Part shown: positions 1 through 64,000 of the stretch, one piece after another | Layout: each line of letters opens with the position of its first letter | Numbering within the stretch: the stretch's first letter is position 1 | NCBI GenBank assembly: GCA_014654035.1 | Contig: JACWDQ010000006.1 | Coordinates: 1-64,000 of the forward strand | Origin: Pelagibacterales bacterium SAG-MED19 | GTDB lineage: Bacteria; Pseudomonadota; Alphaproteobacteria; Pelagibacterales; Pelagibacteraceae | Length of the DNA: 64,000 bases | Reading direction: 5' to 3' | The notes under the pieces: model-generated | What the model was told of the DNA's origin: nothing | The model's database searches: none | The model's input: the letters and a program-made list of their open reading frames with translations, nothing else | Made by a program: the position numbers and the translations under genes

Positions 1-252
1 CCTTATAACAACATTAAAAAAATGGATTACCCAAATATGTTAATTACTACAAGCCTAAGTGATAATAGGGTATTATTTGATGAGCCTGCAAAATTTACTG
101 CAAAACTAAGAGATTATAAAACTGATAATAATTTACTTCTGCTAAAAACTGAAATGAATGCTGGTCATGGAGGGAAATCAGGTAGAGATGGAGCAATAGA
201 GGAAATTGCATTTGATTATGCATTTGCATTAAAAATTTCTAATAAAATTTAA
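1..252 (+). CDS. ptrB: Prolyl oligopeptidase family protein (protease II / oligopeptidase B-like), C-terminal fragment; 5' end lies outside window
   Basis: Frame is open from base 1 (PYNNIKKMDYPNMLITTSLSDNRVLFDEPAKFTAKLR...NAGHGGKSGR); typical C-terminal catalytic His region of S9 peptidases. Confidence 0.8.
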   Translation, partial: PYNNIKKMDYPNMLITTSLSDNRVLFDEPAKFTAKLRDYKTDNNLLLLKTEMNAGHGGKSGRDGAIEEIAFDYAFALKISNKI

Positions 253-262
253 CTTTTTCAAC

Positions 263-291
263 CTTGAAATAAAAGAATTAATTACTAAATA
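263..291 (+). promoter_or_regulatory. Candidate heat-shock (RpoH/sigma32-like) promoter upstream of hsp20
   Basis: CTTGAA (263-268), 17-nt spacer, TAAATA (286-291); located upstream of a small heat-shock gene. Confidence 0.45.
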
Positions 292-297
292 AACTTT

Positions 298-355
298 GTA
301 AGTCGCCTAATGGGGCTTACATAAATAAACTTGCTTAAAAAAAAAGGAGGATATT
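298..355 (+). ncRNA. Candidate ROSE-like RNA thermometer in hsp20 5' UTR
   Basis: Hairpin GTAAG...CTTAC (298-320) followed by CTTGCTT (330-336) that can pair with AAGGAG (344-349) of the Shine-Dalgarno, leaving the G of UUGCU unpaired or G-G opposed as in ROSE elements. Confidence 0.45.
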
Positions 356-802
356 ATGACAAGTAAGGATCTATCTATCTTTAACTCACTAAGACCGTTT
401 TCAATTGGATTTGACGATATGTTTGACCAATTTGAAAATATGTTGGGAAATGGTGCTTTGACGATGCAGTCAAATTACCCACCATATAACATCAGAAAAA
501 CTGGGAAAGATAACTATGCTATAGAAGTTGCTTTGGCTGGTTTTAATAAAAATGATGTTGAAGTTGAGTTCGAAGAGAATTTATTAACTGTTAGAACAAA
601 GCAGATTAATAAATCTGAAGAAAATAATGCAGATGGAGAAATAATTCATAAGGGAATTTCTCAAAGACAATTTGCAAGATCATTTACCATTGCTGATGAT
701 GTTAAAGTTAATGGTGCTGAATTAAAAGATGGTCTTTTAACAATTTCTTGTGAAAGAATTATGCCAGAGCATAAAAAGAAAAAACTTATTGAAATCAAAT
801 AA
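356..802 (+). CDS. ibpA: Small heat-shock protein, Hsp20/alpha-crystallin family (IbpA-like)
   Basis: 148 aa; NYPPYNIRKTGKDNYAIEVALAGFNKNDVEVEFEENLLTVRTK...ISQRQFARSFTIADDVKVNGAELKDGLLTI matches IbpA/Hsp20 family. Confidence 0.93.
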   Translation: MTSKDLSIFNSLRPFSIGFDDMFDQFENMLGNGALTMQSNYPPYNIRKTGKDNYAIEVALAGFNKNDVEVEFEENLLTVRTKQINKSEENNADGEIIHKGISQRQFARSFTIADDVKVNGAELKDGLLTISCERIMPEHKKKKLIEIK

Positions 803-812
803 GTAAGCCTTG

Positions 813-838
813 CTTGCGGGGAATAAAATCTCCGCAAG
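813..838. terminator. Bidirectional hairpin terminator between convergent genes
   Basis: CTTGCGGGGA-ATAAAA... /TCTCCGCAAG inverted repeat (10 bp, one G-T) between hsp20 stop and the convergent lipoprotein stop. Confidence 0.65.
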
Positions 839-842
839 TTCA

Positions 843-1148
843 CTAGAAACACCCATTAGATATAAATCCAACAACAATAGAATTAGAATCTATCTCAAAT
901 CTTCTCTCACATGGAATTCCATATTTTTTGGTATTATAAACAAACACTAAATTACCCTTATCATTTTTAAAATCTTCGTCTGGTTTTCCCATTTCTATTT
1001 GTAAATTATTTAAGGAATTTCCTATAAATTTAGTGAGTTTTTGATTTTCTTTTTCAACTATTATGTTTGTCTTTTCTTTAATTGTTTTACAACCTGACAA
1101 TAAAATCATTATTAAAAAGCTCAGAAAAATAAATTTGTACTTTTGCAT
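843..1148 (-). CDS. Small putative lipoprotein (SmpA/OmlA-like C-terminus)
   Basis: Signal peptide with lipobox LLSGC; 101 aa; NNLQIEMGKPDEDFKNDKGNLVFVYN motif. Confidence 0.6.
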   Translation of the reverse strand: MQKYKFIFLSFLIMILLSGCKTIKEKTNIIVEKENQKLTKFIGNSLNNLQIEMGKPDEDFKNDKGNLVFVYNTKKYGIPCERRFEIDSNSIVVGFISNGCF

Positions 1149-1274
1149 AAATTAATATTTACAAATCAATTATGGCACAAATATAAACTTGTGAGTTGAA
1201 AAATGTGAATAAAGGCTAGTTTTAAAGGGTAATTTTAAAAAGAATCAAATATCTATCATTCATTAGGAGGACAA

Positions 1275-2585
1275 ATGCTTGAAAATTATTTCAATTATAA
1301 AAAACACAAAACAGATTTTAAAACAGAAGTGATAGCAGGGACTACTACGTTCTTAACTATGGCTTATATAATGTTTTTAAATCCATTTATTTTATCTGGG
1401 GAATTTGCCGGACCTGATAAAGGTTTCTTTGATTTCGGTGCAGTATATACGGCAACTATTTTAGCTACAGCATTAGCTTGTTTCATTATGGCTTTTTACG
1501 GAAAAACATGGCCAATAGGACTCGCGCCTGGTATGGGTATAAATGCTTTTGTAGCTTTCGGGGTCTGTGCTGGAATGGGATACACACCTCAAGAGGCTTT
1601 AGGTGCTGTATTAGTTGCTGGTGTATTATTTTTAATAATATCTTTAACACCAATAAGAGCTTGGCTAATAAATTCAATTCCAAAAAGTTTAAAATTAGGA
1701 ATTGGAGCAGGAATAGGTTTATTTTTGGCGATTATTGGTCTTCAAATAATGGAAGTTGTTGTTGATAATCCAGTTACGTTAGTTCAGCTAGGTAACTTAG
1801 GTGATCCATTAGTTTTATTGGGTTGTGCAACTTTTATAGCAATAATAGTTTTGGACAAAATGAATGTTAAAGGTAACATTATTATAGGTATTCTAGTATT
1901 CAGTATTATTGCTTGGGCAACAGGTCTTGCAAAATTTAATGGAATTGCAAGTTCACCACCGCCAATGACTTATCTATTTGAATTTGATTTATCAGCAGCA
2001 ATGACAGCAGGTATGTCTACTGTCATATTTACTTTATTATTTATTGACTTCTTTGATACTGCTGGGACTTTAACTTCTGTAGCAAATGTTGCAGGAAAAA
2101 TTGGAAAAGATGGGAAAGTTCAAGATATTAATAAAGCTATGTTGTCTGACAGTGTAAGTACTGTTGCTGGTGCAATGATGGGAACTACAACGGTTACAAG
2201 TTATGTAGAATCTGGTGCTGGAGTAAAAGCTGGTGGAAAAACTGGAATGACTTCTCTAGTAATTGGAATATTGTTTCTTGCATGTATATTTTTTGCTCCT
2301 TTAGCGACTAGTCTGCCTAAGCAAATAGATGGTGCAGCTTTATTGTTTGTTTCTGTTTTATTTATAAGAAACATTACAGATATAGAGTGGAACGATATTT
2401 CTGAGTCTGCTCCTGCTATTTTGGCGATGATTGCAATGCCTTTAACATACAGCATTAGTAATGGTATTGCTTTAGCGTTTGTATCATATGCTTTAATCAA
2501 AATATTTACTGGAAAATTTTCAAGTACTTCACCGGCAATATGGGTTATTGCTGTATTAAGTGTAGTAAGTTTTGCAGTTGCTTAA
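1275..2585 (+). CDS. NCS2 family nucleobase permease (guanine/hypoxanthine, AzgA/PbuG-like)
   Basis: 436 aa; TTFLTMAYIMFLNPFIL, APGMGINAFVAF, SGAGVKAGGKTGMTSL motifs; SD aggagg upstream. Confidence 0.92.
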   Translation: MLENYFNYKKHKTDFKTEVIAGTTTFLTMAYIMFLNPFILSGEFAGPDKGFFDFGAVYTATILATALACFIMAFYGKTWPIGLAPGMGINAFVAFGVCAGMGYTPQEALGAVLVAGVLFLIISLTPIRAWLINSIPKSLKLGIGAGIGLFLAIIGLQIMEVVVDNPVTLVQLGNLGDPLVLLGCATFIAIIVLDKMNVKGNIIIGILVFSIIAWATGLAKFNGIASSPPPMTYLFEFDLSAAMTAGMSTVIFTLLFIDFFDTAGTLTSVANVAGKIGKDGKVQDINKAMLSDSVSTVAGAMMGTTTVTSYVESGAGVKAGGKTGMTSLVIGILFLACIFFAPLATSLPKQIDGAALLFVSVLFIRNITDIEWNDISESAPAILAMIAMPLTYSISNGIALAFVSYALIKIFTGKFSSTSPAIWVIAVLSVVSFAVA

Positions 2586-2600
2586 ATAAAAGATTTAGTG

Positions 2601-2623
2601 GGGCCAGTATTTTTAGCTGGCCC
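2601..2623. terminator. Strong bidirectional terminator hairpin
   Basis: GGGCCAG-TATTTTTAG-CTGGCCC perfect 7-bp GC-rich stem between convergent genes, followed by T-rich tract; overlaps the downstream minus-strand stop codon. Confidence 0.8.
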
Positions 2624-3159
2624 TATTTATTTTTTTCAACTATTTTCTCAATAGATAATTCTTCATAATGCTCTGTAGGTTGTACTATCCAAGGATCTGA
2701 ATCTAATCTAACAGGACAAAAATCTGGTTCAAACTTTGATGATTTCTTTTTCCACAAACAGGCAGTTTTAACTTCTTTAATATAATTTTTTGTTGGCCCA
2801 TAATTTTTTAACCATTCAATACTTTTATTAAGTGTTAATCCAGTATCTGAAAGATCATCAATTAAGAGAACTTTGTTAAAATCTTTATCGTTGGCAAGTG
2901 AACTTATTTCTCTAGCAAACATCAGTTGACCTTGTTGGTCTTCTATGTTTTTTCCAGAATAACTTTGAATAACAATATAAGCTATCGGGAGTTTTAGTAT
3001 TCTTGAGAGAATATCAATTATTGGTGCTGCGCCTCTCATAATTCCAATAAGGACTGTTGGCTTGTAATTATTATGAATTTGAATAGCTAATTTTTCAACA
3101 ATTTTAGTATATTCTTCAAAAGTTATAATTAATTTATCTGCCATGGATTTTTTTATCAT
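2623..3159 (-). CDS. Purine (xanthine/guanine/hypoxanthine) phosphoribosyltransferase family protein; start may be internal Met at 3144
   Basis: PRTase motif VLLIDDLSDTGLTL; 178 aa; convergent with nucleobase permease. Confidence 0.85.
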   Translation of the reverse strand: MIKKSMADKLIITFEEYTKIVEKLAIQIHNNYKPTVLIGIMRGAAPIIDILSRILKLPIAYIVIQSYSGKNIEDQQGQLMFAREISSLANDKDFNKVLLIDDLSDTGLTLNKSIEWLKNYGPTKNYIKEVKTACLWKKKSSKFEPDFCPVRLDSDPWIVQPTEHYEELSIEKIVEKNK

Positions 3160-3192
3160 ATAAAAAAAATTAAAAAAGACTAAAAAGTAATT

Positions 3193-4083
3193 ATGAAAAT
3201 TTTTGATTGTTTTATGTATTTTGATGAAGAGATTGTTTTAGACTTAAGGCTAAATGTTCTCAATGATTATGTAGACTATTTTGTTATAGTAGAAAGCACC
3301 TTCACTCATAGAGGAGATACAAGAAAATTAAAATTTAATCATGAAAAGTTTAAAAAATTTGAAAAGAAAATAGTCTATCTTGTTTATGATGAATATCCTT
3401 CAAATATTGAAGAAGCATTAAATGACGACAATCATGACGAAAAATCAAGAAAATATATTTTAAATGCTGCTTACAGAGAAAATGGTCAAAGAGATTTTAT
3501 AATTAATGGATTACAAAATGCAAATGATGAAGATCTTATTTTGGTTTCTGATGTTGATGAAATTCCCAATTTAGAAAATCTTGATAAAAAAAATATAAAT
3601 AACAAGATAATTCTTTTTAAGCAAAAAATGTTTTATTATAAATTTAATCTTAAATTACCAGGGTTGATTTGGACAGGTACAAAAGCATGCAAAAAGAAAG
3701 TATTACTATCCCCACAATGGCTAAGAAATATAAAAGATAAAAAGTATCCCTTCTATCGATTAGACACAATCTTCTCAAAAAAGAAATATATAAATATAGA
3801 ATTTATAGATGATGGTGGTTGGCATTTTTCAAATATTAAAACTGCTGCAGAAATTCAGCATAAACTTAAATCATATCTTCATCATAGGGAGTTTGATGAA
3901 AATCCAATGACTGAAAATGAAATAAATAAAATAATAAAAAATAAACAAGCAATTTATGATTTAAAAGTTGATAAAAGAAATAACAAAATTGGAGATGGTA
4001 GCAAACTTGAAAATTATTCTTTAGACAAATTACCTAAATTTTTGCAAAATAATATTGAAAAATTTAAGGATTGGATTGATTAA
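3193..4083 (+). CDS. Glycosyltransferase family 17-like protein
   Basis: MKIFDCFMYFDEEIVLDLRLNVLNDYVDYFVIVESTFTHRG, LVSDVDEIPN, GGWHFS motifs typical of GT17. Confidence 0.85.
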   Translation: MKIFDCFMYFDEEIVLDLRLNVLNDYVDYFVIVESTFTHRGDTRKLKFNHEKFKKFEKKIVYLVYDEYPSNIEEALNDDNHDEKSRKYILNAAYRENGQRDFIINGLQNANDEDLILVSDVDEIPNLENLDKKNINNKIILFKQKMFYYKFNLKLPGLIWTGTKACKKKVLLSPQWLRNIKDKKYPFYRLDTIFSKKKYINIEFIDDGGWHFSNIKTAAEIQHKLKSYLHHREFDENPMTENEINKIIKNKQAIYDLKVDKRNNKIGDGSKLENYSLDKLPKFLQNNIEKFKDWID

Positions 4084-4374
4084 ATGAAAAAAGGTTACAT
4101 CGTTTGCGTTTATGAAAATATTTCTGATGAAGAAGCACTAAAAAATTATGCTTTAAAAGCGAGAGAAGCAGTTAATAAATATAATGGTAAATTTTTAGTT
4201 AGAGGAAATAATAATATTGTAACTGAGGGTAAAAATTTTGTAAGAACAGTTGTGATAGAATTTTCTTCTTTTGAAATAGCAAAAAAATTTTTTCATTCAT
4301 CAGAATATCAGTTAGCACATGAATTATTAAAAGATACTGTTATAAGAAATCATCAAATAATTGAGGGAAATTAG
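4084..4374 (+). CDS. DUF1330 family protein
   Basis: 96 aa; KKGYIVCVYENISDEEALKNYALKAREAVNKYNGKFLVRG...VVIEFSSFEIAKKFFHSSEYQ. Confidence 0.85.
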   Translation: MKKGYIVCVYENISDEEALKNYALKAREAVNKYNGKFLVRGNNNIVTEGKNFVRTVVIEFSSFEIAKKFFHSSEYQLAHELLKDTVIRNHQIIEGN

Positions 4375-5006
4375 TATTGAATTGGTTCTGGATCAATACT
4401 TCTCCAAAGATACCATGTAGCAACTGAGCAATAAGGAGAAAATCTTTTTTTTAAAAGATTCACAAAACTATCCGGTGGCAAATATTTTTTTTTATAATTT
4501 TTGGAAATAGCTCTTAATAATCCTATATCCTGGACTGGCCAAATATTTGATCTATTATAAGTAAATAACAAAATCATTTCAGCTGACCACCTTCCTATTT
4601 GTTTCAAACTAGATAAATAAATTATTGCCTCTTCATCGCTCATTTTATTAATTAATTTTGGATTAAAAGATTTGTCCAATATTTGTTTTGATAAATTCTT
4701 AATTCCTGAAATTTTTTGCCTACTTAGTCCACAACTTCTTAATTGTAAAGTTGATAATTTTGATACGACTTTAGCATTGATTTTATTACCACATCTTAAT
4801 TTAAATTTTGAAAAAACAGAATTAGCTGCAGCAACACTAATTTGTTGACCTATAATACTTTTACATAGTGAAAAAAAAATATCCTTTCTAGATGTAAGGA
4901 TTACTTCAGATGGACTTTTATAATTTTTAATAAGATTAGAAATCGTCTTATCCTTTTTAGATAAATATCTTTTTGCTTTTTTCCAATATTTTGGAACTCT
5001 AGTCAT
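4371..5006 (-). CDS. alkA: DNA-3-methyladenine glycosylase II, HhH-GPD family
   Basis: HhH-GPD motif LSSLKQIGRWSAEMILLF and downstream VQDIGLLRAI; 211 aa. Confidence 0.82.
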   Translation of the reverse strand: MTRVPKYWKKAKRYLSKKDKTISNLIKNYKSPSEVILTSRKDIFFSLCKSIIGQQISVAAANSVFSKFKLRCGNKINAKVVSKLSTLQLRSCGLSRQKISGIKNLSKQILDKSFNPKLINKMSDEEAIIYLSSLKQIGRWSAEMILLFTYNRSNIWPVQDIGLLRAISKNYKKKYLPPDSFVNLLKKRFSPYCSVATWYLWRSIDPEPIQY

Positions 5007-5883
5007 TTACTGTTTTAGAGGTAATTATTTTTTTATTATAAATCTCTCTTCTGAAAATTATTAAAGTTGATATAATTACTAAAAAAGCTCCAATTAATGT
5101 TTTTATTGTAGGTATCTCGCCCCAAATAAAATAACCAAATATAATAGCAAAAACTAAAGCTAAATATTTCAATGGAGTCACGAGTGAAACTTCAGAAAAT
5201 TTATAAGATTGGCTCAGCCACAAATTTGCTACTCCACCAAAAATACCAATTAAAGTTAATAAAACCAAATGATTAAAACTTGGCATTACCCATCCACTTG
5301 GAATTGTTAAAAAACTTAGGAGTGTTATTGACAATGAAAAATAAAAAGAAATTAACCAAACTGGCTCTGTAGTTGACAGTTGTCTAATTGTAATTGCTAC
5401 ATAAGAAAGTCCTAAACAAAATATAATTGGAAAAATATAATAAATATTAAGTTCACTAATTCCAGGTTCAGTAATGACAAGAATGCCGATAAATCCAATA
5501 AGCACAGCTAGCCATCTAAAAATACCAACTTTTTCACTTAATAAAAAAATTGAAAAAATAGTTGTAAATATTGGTGCTGCGAAAGATATACTTACGACAG
5601 TTGCTAAAGGCAATTCTCTTAATGCAATAAATATTGCTACGAGTGCGATTAAACCTGATAGACATCTAAGTAGATGTAAACCAGGTCTTTTGGTTTGGTA
5701 AAAATTATGAAGTCTCTCTCTTGGAATTACAAAAAAATAAAAAACAATGCCAAAAAATCCTCTAAAAAATAAGACTTGTCCTATTGGATAATCCACAGAC
5801 CATTTTACAAGGATATCCATAAGAGAAAATGCACAAATAGACATAAACATGTACAAAAATCCTAATTGATTTTTACTAAGCAT
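4999..5883 (-). CDS. EamA/DMT family transporter
   Basis: 10-TM hydrophobic protein with two EamA repeats (RGFFGIVFYFFVIPRE; PLKYLALVFAIIFGYFIWGE). Confidence 0.85.
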   Translation of the reverse strand: MLSKNQLGFLYMFMSICAFSLMDILVKWSVDYPIGQVLFFRGFFGIVFYFFVIPRERLHNFYQTKRPGLHLLRCLSGLIALVAIFIALRELPLATVVSISFAAPIFTTIFSIFLLSEKVGIFRWLAVLIGFIGILVITEPGISELNIYYIFPIIFCLGLSYVAITIRQLSTTEPVWLISFYFSLSITLLSFLTIPSGWVMPSFNHLVLLTLIGIFGGVANLWLSQSYKFSEVSLVTPLKYLALVFAIIFGYFIWGEIPTIKTLIGAFLVIISTLIIFRREIYNKKIITSKTVND

Positions 5884-5918
5884 ATGAATAATTTGTAAAT
5901 TAATTTAAATCATAATCA

Positions 5919-6362
5919 ATGGAAATAGCAGTTTTAGCACTTGGATGTTTTTGGGGGCCAGAAATTAAATTTAGTAAAATAAATGGTATAATTAAAACAG
6001 AGGTTGGATATTGTGGTGGTAATAGTGCTTCCACAACCTATAAAGAAGTATGCACTGGTAATACTAATCATGCTGAAGTTGTAAAATTAGATTTTGATGA
6101 AAAAATTATATCTTATGAAAAAATTCTAAGAACTTTCTTTCAAATTCATGACCCAACTACCTTAAACTCTCAAGGACCAGACTTTGGAACTCAATACAGA
6201 AGTGAAATATTTTACCTCAACAATAACCAAAAAAAAATTGCTGAAAAAGTATTAAGAGATATTAATGAGAGATTATCAGGCAAGGTTGTTACTAAAATAT
6301 CACTATTAAAAAATTACTGCCCTGCTGAGGAATATCACCAAAAATATTTAGAAAAGAGATAA
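5919..6362 (+). CDS. msrA: Peptide-methionine (S)-S-oxide reductase
   Basis: ALGCFWGPE, TEVGYCGG, NHAEVVKLDFD, FFQIHDPTTLNSQGPDFGTQYRS. Confidence 0.95.
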   Translation: MEIAVLALGCFWGPEIKFSKINGIIKTEVGYCGGNSASTTYKEVCTGNTNHAEVVKLDFDEKIISYEKILRTFFQIHDPTTLNSQGPDFGTQYRSEIFYLNNNQKKIAEKVLRDINERLSGKVVTKISLLKNYCPAEEYHQKYLEKR

Positions 6363-7178
6363 ATGTCATTAGTTCAAACTGAATGGTTAGAAAAAAATAT
6401 TAATTCTGTAAAAATTTTAGATTGTTCTTGGCATATGCCACAAACTAAAAGAAGTGGATTAGAAGAATATAATAATCAACATATTCCAAATTCTATTTTT
6501 TTTGACTTAGATGAAAATTCTAAAAAAAAAATTGATTTACCTCATATGCTAGTTGATCAAAATGAATGGGATAAAATAGTATCAAAAATGGGAATAAAAA
6601 ATGAGGATGAAATAGTCATCTATGATAATTCAGATGTAGTCAGCTCATGTCGATGCTGGTTTAATTTTATTTATTTTGGTCATAATCCTAGATTGATTCA
6701 TGTTTTAAATGGTGGACTTAAAAAATGGATTAAAGAAAATAAAAAAATTACAAATGAAATTAAAGATATCAAAATATCTGGTTACAAAAGTTTTGAACAA
6801 AAGAAACTTGTAAAAAATAAAGAACAAATTGATCTTAATATTAAGGAAAAAAATTTTAAAGTGATAGATGCTAGAAGCAAAGATAGATTTGATGGAGAAG
6901 TCCCAGAACCTAGAAAAGGTTTAAGAAGTGGGAATATAAAAAATTCTTTTTGTATACCTTTTAATAATTGTTTAAATGAAGATAAAACATTTAAAAGCAA
7001 AGAGGATCTTAAGCTTGTATTTAAAAATTGTTTAAAAGATACGAATGAAAAAGATATGGTTTTTTCATGTGGTTCTGGGGTTACCGCGTGTGTTTTGGCA
7101 CTAGCTTATTCTTTAATTAATGATAAATATCTTCCTTGTATTTATGATGGCTCTTGGGCTGAATACGGAATAATTTGA
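6363..7178 (+). CDS. sseA: 3-mercaptopyruvate/thiosulfate sulfurtransferase (tandem rhodanese)
   Basis: Two rhodanese domains; catalytic CGSGVTACVLALA; RSGNIKNSFCIPF. Confidence 0.9.
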   Translation: MSLVQTEWLEKNINSVKILDCSWHMPQTKRSGLEEYNNQHIPNSIFFDLDENSKKKIDLPHMLVDQNEWDKIVSKMGIKNEDEIVIYDNSDVVSSCRCWFNFIYFGHNPRLIHVLNGGLKKWIKENKKITNEIKDIKISGYKSFEQKKLVKNKEQIDLNIKEKNFKVIDARSKDRFDGEVPEPRKGLRSGNIKNSFCIPFNNCLNEDKTFKSKEDLKLVFKNCLKDTNEKDMVFSCGSGVTACVLALAYSLINDKYLPCIYDGSWAEYGII

Positions 7179-7184
7179 TAAAAT

Positions 7185-8054
7185 ATGAAAAGATCTACAA
7201 AAACTATTTCTATAATATTGGTGTTTTTTCTAATCATAGCAATTGTGATTATTGGAAGAACAATGATTGGAAATCATTTTAAAAAAAAATTTAGTAAAAG
7301 ACCACCCCCAGGGATAATAGTAACGGAAGTGGTTAAAAAAGAATTTTCAGAAAAAATTGAAACTTTTGGAACAGCAATTTCAAAAAAATCTAAAACATTT
7401 AAGATAAAAAAAGATGATCTATTTGAGGATCTAAAATTAAAAAATTTTGTAAAAAAAGGAGAAGTTTTAATTAAATTAAAAAGTGGAAATATACTTGCTC
7501 CATTTAGTGGAGTACTAGGATATACGGGTCTTACTGAAGATATACTTGTATCAAATAATATAATCATAATTACACTTGATGATAATTCCACTATTTATTC
7601 TGATATCAAAATTCCTGAAAATTATTCTGCATTTATAAAAAAAGGTCTGCCAGTGGAAGTTAAAATAGCCAGCTATAAAGATAAAATATTTGAAGGTGAA
7701 GTAGACTTTGTTTCAAGTAGAATTAATGCTGATACTAGAAGTTTATTATCTAGAATAAAAGTAAAAAACAAAGACTTAGAGTTAATTTCAGGATCATTGT
7801 TAGAAGTTGGAGTTAAATTTAATTTAAGAAACTCTTTAAGTGTTCCAGACACAAGCGTTATGATTGAGGGAGACAAGTCTTATGTTTATAAAATTAATAA
7901 AGAGAATATTGCTAATAAAACTGAAATAAAGACAGGTATAAGAACTGATAAAAGCATAGAAATAATTTCGGGCTTAACTGAAGGTGACATTATTGTAGCC
8001 GAAGGATTAAAAAAAGTTAGACCACGTGGAACAATAAAACCTATCAACAAATAA
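7185..8054 (+). CDS. RND efflux periplasmic adaptor (membrane fusion) protein
   Basis: N-terminal TM, lipoyl-like hairpin region, APFSGVLG and ISGLTEGDIIVAEGLKKVRPG-type C-terminus; adjacent to RND pump. Confidence 0.88.
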   Translation: MKRSTKTISIILVFFLIIAIVIIGRTMIGNHFKKKFSKRPPPGIIVTEVVKKEFSEKIETFGTAISKKSKTFKIKKDDLFEDLKLKNFVKKGEVLIKLKSGNILAPFSGVLGYTGLTEDILVSNNIIIITLDDNSTIYSDIKIPENYSAFIKKGLPVEVKIASYKDKIFEGEVDFVSSRINADTRSLLSRIKVKNKDLELISGSLLEVGVKFNLRNSLSVPDTSVMIEGDKSYVYKINKENIANKTEIKTGIRTDKSIEIISGLTEGDIIVAEGLKKVRPRGTIKPINK

Positions 8055-11000
8055 ATGTTTATTACCGAATTAAGTATAAAAAGACCGACAGTATCTTGGG
8101 TCATGTCTCTAATTTTGATTGTTTTTGGATTATTTGTTTTTTGGAAATTACCAGTTAGAGAACTACCAAATGGTATTCAGCCACCTGTTGTACAAATTCA
8201 AGTAGATTATAAATCTGCTGCGGCTTCGATAGTAGATCAAGAAGTAACCCAGGTTGTTGAGGACGTGATTGGTGGTGCTGAAGGAATAAAAAATATTGAT
8301 TCTAAGTCTGAAAATGGAAGAAGTACAATAAATGTAGAATTTGATACAAGCATAGAATTAGATAATGCTGCTAATGATATTAGAGAGAGAGTTGCAAGAG
8401 TTGTTGATAACTTGCCATCCGAATCTGATCCTCCACAAATACTTAAAAGAGCAGCTGGTTTTACCACAACTATGTGGTTATCTCTATCATCATCAACTTG
8501 GAGTGATCTTGAGTTAGGAGACTATGCTGAAAGATATTTAGTTGATCAATTCTCAAGTGTAAAAAATGTTGGAAGAATAAGAGTTGGGGGATTAAGGGAG
8601 TTGAGTATTAGAGTATGGATAGATCCTATTAGACTTGCAGCTAATGATTTAACAATTAAAGAAGTTGAAACTGCAATGCGTGGAGAAAATATAAGTCTTC
8701 CGGCTGGTACACTTGAAGCGGACAATATTGATTTAACACTTAATTTAGATAAATCATATACTGATATTGATTCAATCAAACAGCTACCAATTAAAAAAAC
8801 CGGTAATAAAGTTATTTTACTATCTGATGTTGCTAACATAGAATTTGGTCCCGTTTCAGAAAAAACCCTTTTTAAAGCACAAACTAAAGATCAAATTAAT
8901 TTAAAGACTGTTGGAATTGGCATTTATGCTAGAAGCGGCGCCTCCACAGTTGAACTTTCAAAAGATATTAAGAAAAAAATTATTCAAGTTAAAAAATCTT
9001 TACCAGAAGAATTAGATTTAAGAGTTTCTTTTAACAGAGCAAACTATGTAGAGGCTGCGATTGAAGAGGTATATAAAACTTTGTTAATAGCTTTTGTTTT
9101 AGTCGTTTTAATAATTTATCTATTTCTAGGTAACTTAAAAGCCGTAATAGTACCTGCTATAGCGCTCCCTGTGAGCCTAATAGCCTCTTTTTTAGGCTTA
9201 TATTTATTTGGACTATCAATAAATATTTTCGTTCTTCTAAGCTTTATATTAGCTATAGGGATAATAACAGATGACTCTGTCATAATGACAGATGCGATAT
9301 ATAGAAGAATAGAAAATGGCGAAACTCCATTGGTTGCTGCTTACAAAGGTTCTAAACAAATTTCTTTTGCAATAGTTGCCACCACGTTAATTCTAGTTGC
9401 AGTATTTCTACCATTAATTTTTATCGAAGGAATTTCTGGAACATTATTTAAAGAAACGGCAATCGCTTTATCTTTTTCAATAGTTGTGTCATCTTTTGTA
9501 GCGTTAACGTTGTCTCCAATGCTTGCTAGTAAATTTCTTTATAAAAAAACATCGAAAAAACTTTTTATTCAAAAGTTTGAAAAGCTTTTCTTAAACTTTG
9601 CAAATTTTTATAAAGAGACTTTAGATATAATTGTAAATAAGACAAAAACTGTAAGTTTTTTCATAATCTTAATAGTTATTGCATCGGTATTATTATTTAA
9701 CTTTTCAAAAAAAGAATTATTGCCCATGGAAGATCGTGGAGCGTACTTAATTATTGGATTAACAGATGAGGGAACTTCTTTTGAATATACACAAGAACAA
9801 GCGCAGAAAGTAGAAGCAAGGCTTCTTCCACTTCTTCAAGCCGAGGATAGTCCATATTCAAGATTTATAATGAGGGTCCCTGGATTTGGAAATTCAGCTA
9901 ATTCATATAATAGTTTTATAATAATTGCTTTATTAGATGACTGGAAAAATCGAAAAAAGGGGCAAGAAGTTGTTTTGAGAGAGGCTATTGGAAAAATAGT
10001 AACTTTACCTCAAGCAGTGGCCTTCCCTATCTCTCCACAATCAATAAGAGTATCTAATTACAATAAACCTGTGCAAATGGTTATTTACGGAAGTACTTAT
10101 GAAGAACTTGAAGAAATACAAAAAAAAGTAATTAGAGAAATAAGATCTAATAAAAATCTTTCAAGAATAGAGTCTGATTACAATCGAAACAAGCCAGAGG
10201 TAAAATTAATAATTAATAAAAATAAAGCTAAAGATTTAGGTGTTTCTACTAAATCTATTGGTGAAACACTTGAAACTCTTTATGGAGGAAAAAAAATTAC
10301 AACTTTTAACAAATTAGGCAAAGAGTATCCTATAATTGTTCAACAATATTTGTCCGATAGAAGAAACAAAGAAGGTGTTTCGAAAATATTTGTTCGTTCG
10401 GAAACAAATGGAAAACTAATTTCTTTAGCAAATCTAGTTAGTTTTAAAGAAGAAGGCTCAGCAAAAGAACTTGCAAGGTATAATAGACAACCAGCAGTAA
10501 CAATTTCTGCAAATATTAATGAGGGCTATACTTTGACTGAAGCAATAAGTTTCTTTGAAGATGTAATGGTTGATTTAGCTCCAGAAAATCAGATTACTTG
10601 GAAAGGAAAGTCTGAGGAGATCAAAGAAACAAGTAATGAATTATTTATAATTTTTGCTTTAGCTTTGTTAACTGCATATTTGGTAATGGCAGCAACATTT
10701 AATTCTTTTATTCATCCGTTCATAATTATTTTAACTGTACCATTAGCTATTTTTGGTGGTTTGGTATTTATCATGTTTCTGAATAGTTCAGTAAATATTT
10801 TTTCTCAGATTGCTCTTATTATTCTGATAGGAATTTCAACAAAAAATAGTATTTTAATTGTTGATTATGCAAATCAAATAAGAACTACTGGAAAAAATAT
10901 TGAGTTAGCTGTTAAAGAGGCGTGTGCTGTAAGATTTAGACCCATTATAATGACATCATTAAGTACAATGATTGCAATGATACCATTAGTAATTGGAAAT

Positions 11001-11183
11001 ATCGGCCCTGGTGCTGGAGAGGGCTCTAGATTAGCTGTAGGTTCAACAATTTTAGGAGGAATGATTATTTCAACATTCTTTACTTTATACGTGACACCAT
11101 CAATGTACTTAGCGTTAGCTAAAAATACTAAAAGAATTGACGCTGTAGATTTGGAGCTTAAAAAAGAATTAACTAAAAAATAA
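8055..11183 (+). CDS. RND (HAE1/AcrB-type) multidrug efflux transporter
   Basis: 1042 aa; FITELSIKRPTVSWVMSLILIVFG, GIITDDSVIMTDAIYR, GISTKNSILIVDYANQIR motifs. Confidence 0.95.
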   Translation: MFITELSIKRPTVSWVMSLILIVFGLFVFWKLPVRELPNGIQPPVVQIQVDYKSAAASIVDQEVTQVVEDVIGGAEGIKNIDSKSENGRSTINVEFDTSIELDNAANDIRERVARVVDNLPSESDPPQILKRAAGFTTTMWLSLSSSTWSDLELGDYAERYLVDQFSSVKNVGRIRVGGLRELSIRVWIDPIRLAANDLTIKEVETAMRGENISLPAGTLEADNIDLTLNLDKSYTDIDSIKQLPIKKTGNKVILLSDVANIEFGPVSEKTLFKAQTKDQINLKTVGIGIYARSGASTVELSKDIKKKIIQVKKSLPEELDLRVSFNRANYVEAAIEEVYKTLLIAFVLVVLIIYLFLGNLKAVIVPAIALPVSLIASFLGLYLFGLSINIFVLLSFILAIGIITDDSVIMTDAIYRRIENGETPLVAAYKGSKQISFAIVATTLILVAVFLPLIFIEGISGTLFKETAIALSFSIVVSSFVALTLSPMLASKFLYKKTSKKLFIQKFEKLFLNFANFYKETLDIIVNKTKTVSFFIILIVIASVLLFNFSKKELLPMEDRGAYLIIGLTDEGTSFEYTQEQAQKVEARLLPLLQAEDSPYSRFIMRVPGFGNSANSYNSFIIIALLDDWKNRKKGQEVVLREAIGKIVTLPQAVAFPISPQSIRVSNYNKPVQMVIYGSTYEELEEIQKKVIREIRSNKNLSRIESDYNRNKPEVKLIINKNKAKDLGVSTKSIGETLETLYGGKKITTFNKLGKEYPIIVQQYLSDRRNKEGVSKIFVRSETNGKLISLANLVSFKEEGSAKELARYNRQPAVTISANINEGYTLTEAISFFEDVMVDLAPENQITWKGKSEEIKETSNELFIIFALALLTAYLVMAATFNSFIHPFIIILTVPLAIFGGLVFIMFLNSSVNIFSQIALIILIGISTKNSILIVDYANQIRTTGKNIELAVKEACAVRFRPIIMTSLSTMIAMIPLVIGNIGPGAGEGSRLAVGSTILGGMIISTFFTLYVTPSMYLALAKNTKRIDAVDLELKKELTKK

Positions 11184-11769
11184 TATATTTATTTTTATTA
11201 AGTGACTTTTTACATTCAAATAACTGTTTTTTATAAATATTAGATTGTATTTCAACTTTTTTTGCTAGTCCAATCACTTTTTTATTTTTTTTATAATATT
11301 TATAGTTTCCCCAGCCTTCATGATAAGCAAGATATTGTTTGAAAGCATCTTTCTTAGAAACTTTAAGAATAGATTCTGTTTTGTTTGTGTACCAACCAAT
11401 AAAGTCAACACTATCTTTAAATCTTGCTCTTGTGGCCAATTTATTACCCGTCTCTTTTTTGTATTGCTCCCAAGTTCCTTTTACTGCTTGAGAATAACCA
11501 AACGAACTGGAAGGTCTTTTATACGGTATTACCTTAAAAATTTTCTGCCTAGCTGGCTTTGCTAACCAATCAAAATCGGATTCCATTTTTATTATTGCTA
11601 ATTGAATATAAATTGGTGTTCCCCATTTTTTTTCAACTTTCTTTGTATGTTTATACCAAAGATATCTCTCACTAAAAATAGAACAACTATTTGAAGTATT
11701 GTTTGGAATAGAGGAGCATCCAGTTGTTAAAAAAAAAATCAAAACGATTAATCTATTTATTAGGGACAT
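11173..11769 (-). CDS. Lipoprotein with SLT-type lytic transglycosylase domain
   Basis: Lipobox TTGCS; IKMESDFDWLAKPARQK...SSSFGYSQAVKGTWEQYK...YLAYHEGWGNY. Confidence 0.75.
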   Translation of the reverse strand: MSLINRLIVLIFFLTTGCSSIPNNTSNSCSIFSERYLWYKHTKKVEKKWGTPIYIQLAIIKMESDFDWLAKPARQKIFKVIPYKRPSSSFGYSQAVKGTWEQYKKETGNKLATRARFKDSVDFIGWYTNKTESILKVSKKDAFKQYLAYHEGWGNYKYYKKNKKVIGLAKKVEIQSNIYKKQLFECKKSLNKNKYIIF

Positions 11770-12145
11770 ATTTATTTATAATATTCTTAATCAAAATTAC
11801 CATCAAGACTCCTAATAAGTTTCCAAACAAATCTGACCATTGAAAACTTCGCTCAGGTATAAACAAATGAAATATTTCAAGAATTATTGATAAAAAAATT
11901 AGATAAATTATTAGATATTTGATTTTTTTGATTTCCAAATAACTCATAAAACCAATAATCGAAATTAGACAAAATACATAAAAGTGATTCGACGAAATAA
12001 AAAAATCTGGAGTAATTTGAGGTTGTATACTTTTATTGTCATATATGATCATACCCAATAAGCTTCCCGGAAAAAGATATAAAAAAATCAAACAAAAGTT
12101 TGTAAAATAAAATATTACTTTAAATTTTGAAAAAATTTTTATCAT
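11753..12145 (-). CDS. VanZ-like membrane protein
   Basis: Four TM segments; LEIFHLFIPERSFQWSDLFGNLLGV typical of VanZ-like proteins. Confidence 0.7.
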   Translation of the reverse strand: MIKIFSKFKVIFYFTNFCLIFLYLFPGSLLGMIIYDNKSIQPQITPDFFISSNHFYVFCLISIIGFMSYLEIKKIKYLIIYLIFLSIILEIFHLFIPERSFQWSDLFGNLLGVLMVILIKNIINKYVPNK

Positions 12146-12190
12146 TTAATTATATAGTTTTATTTATAAATATATTTTAGAAATAACAAT

Positions 12191-12904
12191 ATGAGTTTTT
12201 TAATTTTAGTAAGACATGGACAAAGTATTTGGAATCTAGAAAATAAATTCACAGGCTGGGTAGATGTTGATCTTACAGAACAAGGAAAATTGGAGGCAGA
12301 AAAAGCCGGAAAAATTATACGGGAAAAAGGTATCAAAATTGATTATTATTATTCGTCAATTCAATTGAGAGCAAATCATACATTAAAAATTATTCAAAAA
12401 GTTTTTAATGATGAAAAAAATTTCACTAGAGCATGGCAATTAAATGAAAGACATTATGGTGCTCTAACTGGTTTAAACAAAATTGAGATGAAGAAAAAAA
12501 TTGGCGAAAAAAAAATACATGAATTTCGAAGATCATGGGATTTAAGACCAGATCCCCTTAGCAAAGACAGCCCATACCATCCAATAAATATTGATACATA
12601 TAAAAAAATATCTGAAAAAATAATTCCAGATACTGAGTCTTTAAAAGACACTTATGAAAGAGTATTAAAATATTTTAAACAAGAAATTAAAGAAAAGTTA
12701 ATTCAAAAAAATGTTTTAATTTCAGCTCATGGAAATTCTATAAGAGCATTATGTAAATATTTATTCGAGCTAGATAATGATCAAATCTCTGGCCTTGAAA
12801 TACCGACTGGCAACCCATTAATTATCGAATTTGATAAAGAAATGAAAATAAAAAGTTGCGAATATTTAGATAAGGAGCGATCTAAAGATCTGCTAGTTTT
12901 TTAA
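12191..12904 (+). CDS. gpmA: 2,3-bisphosphoglycerate-dependent phosphoglycerate mutase
   Basis: LVRHGQSIWNLENKFTGWVDVDLTEQG, LNERHYGALTGLNK, ISAHGNSIRAL. Confidence 0.95.
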   Translation: MSFLILVRHGQSIWNLENKFTGWVDVDLTEQGKLEAEKAGKIIREKGIKIDYYYSSIQLRANHTLKIIQKVFNDEKNFTRAWQLNERHYGALTGLNKIEMKKKIGEKKIHEFRRSWDLRPDPLSKDSPYHPINIDTYKKISEKIIPDTESLKDTYERVLKYFKQEIKEKLIQKNVLISAHGNSIRALCKYLFELDNDQISGLEIPTGNPLIIEFDKEMKIKSCEYLDKERSKDLLVF

Positions 12905-13571
12905 AGATTTCTGAATTAGTTAAATGACGAAATTTTATTAAACTTTCAAATCCATTAAGTTCTTTTTTTTCTAATAATTCATCCCAAATTTCATTTATTG
13001 GAAAATTAATTTTTTGACGTTTTTTAAGTAAATTTTTATTAAGTATCTGACAACCAATATAAATAAATTTTTTATTGTTATTTTTTTTTAAAAGATTTTT
13101 CGTTAAATCAAAGTCACCAGAAAGATTCTTATCAAAACTCAAATCTTTTTTTGTGACTAAAAGTATATTTGTCAATTTATTTAAAAAATAGAGATTTTGC
13201 ATTTTTTTTATTTCATCAACATATCCATCACCCCAAATTGTGTCTGGATTTAAAATTAAAAAATCATCACTCTCCGAATAATTAGACATATTAACTATAC
13301 CACCACCAGTATTTAAAATATCTCTTCCATCCTCAATTATCTCTATTTCTATTGGAAATTTTGTATTTTTAATAAAATCAAAAATCTGTTGTTTTAAATA
13401 AAATGTATTTAATAAAATTTTTTTGATTTTTAATTTTATTAACATACTTATACAGCCCTCCAACAATGTTTTATTATTTATTTTTAATAATGGTTTTGGA
13501 GTCTTTAATGTTAAAGGATTTAACCTTTTTCCAAAACCTGCACATAAGATTAAAGCAGTATCAATTTTCAT
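12882..13571 (-). CDS. murU: Nucleotidyltransferase, probable N-acetylmuramate-alpha-1-phosphate uridylyltransferase (MurU-like)
   Basis: ALILCAGFGKRLNPLTLKTPKPLLKINNKTLLE; neighbour of AmgK-like kinase. Confidence 0.75.
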   Translation of the reverse strand: MKIDTALILCAGFGKRLNPLTLKTPKPLLKINNKTLLEGCISMLIKLKIKKILLNTFYLKQQIFDFIKNTKFPIEIEIIEDGRDILNTGGGIVNMSNYSESDDFLILNPDTIWGDGYVDEIKKMQNLYFLNKLTNILLVTKKDLSFDKNLSGDFDLTKNLLKKNNNKKFIYIGCQILNKNLLKKRQKINFPINEIWDELLEKKELNGFESLIKFRHLTNSEIFKKLADL

Positions 13572-14493
13572 TAATTTTTCCTCTAAAATTTTTTTTTAAA
13601 AGATCTTTTAGATCTATAAATATTTCATTATTGTTAATTCTTAAATTAATTAATTTCCATGCGTATGGAATCAATTTTAAATATTTTTTTTTCCCATCTC
13701 TTTTTGAAAGTCTTGTAAATATTCCAATTATTTTTAAATTTCTGAGTATTGATAGTATTTCAAAATCATTTTTAAATTTATCTTTATTCAGTATTTTCTG
13801 TTTGTTGATATACATTTTATAAACTTGATTTTTAAAAGAGATGGAAGTTTTCAATCTAACATCATCTATCAAAGACGCTAAATCATAAGCTTTATTTCCT
13901 ATAAGCGCATCTTGGCTGTCAATTACTCCTAATTTATCATGATGAAGCATTAAATTAGAAACATGAAAGTCTCTATGAACAAAAACATTATTTCTTAATT
14001 TTAAATGAGAAACTAATGTATTAGTAATTTTTTTAAATTTTTCTCTGAATTTTTTTTTATTTTTTTTAACGTACCAATCAATAAATAAATTTGCCTCTTG
14101 TAAAAGAATTTCTTTTTTATATTCAGGAATAACATATGTATTTTTTTTAAAATTTTTAATTTTTCTATTTTTGATTGTCTGAATTTTGTCTAATATTTTT
14201 ATTATTTTTTTAAAATAAAAAAAACCTTTATTCTTTTTTTTTTTTAGAATTTTATAAATTGTGTCATTACCAAAATCTTGTATTTCAATGTAATTTTTTT
14301 TGTAATCTTCTTGATATAATTTTGGAGCTAAAATCCTATTTTTATTCAAAATTTTATTTATTGCATCATACACTAAAAGGTTTTTAAACTTTTCTTTTTT
14401 TGAGTAAACTATTACTGAGTGAAAATTTTTATTTTTTTTTCTAAAAAACTCTCGATACGATGCATCACCTTTAATCTTCTTTAAGTTTTTCAT
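13561..14493 (-). CDS. amgK: Aminoglycoside phosphotransferase-fold kinase, probable anomeric amino-sugar kinase (AmgK-like)
   Basis: VFVHRDFHVSNLMLHHDKLGVIDSQDALIGNKAYDLASLIDD; gene order amgK-murU with tsaE upstream. Confidence 0.75.
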   Translation of the reverse strand: MKNLKKIKGDASYREFFRKKNKNFHSVIVYSKKEKFKNLLVYDAINKILNKNRILAPKLYQEDYKKNYIEIQDFGNDTIYKILKKKKNKGFFYFKKIIKILDKIQTIKNRKIKNFKKNTYVIPEYKKEILLQEANLFIDWYVKKNKKKFREKFKKITNTLVSHLKLRNNVFVHRDFHVSNLMLHHDKLGVIDSQDALIGNKAYDLASLIDDVRLKTSISFKNQVYKMYINKQKILNKDKFKNDFEILSILRNLKIIGIFTRLSKRDGKKKYLKLIPYAWKLINLRINNNEIFIDLKDLLKKNFRGKINEN

Positions 14494-14499
14494 TAAAAA

Positions 14500-14955
14500 T
14501 TACAAAACTAATCCTCTAACTTGAACAGATCTTTTTTTATGATCATCTTCATATTTGAAAATTAACTCTATCAAATTTTTTGGTTTTTCTTTAATTAATT
14601 GTGGCCATTCAACTAGAGTAATTGCATTTAAACTATCTTCAAATATACCTAAATTTTTCAATTCTTCGTCTGTTTTTAATCTGAATAGATCATAATGATT
14701 TATTTTTATTTGATTAATTTGATACTCATTTAACAAATTAAATGTTGGACTTGTTACTTCTGTTTGTTTTAGTTTATTTTCTTTTTGTAAATTGTTTATT
14801 AAATATTTAATAAAAGTTGTTTTACCTACTCCCATTTCTCCGTATAAAAAAACTATACTGCCAATTTTCAACTTTTTTTGAATTTTATGTGCTAATTCCT
14901 CTGTTTGTTTTTCTGAAGATGAATCTATTACATTGTTGCTAGTAGCGGTAGGCAT
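14500..14955 (-). CDS. tsaE: tRNA threonylcarbamoyladenosine biosynthesis ATPase TsaE
   Basis: [49 protein letters not shown]. Confidence 0.92.
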
Positions 14956-16225
14956 TTGGTTTAAAGGGACCTTCTACTCCAACACTAATATAGTCTGCTT
15001 GTTCTTTTGATAACTTTGTTAATTTTGCACCTACCTTTTTAAGATGTAGTGTTGCAACTTTTTCATCTAAATGTTTAGGTAAAACATAAACTTTGTTTTC
15101 ATAATTTTTATGATTATTCCATAGCTCTATTTGTGCAATGACTTGATTTGTAAATGAAGCACTCATTACAAAACTTGGATGACCTGTTGCACATCCTAGA
15201 TTTACCAATCTACCTTCTGCTAAAAGAATTATTCTTTTTTTACTTGGTAGTTCTATCTCGTGAACTTGAGGTTTTACCTCTGTCCATTTATAATTTTTTA
15301 AGGCTTCAACTTGAATTTCATTATCAAAGTGTCCAATATTACAAAGAATAGCTCTATCTTTCATATCTCTCATGTGATCTGCCGTAACAATATCTTTGTT
15401 ACCTGTAGCAGTCACAACAATATCTGCTTTACTTATTGCTTCCTCCATCAAAACAACCTCATATCCTTCCATTGCAGCCTGTAATGCACAAATAGGATCT
15501 GCTTCTGTGACTAAAACTCTCGCTCCACTTTGTCTTAATGAGGCAGCACTACCTTTTCCTACATCACCAAAACCTGCAACAACTGCAATTTTTCCTGACA
15601 TCATAACATCAGTTGCCCTTCTTATCCCGTCAACTAAACTTTCTCTGCATCCATAAAGATTGTCAAATTTTGATTTAGTTACAGAGTCATTTACATTGAT
15701 TGCTGGAAGTAAGAGAGATTTATCTTTTTCCATTTTGTTTAAAGCTTTTATTCCAGTTGTCGTTTCTTCTGAAACACCTTTCACATCTTTCAATAAATCT
15801 TTATATTCATTGTGCATTATAGCAGTGAGATCGCCGCCATCATCTAATAACATATTTGGTTTCCAGTCTTTTTTACCAACAATAGTTTGTTTGATACACC
15901 ACAGATATTCCTCCTCAGTTTCACCTTTCCAGGCATAAACAGGTACGCCAGCTTTTGCAATTGCTGCAGCAGCGTGATCTTGTGTTGAAAAAATATTACA
16001 AGAAGACCATCTTACTTCGGCACCTAAGTCTACTAAAGTTTCAATTAAAACTGCGGTTTGAATTGTCATATGCAAACAGCCAATGATCTTTGCACCTTTT
16101 AATGGAGATTTCCCTGCATACTCTTCTCTAAGAGCCATCAACCCAGGCATCTCACTTTCTGCAATTGAAATTTCTTTTCGTCCAAATTCTGCTTGGGATA
16201 TATCTTTTACTTTGAAATCTTCCAT
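14939..16225 (-). CDS. ahcY: S-adenosylhomocysteine hydrolase
   Basis: [54 protein letters not shown]-terminal KPNAYRY. Confidence 0.97.
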
Positions 16226-16270
16226 GGGGGGTCTTCTAGCAATAAAGTATTAATTAATCAATAGCACACT

Positions 16271-17812
16271 TTACAATTTAGGAAATATTATTTCCATACT
16301 TGCTCCCTTCTGACCTACCCTATTAGAAGCTTTAATTGTAGCATTATGTAAATCAACTAAATTTTTAACTATGTTTAGACCAAGTCCTGAATGTTGTCCG
16401 AATTTATCCGGTCTATTACTATAAAATCTTTTAAATATTTTGTTTGTATCTTTTTCTTTAAATCCTTCACCTTCATCTAAAATATGGACTATTACTTGAT
16501 TTTCATTTGATTTTGAAACCTTTACAACTATCTCTTTATTGTCTTCACTAAAAGAAACTGCATTGTCTAAAAGATTTGCTATTATTTGTTCAATTCTATT
16601 TTCAATTCCATTAACAAAATATTTGTTTTTTTTGTCATTTTCATATGAAATTTCTATACCTCTTTTTAATTTATAAATATTATTAAAATCATCCACAACG
16701 GATTTTATAATTGGTTCAATATCTAGTTTTTTTATTTTTTCTCTACTCAAAGCAACCTCGTCCTTTAACATTTGAGAATAGTCAGTAATTAATCTTTCAA
16801 TTCTTTGTACATCATGACTTAATATATTGATTAACTTGATTCTTTGATCAATATCATTTGCATCTTGTAAAATTTCAGAAGCACTTTTTAAAGAAGCAAG
16901 AGGATTTCTAATTTCATGAACAAGATCTGTAGAAAAATTTTCTGCATGAGTTATTCTTTTTTGTAATTCTAACGTCATATCATCTAAAGAGTTTGAAAGT
17001 AGACCTAATTCATCATTTCTTAACTTTAATGTATCGATATTAGTTGTCTTAGGATTTTTATTTTTTATTGTTTTTGTGTAACTTACTAAATTTTTAATTG
17101 GTTTTAAAAAGTATCTATTTAGAACAAATGAAAAAATTAAAATTACTATACCAACTGCGATTGCAGTTCTTATAATAAAAGTCTTTCTTTCATCTATTGC
17201 AGCTTTAATATCATTAGCGTTCTCTGTTATAGCTAAATAACCAATATTTTGACCATTTTGCATTACATTTTTAATTGTAGTTAATTTAAATTTATTAAAT
17301 TCCTCTTGGGTAAATGTGAAAGGTATTCCAAAATTTTTTGAAGCTGCATAATTAAACAATACATCATTTAATGAAACAGAATTATCTTTTCCAATATTTA
17401 TATTTTTTGTCTCAGTGATTTCTTTCGTTTTTTTTTCATTCAATACTTCGAGTTCTACTGTATCCAATCTGGTTGTAAAAGATCTTGGGTCAAGATCTAA
17501 GGTATCAGTATCTCCAACTAAATTTAATTCATTATCAAAAAATATTACTCTATCTAAATTTTGAAAAAGAAATCGCGTAGAAAATAGAAAACTTCTGATG
17601 TCTTCCTCGACAAATTTAACATTTAATCTAGTTAAATTATCAATGGTATTATTTATAACTTCGATATGAATAGATGATTTTTTTTTAATTAAATTTGGTT
17701 GAACATTTTTAATGTAAATAAATGTAAATAAACCAATAATTGTAAAAAAAATTAAGTTTATAAATAAAAATTTTTTTAAAATTGAAAGATTTTTAAGAAT
17801 ATTGTTGAACAT
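16271..17812 (-). CDS. chvG: Sensor histidine kinase ChvG-like
   Basis: HAMP plus HisKA box DLVHEIRNPLASLKSASEIL and HATPase GSGLGLNIVKNLV-type motif; paired with ChvI. Confidence 0.9.
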   Translation of the reverse strand: MFNNILKNLSILKKFLFINLIFFTIIGLFTFIYIKNVQPNLIKKKSSIHIEVINNTIDNLTRLNVKFVEEDIRSFLFSTRFLFQNLDRVIFFDNELNLVGDTDTLDLDPRSFTTRLDTVELEVLNEKKTKEITETKNINIGKDNSVSLNDVLFNYAASKNFGIPFTFTQEEFNKFKLTTIKNVMQNGQNIGYLAITENANDIKAAIDERKTFIIRTAIAVGIVILIFSFVLNRYFLKPIKNLVSYTKTIKNKNPKTTNIDTLKLRNDELGLLSNSLDDMTLELQKRITHAENFSTDLVHEIRNPLASLKSASEILQDANDIDQRIKLINILSHDVQRIERLITDYSQMLKDEVALSREKIKKLDIEPIIKSVVDDFNNIYKLKRGIEISYENDKKNKYFVNGIENRIEQIIANLLDNAVSFSEDNKEIVVKVSKSNENQVIVHILDEGEGFKEKDTNKIFKRFYSNRPDKFGQHSGLGLNIVKNLVDLHNATIKASNRVGQKGASMEIIFPKL

Positions 17813-18519
17813 TAGCTAACATTCCATCTATATCCACTTCCATATCTAGTTTCAATAGCTGAGAAATCAGGATCAACTTTTTTAAATTTTTTTCTAATTC
17901 TTTTGACGTGACTATCAATTGTTCTATCTTCTATATCAGTATCTTCTCTGTAAGCTATATCCATTAATTGTGCTCTCTCTTTAATAATTCCTGGTCTTTT
18001 TGCCAATTCTTTCACTAATAAAAATTCTGTTGTTGTTAATTTATCTGGTAATTGTTTTCCATCCCATTCACATTCCAATTGCGACGGATCTAACTTGAGT
18101 TTGCCATGAGAAATTATACTTTTATTTTCCTCGATAGTATCTTTCGTATCTTTTTTTCTGAGTTGAACTCTAATTCTTTCGATTAAAACTTTAATAGAAA
18201 ATCCTCCGGATTTTTTAACAAAATCATCTGCACCTAATTTTAAACCTAATAACTCATCAATTTCATCATCCTTGGATGTCAAAAATATCACAGGCAAAGA
18301 AGTTTTTTTTCTTAATTTTTTTAGTAACTCTTCTCCATCCATTTTAGGCATCTTAATATCAATTATTGCTAAATCAGGAGGGATTCTTGTCAAACCAATT
18401 AAAGCACTTTCTCCATCAATATAAGTTTGAACTTTAAATCCTTCTTTTTCTAAAGCTATACTAAGACTTGTTAAAATATTTCTATCATCATCAATTAAAG
18501 CAATTGTCTGTTTGTGCAT
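17812..18519 (-). CDS. chvI: DNA-binding response regulator ChvI-like (OmpR family)
   Basis: IALIDDDRNILTSLSIALEKEGF receiver; wHTH RTIDSHVKRIRKKFK. Confidence 0.92.
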   Translation of the reverse strand: MHKQTIALIDDDRNILTSLSIALEKEGFKVQTYIDGESALIGLTRIPPDLAIIDIKMPKMDGEELLKKLRKKTSLPVIFLTSKDDEIDELLGLKLGADDFVKKSGGFSIKVLIERIRVQLRKKDTKDTIEENKSIISHGKLKLDPSQLECEWDGKQLPDKLTTTEFLLVKELAKRPGIIKERAQLMDIAYREDTDIEDRTIDSHVKRIRKKFKKVDPDFSAIETRYGSGYRWNVS

Positions 18520-18570
18520 ATTTGATTATAAAAATACTAAATTGTTCTAATTTGGGCAATCATATTAAAA

Positions 18571-21345
18571 TTAGTGAAGCATACCCCAGTTATCCCCCGT
18601 ATTCAAATCTACCGTCAAAGGTATAGAAAATGAATGCTGTTCACTATTAGCAACGCTAGTCATCTCTTCAATTATAAGTTTACTGATTCTTTTTATGTCT
18701 TGTTTTGGAGTTTCAAATATTAATTCATCATGGATTTGAAGTAACATCTTTGTTTTTTGATTTTTTTGTTCGTTGAGTTTTTTTTCTAATCTAATCATTG
18801 CAAGTCTCATTATTTCAGATGCAGAACCTTGAATGGGTGCATTAATTGCTGCTCGTTCTTGAAAATTTCTTATATTATAATTTTTGTCATTAATGTTTAT
18901 AAAATGTGACTTTCTTCCAAAGATATTGTTAACAAAACCACTTTTTCTACAAAACTTAATCGTTCTATCCATATAAAGTTTAATTTCTGGAAATTTTGCA
19001 AAATAAGCTTTCAAAAATTCTTCAGCTTCATAATTTGATACACTTATTTGTTTAGCTAATCCATACTGAGAAATACCATAAATAATTCCAAAGTTTATAG
19101 CTTTTGCCTTTCTTCTTTGATCTTGATTAACTTTTTTAATATCAGTATTAAATATTTGACTTGCGGTTAGTGAGTGAATGTCTTCATTATTTTTAAAAGC
19201 TTTTTTTAGTCCTTTAACGTCTGCTAAATCTGCTAAGATTCTCATTTCAATTTGATTATAGTCAGCAGAAATTAAAACATGGTCATTTTTGGCTATAAAA
19301 GCTTTTCTAATATCCTTACCATCATCAGATTTTATAGGAATATTTTGTAAATTAGGATCACTAGATGCTAATCTTCCAGTGGTAGTAGCTGCAAGTAAAA
19401 ATGATGTATGCACCCTTTTTGTTTGAGGATTGATATGTTCTGGCAAAGAATCGGAATATGTATTTTTTAATTTAGAAACTTGTCTCCAATCTAAAACAAG
19501 CCTAGGAAATTCATGGCCTTTAAAAGCAAGATCTTCTAGCACCGCTGCACTCGTAGCAAAACTTCCTTTTTTTGTTTTTTTTAAATCTGCTATTTTAAGA
19601 TCATTATATAAAATTTCACCTAGTTGTTTTGGAGAGGCTATATTAAATTCTTTTTTAGATATTTTAAAAACTTCTTTTTGAATTTTTTCGATTTTTTTTT
19701 CAAATTTAGAAGATAATAACTTGAGAAATTTATTATCAATTTTAATACCTTCTATTTCCATGAAGGCTAAAATTTTTATCATTGGTTTTTCAAAAATTTC
19801 ATAAATATTAACCATTTTTTCATCTCTCAAGCTTTTATGAAATTTTTTATATAATCTGAAAGTTATATCTGCATCTTCGGCGGCGTAGTCTTTTGCCTTT
19901 TCAATTTCGACTTCTCTAAAGCTTATTTCTTTTTTTCCAGTTCCAACTAAATCTTTAAATGCAATTGTTTTATGATCTAAATGAATTTGTGAAAGCGTAT
20001 CCATATTGTGTCTATTTTTTCCAGCATCAAGAACATAAGACATTAGCATTGTGTCTTCCATTGATGTTATATTGATGCCGTGTTTAAAAAGTACAATAAA
20101 ATCAAATTTAATATTTTGACCAATCTTTTTGATACTTGGGTCCTCAAGTAATGGTTTTAATTTTTTAAGAACTATGTCTTTGCTAATCGATTTTTTTGAA
20201 TTATGACCTATTGGAATATAACAAGCTTTACCAATTTTAGAACTTAAGGAGACTCCAATTAAATCTGCTTGATGAGGATCTAATGAGCTTGTCTCTGTAT
20301 CTACAGCAACTTCTCCTGATTCCTCAGCTTCTTCAATCCATTTATCAATTACTTTTGGATCTGTAATTAAATGATAATCTTTTTTGACAATAGTTTTTTT
20401 AATTTCTTTATTTTTTAAATCATTTCCAATATTATTTAGACTAGGCTCACCGTAAGCTGAAATTGCTGAGCTTAATAATCTATTAAACTCCATTTCTCTT
20501 AAAAAAGTATAAAGTTTATTTTTATCAATTTCCTTGAGCTTAAATTCAACTAAGTCTCTATCAATTGGAGCATCATTTTTCAAAGTTACTAATTTTTTAC
20601 TAATTATTGCTTTGTCTTTATTTTCGATTAGAGTTTCTCTTCTTTTGTTTTGTTTAATTTCATTAGCTGATTTTAAGAGTATTTCTAAATTTCCATATTT
20701 GTTAATCAATTCTGCAGCTGTTTTTACACCTATTCCTGGTACACCAGGTACATTATCACTGCTATCACCCGCTAAAGCTTGAACATCAATGACTTTGGAG
20801 GGATCAACACCAAATTTGTTTTTTACATCCTCTTCCGAAATAAACTTATTTTTCATTGGATCAAATATGCGAACATCTTTTTTATATAGTTGCATCAAAT
20901 CTTTGTCTGAAGAAACAATTGTGACTTTTGCACCCATTTTGAGAATTTGATTTACATATGTTGCTATTAAATCGTCTGCTTCATAGTTGATAAGTTCTAC
21001 CGAAGGTAAATTAAATGCTAAAACAGATTTTCTAATATAGTCAAATTGTGGAGCCAAATCATCAGGTGCTTCTGATCTATTAGCTTTATAATCTTTATAA
21101 ATTTCATTTCTAAAAGTTTTTCTAGCAGAGTCAAAAATTACAGCAAAATGAGTTGGCTTCTGTTTATTTTCTTTAGATTTAGAATCCTCAAGAAGTTTAA
21201 ATAACATACTACAAAAACCACTTACAGCACCAGTTGGTAAACCATCACTTTTTCTCGTTAGTGGTGGTAAAGCATAATAGGCTCTGAATATGTAACCTGA
21301 ACCATCAATTAGATAAAAATGATCTGTTTTTTGAATTTTACTCAT
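18571..21345 (-). CDS. polA: DNA polymerase I
   Basis: 924 aa; 5'-3' exonuclease, 3'-5' exonuclease (VAVDTETSSLD) and polymerase motifs DYNQIEMRILA, RRKAKAINFGIIYG, QIHDELIFE. Confidence 0.97.
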   Translation of the reverse strand: MSKIQKTDHFYLIDGSGYIFRAYYALPPLTRKSDGLPTGAVSGFCSMLFKLLEDSKSKENKQKPTHFAVIFDSARKTFRNEIYKDYKANRSEAPDDLAPQFDYIRKSVLAFNLPSVELINYEADDLIATYVNQILKMGAKVTIVSSDKDLMQLYKKDVRIFDPMKNKFISEEDVKNKFGVDPSKVIDVQALAGDSSDNVPGVPGIGVKTAAELINKYGNLEILLKSANEIKQNKRRETLIENKDKAIISKKLVTLKNDAPIDRDLVEFKLKEIDKNKLYTFLREMEFNRLLSSAISAYGEPSLNNIGNDLKNKEIKKTIVKKDYHLITDPKVIDKWIEEAEESGEVAVDTETSSLDPHQADLIGVSLSSKIGKACYIPIGHNSKKSISKDIVLKKLKPLLEDPSIKKIGQNIKFDFIVLFKHGINITSMEDTMLMSYVLDAGKNRHNMDTLSQIHLDHKTIAFKDLVGTGKKEISFREVEIEKAKDYAAEDADITFRLYKKFHKSLRDEKMVNIYEIFEKPMIKILAFMEIEGIKIDNKFLKLLSSKFEKKIEKIQKEVFKISKKEFNIASPKQLGEILYNDLKIADLKKTKKGSFATSAAVLEDLAFKGHEFPRLVLDWRQVSKLKNTYSDSLPEHINPQTKRVHTSFLLAATTTGRLASSDPNLQNIPIKSDDGKDIRKAFIAKNDHVLISADYNQIEMRILADLADVKGLKKAFKNNEDIHSLTASQIFNTDIKKVNQDQRRKAKAINFGIIYGISQYGLAKQISVSNYEAEEFLKAYFAKFPEIKLYMDRTIKFCRKSGFVNNIFGRKSHFININDKNYNIRNFQERAAINAPIQGSASEIMRLAMIRLEKKLNEQKNQKTKMLLQIHDELIFETPKQDIKRISKLIIEEMTSVANSEQHSFSIPLTVDLNTGDNWGMLH

Positions 21346-21391
21346 TATAAATAAATATAGATTATCGATTGAAATAAGAGTATTATTTTTT

Positions 21392-21943
21392 ATGGAACTA
21401 ATAAAGCAAAATACTCAATCTAAAATAATTAAATCATTACTTATTATTTTTTTTGGTTCAATAATTCTGGCAATATCTGCTAAAATAAAAATACCTTTTT
21501 ATCCAGTTCCAATGACAATGCAAACGTTTATAGTATTATTTTTTGGGATAAGCTTTGGATACAAAATTGCTCTTGCAACTGTCAGCCTTTATTTATTAGA
21601 GGGAATTATTGGTTTTCCTGTTTTTTCTAATTCTCCTGAAAGAGGGGTTGGTCTAGCTTATTTTACAGGTCCAACTATGGGCTACCTTATCGGATTTCTT
21701 TCAGCATGTTTTTTGGCATCTTATATAAGAATAGATAACAATCATTTTGTAATTTTTGTAAAATTAGTCTTGTCAGTTTTAACTATTTACATTTTTGGTG
21801 TATTATGGTTGGGTGTAGTAATTGGATGGGACAAGCCAGTTTTTGAATTAGGTGTGATGCCCTTTTTGTTGGCTGAAATTTTTAAAGTAACATTACTCAC
21901 ACTTTTATCTAAAAAAATTTTTAAAATTAGGAAACTTATTTAG
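21392..21943 (+). CDS. bioY: Biotin transporter BioY
   Basis: KIKIPFYPVPMTMQTFIVLFFG, GPTMGYLIGFLSACFLASY. Confidence 0.92.
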   Translation: MELIKQNTQSKIIKSLLIIFFGSIILAISAKIKIPFYPVPMTMQTFIVLFFGISFGYKIALATVSLYLLEGIIGFPVFSNSPERGVGLAYFTGPTMGYLIGFLSACFLASYIRIDNNHFVIFVKLVLSVLTIYIFGVLWLGVVIGWDKPVFELGVMPFLLAEIFKVTLLTLLSKKIFKIRKLI

Positions 21944-22499
21944 GAGATCTCTTAGAAAGAATTCGTTGAAGAGTTCTTCTGTGCATTTTTAATCTTCTTG
22001 CAGTCTCTGAAACATTTCTATTACATAATTCAAATACTCTATGAATATGCTCCCACTTTACTCTATCTGCAGACATTGGATTTTCAGGAGGTACTGCTTT
22101 TTTAGCTGGATCAGCTAAAAGTGCTTTTTCAACATCATCAGCATCTGCTGGTTTAGCAAGATAATCAATTGCTCCTTCTTTGATGGCAGCTACTGCTGTT
22201 GGAATATTACCATATCCTGTGAGCATTATAATTCTACTAGTGGTATTAGATTGCTGAATTTGTTTTACAACTTCTAAACCATTACCATCACCCAATCTTA
22301 AATCAACTACTGCGAATCCTGGTTTTTTAAGTTTCACTGTGTCTATACCTTTTTGTACACCCTCAGCTTGAATAACCTCAAATCCCTTCTTTTCCATAGC
22401 CCTTGCCAATCTTTCTCTAAAAGGATTGTCATCATCAACTATTAATAAGGTTTTATTCTCAAAATCGTTTAAATTTTGTAATACTGGCTCGTTTTTCAT
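21936..22499 (-). CDS. regA: Redox/acid response regulator ActR/RegA/PrrA family (ORF track extends to 22526; start at MKNEPV more likely)
   Basis: LLIVDDDNPFRERLARAMEKKGFEV receiver; C-terminal Fis-type HTH NVSETARRLKMHRRTLQRILSKRSP. Confidence 0.92.
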   Translation of the reverse strand: MKNEPVLQNLNDFENKTLLIVDDDNPFRERLARAMEKKGFEVIQAEGVQKGIDTVKLKKPGFAVVDLRLGDGNGLEVVKQIQQSNTTSRIIMLTGYGNIPTAVAAIKEGAIDYLAKPADADDVEKALLADPAKKAVPPENPMSADRVKWEHIHRVFELCNRNVSETARRLKMHRRTLQRILSKRSPK

Positions 22500-22526
22500 G
22501 ATTTGTATATGGCAATTTTTTTCCAC

Positions 22527-22586
22527 AATTCAATAGGTCATTATTTACTTTACATTGAATAACTATTGAATTAATTGCTGCAATTA
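22527..22586. promoter_or_regulatory. Cluster of inverted/direct repeats in divergent regA / decarboxylase promoter region
   Basis: AATTCAATAG (22527-22536) / CTATTGAATT (22563-22572) perfect inverted repeat; extra ATTGAAT at 22554-22560; palindrome TAATTGC-T-GCAATTA (22572-22586). Confidence 0.5.
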
Positions 22587-22588
22587 CT

Positions 22589-22613
22589 AAAGTTTTTTAA
22601 ATAAAAAAACTTT
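22589..22613 (+). terminator. A/T hairpin in decarboxylase leader (terminator/attenuator-like)
   Basis: AAAGTTTTTT-AAATA-AAAAAACTTT 10-bp perfect stem followed by T-run. Confidence 0.4.
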
Positions 22614-22645
22614 TTTTTGTTAAATTTTTTTGGGGGGCATTTTAA

Positions 22646-23830
22646 ATGCAAAAATTTAAGTCAGTTGAAAATTTAGTAAGTCAACTGAAACCAGACAAGC
22701 CGGTTTATTGTATAAGAAAGAATTCTATTCTTTCTGCATCAAAATACTTTCAAAATAAATTTCCAGGCAAAATTTTATTTGCAGTTAAAACAAATCCTCA
22801 TCCAGAGGTAATTAAAACATTGATAAAAAGTGGAATTGATCAATTTGATGTTGCTTCCATTGAAGAGATAAAAGCTGTTAGAAAATTTAGCCAAACAGCA
22901 AAATGTTCATATATGCATACTGTAAAAAGTCGTGAAAGTATAAGCGAGGCATATTTTAAATATGGCGTTAAAACTTTTGCATTAGATACAAAAGATGAGC
23001 TTATTAAAATTATTGAAAGTACAGGTAATTCTAATGACCTTGAACTTTTTGTAAGAGTATCAGTTTCAAACGAACATGCTGAAATTGATTTATCAAAAAA
23101 ATTCGGTGCTTTAAATTCTGAAGCCACTGGACTTTTAAGATTAGCTAAACAATATTCAAATAAAATTGGTTTAAGTTTTCATGTTGGGTCGCAATGTATG
23201 CATCCAATTTCTTACTCTAAAGGTATCACAGAAATAGGAAACATAATTAAGAAGACAAAAATTATTCCAAATTATATTAATGTTGGTGGTGGTTTTCCAA
23301 CCATATATCCTGACCTTATACCACAATCTTTAGATAATTATTTTGATGAAATTAAAAAAAGTTTAGATAATTTAAAGATTGATAATATGCCAGAAATAAT
23401 TTGCGAACCTGGAAGGGCATTAGTAGCTGAAAGTGGCTCAACAATAGTTAGAGTAAATCTAAGGAAAAAACAAAAACTTTATATAAATGATGGAACATAT
23501 GGCACACTTTTTGATGCAGGAACACCAAACATAGTTTTTCCTTCTAAAATGATTAAAGATTGTTCAAATAAGATTATTTCAAAAAAATTTACTGCTTTTG
23601 ATTTCTATGGTCCAACTTGTGACAGCATGGATTATATGAAAGGACCTTTTCTTCTCCCAAATAATATTAAAGAAAATGATTATATTGAATTAGGTCAATT
23701 AGGATCATATGGCTTAACATTTAGAACTCAATTCAATGGTTTTTATTCTGATGAAATTTATGAAGTTGAAGATAGTCCAATAATGAGTCTTTATGGCAAA
23801 GATGCTAATAAATCGACTTTGGTTGCTTAA
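22646..23830 (+). CDS. Ornithine/diaminopimelate-type (fold III) PLP decarboxylase, probable ornithine or lysine decarboxylase
   Basis: FAVKTNPHPEVIKTLIKSGIDQFDVAS (PLP Lys), HVGSQC, NVGGGFPTIYP, EPGRALVAESG, YGPTCDSMDY. Confidence 0.9.
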   Translation: MQKFKSVENLVSQLKPDKPVYCIRKNSILSASKYFQNKFPGKILFAVKTNPHPEVIKTLIKSGIDQFDVASIEEIKAVRKFSQTAKCSYMHTVKSRESISEAYFKYGVKTFALDTKDELIKIIESTGNSNDLELFVRVSVSNEHAEIDLSKKFGALNSEATGLLRLAKQYSNKIGLSFHVGSQCMHPISYSKGITEIGNIIKKTKIIPNYINVGGGFPTIYPDLIPQSLDNYFDEIKKSLDNLKIDNMPEIICEPGRALVAESGSTIVRVNLRKKQKLYINDGTYGTLFDAGTPNIVFPSKMIKDCSNKIISKKFTAFDFYGPTCDSMDYMKGPFLLPNNIKENDYIELGQLGSYGLTFRTQFNGFYSDEIYEVEDSPIMSLYGKDANKSTLVA

Positions 23831-24873
23831 TGTCTGATAACAAAAATCTAGGTCACAATAGTAAAAAAGATTTTCTAAAAAAACCTGTTGAACATATTGA
23901 TATAACTTCATTTGATTCAAGAAAAATTATTTCATCAATGGAAAAAATGTCTTTTGTTTCAAGAGAGACTGCTAATGCAGCAAATATCTATAATGAAATG
24001 TTAAAAGACAAGGAATGCACTATATTTTTAACTTTAGCTGGTTCGACTTCTGCAGCTGGATGTATGAATATTTATAAAGATTTAGTAAAATATAATATGG
24101 TAGATGCGATTGTTGCTACTGGAGCTTCAATCATAGACATGGATTTTTTTGAAGCTTTGGGTTTTAAACATTATCAAGGCTCTCAATTTCAGGATGATAC
24201 TGAACTACGAAAAAATTACATTGATAGAATTTACGATACTTATATTGATGAAGATGAGTTACAAGTTTGTGACAAGAAAATTTGTGAAATAGCTGATAAT
24301 TTAGAACCGAAAAGCTATACATCTAGAGAATTTATCCAAGAAATGGGTAAATATTTGAAAAAAAATTCAGTAAAAAAGGACTCACTAATTGAAACAGCTT
24401 ATGACAACAATGTTCCAATTTTTTGTCCTGCGTTCACAGACTCAAGTGCTGGTTTTGGATTGGTGATTCACCAGGAAAAAAATCCAAAAAAACATATGAC
24501 AATAGACTCTATCAGGGAATTTAGAGAATTAACTGAAATCAAAATACAATCTAAGGGTTCAGGATTATTTATGATAGGTGGTGGTGTTCCAAAAAATTTT
24601 ATACAAGATACTGTAATATGTGCTGAGCTTCTAGGCAAAGAAGTTGATATGCATAAATATGCTATACAAATCACTGTAGCGGACTCTAGAGATGGTGCTT
24701 GTAGTAGCTCGACTTTAAAAGAAGCAAGCTCTTGGGGTAAGGTTGATGTTACAAAAGAACAGATGGTATTTGCAGAAGCAACCAGCGTGCTGCCTTTAAT
24801 TGCGAGTGATGCTTATCATAAGGCTTCCTGGAAAAAAAGAGATAGAAAAAACTTTTCAAAAATTTTTGGATAG
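23830..24873 (+). CDS. Deoxyhypusine synthase-like protein (possible homospermidine/polyamine synthase)
   Basis: LTLAGSTSAAGCMNIYKDLVKYNMVDAIVATGASIIDMDFFEALG; SSWGKV retains the DHS-family catalytic Lys context. Confidence 0.9.
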   Translation: MSDNKNLGHNSKKDFLKKPVEHIDITSFDSRKIISSMEKMSFVSRETANAANIYNEMLKDKECTIFLTLAGSTSAAGCMNIYKDLVKYNMVDAIVATGASIIDMDFFEALGFKHYQGSQFQDDTELRKNYIDRIYDTYIDEDELQVCDKKICEIADNLEPKSYTSREFIQEMGKYLKKNSVKKDSLIETAYDNNVPIFCPAFTDSSAGFGLVIHQEKNPKKHMTIDSIREFRELTEIKIQSKGSGLFMIGGGVPKNFIQDTVICAELLGKEVDMHKYAIQITVADSRDGACSSSTLKEASSWGKVDVTKEQMVFAEATSVLPLIASDAYHKASWKKRDRKNFSKIFG

Positions 24874-24877
24874 AAAA

Positions 24878-25753
24878 TTGCAATATTTAGCAAACAAAAA
24901 TGGTTTTTTAGGAATTGATAATAAATTCAATTTTAAAGAAAAAGTTGTAATAGTCCCCTTTGGTTTAGAAAAAACTGTTAGTTATGGTGGTGGCACTAAA
25001 AATGGTCCAAAGGAAATAATAAAAGCTTCGCACCAAGTTGAATTATATGATGAGGAACTTAATTGTGAGCCTTATAAAAAAATAGGTATTAAAACTTTAA
25101 AACCTTTTAAAATTGATAAGAATATCAACAAAGCCCTTAAAAAGATTTCAAATATAAATAAAGAAATCTTAGATAAAAAACTTTTTCCTATGACATTTGG
25201 AGGAGAGCATTCCATTACACCAGGATGTATAGAACCTTTTGTAAAAAGACATAAAAATATTTGTCTTTTACATTTTGATGCTCATGCTGATTTAAGAGAT
25301 AGTTATAATGGAGAAAAATTTTCTCATGCTTCAGCTATAAGAAGATGTTTGGACTACAAAAATATATCCATAATTTCTTTTGGGATAAGGAATATCTCAA
25401 AAAGTGAAATACCTTTTCTGCAAAGAAATAAATCTAGAATTAATATTTTTTGGGCGAAAGATAAAACTAAATGGAACTTACAAAAATTTAAAAAACTTAT
25501 AAAAAATAAGACTGTATACTTAACATTTGATGTGGATGGATTTGACTCAAGTATAATGCCAGCAACAGGAACACCAGAACCTGGTGGATTACTTTGGGAT
25601 GAAACATTAAACATAATTAAAATTGCAGCAAAAAATTCTAATATAGTTGGTGCAGATATTAATGAACTTGCGCCTATCAAAGGTTTTAACTCTTACAATT
25701 TTCTAGTTGCAAAATTGGCTTATAAAATACTTTCCTACAAGTATCTTTATTAA
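24878..25753 (+). CDS. speB: Agmatinase/arginase (ureohydrolase) family protein; ORF track start 24800 overlaps upstream gene, TTG at 24878 proposed
   Basis: TFGGEHSITPG, LLHFDAHADLRD, LTFDVDGFDSSIMPATGTPEPGG metal-binding motifs. Confidence 0.9.
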   Translation: MQYLANKNGFLGIDNKFNFKEKVVIVPFGLEKTVSYGGGTKNGPKEIIKASHQVELYDEELNCEPYKKIGIKTLKPFKIDKNINKALKKISNINKEILDKKLFPMTFGGEHSITPGCIEPFVKRHKNICLLHFDAHADLRDSYNGEKFSHASAIRRCLDYKNISIISFGIRNISKSEIPFLQRNKSRINIFWAKDKTKWNLQKFKKLIKNKTVYLTFDVDGFDSSIMPATGTPEPGGLLWDETLNIIKIAAKNSNIVGADINELAPIKGFNSYNFLVAKLAYKILSYKYLY

Positions 25754-25755
25754 AT

Positions 25756-26304
25756 TTAAACTGGTTTAAAGGTTTTAAGAAGAAATCTGAAAGGAATTAA
25801 CATCATAATTGACACTAAAATTTTAACAGCTAGATCTCCTAATGAAAGGGTAATCCAAGGAATTCCGGTTGCATAAAATGAAATTGAAAAAAATAAAAAA
25901 GTATCAACTGTTGATCCAATAATTGAGGAGGTAAGAGGTGCAATAAACCAATCTTTTTTTCTTAATTTATCAAAGATTTTAACATCTAATAATTGAGCTA
26001 CTAAAAAAGCAGTTCCTGAACCGACAGCTATTCTAATAGAAATCAAATCTGCAAAGTTTGTTGAAAATAAAAGAGTAAAACTAATTCCTATTATAAAACC
26101 AATATAAACTATATTTCTTGCTATAAGTTTACCATAAGATCTATTTGCTAAATCAGTAATTAAAAAAGCTATGGGATAGCTAAATGCTCCATAGGTTAAT
26201 ATTTCTTCTAAATCATAATATTCAATTGGAAACTGAACTAGATAATTTGATGCCAAAACAACAACTCCCATAGCAAATGAGAGTAAAAAAAATAATTTAT
26301 TCAT
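25756..26304 (-). CDS. VUT/YhhQ family queuosine precursor transporter
   Basis: FPIEYYDLEEILTYGAFSYPIAFLITDLANRSYGK typical of YhhQ family. Confidence 0.88.
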   Translation of the reverse strand: MNKLFFLLSFAMGVVVLASNYLVQFPIEYYDLEEILTYGAFSYPIAFLITDLANRSYGKLIARNIVYIGFIIGISFTLLFSTNFADLISIRIAVGSGTAFLVAQLLDVKIFDKLRKKDWFIAPLTSSIIGSTVDTFLFFSISFYATGIPWITLSLGDLAVKILVSIMMLIPFRFLLKTFKPV

Positions 26305-26618
26305 TAAGCACTTTTAGATTGAACTGCTTTTTTTTGAAATGGAGATTTAATTAATATTGATTTTTTTAATTTCTTTAACCTAGGAGATAAATTTTTATTT
26401 TTAACAGTCTTTAAGAATTCATCAAAACTACCTTTTTTATCAACAGATCTAACTCCTGCATTACTAACTGTTAATTTCAAACTTCTTTTTAAAAGCTCAC
26501 TTGTAAATTTTACTTTCTTTAAATTTGGTAAAAATCTTCTTTTTGTTTTATTGTTAGCGTGACTAACATTATGACCTTTCATTGGATTTTTTCCAGTAAG
26601 TTCACATTTTTTTGACAT
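26304..26618 (-). CDS. rpmB: 50S ribosomal protein L28
   Basis: [38 protein letters not shown]. Confidence 0.97.
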
Positions 26619-26630
26619 AATAATATCGTC

Positions 26631-26659
26631 TATATAAGGTTAGATACTGATCTCGTCAA
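26631..26659 (-). promoter_or_regulatory. Sigma70-type promoter for rpmB
   Basis: On minus strand TTGACG-N17-TATATA; -10 lies only 12 nt upstream of ATG. Confidence 0.6.
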
Positions 26660-26678
26660 GTTTATATGATTTCAGTTG

Positions 26679-27722
26679 CTATTTTTTTCCTATAATTTCT
26701 GCGAAATTTTTAACACCATCAACTATTAATAATTCTTTAAGCTCTTTTTTTATCATATTAACGACATTGGGCCCTCTAAAAACCATTCCAGTATAAAGCT
26801 GAACATAATTGGCACCAGCTAAAAATTTTTTATAAGCACTTTTTCCAGAGTCTACTCCACCACAACCAATTATTTTAATTTTTCCATTTAAGAGTTTATA
26901 AAATTTATTAATTAATTTTGTAGATTTCTCTTCAATTGGTTTGCCTGATAGGCCTCCTTTTTGATGTTTTTGAATATTATTCAAACTGTCTCTTGAAGAA
27001 TCTGATGTGTTAGAGATTATAACAGACTCAATATTATTGCTTAAAAGAACTTCTGTAATTTTATTAATTTCTTGATCATCTATATCTGGTGATATTTTAA
27101 CTGCTATTGGGATTTTTGAGCCAGAATTTTTTTTCTCTTTATCAATATTCTCTAACAATTGATTTAATTTTTTTTGATCATGGAAACTTCTTAAATCCTC
27201 AGTATTTGGTGAAGAAATATTTATTGTAATATAGTCAGCCACATTCTGAAAAGTTTTGAAACAATGTAAATAGTCCTCAAGTCTATTATCTGAGTCTTTG
27301 TTTGGACCTATGTTGATCCCAAGTAGGCCCATTTGTTTATTGGATTTAATCCTATCCAAGATATTTTTAGAGCCGAGATTATTAAATCCAAGTCTATTTA
27401 TTAAAGCTTCATCTTCAACCAATCTAAACACTCTAGGTTTAGGATTTCCATACTGCTTAAGGGGTGTGATAGTGCCAACTTCAACAAATCCAAATCCTAG
27501 TTTAAATAAAAAATTATATACTTCAGCGTTTTTATCAAACCCAGCCGCCATACCAATCGGATTTTCTAAGTCTTTATTAAATAATTTTGTTTTAAATAAA
27601 GGATTGTTTTTATCTATATCTAAAACATTGGGAACAAAATTAAACTTTAATGATTTTATAGCTAAATTATGAGCGGTCTCAGGATCTAATTTAAAAATTA
27701 AAGATCTTAAATTTGAAAACAT
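26679..27722 (-). CDS. pyrD: Dihydroorotate dehydrogenase (quinone)
   Basis: NPIGMAAGFDKNAEVYN, GFVEVGTITPLKQYGNPKPRVFRL, INISSPNTEDLR, GCGGVDSG. Confidence 0.96.
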   Translation of the reverse strand: MFSNLRSLIFKLDPETAHNLAIKSLKFNFVPNVLDIDKNNPLFKTKLFNKDLENPIGMAAGFDKNAEVYNFLFKLGFGFVEVGTITPLKQYGNPKPRVFRLVEDEALINRLGFNNLGSKNILDRIKSNKQMGLLGINIGPNKDSDNRLEDYLHCFKTFQNVADYITINISSPNTEDLRSFHDQKKLNQLLENIDKEKKNSGSKIPIAVKISPDIDDQEINKITEVLLSNNIESVIISNTSDSSRDSLNNIQKHQKGGLSGKPIEEKSTKLINKFYKLLNGKIKIIGCGGVDSGKSAYKKFLAGANYVQLYTGMVFRGPNVVNMIKKELKELLIVDGVKNFAEIIGKK

Positions 27723-29284
27723 TATTTAATTTTATTTAATATAAGATCTTTCGTTTCTTGAACACCAAAAAAACTTATAAAAAAACCCATTCGAGGGCCA
27801 TTTTCATCTCCAAATACAACTTCATAAATCAATTTAAACCAATCTCTAAGATTTTCAGAATAACCATTTTCTTTTCCAGTAGAATAGATCATAGTTTGAA
27901 TGTCTTCTGGTGTCATCTTGTCACTACATTTATCTAAAGTTTTTATTAAAGCTTCTAAGGCTAATTTTTCCTCATCATTTGGAACTTTGTATTTTTTTTG
28001 TAATTTAACAAAATCATTAAAATATCTTATTGCATACCCAACTAGTTTATCAAAAATAGGATGATCCTTTTCAGAAATATCAGCCTTATATTTTTTTACA
28101 AATTTCCATAAAAGTTCTTTGTTATCTGCATTACTTGTTTCAACAAGATTAAGTAACATTGAAAACGACATAATCATATTTTCTTTTGGTATTTCACTAT
28201 TGTGAACATGCCACACAGGATTCATAAGCAATTGTAATTCATTTTGAGTTTTTGCTTTTTCGATGGAATCTAAATATTCATCTACAGCCTTTGGAACTAT
28301 TTCTTTAAAAAGTTTTTTTGCTCTTTTTGGATTTTGATACATATATAATGATAAGCTCTCCGGAGATGCATATTCAAGCCATTGGTCAATTGTGATACCA
28401 TTGCCTTTTGATTTTGAAATTTTTTCTCCTTTTTCATCTAAAAATAATTCATATGCAAATCCAGATGGATTCACTTTTCCAATTAACTTGATTATTTTTG
28501 TAGATAAGATTGCACTTTCAATTAAATCTTTTCCATACATTTCAAAATCAACATTCAAAGCATACCATCGCATTGCCCAATCAACTTTCCATTGTAATTT
28601 GCAATTTCCATCTATAATACTTACATCAAGATCTTTGCCATTGTTGTCAAAAACTATTCTTAATTTTTCTTTATCAATTTTTTTTACAGGAATTTCTAAA
28701 ACTTGTCCTGTTTCAGGGCAAAGTGGTAAAAATGGACTATAAGTTTTTTGACGCTCTTTACCTAATGTGGGTAAAATGATATTCATTATACCATCGTAAT
28801 TTTCTAAAATAGTTTGTAATGAAGAATTAAAAAAACCTGACTTATATAAAGATGTTGAGCTTTTAAAATTATATTTAAAATTAAAATTATCTAAAAAATT
28901 TTTTAGCATTTCGTTATTATGCTCACCAAAGCTTTTGAATTTTCCAAATGGGTCTGGAACCTGAGTAAGAGGTTTGTGTAAATTTTTTTGTAGTAAATCT
29001 TTTTGAGGCACGTTGTCAGGAACTTTTCTTAAGCCATCCATATCATCTGAAAATGTAATAATCTCTGTAGGAAGATCAGTTAGATGTTTTAGGGCATTTA
29101 CAATCATTGATGTTCTTGCTACTTCTCCAAAGGTGCCTATATGTGGTAGTCCACTCGGGCCATAACCAGTTTGAAGTGTGATTTTTCCTTTTTTCTCAAT
29201 ATATGATTTTCTTTCTCGAAGCATTTTTTTTGCCTCAACAAAAGGCCATGCACTTGTTTTGTCTAAATTTTCTTTTTTAATCAT
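27722..29284 (-). CDS. lysS: Lysyl-tRNA synthetase, class I
   Basis: TGYGPSGLPHIGTFGEVARTSMI (HIGH-like), EKISKSKGNGITIDQWLEYA (KMSKS); class I LysRS type. Confidence 0.95.
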   Translation of the reverse strand: MIKKENLDKTSAWPFVEAKKMLRERKSYIEKKGKITLQTGYGPSGLPHIGTFGEVARTSMIVNALKHLTDLPTEIITFSDDMDGLRKVPDNVPQKDLLQKNLHKPLTQVPDPFGKFKSFGEHNNEMLKNFLDNFNFKYNFKSSTSLYKSGFFNSSLQTILENYDGIMNIILPTLGKERQKTYSPFLPLCPETGQVLEIPVKKIDKEKLRIVFDNNGKDLDVSIIDGNCKLQWKVDWAMRWYALNVDFEMYGKDLIESAILSTKIIKLIGKVNPSGFAYELFLDEKGEKISKSKGNGITIDQWLEYASPESLSLYMYQNPKRAKKLFKEIVPKAVDEYLDSIEKAKTQNELQLLMNPVWHVHNSEIPKENMIMSFSMLLNLVETSNADNKELLWKFVKKYKADISEKDHPIFDKLVGYAIRYFNDFVKLQKKYKVPNDEEKLALEALIKTLDKCSDKMTPEDIQTMIYSTGKENGYSENLRDWFKLIYEVVFGDENGPRMGFFISFFGVQETKDLILNKIK

Positions 29285-29372
29285 GAATAATTCAAATAAT
29301 ATCTTAAATTAACGATTTAACTAATTCTTATAGAGTTGAAATTTATTTACCATAAAATAATGTTCTTTCAAA

Positions 29373-30812
29373 ATGTCTAATTATAAAACTGTTTTTTTTA
29401 CACTCGGAATTCTTCAAATAATTCTTGGAATTTTTATGTTGATTCCAACAATTGCACAACTTTTTTACAAAGAGATTGACTCCTCCTTTTTTGGCGCATC
29501 AATTGTAACAATTATTTTTGGAACATTATTTTTCTTATCCAATTTAGATCATGATAGAAAGTTAAATTTACAACAAGCTTTTTTATTAACTGCTTTATCA
29601 TGGTTAAGTATCGCAATTTTTGGTTCTCTTCCTTTTATTTTTTCTAATATTGAATTTTCTTTTACAAACGCTTTTTTTGAAAGTATGTCTGGGATTACAA
29701 CTACTGGTTCTACTATCATCTCAAATTTGGAAAATATGCCAAAAGGTATTCTATTATGGAGAGCTTTGCTACAATGGTTAGGGGGAATTGGTATAATTGT
29801 TATGGCAATTACACTAATGCCTATAATGAACGTAGGTGGTATGCAATTATTTAAGATTTCTAATAACGACTCTTCTGAAAAAATTCTTCCTAAATCAAAA
29901 GAAATAGCCTTGAGATTAATTTATATTTACTCTGGACTAACTTTACTTTGTGCTATTTCTTACAAAATTCTCGGGATGAATATTTTTGATAGCTTAACTC
30001 ATTCGATGACAACTATAGCTACTGGCGGTTTCTCAAATTATAATGATTCTATAGGATATTTTGATAGTTTTTCTATAGAAATTTCAGCTATGATTTTTAT
30101 TATTCTGGGAAGCTTACCTTTCATAGCATATATTAAATTTTTAAATGGAGATAGAAAGATCTTTATATCAGATATTCAAATAAAAACTTTCTTGAAAATT
30201 ATAATATTTAGTATTTTAATAATTTCAGTTTACTTAATCATAAATGACTCAACGCAATTAAATTTAAGATCTGTTTTATTTAATATTATCTCAATTTTAA
30301 CTGGCACAGGATATGTTAATGGTCAATTTGACAATTGGGGCGGTTTCCCTTTAATTTTATTTTTAGGCCTAATGTTTATAGGTGGCTGTGCTGGCTCAAC
30401 TACATGTGGAATTAAAATATTTAGGATACAAATTCTATATTCATTTATTATAAATCAACTTAAAAAATTAATTTACCCAAAAGGAATTTTTATTCTAAAA
30501 TATGATCAAAATCCTGTTGATAATAAATTTGTTGCATCAATAATTTCATTTATTTATTTATATTTTGTAATTTTTTTTATAATAACAGCATTGCTCTCTC
30601 TAACTGGTCTTAATTTTATTACTGCAATCTCAGGAGCAGCAACTTCAATTTCTAATGTAGGACCTGGATTAGGGTCTATTATTGGACCAAACGGAAATTT
30701 TTCTTCACTACCAGATCTTTCTAAATGGATTTTAACCTTAGGAATGATTTTGGGTAGACTTGAATTATTTGCTATATTAGTATTGTTTTTGCCATCCTTT
30801 TGGAGAAACTAA
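29373..30812 (+). CDS. trkH: TrkH-family potassium uptake protein
   Basis: FESMSGITTTGSTII, LLQWLGGIGIIVMAI, MTTIATGGFSNYN, GGCAGSTTCGIK filter motifs. Confidence 0.94.
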   Translation: MSNYKTVFFTLGILQIILGIFMLIPTIAQLFYKEIDSSFFGASIVTIIFGTLFFLSNLDHDRKLNLQQAFLLTALSWLSIAIFGSLPFIFSNIEFSFTNAFFESMSGITTTGSTIISNLENMPKGILLWRALLQWLGGIGIIVMAITLMPIMNVGGMQLFKISNNDSSEKILPKSKEIALRLIYIYSGLTLLCAISYKILGMNIFDSLTHSMTTIATGGFSNYNDSIGYFDSFSIEISAMIFIILGSLPFIAYIKFLNGDRKIFISDIQIKTFLKIIIFSILIISVYLIINDSTQLNLRSVLFNIISILTGTGYVNGQFDNWGGFPLILFLGLMFIGGCAGSTTCGIKIFRIQILYSFIINQLKKLIYPKGIFILKYDQNPVDNKFVASIISFIYLYFVIFFIITALLSLTGLNFITAISGAATSISNVGPGLGSIIGPNGNFSSLPDLSKWILTLGMILGRLELFAILVLFLPSFWRN

Positions 30813-30814
30813 GA

Positions 30815-32191
30815 ATGATTGAAATAAAAAAACAATCTCTTTCAGAAATATTCTCAATTTATTTTGATAAAAGAATGCTTAAAATTTTATTATTGGGAGC
30901 AATATCTGGTTTTCCATGGGTATTAATTGGTAGCAGTCTTAGTTTGTGGTTAAAGGAGGATGGATTAAGTAGATCAACTATAGGTTGGGCTGGGCTTATT
31001 TTTGGAGTGTATGCATTTAATTATCTGTGGGCACCATTAATTGACAGGGTACAGGTGCCGTTTTTAACAAAAAAAGTTGGGCATAGAAGAGCTTGGATAA
31101 TTTTAATGCAATTAACAATTTTATTATCCCTAATTTTGTGGAGTATAATTAATCCGACAGAAAATTTAGCATTAGTTATCACAGTAGGGCTAGTAATTGC
31201 TATTGCATCAGCTACTCAAGATATTACTGTTGATGCTCTAAGGATTGAACAAATTGGAGAAAATGAAGGTAAGTCAATGGCTGCGGGAGCGGCTATGGCA
31301 GTAGTTGGTTGGTGGTCCGGTTATAAGTTAGGAGGTGTGTTGTCTCTTTTTTCTGCTGAATTTTTACAAAATCATGGATATGAAAATTATTGGCAACTAA
31401 CTTTTTTAATTCTGGGTATTCTAATCATTTTAATGAATATCGGTTTAATGTTTGTGAATGAAACAAATAACTCAAATAGATATCAAAAACAAAAAGAAAA
31501 TGACAAATTAATTTCAAATAAATTTGATAAATTAAATTTATTAACAAAAACATTTGCTTGGATCGGTGGAACTATAAGTGGTCCAATAATAAGTTTTTTT
31601 AGAAAAAATGGTTTTTCTATTGCGATTGGAATTTTAGGATTTGTTTTTTTATTTAAAGTAGGTGAAGCTTTCTTAGGTAGAATGTCTATAATTTTTTATA
31701 AAGAAATAGGCTTTAGTAAAACTGATATAGCAATTTACTCCAAGACTTTAGGTTGGGTTACAACCGTTATCTTTACTCTTTTAGGTGGTCTTTTTGTAAT
31801 TAGATCTGGAGTATTAAAAGCAATGTTTTTAGCGGGCATTATAATGGCAGGTACCAATCTATTATTTAGTGTATTAGCATGGAGTGATAAATCTGAACTT
31901 TTATTTGCTATCGCAGTTATTTTTGATGATATAGCGGCAGCGTTTGCGACTGTAGCCTTTGTAGCTTTTATTTCGCTTTTAGTCGATAGAGCTTATACCG
32001 CAACTCAATATGCGCTTTTAGCTTCAATAGGAACAGCTGGCAGAACTACCTTAGCATCATCATCTGGAGCGCTTGTAGATTGGCTTAATGGTGATTGGGG
32101 AACCTTTTTTATTTTAACAGCATTAATGGTAATCCCATCTTTAATTATTTTGTGGATTATGAGAAAAAAAATTAGATTAAGTGATAAATAA
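30815..32191 (+). CDS. MFS transporter, AmpG-like (ORF track TTG start 30800; ATG 30815 likely)
   Basis: LLGAISGFPWVLIGSSLSLWLKEDGLSRSTIGWAGLIFGVYAFNYLWAPLIDR, ATQDITVDALRIE. Confidence 0.82.
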   Translation: MIEIKKQSLSEIFSIYFDKRMLKILLLGAISGFPWVLIGSSLSLWLKEDGLSRSTIGWAGLIFGVYAFNYLWAPLIDRVQVPFLTKKVGHRRAWIILMQLTILLSLILWSIINPTENLALVITVGLVIAIASATQDITVDALRIEQIGENEGKSMAAGAAMAVVGWWSGYKLGGVLSLFSAEFLQNHGYENYWQLTFLILGILIILMNIGLMFVNETNNSNRYQKQKENDKLISNKFDKLNLLTKTFAWIGGTISGPIISFFRKNGFSIAIGILGFVFLFKVGEAFLGRMSIIFYKEIGFSKTDIAIYSKTLGWVTTVIFTLLGGLFVIRSGVLKAMFLAGIIMAGTNLLFSVLAWSDKSELLFAIAVIFDDIAAAFATVAFVAFISLLVDRAYTATQYALLASIGTAGRTTLASSSGALVDWLNGDWGTFFILTALMVIPSLIILWIMRKKIRLSDK

Positions 32192-32933
32192 TTTTTTCAA
32201 TTACCCTGTAGCAAATATCTATTCAAAACCTTCATCAAATTCAGAGGTTATTTCTCAAATTTTATACGGTGAAAAATTTAAAATTATCATAAAAAAAAAG
32301 GGTTGGTATAAAATAAAAACTAATTATGATAACTATATAGGCTTTATTAAAAAGAAGAAATTTAATCAAAGATTCAAACCTACAAATAAAATTCATAAAT
32401 TAAAATCAAAAATTTATAAAAAAAAAAGTAATCAATTTATATCAACAAATAATTTTCTTTATTTTGCCTCAGGAGTATCTTTTAAGAAACGTCACAAAAA
32501 CTATATTGAATTTGAAAAAAATAAATGGATTAAAATAAGTGATACAAAAAAAATTAATCATTATGAAAATAATTTTATTAAAATTTTTAAATTATTTTTA
32601 GGTAGCAAATATCTTTGGGGAGGAAAAACTTCTATAGGAATTGATTGTTCTGCTTTAGTTCAAATATACTTTTATTACAATAGAATTTTTTTTCCAAGAG
32701 ACACTAAAGATCAAATAAAATTTTGTACAAAAAAATCAAAAAAAAAATTAAATAAAGGTGATATTATTTTTTGGAAGGGCCATGTTGGTATTTGTATCGA
32801 CCAATCAAAACTTATACATGCGTATGGTCCAAAAAAAAAAGTATTGGTGATGCCGACTAATTTTACAATCAAATTAATAGAAAAAACTGCAAAATTGCTT
32901 GTGAAAAAAATAAGTAATATTGAAAAATATTAA
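32181..32933 (+). CDS. SH3-domain plus NlpC/P60 cysteine peptidase (GTG start)
   Basis: GSKYLWGGKTSIGIDCSALVQIYF (Cys), KGDIIFWKGHVGICIDQSKLIHA (His). Confidence 0.88.
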   Translation: MINNFFNYPVANIYSKPSSNSEVISQILYGEKFKIIIKKKGWYKIKTNYDNYIGFIKKKKFNQRFKPTNKIHKLKSKIYKKKSNQFISTNNFLYFASGVSFKKRHKNYIEFEKNKWIKISDTKKINHYENNFIKIFKLFLGSKYLWGGKTSIGIDCSALVQIYFYYNRIFFPRDTKDQIKFCTKKSKKKLNKGDIIFWKGHVGICIDQSKLIHAYGPKKKVLVMPTNFTIKLIEKTAKLLVKKISNIEKY

Positions 32934-33826
32934 TCTCTACCAAAATCAGGTCTATTTATATCCTGTTTTAATTTAATTATTTTCGATCTTACTTTTTTAG
33001 TTTGTATCAGTTTTTTAAGAATCGATTTATTATTTTTTGAAATGATGTCTTTTTTAAAATTATTAAGGTTTTTTATAAATAAATCTATTGCTTTTGAAAC
33101 ATTAGTTTTATTGTGAAAAAAAATATCTCTCCACATTATTTCATTTGATGCAGCTATTCTTGAAAAATCTCTTAGACCTCCTGCGCTATATTTAATTAAA
33201 TCATATTTCTGTTTTTTTTCAAATTCTTGGGCTGATTTTACTAAATTATAGGCAATTAAATGTGGTAAATGACTGGTAATTGAAAAAATTTTATCGTGTT
33301 TATCTGAGTTCATTAAAACAATTTTTGATCCCATCTTTGTCCAGAAGAGTTTTAGAAATTGCAAATGTTTTAAATTAGTCTTTTTATCTTTTATTAAAAT
33401 ACACCACTTATTTTCAAACAAATCTTGTTTACCATGTTCTGGACCACTAACTTCAGATCCAGTAATAGGATGACTTGAACTCCAAAAAATATTCTTTTTT
33501 AAATTTTTTTTAATTATTTCAAAAGATTTTTTTTTTGATGAACCAATATCAGTAATAATATGTTTTGATGTTAAATCTTTATTAATCTTCAAAATTATAT
33601 TCTTATATTCGCTCATTGGAGTACAAAAAATAATTAGATCTGAATTAATCACACCGTCTTTTAATGATTTTACAATCGTTCCAGGTAATCTTAATTTCTT
33701 TATTTTAGCAACATTTGCTTTTGATCTTTCGTAAACAAATATTTTTTTTGCTATTTTTTTTTTTGATATTCTTCTCAATAAAGAAGAGCCTAATAACCCA
33801 CAGCCTATAATTAATATATTTTTCAT
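32930..33826 (-). CDS. tyrC: Prephenate/arogenate dehydrogenase
   Basis: IGCGLLGSSLLRRI, TDIGSSKKKSFEII, SSHPITGSEVSGPEHG, TSHLPHLIAY. Confidence 0.92.
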   Translation of the reverse strand: MKNILIIGCGLLGSSLLRRISKKKIAKKIFVYERSKANVAKIKKLRLPGTIVKSLKDGVINSDLIIFCTPMSEYKNIILKINKDLTSKHIITDIGSSKKKSFEIIKKNLKKNIFWSSSHPITGSEVSGPEHGKQDLFENKWCILIKDKKTNLKHLQFLKLFWTKMGSKIVLMNSDKHDKIFSITSHLPHLIAYNLVKSAQEFEKKQKYDLIKYSAGGLRDFSRIAASNEIMWRDIFFHNKTNVSKAIDLFIKNLNNFKKDIISKNNKSILKKLIQTKKVRSKIIKLKQDINRPDFGRD

Positions 33827-34908
33827 TTTTTAAATATACTTTCTGTTGCTTTCATAAATTTCAAGTTTTCTTTTTTTGTTCCTATTGTTAATCGCAAAGT
33901 ATTTTTAATTTTATAACCATCTTCAGTAGATCTCAAAATAATTCCTTTCATCTTTAATTTTTTATAAAAGTATTTAGCCTTAAATTTGCATTTTGCAAAA
34001 TCTAATAATAAAAAATTTGCAGAAACTTTATTTGAACTAATACCATAATTATTTAAGAAATATTTTAATTTTGTTGCATAAAAAATATTATGTTTAATTG
34101 ATCGTAATATGAATTTATTGTCTTTGAGAGACTCTACAGCTGCTTTTTGTGCTACCCCGTTAACATTAAATGGAGGTTTAATAATATTAAGAGCATCAAT
34201 AATTTTTTTTGATCCATATCCCCACCCAATTCGTAATGACGATAAACCATAAATTTTAGAAAATGTCCTCAATATAAAAACGTTTTCTTTATTTCTAAAT
34301 AAATCTAAACCAGATTTATAATCTACATTTTTCATGTATTCTGCATAAGCATCATCAACTACTAATAAAATATTATTTCTTAATTTTTTTCTTAGCTCAA
34401 TTAATTCAAGCCTTGTTATATAAGTTCCTGTTGGATTATTTGGATTAGCTAAAAACACAATTTTAGTTTTTTTTGTCACTTTTTTTATAATTTCTGAAAC
34501 AGAGACTTTAAATTTTTTTTCTTTTGCAAAAATAACATTTGCTCCAACTATTTTGGCATATATCCTGTACATCAAAAAACTGAATTGTGGAACAATTACT
34601 TCGTCTTTTGGAGTAAGAAAAAGTTGACATAACATTTGAATAACCTCATCAGAACCAGCGCCACAAATAATTTTTTCTTTGTTACAATGAAATTTTTTTG
34701 AAATCTGATTTCTTAATTCTTTTGATTTGCTATCAGGATATCTAAAAAAATTTAAATCTTTATTAGATATTATTTTCTTTACTCTAGAACTTACTCCAAG
34801 AGCCGACTCATTCGCAGAGAGTTTTGTAATTTTCTTTAATCTTCTAATACCTGATTTGCCAGGCTTATAGGCTTCAATATTAAATTTTCTGAATTTTATC
34901 ATTGTCAT
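33823..34908 (-). CDS. hisC: Histidinol-phosphate/aromatic aminotransferase
   Basis: KLSANESALGVS, CGAGSDEVIQML, NPNNPTGTYI, RTFSKIYGLSSLRIGWGYG. Confidence 0.93.
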   Translation of the reverse strand: MTMIKFRKFNIEAYKPGKSGIRRLKKITKLSANESALGVSSRVKKIISNKDLNFFRYPDSKSKELRNQISKKFHCNKEKIICGAGSDEVIQMLCQLFLTPKDEVIVPQFSFLMYRIYAKIVGANVIFAKEKKFKVSVSEIIKKVTKKTKIVFLANPNNPTGTYITRLELIELRKKLRNNILLVVDDAYAEYMKNVDYKSGLDLFRNKENVFILRTFSKIYGLSSLRIGWGYGSKKIIDALNIIKPPFNVNGVAQKAAVESLKDNKFILRSIKHNIFYATKLKYFLNNYGISSNKVSANFLLLDFAKCKFKAKYFYKKLKMKGIILRSTEDGYKIKNTLRLTIGTKKENLKFMKATESIFKK

Positions 34909-34980
34909 GTTTTAAATTTAAGCCTCTTTATAAATAAAATAACAATTTTTTATATAGTATTAGTTCAAATATTTTTAAAA

Positions 34981-35009
34981 TTGACATACTAAATAACTTC
35001 TTGTACAAA
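34981..35009 (+). promoter_or_regulatory. Sigma70 promoter for metX
   Basis: TTGACA (34981-34986), 17-nt spacer, TACAAA (35004-35009). Confidence 0.7.
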
Positions 35010-35014
35010 ATTTA

Positions 35015-35062
35015 TGCGCTGATTTACATGAATTGCGAGCGCTTTAAAAAAACCGCTAAAAA
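35015..35062 (+). ncRNA. SAM-II riboswitch aptamer
   Basis: tGCGCTGATTTAcatgaATTGCgAGCGCtttaaaaaaaccGCTAAAAAG closely matches the SAM-II conserved core (GCGCUGAUUUA...AUUGCA.GCGC...UAAA...GCUAAA); upstream of metX. Confidence 0.88.
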
Positions 35063-35098
35063 GTTTTTTTTCTCCCAATTCAGATTTTAGCTATAAAT

Positions 35099-36217
35099 AT
35101 GAATATTAAAGAAAACATAAAAACTCTTATAATTAAGAAACCTTTAAAACTAGATTGTGGTCAAATAATAAACGACTACCCTTTAGCATATGAAACATAT
35201 GGAACACTTAATGAAAATAGAGATAATGCAATTTTAGTTTGCCATGCACTAACTGGTGATCAATTTGTCACTGGTTTAAATCCCATTACAAAAAAAGAAG
35301 GTTGGTGGTCATATGCGGTAGGTCCAAATAAATCCATTGATACAAATAAATATTTTGTTATTTGTGCGAATGTTATAGGTGGGTGTATGGGTTCTTTTGG
35401 TCCAAGTCACGTGAATCAAAAAACAAATAAGATATATGGTGCAGATTTTCCAGTAATCACAATCAATGACATTGTCAATGCACAAGTAAACTTATTAGAT
35501 CATTTTGGAATTAAAAAACTTTTTTCTGTTGTTGGAGGATCGATGGGTGGAATGCAAGTTTTACAATTTGTTAGTAACTTTCCTGAAAAAACAAAAACAG
35601 CTATTCCTATAGCTTGTACATCTAGCCATTCGGCACAAAACATTGCTTTCAATGAGCTTGGGAGACAAGCTATCACAGCAGACCATAATTGGATAGAGGG
35701 AAAGTATTTATCAAAAGATACTGTTCCTGATAAAGGCTTAGCTGTTGCAAGAATGGCTGCTCATATTACTTACTTATCTAAAAAAGGTCTTCAAGAAAAA
35801 TTTGGGAGAAAACTCCAAAAAAGAGAAGACCTTAAATTCGGATTTGATGCTGATTTTCAAATAGAAAGCTATTTAAGATATCAGGGTTCTGTGTTTGTAG
35901 ATCGTTTTGATGCTAATAGTTACCTCTATATTACACGTGCAATGGATTATTTCGATTTAGTAAAACAATTTAATGGAAATTTATCTAATGCATTTAAAAA
36001 CACAAAAGCTAAATTTTTTGTAATATCATTTACCTCTGACTGGCTTTACCCTACTCAAGAAAATAAAGATATAGTCATTGCTTTAAATGCTATTGGTGCA
36101 AATGTGGGTTTTGTAGAAATAGAGTGCGATAAAGGACACGATTCTTTTTTATTAGACGTCCCCGATTTTTTAAGTACTCTTAAAAACTTTTTAGATAAAT
36201 CATATATTGAATTATAA
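35099..36217 (+). CDS. metX: Homoserine O-acetyltransferase (MetX)
   Basis: [60 protein letters not shown]. Confidence 0.95.
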
Positions 36218-36219
36218 TT

Positions 36220-36816
36220 ATGAAGTCAGAATATAAAATAATTTCAGATATAATTACCAAAAATACAAGAGTCTTAGATGTTGGTTGTGATGACGGATCT
36301 TTAATGGAATTTTTAAAAAAAGATAAAAATGTAGATATTAGAGGTATTGAAATTTCAAAAGAAAAAGTTCAAATCTGTATTTCCAAAGGATTGACTGTAA
36401 TTGAGGGTGATGCTGAATTTGATTTAAAACAATTTCCAGATAAATCTTTTGATTACGTGGTGTTAGGACAAACTTTGCAAGCTTTTATTAATCCAGAAAT
36501 AGTAATTAAAGAACTTTTAAGAGTTGGGAAAAAGGCAATAGTAACAATTCCAAACTTTGGTCATTGGAAAGTGAGGTTAAATTTATTAATTCAAGGAACA
36601 ATGCCTGTTACTAAAACATTACCAAATGAGTGGTATAACACACCGAATATACATATGTGTACAATTAGAGATTTTTTTAAATTTTCTGAAATAATGGAAT
36701 TTAAAATTTTCAAGTCATTTGCACTTATGAATAAAAATGTATCAACTATAAATAATTCAAATTTACTATTTAAAAATCTATTTTGTGAACTTGGAATATT
36801 TTTAATTGAAAAATAA
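36220..36816 (+). CDS. metW: Methionine biosynthesis protein MetW
   Basis: RVLDVGCDDGSLMEFLKK, VVLGQTLQAFINPEIVIKELLRVG, PNFGHWKVR. Confidence 0.94.
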   Translation: MKSEYKIISDIITKNTRVLDVGCDDGSLMEFLKKDKNVDIRGIEISKEKVQICISKGLTVIEGDAEFDLKQFPDKSFDYVVLGQTLQAFINPEIVIKELLRVGKKAIVTIPNFGHWKVRLNLLIQGTMPVTKTLPNEWYNTPNIHMCTIRDFFKFSEIMEFKIFKSFALMNKNVSTINNSNLLFKNLFCELGIFLIEK

Positions 36817-36817
36817 G

Positions 36818-37537
36818 ATGAAAATTGAAATAATTAAATGTTTACAAGACAATTACAGTTATCTGATAATTGATGAAACAAATCTTAATGCTTGTGTTGT
36901 AGATCCTAGTGAAGCAAAACCTATAATAAATTTTGTTGAGAGTAACAACATTAATCTAAAATATATTTTAAATACCCATCATCATTTTGATCATATAGGT
37001 GGTAATTTAGAATTGAAAAAAAGATATAATTCAAATGTAGTAGGATTCAAAGGAGATAAAGATCGTATTCCAGGAATTGATACCTTGGTCGATGATCTTA
37101 AAATTTGGAAGGAAAATAATTTCGAGGCAAAAATTTATCATATTCCAGGTCACACAAGTGGACATATTGCTTTTCATTTTTTTAAAGAAAATAAAATTTT
37201 TACTGGTGACACTTTATTCTCCTTAGGATGTGGAAGAATTTTTGAAGGTACATACGTACAAATGTTTAATTCATTAAAAAAAATAAAAGCACTTCCAAAA
37301 AATACTGAAATATACTGTGGACATGAATATACACTTCAAAATTCTCATTTTTGTGAAGCTCATGATTCTAATAATTTACAATTAAAAAATAAAATCGCTA
37401 AGATTAAAGATAAACTTGGAAATGGATTACCAACTGTACCAACCATTTTAGAGGATGAAATACAGTGCAATATATTTCTCAAAGCTATAGATTTAAAAAC
37501 ATTTTCAAAATTGAGAGATTTAAAGGATAATTTTTAA
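36818..37537 (+). CDS. gloB: Hydroxyacylglutathione hydrolase (glyoxalase II)
   Basis: NTHHHFDHIGGNLELKKR, IPGHTSGHIAFHF, TGDTLFSLGCGRIFEGT. Confidence 0.95.
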   Translation: MKIEIIKCLQDNYSYLIIDETNLNACVVDPSEAKPIINFVESNNINLKYILNTHHHFDHIGGNLELKKRYNSNVVGFKGDKDRIPGIDTLVDDLKIWKENNFEAKIYHIPGHTSGHIAFHFFKENKIFTGDTLFSLGCGRIFEGTYVQMFNSLKKIKALPKNTEIYCGHEYTLQNSHFCEAHDSNNLQLKNKIAKIKDKLGNGLPTVPTILEDEIQCNIFLKAIDLKTFSKLRDLKDNF

Positions 37538-37547
37538 TTTATAGAGC

Positions 37548-37575
37548 TTGACTAAAGCCTTCCTCAGACTATATT
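37548..37575 (+). promoter_or_regulatory. Sigma70 promoter for rplU-rpmA-obgE operon
   Basis: TTGACT-N16-TATATT upstream of rplU. Confidence 0.6.
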
Positions 37576-37599
37576 GCGTCTAAAAAAAATTCTTACGTT

Positions 37600-37998
37600 A
37601 TGTCATACGCAGTAATACAAACAGGTGGAAAACAGTATAAGGTCAAATCTGGTGAAATTATTAAAATAGAAAAATTACCCGATTCAAAGCCTGATACTAA
37701 AATTGAATTCAAAGAAATTTTAGCGTACGGTGATAACAAAATGATTGAAATTGGAACGCCTACTGTTCAGGGTGCTAAAGTAGAAGCTAATTTGATTAAA
37801 AATAGTAAAAATAGAACAATTTTAATATTCAAAAAAAGAAGAAGACAAAATTCAAGAAGAAAAAATGGTCATAGACAAGAATATTCTATGATAAGAATTA
37901 GTAAAATTTTTTCAAAAGATGGCAAAGTTTTATCTGAAGCTGAAAAAATTTCTAAGCCTTCAAAAAAAGAAGTGCCCAAGAAAGAAGCAAGTAAATAA
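37600..37998 (+). CDS. rplU: 50S ribosomal protein L21
   Basis: MSYAVIQTGGKQYKVKSGEIIKIEKL; Lys-rich C-terminal tail. Confidence 0.96.
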   Translation: MSYAVIQTGGKQYKVKSGEIIKIEKLPDSKPDTKIEFKEILAYGDNKMIEIGTPTVQGAKVEANLIKNSKNRTILIFKKRRRQNSRRKNGHRQEYSMIRISKIFSKDGKVLSEAEKISKPSKKEVPKKEASK

Positions 37999-38011
37999 GT
38001 AGGTATTAGTT

Positions 38012-38266
38012 ATGGCAACAAAAAAAGCAGGTGGATCATCTAGAAACGGACGTGATAGTGCCGGCCGAAGACTTGGTGTAAAAAAGTATGGTGGCGAAAC
38101 TGTAATTCCTGGGAACATTATTGTAAGACAAAGAGGTACAAAGATATTTCCTGGAGAAAATGTAGGCATGGGAAAAGATCATTCAATTTTTTCAGTTGTA
38201 AAAGGTAAAGTAGTTTTCAAAAAGACTAAATCAGATAGAACATTTGTTTCTGTAAAGCCCAATTAA
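38012..38266 (+). CDS. rpmA: 50S ribosomal protein L27
   Basis: [29 protein letters not shown]. Confidence 0.98.
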
Positions 38267-38285
38267 TAGTACAACTTTAAAATAG

Positions 38286-40373
<2,088 letters not shown>

Positions 40374-40374
<1 letters not shown>

Positions 40375-41624
40375 TGAAAAAATTATTATTAAATATTGGT
40401 AAAAAATCAAAAAAAGCTTTTTCTACTCCTATAAATTCAACCAAGAAAAACAGAGTTTTAAGAGATTATGTTCAATTAATTGAAAAGAATAAAAATTTGA
40501 TTTTTAAAGAAAATTTAAAAGACATTAAGACTGCAAATCAAAAAAAATTAAGAGAAAATTTAGTTAAGAGACTTTATTTAAATGAAAATAAAATTTTAGA
40601 AATTATTAATTCAATTAAAAAAATCATTAAATTGAAAGACCCAACTAATAATGTTTTAGAACAATGGAAAAGACCTAGTGGCTTAAATATTTCAAAAGTA
40701 TCAATTCCAATAGGCGTAATTGGTATAATTTATGAAAGCAGGCCAAATGTTACTTCTGATGTTGCATCATTATGCTTTAAATCGGGAAACTCAGTTATCT
40801 TAAGAGGTGGATCCGAAGCTTTTTATTCTAATCGTATCCTTTCAAAATTATTTAGAAAATCTTTAAAGAAAAATAAAGTTGATGAAAATTTTGTTCAATT
40901 TATCGACATTAAAAATAGAAGAGCAGTTGATTTTATGCTCACTAAAATGAATAAATTTATAGATGTAATTATACCAAGAGGTGGAAAAAGTTTAGTCAAA
41001 AAAGTTCAAGATTTATCAACTATTCCTACAATTGGTCATTTGGAAGGTGTTTGTCATTCTTATGTAGACAAATATGCTAATCTTAAAATTGCAAAAAGAT
41101 TAATTTTTAATGCTAAATTAAGAAATACATCTATTTGTGGTGCAACAGAAACAATTTTATTTCACAAAAATATAATTAAAAAATTTTGTAATCCTATTTT
41201 AAAAAATTTAGAACAAAACGGGTGTAAAATTATAGGAGATAATGAAATAAAAAAAATCTATAATGGAAATATACAGAAAGCCTCTGAAAAAGATTGGTCA
41301 AAAGAATATTTATCCTCAGTGGTATCTGTTAAATCAGTAAAAAACTTAGATGAAGCAATAAATCATATAAACAAATATGGAACAATGCATACAGACTGTA
41401 TAATTACACAAAGCAAAAGCTCTGCAAAAAAATTCTTGGATAATGTAAAAAGTTCTATCGCAATGCATAATACCTCAACACAATTTGCCGATGGAGGTGA
41501 ATTTGGTTTTGGTGGAGAAGTTGGAATTTCAACAAGCTCGCTACCACCTAGAGGGCCTGTTGGTTTAAAACAATTAGTTTCTTATAAATATAAAATTATA
41601 AGTAAAGGAAAAGTGAGGAAATAG
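40374..41624 (+). CDS. proA: Glutamate-5-semialdehyde dehydrogenase
   Basis: GVIGIIYESRPNVTSDVASLCFKSGNSVILRGGSEA; NTSICGATETILFH. Confidence 0.96.
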
Positions 41625-41625
41625 T

Positions 41626-42147
41626 TTGGAATTAAAAAAGAGTAAAATTGGAATACTCGGTGGATCTTTTGATCCTGCACATAGAGGTCATTTAGCAATA
41701 TCTAAAGAAGCTTTAAGAAGATTTAAACTAAAACGAGTTATTTGGGCTATAACAAGAAAAAACCCTTTAAAGAAAACTAGCAGTCAAAGTCTTTCAATTA
41801 GAATAAAAAAATGTAAAAAAATTTTAAAAAGGATTACTTCAATAAAAATAAAGTTTTATGAAGATAAAATAAAATCAAATAAAACAGTAGATTTGATTAA
41901 TTATCTTAAAAAAAGTAACAAAAATGAAATTTATTTCTTGATGGGTGCTGATAATTTAATTAACTTTCATAAATGGCATAAATGGAAAACAATTTCTCAA
42001 AAATGCAACATTATTGTTTTTGATCGCCATGGTTACAAAAAAAAATCTCTAAATTCAACTACATTTAAAACGCTAAATCAGAAAAATTTGAAGTTTATAG
42101 AATTTAATAAGGTCAATATTTCTTCTTCTCAATTGAGAAAAATTTGA
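41626..42147 (+). CDS. nadD: Nicotinate-nucleotide adenylyltransferase (TTG start)
   Basis: IGILGGSFDPAHRGHLAISKEALRRF; MGADNLINFHKWHKWK; NISSSQLRK. Confidence 0.93.
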   Translation: MELKKSKIGILGGSFDPAHRGHLAISKEALRRFKLKRVIWAITRKNPLKKTSSQSLSIRIKKCKKILKRITSIKIKFYEDKIKSNKTVDLINYLKKSNKNEIYFLMGADNLINFHKWHKWKTISQKCNIIVFDRHGYKKKSLNSTTFKTLNQKNLKFIEFNKVNISSSQLRKI

Positions 42148-42164
42148 TAATCTTTATTCAATTA

Positions 42165-42515
42165 ATGGATAAAATATCAAACTTAAAACAAGCTATCATA
42201 AACACCCTGGATATTAATAAGGCTCAAGACATAATTAGCATTGATCTAAAAGATAAAAGTTCTATGGCTGATTATATGATTATTGCTAGTGGAACTTCAT
42301 CAAGACATATTCAATCTTTGTCAGAGCAAGTATTAGAAAAGTTAAAAGATAATGGTTTGAATAATTCTAAAATTGAGGGCAAGGATAGTAATGAATGGAA
42401 ATTGGTTGATGGTATTGATTTAATTGTTCATATTTTTCATCCAGAAAAAAGAAAATTTTATGAACTTGAAAAAATTTGGTCAGAATTAATTCCAAAAGAA
42501 AAGTTAATTATATGA
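42165..42515 (+). CDS. rsfS: Ribosome silencing factor RsfS (ATG 42165 preferred over track start 42144)
   Basis: DLKDKSSMADYMIIASGTSSRHIQSLSEQV; WKLVDGIDLIVHIFHPEKRKFYELEKIW. Confidence 0.93.
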   Translation: MDKISNLKQAIINTLDINKAQDIISIDLKDKSSMADYMIIASGTSSRHIQSLSEQVLEKLKDNGLNNSKIEGKDSNEWKLVDGIDLIVHIFHPEKRKFYELEKIWSELIPKEKLII

Positions 42516-43648
42516 TAAGAAAAAAATTTCTTCTTTTATTTATATTTTATATTTTTTTTATTAAAGGAGTAAATTCTTCTGAAATAGGCATTTACCAAAA
42601 AATTGATTTATTTGGTGAGGTCCTAGAAAAAATTAATGAAGAATATGTTGATGAAATCAATCAATCTGAAGGAATGGACTCAGCAATTAATGGTCTGCTT
42701 CAGTCATTAGATCCATATTCTGCTTATATGTCACCCGAAACATTTAAAGAAATGCAAACTGAGACTAGTGGAGAATTTGGAGGGCTTGGTATTGAAGTAA
42801 GCATGGAAGCTGGGGTTGTAAAAGTCATATCTCCAATTGATGACACTCCTGCATCAAAAGCCGGTATTAAAGCAGGAGATTACATTGTAAAAATTAATGA
42901 TACTCAAGTTCAAGGAAAATCTTTAAGCGAAGCCGTTGATTTAATGAGAGGTCCAGTAGGCTCAAGTATAGAATTAACTGTTAGAAGAATAGGTAAAAAA
43001 AAAGCAATAAAATTTATTATTGTCAGAGAAGTTATTCAAATTCAATCCGTAAAATCTGATCTTTTAAAAAATAATATTGGATATATTAGATTAACTTCTT
43101 TTAATGATAATAGTGATAAACAAATTAAAAAAAAAATTAAGGAAATGGAAAGTAATCAAGAAATTAAAGCATACATTTTAGATTTACGAAATAACCCCGG
43201 TGGATTACTTTCACAAGCAATAAAAATTACAGATTTTTTTCTAGATAACGGGGAGATAGTTTCCACAAAAAGTAGAAAAGCATCTGAAAATAGAAAATGG
43301 TTTGCAAATGAGGGAGACCTGACTAATGGTAAAACATTAGTAGTTTTAATCAATTATGGATCAGCTTCAGCATCTGAAATTGTGGCTGGTGCTTTAAAAG
43401 ACCATAAAAGAGCAATTCTTTTAGGAGAAAATACTTTTGGAAAGGGTTCTGTCCAATCAATTATTCCTCTTCAAAATAAGGGAGCAATAAGATTAACAGT
43501 AGCAAAATATTATTTACCATCTGGGAAATCAATTTCTGAAGTTGGTGTATTACCTGATATTGAAATAAATGAAATGACAGAAGATTTCAAAATTAAATCT
43601 GAAACTGATAATCAATTAAATTACGCTATTAAATTACTTAACGGTTAA
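42512..43648 (+). CDS. ctpA: C-terminal processing peptidase, S41 family (ATG 42512 overlapping rsfS stop)
   Basis: PDZ domain GGLGIEVSMEAGVVKVISPIDDTPASKAGIKAGD; catalytic INYGSASASEIVAGALKD, GKGSVQ. Confidence 0.94.
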   Translation: MIRKKFLLLFIFYIFFIKGVNSSEIGIYQKIDLFGEVLEKINEEYVDEINQSEGMDSAINGLLQSLDPYSAYMSPETFKEMQTETSGEFGGLGIEVSMEAGVVKVISPIDDTPASKAGIKAGDYIVKINDTQVQGKSLSEAVDLMRGPVGSSIELTVRRIGKKKAIKFIIVREVIQIQSVKSDLLKNNIGYIRLTSFNDNSDKQIKKKIKEMESNQEIKAYILDLRNNPGGLLSQAIKITDFFLDNGEIVSTKSRKASENRKWFANEGDLTNGKTLVVLINYGSASASEIVAGALKDHKRAILLGENTFGKGSVQSIIPLQNKGAIRLTVAKYYLPSGKSISEVGVLPDIEINEMTEDFKIKSETDNQLNYAIKLLNG

Positions 43649-43649
43649 A

Positions 43650-44126
43650 ATGGATGAAAAATTCAAAAGTCTACCATTAAGGGATGGAGTTGGAATTGTA
43701 GTTTTAAATAAAAATAATAAAATTTTTGTAGCCAAGAGAATTGATAACCCTAAAAATTATTGGCAAATGCCTCAGGGTGGAGTTAATCAGGGTGAAGACT
43801 TTTTGAAGGCGGCCTTTCGAGAATTAGAGGAAGAAACAAGCATTAAAAGTGTTAAATTAATTAAAGAATTAGATGGTACAATTACATATGAACTTCCAGA
43901 TCGTTTATTGGGAATAATTTGGAAAGGAAAATACAAGGGTCAAAAACAAAAATGGTTTTTAATGAAATTTACTGGAGAAGAAAAAGAAATTAATATTCAA
44001 ACAAAAAATCCGGAGTTTTTGGAATGGAAATGGATTGATCTTGATCAAATTACAGATGTTGTAGTTGACTTTAAACTTCATGTTTACCAAGAGCTTAAAG
44101 AAAAAATTAAGAAGATTATTAATTAA
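43650..44126 (+). CDS. rppH: RNA pyrophosphohydrolase (Nudix)
   Basis: PKNYWQMPQGGVNQGEDFLKAAFRELEEETSI Nudix box. Confidence 0.93.
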   Translation: MDEKFKSLPLRDGVGIVVLNKNNKIFVAKRIDNPKNYWQMPQGGVNQGEDFLKAAFRELEEETSIKSVKLIKELDGTITYELPDRLLGIIWKGKYKGQKQKWFLMKFTGEEKEINIQTKNPEFLEWKWIDLDQITDVVVDFKLHVYQELKEKIKKIIN

Positions 44127-44510
44127 GAGACCTTAATACTTCAATCTTTTGATCAACCAAATATTTAGATTGATCATTTATTTTAGTATTATTTGCTTCA
44201 TTTTCTGCTAATTTAAGTAAGTCTTGTTGTTTGGATTTATCTAATTCTGTAAGATTAATTATTGTGCTAGTAAGTATAGATAAATTATTATTTTTAAATT
44301 CAACAATTCCGTCTTCAACATAGTAATTTTCTTCTCCAGATTTTGATGAAATTTTTATAATACCTGGTTTTAAAAATGAAATAATAGAAATATGATCTTT
44401 TAATATACCCATCTCTCCTTCAAAAGCAGGGACAACTACTTCAGAAACATCCTCTTTAATTAGAAAAGATTTTTCTGGATTTACTATTTCAACTTTAAAA
44501 TCTTCACTCA

Positions 44511-44511
<1 letters not shown>
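44119..44511 (-). CDS. atpC: ATP synthase F1 epsilon subunit
   Basis: DVSEVVVPAFEGEMGILKDHISIISFLKPGII; downstream of atpD. Confidence 0.93.
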
Positions 44512-46807
<2,296 letters not shown>

Positions 46808-46813
46808 AATTAA

Positions 46814-48349
46814 TTAAGATTTAAAGTTTTCCTTTAATTGAGTAATTACTTCTTTAAGTAATTTTTCTTTATCGTCTTCAAGTTTTCCTGAACTTTGAAT
46901 TGAGTCAATTATTTCAGGTCTATCAGACTTACATTTTTCAATAATCTTATTTTCAAACTCAGCAATATCTTTTAATTCAATATCATCCAAATAACCTTTA
47001 ACACCACAAAAAACTGAAATTACTTGTTCAGCCACCGTCATTGGAGAGTATTGTTTTTGTTTAAGAAGTTCAGTTAATTTTGAGCCTCTGTTTAAAAGTT
47101 GTTGTGTTGAAGCATCTAAATCCGAACCAAATTGAGCAAATGCGGCCATCTCTCTGTACTGTGCTAATTCTAATTTCATTGATCCAGAAACTTTTTTCAT
47201 CGCTTTTGTTTGTGCTGAAGAACCAACCCTTGAAACTGATAACCCAACATTAATTGCTGGTCTGATCCCTTGATTAAAAAGTTCAGTTTCTAAGAAAATT
47301 TGACCATCAGTAATTGAAATCACGTTAGTTGGAATAAACGCAGAAACGTCTCCACCTTGTGTTTCAATAATTGGAAGTGCTGTTAAAGAGCCTCCACCAT
47401 GTTCGTCACTTAATTTTGCTGCTCTTTCTAATAATCTGCTATGTAGATAAAATACATCACCAGGATAAGCTTCACGTCCTGGGGGTCTTCTTAATAGTAA
47501 AGACATTTGTCTATAAGCAACTGCTTGTTTAGATAAGTCATCATAAATAATTAATCCATGCATTCCATTATCTCTAAAAAATTCACCCATTGCACAACCA
47601 GTATAAGGTGCTAAAAATTGAAGTGGTGCTGAATCTGACGCTGTAGCAGCAACAATTGTTGTATATTCCATTGCTCCAGCTTCTTCTAATGTTTTTTGAA
47701 TTTGTCTTACTGTCGATCTTTTTTGACCAATGGCAACATAAATACAATAAAGTTTTTGTTTTTCATCACCAGTCTCATTAATTTTCTTTTGGTTAATTAT
47801 AGCATCAATTGCAACTGCAGTTTTACCTGTTTGTCTATCACCAATAATTAATTCACGTTGTCCTCTCCCAACTGGAACTAGACTATCAATAGATTTTAAA
47901 CCTGTTTGCATAGGTTCGCTAACTGACTGTCTTGGAATAATTCCAGGAGCTTTTACTTCAACTCTACTTTTTTTTACACTTTTATCTAGGGGACCTTTAC
48001 CATCAATTGGATTTCCCAATCCATCAACAACTCTACCTAATAATTCTTTTCCAACTGGAGTATCAACAATGTTCCCAGTTCTTTTTACAGTATCACCTTC
48101 TTTAATATTTCTGTCATCTCCAAAAATTACAACTCCAACGTTTTCACTTTCTAAATTTAAGGCCATACCTTTAGAGCCATCTGCAAATTCTACCATCTCT
48201 CCAGCTTGGACATTATCAAGACCATAAATCCTTGCAATACCATCACCTACTGATAATACTTGTCCAACCTCAGTTACTTCTGCTTTGTCACCAAAATTTT
48301 TAATTTGTTCTTTTAGTATCTTTGTTACTTCTGAAGGATTTATTTCCAT
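46814..48349 (-). CDS. atpA: ATP synthase F1 alpha subunit
   Basis: [28 protein letters not shown]. Confidence 0.99.
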
Positions 48350-48904
48350 TTATGCTCCTATCATCCTGTTTTCAATTTGTTGTAATTTGTTTTTAATCGA
48401 GGCGTCTACCATAGTGCTCCCTACTTGCACTACCAGTCCTCCTATTAAACTTTTATCATGTTTGTAGTTCAATTTTATTTTTGAACTAAAATTTTTAGTA
48501 AGCTCATCTGTAATTTTTAAAATTTCATCACTAGATAATTCTTTCGCCGATTTTAATTCTGCCTTTAATTCTCCCCTTTTTTTTGAACAAGTTTCAATAA
48601 AACTTTTTAAAATTCTTTCTATATAAAAAAAACGTCTTTTAATTATCAAAAAATTTAAAAAATTTTTCAGTAAAATTTCAAATTTATTATCAAAAATACC
48701 ATTAATAACTTTTAAGAGATCATCTCTACTGTTTGTTGGATCTTTAATAAAATTTGAAAAATCTTTACTCGATGAAATCAAATCTAGAATAGAAGACGAT
48801 TGATTTTCCAATTGCGTAAGAACATTGTTTTCATTTGCAAGTTCAAACAAAGCCAAAGAATATCTTTCAGCTGAAGTTATTGAAAATTCTTTATTTTTAC
48901 TCAA
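48350..48904 (-). CDS. atpH: ATP synthase F1 delta subunit
   Basis: SAERYSLALFELANENN; C-terminal DKSLIGGLVVQVGSTMVDASIKNKLQQI. Confidence 0.95.
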   Translation of the reverse strand: MSKNKEFSITSAERYSLALFELANENNVLTQLENQSSSILDLISSSKDFSNFIKDPTNSRDDLLKVINGIFDNKFEILLKNFLNFLIIKRRFFYIERILKSFIETCSKKRGELKAELKSAKELSSDEILKITDELTKNFSSKIKLNYKHDKSLIGGLVVQVGSTMVDASIKNKLQQIENRMIGA

Positions 48905-48949
48905 CTTACTACCTCTGTTATCTTGAAGATTATTTTTAAAATCACGCTT

Positions 48950-48978
48950 TAATTAGCATATGACCATTATGTCTTCAA
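48950..48978 (-). promoter_or_regulatory. Candidate promoter of atpHAGDC overlapping an inverted repeat
   Basis: Minus strand TTGAAG-N17-TAATTA; arms CTTGAAGA/TCTTCAAG at 48972-48979 and 48922-48929. Confidence 0.4.
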
Positions 48979-49013
48979 GTAGCACATTCATTTAAAATCC
49001 CTTTTTTTTAGGA

Positions 49014-50969
49014 TTAATTGAAGTTTATTGGATCAACATCAACTGACAGTTTTATTCCAGGTTGAAATTTGTAATTTGGAATTACTGTTGCTAATGAATT
49101 TTGTAACTTTAATGTTTTTGCTCCTCTAATTAACAGTCTTATTCTATATCTTTTTTTTATTCTATATATTGGAGCACTTACTGGACCAAGAATTTTTCCA
49201 TTTAACTTATTTTCTATAAATGTTTTAAATTTGTATGCCTCTTTTTCTAATTTTGTTTCATTGTCTCCGGTTAAGATCAAAGAAATAAACCTTTGAAATG
49301 GCGGTAGTTTGTTTTTTTTTCTTATATCTAATTCTCTATTTAAAAAAATATCTGGATTACTATTAGTTAAATCAGAAATCATTTTAGTATTATTATTATA
49401 AGTTTGAAAATAAACTATTGCAGGTTTACCTGCTCTTCCTGCTCTTCCAGAAAGTTGATGATATAATTGTAAATTTTTTTCTGCAGATCTTAAATCATGT
49501 CCTTGTGAAGAAAGATCAATATCAACTACTACAATACAATTTAAATTAGGAAAATGAAAACCTTTAGAGATTAACTGTGTTCCAACTAAAATTTGAATTT
49601 CGTTATTAATTATTTTTTCTAACTTTGAGCTTGAATCCTTTTTATTCATAGTATCGCTAGAAAAAATTTCAATTCTTTTTAAAGGGAATTTTTTTTTAAC
49701 TTCTTCAGATATCCTTTCAACGCCGGGGCCACTAAAAATAATTTCACATTCTCCTTCTTTTACACAAGTTCTTTTTAAATATGATTTAAAACCACAATAG
49801 TGACACAACAAATTATTCTTATTTTTATGATAAACTAAATTAATTGAGCAGTTTGGACATGAATAACTATTTAAACATTTTTTACAAAGCACATGTGGAG
49901 AAAATCCACGTCGATTTAAAAAGAATAGAACTTGATCATTTTTGTTGAGATGAAAGTTTACTTTATCTATTATCTTTTTTGAAAGCCAAGATTGTTTTTC
50001 TAGTTTAGTTTCATTTAAATTAATTATTTCATAATTTGGCAATGATGCATTTTGATAGCGTTGTTCTAATCTAGAAATACTATACTTCCCTTTTTGTATA
50101 TTTTCGAATGTTTCGACTGAAGGTACAGCTGTTATCAAGTTGATAGGAATATTTTCAAATGATGCTCTTGAGATCGCCATATCTCTTGCGTTGTAAGTAA
50201 TGCCCTCATCTTGTTTATAAGACTGATCATGTTCTTCATCAACAATAATTAAACCTAATTTTCTAAATGGTAAAAATAATGATGATCTTGCACCTATTAC
50301 AACTTTTATTTCTCCATTAGCAACACCACTCCAAATAATTTCTTTTTTTTTTTTTGAAATACCAGAGTGCCAAACTGCAGGAGTAATTCCAAAAAATTCT
50401 AAAAATTTTTTTTCAAATTGGCTCGTTAAACCGATTTCAGGTAAAAGTATAAGACCTTGGAAACCTTTATTCATTATTTTTTTTAAAGCTGAAAAATAAA
50501 CCATAGTTTTACCTGAGCCTGTAGTGCCTTGAAGAACGTGTACCCTAAACTTTTCACTAGAAATATTCATTTTTTTTAAAGATTTTTTTTGTTCTTCTGA
50601 AAGTTTAATTGAACTTGTCTTAATACTTGTTTTAAAATTTTTGTAGGTGTCTCTTTGATGCTTTTCTACAGCTTTACTACTCAATAAAACTAGCCTTAAA
50701 GCCATTCCTTTTGGGATTAAATTGTATTCAGAAAACCAATTAAGAAATTTAATCGTTGTTTTTTTTAATGGAGTAACATCTAATTTTTTTAAGACATTTT
50801 TTACTTCAAAACTTCTATTATTTTTTTTCTCAAATTCATCCCAGACAACACCTGTAATTTTAGATTTACCAAATGGTACAACCACGTAATCACCTACTTT
50901 TAAATTTATATCGCTTTTATAAGTAAACGGGTGATTAAATATGTTTGGTAATAGAATCGGTACTTTCAT
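49014..50969 (-). CDS. priA: Primosomal protein N' (PriA helicase)
   Basis: LQGTTGSGKTMVYFSAL, IIVDEEHDQSYKQDEG, zinc-binding CKKCLNSYSCPNCSINLVYH...CHYCG. Confidence 0.97.
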   Translation of the reverse strand: MKVPILLPNIFNHPFTYKSDINLKVGDYVVVPFGKSKITGVVWDEFEKKNNRSFEVKNVLKKLDVTPLKKTTIKFLNWFSEYNLIPKGMALRLVLLSSKAVEKHQRDTYKNFKTSIKTSSIKLSEEQKKSLKKMNISSEKFRVHVLQGTTGSGKTMVYFSALKKIMNKGFQGLILLPEIGLTSQFEKKFLEFFGITPAVWHSGISKKKKEIIWSGVANGEIKVVIGARSSLFLPFRKLGLIIVDEEHDQSYKQDEGITYNARDMAISRASFENIPINLITAVPSVETFENIQKGKYSISRLEQRYQNASLPNYEIINLNETKLEKQSWLSKKIIDKVNFHLNKNDQVLFFLNRRGFSPHVLCKKCLNSYSCPNCSINLVYHKNKNNLLCHYCGFKSYLKRTCVKEGECEIIFSGPGVERISEEVKKKFPLKRIEIFSSDTMNKKDSSSKLEKIINNEIQILVGTQLISKGFHFPNLNCIVVVDIDLSSQGHDLRSAEKNLQLYHQLSGRAGRAGKPAIVYFQTYNNNTKMISDLTNSNPDIFLNRELDIRKKNKLPPFQRFISLILTGDNETKLEKEAYKFKTFIENKLNGKILGPVSAPIYRIKKRYRIRLLIRGAKTLKLQNSLATVIPNYKFQPGIKLSVDVDPINFN

Positions 50970-50991
50970 GTCTAAATAATATGAAAATATA

Positions 50992-52392
50992 TTAAGAGTG
51001 TATTGCTCTTTTATCTACTGATAATGCTGCTTCTTTTACAGCCTCTGAAAATGTGGGGTGTGCATGACATGTTCTTGCAATATCCTCTGAACTAGCACCA
51101 AATTCCATCGCAACTCCTATTTCAGCAATCAATTCACCCGCGTGAGGTCCTATCAGGTGTGCTCCTAAAACTTTATCAGTTTTTTCATCTGCAAGTATTT
51201 TTACAAATCCTTCAGCATCATCTATAGCCTTTGCTCTGGAGTTTGCCATAAATGAAAATTTACCAATCTTATATTTAATATTTTTTTCTTTTAGCTGTTC
51301 TTCTGTCTTTCCAATAGAAGCAACTTCGGGAGTAGTATAAATAACCCCAGGTATGGTATCGTAATTAACATGACCAGATTGACCTGCAATATTTTCAGCA
51401 ACTGCAATTCCTTCATCTTCTGCTTTATGAGCAAGCATAGGACCACTAATAACATCACCTATTGCGTAAACATTTTCAATGTTAGTTTTAAATGATTTGT
51501 CAGTTTTTACTCTTTTTTTCTCATCCAATTTAATTCCAATTGACTCTAAATTTAGACCTTTTGTATTTGGTTTTCTTCCAACTGATATAAGCACAACATT
51601 ACATTCAAAATTATTTTTATTTCCATCTTTGTCAATTGTAGATACAATTGCTCCTGATTTATTTTTTTTAATAGCTTCAACTTTATTTTGCATATTAAAT
51701 TTAATGCCTTGTTTTTTAAGAATTTTCATAAATTCATCAGAAATCTCTTTATCCATACCAGGAGTGATGTGATCTAAAAATTCAACAACTTCTACTTCAG
51801 CACCAAGTCTTGACCACACAGATCCCATTTCTAATCCAATATAACCCCCACCAACAACAACCATTTTTTTCGGAACCTGTTCTAATTTTAAGGCACCAGT
51901 TGATGAAACGATTACTTTTTCGTCATATTCAATGCCTGGCAAAGGCACAGGGTCAGAGCCTGTTGCAATTACAACATTGTCTGTTTCGACTAAAGTTTCT
52001 TTATTTTTATGATCTTTAATTAAAATTTGATTTTTTGATTTAAAACTTCCAGTACCTTTAAAGTACACAACCTTATTTTTTTTTAGTAAAAACTCAACTC
52101 CTTTAGTTAATATCGTAACTGCTTTATCTTTATTTTTCATCATTTTGCTTAGGTTAAGTTTAACTTCTCCAGTCTCTATCCCTTTCTTTGATAAATTTTG
52201 GGCTTTATGAAATTCTTCTGATAAATTTAATAAACTTTTTGATGGAATACATCCAACGTTTAGACAAGTCCCACCTAAAGAACCTCGTGACTCAATACAT
52301 GCAGTTTTAAGACCTAATTGTGCTAGTCTTATTGCACACACATAACCTCCTGGACCACCACCAATAACTACCGCTTGAAATTTATCTATCAT
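50992..52392 (-). CDS. lpd: Dihydrolipoamide dehydrogenase
   Basis: GGGPGGYVCAIRLAQLGLKTACIES, GGTCLNVGCIPSKSLL. Confidence 0.98.
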   Translation of the reverse strand: MIDKFQAVVIGGGPGGYVCAIRLAQLGLKTACIESRGSLGGTCLNVGCIPSKSLLNLSEEFHKAQNLSKKGIETGEVKLNLSKMMKNKDKAVTILTKGVEFLLKKNKVVYFKGTGSFKSKNQILIKDHKNKETLVETDNVVIATGSDPVPLPGIEYDEKVIVSSTGALKLEQVPKKMVVVGGGYIGLEMGSVWSRLGAEVEVVEFLDHITPGMDKEISDEFMKILKKQGIKFNMQNKVEAIKKNKSGAIVSTIDKDGNKNNFECNVVLISVGRKPNTKGLNLESIGIKLDEKKRVKTDKSFKTNIENVYAIGDVISGPMLAHKAEDEGIAVAENIAGQSGHVNYDTIPGVIYTTPEVASIGKTEEQLKEKNIKYKIGKFSFMANSRAKAIDDAEGFVKILADEKTDKVLGAHLIGPHAGELIAEIGVAMEFGASSEDIARTCHAHPTFSEAVKEAALSVDKRAIHS

Positions 52393-53679
52393 TTAAATAT
52401 CTAAAAATAACCTTCTAGGATCTTCTAAATTTTCTTTTATCATTTTTAAAAATGAAACTGATTCTTTGCCATCAATAATCCTATGATCATATGACAATGC
52501 TAAATACATAATAGGTCTAATCTTTATTTCTCCATTTATAGCCATTGGCCTATCAACAATATTGTGCATTCCTAATACTCCTGATTGAGGCAAATTTAAT
52601 ATTGGTGTTGATAACATTGAACCATAAACACCACCATTGCTTATAGTGAATGTTCCTCCCTGAAGATCATCAATAGTGAGTTTACCTTCTCTTGCTTTTT
52701 CAGAAATTTCTTTGATATTTTTTTCTATATCTGCAAAAGATAATTCATCAGCATTTTTTAGAACTGGAACTACCAAACCCTTCTCTGTTCCAACTGCAAA
52801 ACTTATATTATAATAATTTTTATAGACAATTTCGTTACCCTCTATCTCTGCATTTACTGCTGGGTAATTCTTTAAGGCTACAACAGTTGCTTTTACAAAA
52901 AATGACATAAAACCTAATTTAACTCCATAACGATTTTGAAAATCTTCCTGATTTTCTTTTCTCATCTCCATGACATTTGTCATATCAACTTCATTAAAAG
53001 TGGTTAGCAACGCTGCATTTTCTTGGGCCTGCTTCAATCTTTTTGCAATAGTTTGTCTTAACCTGGTCATTTTAATTCTTTCTTCTTGACCATGTTTGAT
53101 TTTTCGCTCTGATGGAGGTGGATTTACTCCCATCAAATTAATTAGATCACCCTTTAAAATTCTACCATCTTTTCCAGATCCTTTAATTTTCTCAACATCA
53201 ATTTTTTTTTCACTTACAATTTTTCTTACAGCTGGAGATAAAGTTTGGTCTTTTTGAATCTGTGGTTTTTCTTTATCTTCATTGATTTCGTTTGTTAAAA
53301 CTAAAGGTTGATCTTCTATCTCATTTTCCTTTTTATCAAAAATTTCAGGTTCATCTTTTTGAGTATCTAGTTTTATTACATTATTTTCTTCTTTCTTTGG
53401 CTCAATCTTTTTAATTTCTTCTTTCTCTGACTCTCCTTTGTCACTGGAAGATACTGAACCTAATAAAGCTCCAACCTCGACAACTGAGCCATCTTTAGAA
53501 TTTATTTTTGTTAAAACTCCTGAAACTGGAGAAGGAACTTCTAAATTAACTTTATCAGTCTCTAGCTCTACTATCGGTTCATCAACTTCAACTTTATCAC
53601 CTTCAATTTTTAACCATTTTGAGACTGTTGCCTCTGTTATACTTTCACCAAGTACTGGAACTAAAATTTTTTCACTCAT
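52393..53679 (-). CDS. sucB: 2-oxoglutarate dehydrogenase E2 (dihydrolipoyl succinyltransferase)
   Basis: Lipoyl domain [17 protein letters not shown]; catalytic [18 protein letters not shown]. Confidence 0.97.
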
Positions 53680-53685
53680 TTATAT

Positions 53686-56559
53686 TTATTCAAAAACTTT
53701 CTTTATAATTTCTTGTTGTTGAGAAATATGCCATTTTGCATATCCTGTTGCTGGAGATGCGTCTGGGCTTCTTCCTATATAAGAAATATGATTATTATTA
53801 GCCTTTATATTATCTAATGTCCATTGGATATAATCTCTTACGGAAAACCACGCTCCCATATTTTTTGGTTCTTCCTGACACCAATAAAATTTAGCATTTT
53901 TAATATAAGGCCTTAATTCTTTAGCTAAAGCTTTCGCTGGAAATGGATATAATTGCTCAATTCTAAAAAAAATAATATTATCTTTTTTTAACTTTTCTCT
54001 AGCTTCTAACAAATCAAAGTAAATTTTTCCTGAACAAATGATAACTTTTGTAATTTTTTCAGGACTATTTAATTTTATAAAACCTCTGCTTTTTGGATCA
54101 ATTGCGTGATCCCACAAAACTCTATGAAATGAATTTTGTTTACTAAAATCATCAATATTGGAAACACACTCCTTGTGTCTTAACAAAGATTTAGGAGTCA
54201 TAATTACTAATGGCTTTCTAAAATCTCTATGCATTTGTCTTCTTAAAGCGTGAAAATAATTAGCAGGAGTTGTACAATTCATGACTTGCATATTATCGTT
54301 TGAGCATAATTGTAAGAATCTTTCTAATCTCGCTGAAGAATGTTCTGGACCTTGTCCTTCATATCCATGTGGTAACAACATTACTAAGCCAGATGCTCTA
54401 GACCATTTTCTTTCCCCAGATGCAATAAATTGATCGATAACAACTTGAGCACCATTTGCAAAGTCTCCAAATTGGGCTTCCCACAATGTTAATGTATTTG
54501 GTTCAACTAAACTATAGCCATATTCAAAACCTAGAACTGCTAGCTCAGATAAAAAACTGTCTACAACTTCAAAATGCTTTTGATTAGCAGAAATATTATT
54601 GAGAGGCACATATCTTGAATTATTCAATTGATTTCTTAAAACAGAATGTCTTTGACTAAATGTTCCTCTTCCTGAATCTTGACCAACTAATCTTACTGGG
54701 TATCCTTCTTCTAGTAAAGAGCCAAAAGCCAACGCTTCAGCAGTTGACCAATCAATATTTTTACCATTTTTTACGCTTAACTTTCTGTTATCCAATATTT
54801 TTGAAATTGTTTTATGAAGATTAATTTCTTTAGGAATAGTGTTAATTTTATTTGATATTTGCAGCAATTTTTTTGTATCAAAACCTGTTACACCCCTTTT
54901 GTCTTTTCCTCTTTCAGGCTTATATCTGGACCATGTTCCTTCAAACCATTCAATTTTTGGTTTGTAATCTTTTGCATTTTCATATTGTTCATTAAGCAAA
55001 TCTTTAAATTTTTTGGTGGCATCATTCAAATAATCATTTGAAATTGAACCTTCGTTAACCAATTTTTCACCATAAACTTTTACAGGTGAAGGATGTGATC
55101 GAATTTTTTTATACATAAGTGGTTGTGTAAATGAAGGTTCGTCTCCCTCATTGTGACCAAATCTCCTGTAACAAATTAAATCAATAACAACATCTCTATT
55201 AAATTTTAATCTAAAATCAGTAGCTATTCGCGCAGCATAGACTACTGCTTCTGGGTCATCCCCATTAACATGGATAATTGGAGCTTCTACCATTTTTGCG
55301 ATATCGGAGGGGTACGGTGATGATCTAGCAAATCTTGGACTTGTAGTAAAACCAATCTGGTTATTTACTATAATATGAATAGTTCCGCCTGTATTGTGAC
55401 CAGGAAGTCCTGACATAGCAAAACATTCTGCAACCACTCCTTGGCCAGCAAAAGCAGCATCTCCATGAATTAATATCGGAAGTACTTTTTTTCTTTCTTT
55501 ATCTTTATGAAAATATTGTTTTGCCCTTGTTTGACCAAGTACAACCGGATTTACAGCTTCCAGATGAGATGGATTATCAGTCAAGCTCACATGTACAGAG
55601 TTTCCATCAAACTCTCTATTAGACGATGCACCTAAATGATATTTTACATCTCCAGCACTTTCTTCTACTGAAGGATTAGTTTCTCCAGCAAATTCATTAA
55701 ATATTCTTTTATATGACTTTTGAAGCACGTTTGCCAAAACATTTAGTCTCCCTCTATGAGACATACCGATTTTAACTTCTTTTACTTTTGACTGACCGCC
55801 TATTTTAATTATTTGCTCAAGTGCTGGAATTAAACTTTCACCACCATCAAGACCAAATCTTTTTGTACCAACATATTTAGTATGCAAAAATTTTTCAAAA
55901 CCTTCTGCTTGAATCAATTTTTTAAGAATTGCCTCTTTACCATTTTGAGTAAATTTAAAATCATCAGTTTTTTCAACTCTATCTCTAAACCATTTTCTTT
56001 CAGTAGGATTAGAAATATGCATATATTCATAACCTAAAGAACCACAGTATTTTTCTCTTAAAAAACTTAATATTTCATTGATATTAGAATGTTGTTTGTT
56101 AGTCACGCCATCTAGAAAAATTTTTTTTTGATAATCTTCTTTACTAAATCCATAAGACTCGGGATGAAGTTCATCTAAATAATCTGATTTAAGTAATCCT
56201 AATGGATCTAATTTAGCTATTAAATGTCCTCGCTGTCTATAGGACCTAATCATTGCGACAGCTTTAATTGAATTTGCATTTGATTTAATTAATTCTACTT
56301 CACTCAACTGACTAGTTTTATTATTTTGAGCATATGATTTTTTTATAGAAAATTTTTTGGAAGGACCCCATGATGGACCATTAATTTCATTAATAATGAC
56401 ATCTAACTCATCTCCAATCTCATCAAAATATCTTTTCCAGCTCTCCGGTAATGTTGGGTCGTTGTTAACAAATTTTATATACATATCTTCTATGAAAGCA
56501 TTATTAGATTTGTTTAAAAACGCTGTTTTTTGGTATTCGAGATTTTTAGATGAGGACAT
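53686..56559 (-). CDS. sucA: 2-oxoglutarate dehydrogenase E1
   Basis: 957 aa; KEVKIGMSHRGRLNVLANVLQKSYKRIFNEFAG; HGDAAFAGQGVVAE. Confidence 0.98.
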   Translation of the reverse strand: MSSSKNLEYQKTAFLNKSNNAFIEDMYIKFVNNDPTLPESWKRYFDEIGDELDVIINEINGPSWGPSKKFSIKKSYAQNNKTSQLSEVELIKSNANSIKAVAMIRSYRQRGHLIAKLDPLGLLKSDYLDELHPESYGFSKEDYQKKIFLDGVTNKQHSNINEILSFLREKYCGSLGYEYMHISNPTERKWFRDRVEKTDDFKFTQNGKEAILKKLIQAEGFEKFLHTKYVGTKRFGLDGGESLIPALEQIIKIGGQSKVKEVKIGMSHRGRLNVLANVLQKSYKRIFNEFAGETNPSVEESAGDVKYHLGASSNREFDGNSVHVSLTDNPSHLEAVNPVVLGQTRAKQYFHKDKERKKVLPILIHGDAAFAGQGVVAECFAMSGLPGHNTGGTIHIIVNNQIGFTTSPRFARSSPYPSDIAKMVEAPIIHVNGDDPEAVVYAARIATDFRLKFNRDVVIDLICYRRFGHNEGDEPSFTQPLMYKKIRSHPSPVKVYGEKLVNEGSISNDYLNDATKKFKDLLNEQYENAKDYKPKIEWFEGTWSRYKPERGKDKRGVTGFDTKKLLQISNKINTIPKEINLHKTISKILDNRKLSVKNGKNIDWSTAEALAFGSLLEEGYPVRLVGQDSGRGTFSQRHSVLRNQLNNSRYVPLNNISANQKHFEVVDSFLSELAVLGFEYGYSLVEPNTLTLWEAQFGDFANGAQVVIDQFIASGERKWSRASGLVMLLPHGYEGQGPEHSSARLERFLQLCSNDNMQVMNCTTPANYFHALRRQMHRDFRKPLVIMTPKSLLRHKECVSNIDDFSKQNSFHRVLWDHAIDPKSRGFIKLNSPEKITKVIICSGKIYFDLLEAREKLKKDNIIFFRIEQLYPFPAKALAKELRPYIKNAKFYWCQEEPKNMGAWFSVRDYIQWTLDNIKANNNHISYIGRSPDASPATGYAKWHISQQQEIIKKVFE

Positions 56560-56591
56560 TTTTTTTTAATATAAACCTAGAAAAAAAATTT

Positions 56592-57467
56592 TCAATTAGA
56601 CAATTTATTAAATAATGTTTCTCCAATTTTTGAAGGAGAGTTAGCTATAGTTATTCCACAATCTTCCATTTTTTTTATCTTATTTTCAGCTCCCCCTTGT
56701 CCTCCAGAAATAATTGCTCCAGCATGACCCATTCTCCGACCTGGAGGAGCAGTAATTCCTGCAATAAATCCTACTATGGGCTTTTTTATTTTATGATTTT
56801 TTACAAATTCTGCAGCTTCTTCTTCAGCTGTTCCTCCTATTTCACCAATCATTAAAATAGATTTTGTTTCTTCGTCATTTAGATATAGATCCAAACAATC
56901 AATAAAGTTAGTTCCGTTTATTGGATCTCCTCCTATTCCTATACATGTTGATTGACCTAAACCATTTTCTGTAGTTTGAGCAACAGCTTCATACGTTAAT
57001 GTTCCAGATCTAGAAACTATTCCGACTGAACCACGTTTATGAATATTTCCTGGCATTATGCCGATCTTACATTCATCAGGGGTAATAATTCCTGGGCAGT
57101 TTGGACCTATAAGTCTACTTTTTGAACCATTTAACTTTTGTCTAACTCTAAGCATATCCTGAACAGGGATACCTTCTGTAATACAAACTATTAATTCAAT
57201 AGACGCATCAATTGCCTCTATAATTGCAGCCGCAGCAAATTTAGCTGGAACATAAATCATTGTTGCATCTGCACCAACTTGATTTTTTGCTTCAACAACA
57301 CTATTAAAAACAGGTCTGTCTAAATGTTTTTGACCACCTTTTTTTGGTGTAACTCCACCAACTAAATTTGTTCCATATTTAATTGCTTGCTCTGAATGAA
57401 AAGTACCATGTGAACCGGTAAAGCCCTGACAAATGACTTTTGTATTTTTGTTAACTAGTACGGACAT
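56592..57467 (-). CDS. sucD: Succinyl-CoA synthetase alpha subunit
   Basis: [52 protein letters not shown]. Confidence 0.98.
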
Positions 57468-57468
57468 C

Positions 57469-58629
57469 TTACTTTATTGCCTCAACTATCTTTTTGGCTG
57501 CGTCATCTAAATTTTCAGCAGAAATTAATTTTAATTCAGAATTGTCTAATATTTCTTTTCCCTCTTTAAAATTTGTGCCTGCAAGCCTGACAACAAGAGG
57601 GACTTTAATATTTATTTCTTTTGCTGCATCTACTACTCCTTGGGCAAGTACATCACATCTCATTATACCTCCAAAAATATTAATCAAAATTCCTTTAACA
57701 TTTTTATCTGATAAAATAATTTTTAATGCTGCAGAAACTTTTTCTTTTGAGGCGCCTCCACCTACATCTAAAAAGTTAGCTGGTTCTTTTCCATATAATT
57801 TAATTATATCCATAGTTGCCATAGCTAAACCTGCTCCGTTAACCATACAACCAATGCTTCCATCTAATTTGATATAAGCTAAATCATGTTTGCTAGCTTC
57901 TATTTCTGTTGGATCTTCTTCATTTAAATCTCTTAATTCAATAATTTCTGGATGTCTAAATAAAGCATTAGAGTCAAAATTTACTTTTGCATCTAAACAA
58001 ATTATTTTTTCTTCTTTTGTTAAAATTAATGGATTAACCTCGACCATATTTGCGTCTGTGTTTATAAACATTTTATAAATTGATTTTATTAGAGATATTG
58101 CTTGTGATTTTGCGTTATCATTTAAATTGAAAATCTTAATTATTTCTAGACAATCTTTTTCTGAAATTTCATTATTTATATCAACTTTTGTTGTAATTAT
58201 TTTCTCAGGAGTTTTTTTAGCTACTTCTTCGATATCCATTCCACCTTGATCACTAGATATGAATGCAATTTTAGAACTAGCTCTATCCACTAAACAAGAG
58301 AGATAAAATTCTTTTTCTATACTTGAAGATGCTTCAACATATAATCTTTTTACTTCTCTACCCTCTGGTCCCGTTTGGTGAGTTACTAAGGTTTTTCCCA
58401 TTAGTTCTTTTGCAGCTTTATTTAATTCATCAATAGTATCTAAAATTTTTACACCACCTGCTTTACCCCTTCCGCCAGCATGAATCTGAGCTTTTAAAAC
58501 ATATTTTTGTGTATTTAACAATTTTGCTTTTTTTACTAATTCATCAACAGAAAGAGCAAACACCCCCTCGGGAACAATTGCTCCATATTTTTTTAATATT
58601 TGTTTTGCTTGATGTTCGTGAATATTCAT
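57469..58629 (-). CDS. sucC: Succinyl-CoA synthetase beta subunit
   Basis: [38 protein letters not shown]. Confidence 0.98.
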
Positions 58630-58631
58630 TA

Positions 58632-59606
<975 letters not shown>

Positions 59607-61100
59607 TTATTTCATTGTTGGCATTACGAACTCAGCATTTGATCTAATTCCAGAAGGCCATCTTGATGTTATTGTTTTAAGTTTTGTATAAAATTTTATA
59701 CCCTCCATACCATGCATTGCGCTATCACCAAATAAAGATCTTTTCCAACCGCCAAAACTATGAAAGGCCATTGGAACTGGAATAGGAACATTAATACCAA
59801 CCATTCCAACTTGTATCTTGCTTGCAAAGGTTCTTCCCGCATCACCATCTCTGGTGTAAATACTAACCCCGTTTCCATATTCGTGATCATTAATAAGTTT
59901 TGTAGCTTCTTCAAAACTTTTAACTCTTACTACAGATAAAACTGGTCCAAATATTTCTTCTTTATATATTCTCATTTCTTTTTTTACGTGATCAAATAAA
60001 CAGCCGCCAATATAAAAACCATTTTCATAACCTTGTAATTTCAAATCCCTACCATCCACAACCAGCTTTGCACCTTCTTCTACTCCTAAATCAACATAAT
60101 CTTTAACTTTTTTTAAATGTTCTTTGGTGACTAAGGGTCCCATTTCAGAACTTTTATCCATTCCTGGACCAACTTTTAAAGCTTCTGCTTTTTTTGATAA
60201 CCTTGATACTAGCTCATCGCCTATATCTCCGACGGCTACAGCAACTGACTGAGCCATACATCTTTCTCCTGCGGATCCATATGCAGCTCCCATTAAACCA
60301 TTTACTGCACCATCTAAATCACAGTCAGGCATAACAACTAAATGATTTTTTGCACCTCCTAGTGCCTGAACTCTTTTTTCATTTTTTGCAGAATTTTCGT
60401 AAATATATTTTGCTATTGGTGTTGAGCCTACGAAACTAACTGCTTTAATATCTTTGTTAGTTAAGATTGCATCAACAACTTCTTTGTCTCCATTAACAAC
60501 ATTAAAAACTCCATCTGGAAGACCAGCTTCACTTAATAACTCTGCTAATTTAATTGCACATGATGGATCTTTTTCTGATGGTTTTAATATAAAAGTATTC
60601 CCACATGCAATTGCAATAGGAAACATCCACATTGGTACCATCGCTGGAAAATTAAAAGGTGTAATTCCTGCTACGACTCCTAATGGTTGACGCATAGACC
60701 AACTGTCAACATTAGTTCCAACATTTTCTGAAAATTCACCCTTAAGTAAATGAGGTATACCACAAGCAAACTCAACAACTTCTAAACCTCTTGTTAAAGA
60801 TCCTTTGGCATCTTCATAAACTTTACCATGCTCTGAGACTATTAACCTTGTAAGTTCATCTGAATTTTTTTCAATTAATTCTTTAAATTTGAACATTACT
60901 CTAGCTCTTACGAGTGATGGTTTTAATGACCATTCCTCAAATGCCTTTTGTGCAACTGTAACAGCTTGATCTAGATCTACTTTAGTAGCTAAACTGACCT
61001 CTTTTTCTTGTTCACCAGTTGCTGGATTGAAAACTTTACCTTTTTTATTAGACTTGCCAGGAATTATTTTTCCACCTACAAAATGTTCGATTAATTTCAT
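59607..61100 (-). CDS. mmsA: Methylmalonate-semialdehyde dehydrogenase (CoA-acylating)
   Basis: VGGKIIPGKSNKKGKVFNPATGE; QALGGAKNHLVVMPDCDLDGAVNGLMGAAYGSAGERCMA. Confidence 0.95.
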   Translation of the reverse strand: MKLIEHFVGGKIIPGKSNKKGKVFNPATGEQEKEVSLATKVDLDQAVTVAQKAFEEWSLKPSLVRARVMFKFKELIEKNSDELTRLIVSEHGKVYEDAKGSLTRGLEVVEFACGIPHLLKGEFSENVGTNVDSWSMRQPLGVVAGITPFNFPAMVPMWMFPIAIACGNTFILKPSEKDPSCAIKLAELLSEAGLPDGVFNVVNGDKEVVDAILTNKDIKAVSFVGSTPIAKYIYENSAKNEKRVQALGGAKNHLVVMPDCDLDGAVNGLMGAAYGSAGERCMAQSVAVAVGDIGDELVSRLSKKAEALKVGPGMDKSSEMGPLVTKEHLKKVKDYVDLGVEEGAKLVVDGRDLKLQGYENGFYIGGCLFDHVKKEMRIYKEEIFGPVLSVVRVKSFEEATKLINDHEYGNGVSIYTRDGDAGRTFASKIQVGMVGINVPIPVPMAFHSFGGWKRSLFGDSAMHGMEGIKFYTKLKTITSRWPSGIRSNAEFVMPTMK

Positions 61101-61142
61101 GAATACGATCTTTTAGATTAAAAACACTTATTAGTCTATTGT

Positions 61143-61922
61143 TTAAATATTAGCCGTTGCTAACATTTTTTTTATTTCAGCAATAGCTTTTGCTGGGTTT
61201 AAACCTTTTGGACAAGCACTAGTACAGTTTAAGATTGTATGACAACGATAAAGTTTTAATTCATCTGCAACCTTTTTCAATCTCGCTTGTCTTTCTTCAT
61301 CTCTACTGTCAACAATCCATCTATAAGCTTGCAGTAAAACAGCTGGTCCTAAATATTTGTCACCATTCCACCAATAACTTGGGCATGATGTGGAACAACA
61401 TGCGCACATAATACACTCATAAGCACCATCTAATTTTGCTCTATCTTCTTTTGATTGAATAATCTCTTGACTTGTAGATTCTGAATTTGATTTGAGCCAA
61501 GGTTCAATAGATTGATATTGTTTATATAATCCATCTAAATCTCCTATTAAATCTTTTTTAACTTTTAAATGAGGTAGTGGGTAAATATCTATGTCTCCGT
61601 CAATTTCTGCATGAGGAGTTGTGCATGCCAAACCATTTTTACCACCCATATTCATTGCACAAGAACCACAAACTCCATGCGCACAAGATCTCCTATAAGC
61701 AATAGTTGGATCAATTTCATTTTTTATCTTATTTAAAATATCTAAAACTTTAGAGGGGCAGTTATCCATATCAACTTCATAAGTATCGATCCTTGGATTT
61801 TGTCCTGTTGAAGGATCCCATCTATAAACATTAACTTTCCTTAAGTTTGACGAACCAGTTTTATCCTTGAAATATTTACCTTTTTTTACTTGAGAATTTT
61901 CAGGTAAATTAATTTGAACCAT
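61143..61922 (-). CDS. sdhB: Succinate dehydrogenase iron-sulfur subunit
   Basis: [41 protein letters not shown]. Confidence 0.98.
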
Positions 61923-63697
61923 TAATAAACTCTTTCTCGAGGTGGAAAATATTGAACTTCATTAGTAAGTGTTGATTTATGAACATCTCTATAACTTATT
62001 TTAGTCTCTTTTCCATCACACCAAGCAAGGGTATGCTGCATAAAGTTTTGGTCATCTCTTTTAGGATAATCTTCTCGAGCATGTGCTCCTCTACTTTCTT
62101 TTCTATTATAAGCAGAATCGACTGTTACCACAGCTTGTCTTATCAAATTATCAAATTCAAGTGTTTCTACTAAATCAGTATTAAATATTAATGACTTATC
62201 TTTTACTGACAAAGAATTTAATCCATCATAAGTTTTTCTTATTTCTTCAACTCCTTCTTTTAAAGTTTCTTCTGTTCTAAAAACTGCACATTTTGATTGC
62301 ATTGTTTTCTGCATCGCTAATCTTAATTCTGCTGTGCCTTTATCACCTTCTGCATTTCTAATTTTATCAAATCTATCAATGCATTTTTGTGTTTCATTTT
62401 CACTGATCTCTTCATGTGGTGTCCCAGGTTTAACTAGCTCTGCAGCTCTTTTTGCTGCAGCTCTACCAAAAACAACTAAGTCAATTAGAGAGTTGGATCC
62501 TAATCTATTCGCTCCATGAACTGAAACACATGCCGCCTCTCCAATCGCCATCAATCCAGGAACAGTTTTTTCAGAGCCGTTTACTGTCATAACCTCTCCT
62601 TTATAATTTGTAGGGATACCGCCCATGTTGTAATGAACAGTTGGTACAACTGGAATTGGTACTTTAGTAACATCTACATTTGCAAACAATCTCGCAGCAT
62701 CAGTTATTCCTGGCAATCTACTTTCAATTATTTCTTTATCTAAATGGCTTAAGTTCAAATGAACGTGATCTTGATCTTTTCCAACTCCTCTTCCTTCATT
62801 AATTTCAATCGACATTGACCTACTAACAACATCTCTAGATGCTAAATCTTTTGCTTTAGGCGCATATCTTTCCATAAATCTTTCACCTTTAGAATTAGTA
62901 AGATAACCTCCTTCACCTCTTGCTCCTTCTGTTATCAAAGTGCCATGACCATATATTCCGGTTGGATGAAACTGAACAAACTCCATATCTTGAAGAGGCA
63001 ATCCAGCTCTTAAAACCATTGCATTGCCATCTCCAGTACATGTATGAGCAGAAGTTGCTGAATAATAAACTTTACCGTAACCACCTGTTGCAATAATTAC
63101 AGTATGCGCTCTAAATCTATGGATAGTTCCATCATTTAAATTCCATGCTATTAAACCTTTACATTCTCCATCTTTCATTAAAAGATCTAATGCAAAGTAC
63201 TCTATAAAAAATTCTGTTTTATGTTTCAAAGCCTGTCCATATAGAGTGTGTAAAATTGCATGACCTGTCCTATCAGCTGCCGCACAAGTTCTTTGAACAA
63301 TCCCATTTCCATAATTTTTAGTCATTCCACCAAATGGTCTTTGATAAATTTTTCCATCTTCTGTTCTGCTAAAGGGAACACCATATTTTTCTAACTCAAT
63401 AACTGCTTTTGGTGCTTCTTTACAAAGATACTCGATACTATCTTGGTCTCCCAACCAATCAGCTCCTTTAACAGTATCATACATGTGCCAACGCCAATCA
63501 TCTTCACCCATATTACCAAGAGCAGCTGATATACCCCCTTGAGCAGCTGAAGTATGACTTCTTGTTGGAAACACCTTTGAAATGCATGCAGTTTTTAAAC
63601 CAGCTTCACTTAAACCTACTGCAGCTCTTAAGCCCGAGCCGCCGGCTCCCAAAACCACAACATCATATTCATGATCAATTATTTTATATGAACTCAT
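61922..63697 (-). CDS. sdhA: Succinate dehydrogenase flavoprotein subunit
   Basis: [44 protein letters not shown]. Confidence 0.99.
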
Positions 63698-63999
63698 AAC
63701 TTAGTTATTAATATAATTGTAATTAACGGAATTACCACCGCTGAAGCAAACAAAAGCTTATTTGCGACATTTTTGATTTTATCATTTGCTATATAATCTT
63801 CAAAAACCTCACTGATACTCAATGCTGAAAAAAAATATGCATTAATTATAAATAAACTAAATAAAAATTTAGATGTTGAGTCTGAAAAAAAATTTACGAC
63901 ATCAGAATATCCCTGATCGTAAAAATTGATAAAGTTTATAATGAACCACAACATCAAAGGAACTAATGTTGCTCCACTAATCTTTAAGAAGATCCATTT
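63694..63999 (-). CDS. sdhD: Succinate dehydrogenase membrane anchor subunit SdhD, partial (5' end outside window; ORF-track TTG start at 63957 is not the true start)
   Basis: Frame stays open to the window edge: [23 protein letters not shown]...; three hydrophobic segments; upstream of sdhA. Confidence 0.82.
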
Positions 64000-64000
64000 T

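Follow-up and report, generated by a model that had tools for sequence, protein, structure and literature searches.

The metX SAM-II leader of a SAR11 genus carries a conserved aptamer-refolding strand and might form a translational OFF switch with neither a terminator nor a Shine-Dalgarno sequence

A SAM-II riboswitch located upstream of metX (SAR11_0217) in Ca. Pelagibacter ubique HTCC1062 was published in 2009 (Meyer 2009, PMC2704228) and reported again later (PMC5069961), so the sensor of metX is already known. The 52-nt metX SAM-II RNA of the structural studies (its sequence is given in PMC8494917) has been described as a translational switch which occludes the Shine-Dalgarno (SD) sequence (PMC10907184, PMC9373788). 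In the literature that we searched, no description of the expression platform of the Ca. P. ubique metX SAM-II was found (Poiata 2009 could contain one), nor was any SAM-II with an anti-aptamer strand or a pseudoknot terminator.

Our analysis concerns the metX leader of Pelagibacterales bacterium SAG-MED19 in a window of 64,000 nucleotides, by which we mean the whole stretch of DNA analysed; all features are on the forward strand. The metX gene, coding for homoserine O-acetyltransferase, is located at 35099-36217 (NF001209, 521 bits against a cut-off of 331) and is followed by metW, the next gene of the putative operon, at 36220-36816 (TIGR02081, 228.5 bits against a cut-off of 189.5). A gloB-like gene comes after metX-metW, while hisC and a prephenate dehydrogenase-like gene are divergent upstream. 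Identity of metX to the 80 nearest Pelagibacteraceae genomes is 77-90%. Direct reading of the sequence gives a promoter at 34981-35009, consisting of TTGACA (34981-34986), a spacer of 17 nt and TACAAA (35004-35009), which a generic consensus scan did not report. We collected 131 distinct leaders, of which 129 were anchored on the metX start codon and analysed further. The distance from TTGACA to the aptamer is fixed in 123 of these 129, with TACAAA or TAAAAn mostly 17 nt on, which supports this promoter and a transcript start near P1, as a sequence-only reading of this DNA had proposed.

The aptamer spans 35016-35064. The Rfam model SAM_alpha (RF00521) matches 35006-35080 with 27.3 bits and an E-value of 2.4e-4 (cmscan, 351 bases), and this is the sole RF00521 match reported genome-wide; the SAM-II long-loop model (RF01726) gives 23.2 bits (E 0.03). 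All hallmarks of SAM-II are present, namely P1 (GCGCU/AGCGC, 35016-35020 with 35038-35042), the SAM-binding loop L1 (35021-35037) with GAUUU and AUUGC, and GCUAAA as the 3' strand of P2 (35055-35060), together with an A-run in L3. P2a is weaker in the window than in relatives owing to one A fewer 5' of the U-run. The genomic context is also that of a SAM-II, with the methionine genes metX-metW downstream and the promoter just 5' of P1. The score is below the Rfam gathering score of 36 bits. However, this cut-off is reached in none of 196 family genomes, of which 153 have a match at E <=0.1, and even a leader containing the exact crystallised SAM-II sequence scores just 34.1 bits. The cut-off is therefore no judge of SAM-II membership in SAR11, and the low score of the metX leader is typical of SAR11 and does not indicate a degenerate copy. 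As a side observation, the SAM_alpha cut-off excludes all SAR11 SAM-II matches found here in the 196 family genomes. The aptamer pattern occurs in 234 of 300 genomes of the genus, and in 42 of the 44 with a completeness of 90% or more, so the match is not due to chance. Each of the elements named by the sequence-only reading (TTGACA, TACAAA, P1, AUUGC, GCUAAA, A7C and GU7) is located where it had placed them, and its assignment to SAM-II is upheld: judged by sequence, the aptamer is almost certainly a SAM-II and should bind SAM. The covariance-model search reported no match to SAM-V (RF01826) at 34900-35250. Two SAM-V riboswitches (L032 and L033), both above the Rfam cut-off, are present on other contigs of the same genome.

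Neither of the output devices known for SAM-II is found in this leader. There is no GC-rich stem with a U-run in 34930-35130, as a terminator platform would need, and no SD after GCUAAA in the metX leader, as an SD-occlusion platform would need. The earlier reading had regarded the missing SD as unusual. The absence itself stands, but it is not unusual here, since just 10 of the 58 ATG-initiated open reading frames of the window (at least 100 codons) have an SD-like motif at -18 to -4; the genome appears to rely little on SD sequences. Among metX leaders of the genus, 6 of 129 have such a motif at -18 to -4.

The minimum free energy (MFE) structure of 35016-35098 is a single hairpin of -15.6 kcal/mol, compared with -13.0 kcal/mol if P1 is forced. 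P1, the SAM-binding loop and GCUAAA are all absorbed into this long hairpin (35018-35091). Its apical part (35046-35070) is an A/U hairpin in which AAAAAAAC (35046-35053) pairs with GUUUUUUU (35063-35070), with GCUAAA in the loop. Adjacent to it, an anti-aptamer strand CUCCCAAUUCA (CUCNCAAUUCA; 35072-35082) is complementary to UGAAUUGCGAG (35029-35039) except at one position, forming the helix segments UGAAUUG/CAAUUCA (35029-35035 with 35076-35082) and GAG/CUC (35037-35039 with 35072-35074). An outer strand UUAGC (35087-35091) pairs with GCUGA (35018-35022), and the metX start codon is located 7 nt past the end of the hairpin. The anti-aptamer helix consumes residues U35033, U35034 and G35035 of P2 as well as A35038 and G35039 of P1; because the same P2 and P1 bases are used, the aptamer fold and the anti-aptamer fold are mutually exclusive. 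The A/U hairpin proposed earlier as excluding the pseudoknot is thus real and conserved, but it is only the apical part of the longer structure. Fold stability of the window sequence by itself is not exceptional (z -1.74), so the case for the hairpin is its conservation.

In 130 of the 131 leaders, the sequence 3' of the aptamer begins with G, a U-run whose length is 5-9 (mostly 7-8) and CUC[A/U/C]CAAUUCA or something very close to it. The one leader that departs from this (L012) belongs to another genus and has a terminator. The MFE structures of the 129 anchored leaders contain the anti-aptamer helix in every case, the A/U helix in 128 and the outer helix in 114. The A7C/GU7 complementarity, on which the sequence-only reading had made its switching hairpin depend, is thus kept. 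A second set of 60 distinct leaders, taken from named genomes and partially overlapping with the first, has the anti-aptamer helix throughout. Ten of the 11 positions of the anti-aptamer strand pair with UGAAUUGCGAG in 122 of the 129 leaders and nine in the rest, whereas slid control strands give at most 8 pairs and sequences with a shuffled 3' part reach at least 8 pairs in 5.6% of cases. The strand occurs once genome-wide. An outer strand UYRGC is present in 57 of 129 spacers compared with 1.9 expected, its forms (UCAGC, UUAGC, UUGGC and UCGGC) being those that pair with GCUGA if G-U is allowed, and the long hairpin ends 5-10 nt 5' of the AUG in 114 of the 129 leaders.

The conserved strand might instead have nothing to do with an RNA switch, for example as a DNA-binding site which complements the aptamer by chance. 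Such an explanation draws on the near absence of two-sided covariation, which is however expected because the aptamer fixes the 5' strand; the lengths of the A-run and the U-run correlate weakly (rho 0.18, p 0.036, kinship ignored). Three observations argue against it and make it very improbable. The strand is constant while the spacer beside it varies, and UYRGC, the partner of GCUGA, is strongly enriched. Furthermore, on a tree built from metX the mismatch opposite C35036 has undergone about 23 changes, each yielding A, U, C or a deletion; no leader examined has the perfect complement CUCGCAAUUCA. Leaders in which C35036 regains a G show another defect, as in CUAGCAAUUCA (L118), CUCGCAUAAUUCA (L087) and CUCGCAAAAUUCA. 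A mismatch kept through so many changes, with substitute defects elsewhere, suggests that the competing helix is being kept neither too strong nor too weak. The long hairpin is very probably the expression platform of metX.

This platform appears to be confined to one genus: 92 of 100 genomes of the own genus have the combined pattern, whereas all 196 genomes examined from 13 other genera lack it. Terminators are found in most of the SAM-II leaders examined from other genera; the metX leader of genus g4 reads GCUAAAAAGGGGAUGCCCAGUUUAGCUGGGC-U9 and that of genus g6 GCUAAAAAAGGUUUUUUGCCCGGCUUAGCUGGGC-U9. By position, the own-genus U-run aligns with the linker U-run of g6 and not with its terminator tract. 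The simplest history would be that a terminator was lost and an anti-aptamer strand gained.

Among the leaders of other genera, those before non-metX genes in g3 (L002-L008, L011, L013, L015) and g2 (L185-L192) have GCUAAAGCG facing CGCUUUAG(C/U) within a GGUGG terminator and are clear terminator/antiterminator switches. Non-metX SAM-II leaders of g5 (L193-L197, L030) have a hairpin rich in A/U, with a T-run at its end and an ATG shortly afterwards, and are possibly another platform variant. The exact 52-nt SAM-II RNA of the structural work was found in L010 (1509-1590) of genus g4, directly 5' of metX. There it is followed, before the metX start, by a terminator of seven pairs and nine U, and a GCUAAA antiterminator of -10.4 kcal/mol is nearly equal in energy to this terminator (-10.8 kcal/mol). 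Therefore, the native output of the L010 SAM-II may be transcriptional, at least partly.

The main rival to a translational output is termination at the U-run itself. In such a transcriptional OFF switch, the SAM-bound pseudoknot before U8 would itself be the terminator structure; without SAM, transcription would continue past the tract, after which the anti-aptamer strand would keep the leader open. A U-run of 5-9, mostly 7-8, does lie directly 3' of P2 in all leaders of the genus, SAM-II metX leaders of sister genera have the anatomy of termination, and many SAM-II aptamers are located before terminators (PMC1273637). However, termination in the U8 tract, as the sequence-only reading envisaged it, finds no terminator-like GC-rich stem 5' of the tract. 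In the sister-genus leaders L198 and L200, the matching U-run precedes a separate, true terminator, and it is to this g6 linker U-run that the tract corresponds. Termination at the U-run also leaves the conservation of the anti-aptamer strand unexplained. A weaker point, being an absence from a table, comes from HTCC1062 under sulfur limitation (PMC5069961): metX is not listed with the genes whose change is 6-fold or more, while bhmT behind its SAM-II/SAM-V tandem goes up 34-fold. Taken with these observations, transcriptional control is rather unlikely.

Our preferred reading, a translational OFF switch through the aptamer-refolding strand with neither terminator nor SD, falls just short of even chances as a complete mechanism, its direction, level and SAM binding being deduced from the leader. 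In the order of transcription, the aptamer would sample SAM while the U-run is being synthesized, before the competing strand exists. If no SAM is bound, the completed leader would refold into the long hairpin 35018-35091. There, UGAAUUGCGAG, which belongs to the SAM-binding loop and P1, would be taken up by CUCCCAAUUCA, and the A-run of L3 by the U-run, with GCUAAA enclosed in the loop. The metX start codon, 7 nt beyond the hairpin, would stay open and metX would be made. If SAM binds while the leader is being transcribed, UGAAUUGCGAG would stay engaged in P1 and the P2 pseudoknot, and the freed U-run and CAAUUCA could pair with the AU-rich start region and lower initiation on the SD-less metX.

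In a genome that rarely uses SD motifs, initiation should depend on how accessible the start region is. Opening of -3 to +13 costs 2.3 kcal/mol in the free fold and 4.7 kcal/mol with the aptamer masked, compared with 3.9 kcal/mol for other genes of the window (the background is from this window only, and the energies omit the pseudoknot and SAM). The same region is easier to open in the free fold in 120 of 129 leaders, which favours SAM as an OFF signal. The effect is partly generic: of the 2.4 kcal/mol, 1.0 is also obtained with foreign coding starts, and it is larger in real leaders than in shuffled ones in just 74 of 129. With a wide footprint of -18 to +13 the sign is reversed, the free fold being harder to open (7.6 versus 6.0 kcal/mol with the aptamer masked). 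Pairing of AUUCA with the start codon region AUGAAU was considered separately and is possible in most leaders, but its selection is not supported, since Asn is usual as codon 2 in g4 metX lacking the strand and foreign starts behave similarly.

The opposite direction, in which the SAM-free hairpin hides a U-rich ribosome-binding region 5' of the AUG and SAM exposes it, has in its favour that the long hairpin covers the region just 5' of the AUG and that the openness of -20 to -1 rises from 0.42 in the free fold to 0.58 when the aptamer is masked. Against this, the start codon is itself more accessible in the free fold, sister-genus metX leaders show the anatomy of an OFF switch, and SAM-II governs methionine synthesis genes and is regarded as an OFF switch (PMC1273637). 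We consider a SAM ON switch improbable, and SAM probably acts as an OFF signal at metX. A further way of lowering expression at high SAM would be loss of the mRNA, if the bound fold leaves the U-rich strand 35063-35082 accessible to a nuclease or Rho. This strand is AU-rich and is released in the bound fold, but the proposal is speculative, and we hold it to be similarly improbable. For translation as the level of output, the chances are about even.

SAR11 are among the most abundant groups of ocean bacteria and depend on reduced sulfur, and the metX enzyme makes the acceptor for methionine derived from methanethiol. The metX switch might offer a compact, strongly conserved model for riboswitch control without a terminator or an SD. 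The terminator leaders of sister genera and the anti-aptamer leaders of the own genus form a natural series in which the output changes while the sensor is kept. One of the leaders (L181) is from a genome which we take to be that of Ca. P. ubique HTCC1062, and it has the same platform.

The metX SAM-II of HTCC1062 (PMC2704228) shares aptamer class and gene with the leader described here and, going by L181, also the platform, and is no different in kind of sequence. The terminator/antiterminator SAM-II of S. meliloti metZ (PMC9373788) and of genera g2, g3, g4 and g6 have the same aptamer, and their refolding likewise competes with P2. However, in those leaders GCUAAA pairs with a GC-rich terminator strand, whereas the metX leader has no terminator and its competing strand has the SAM-binding loop and P1 as its target. 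The SD-occlusion switches, namely metX of the Sargasso Sea metagenome (PMC10907184; SAR11-like) and S. meliloti metA (PMC9373788), also have the same aptamer; in contrast to them, no SD follows GCUAAA here and the 3' end of P2 is about 35 nt 5' of the AUG. The SAM-II/SAM-V tandem before bhmT (PMC9481103, PMC11508383) is likewise a SAM-II aptamer in SAR11, but it has a terminator hairpin and a second aptamer, SAM-V, both absent from the metX leader. A third type of SAM-II output, which acts on SD-less translation initiation and decides once only, during transcription, is a tentative interpretation, somewhat less likely than not. What is well supported from the leaders compared is a conserved alternative fold: the sensor is a known one, and the output part, with a predicted effect on metX, appears to be a new variant of one genus.
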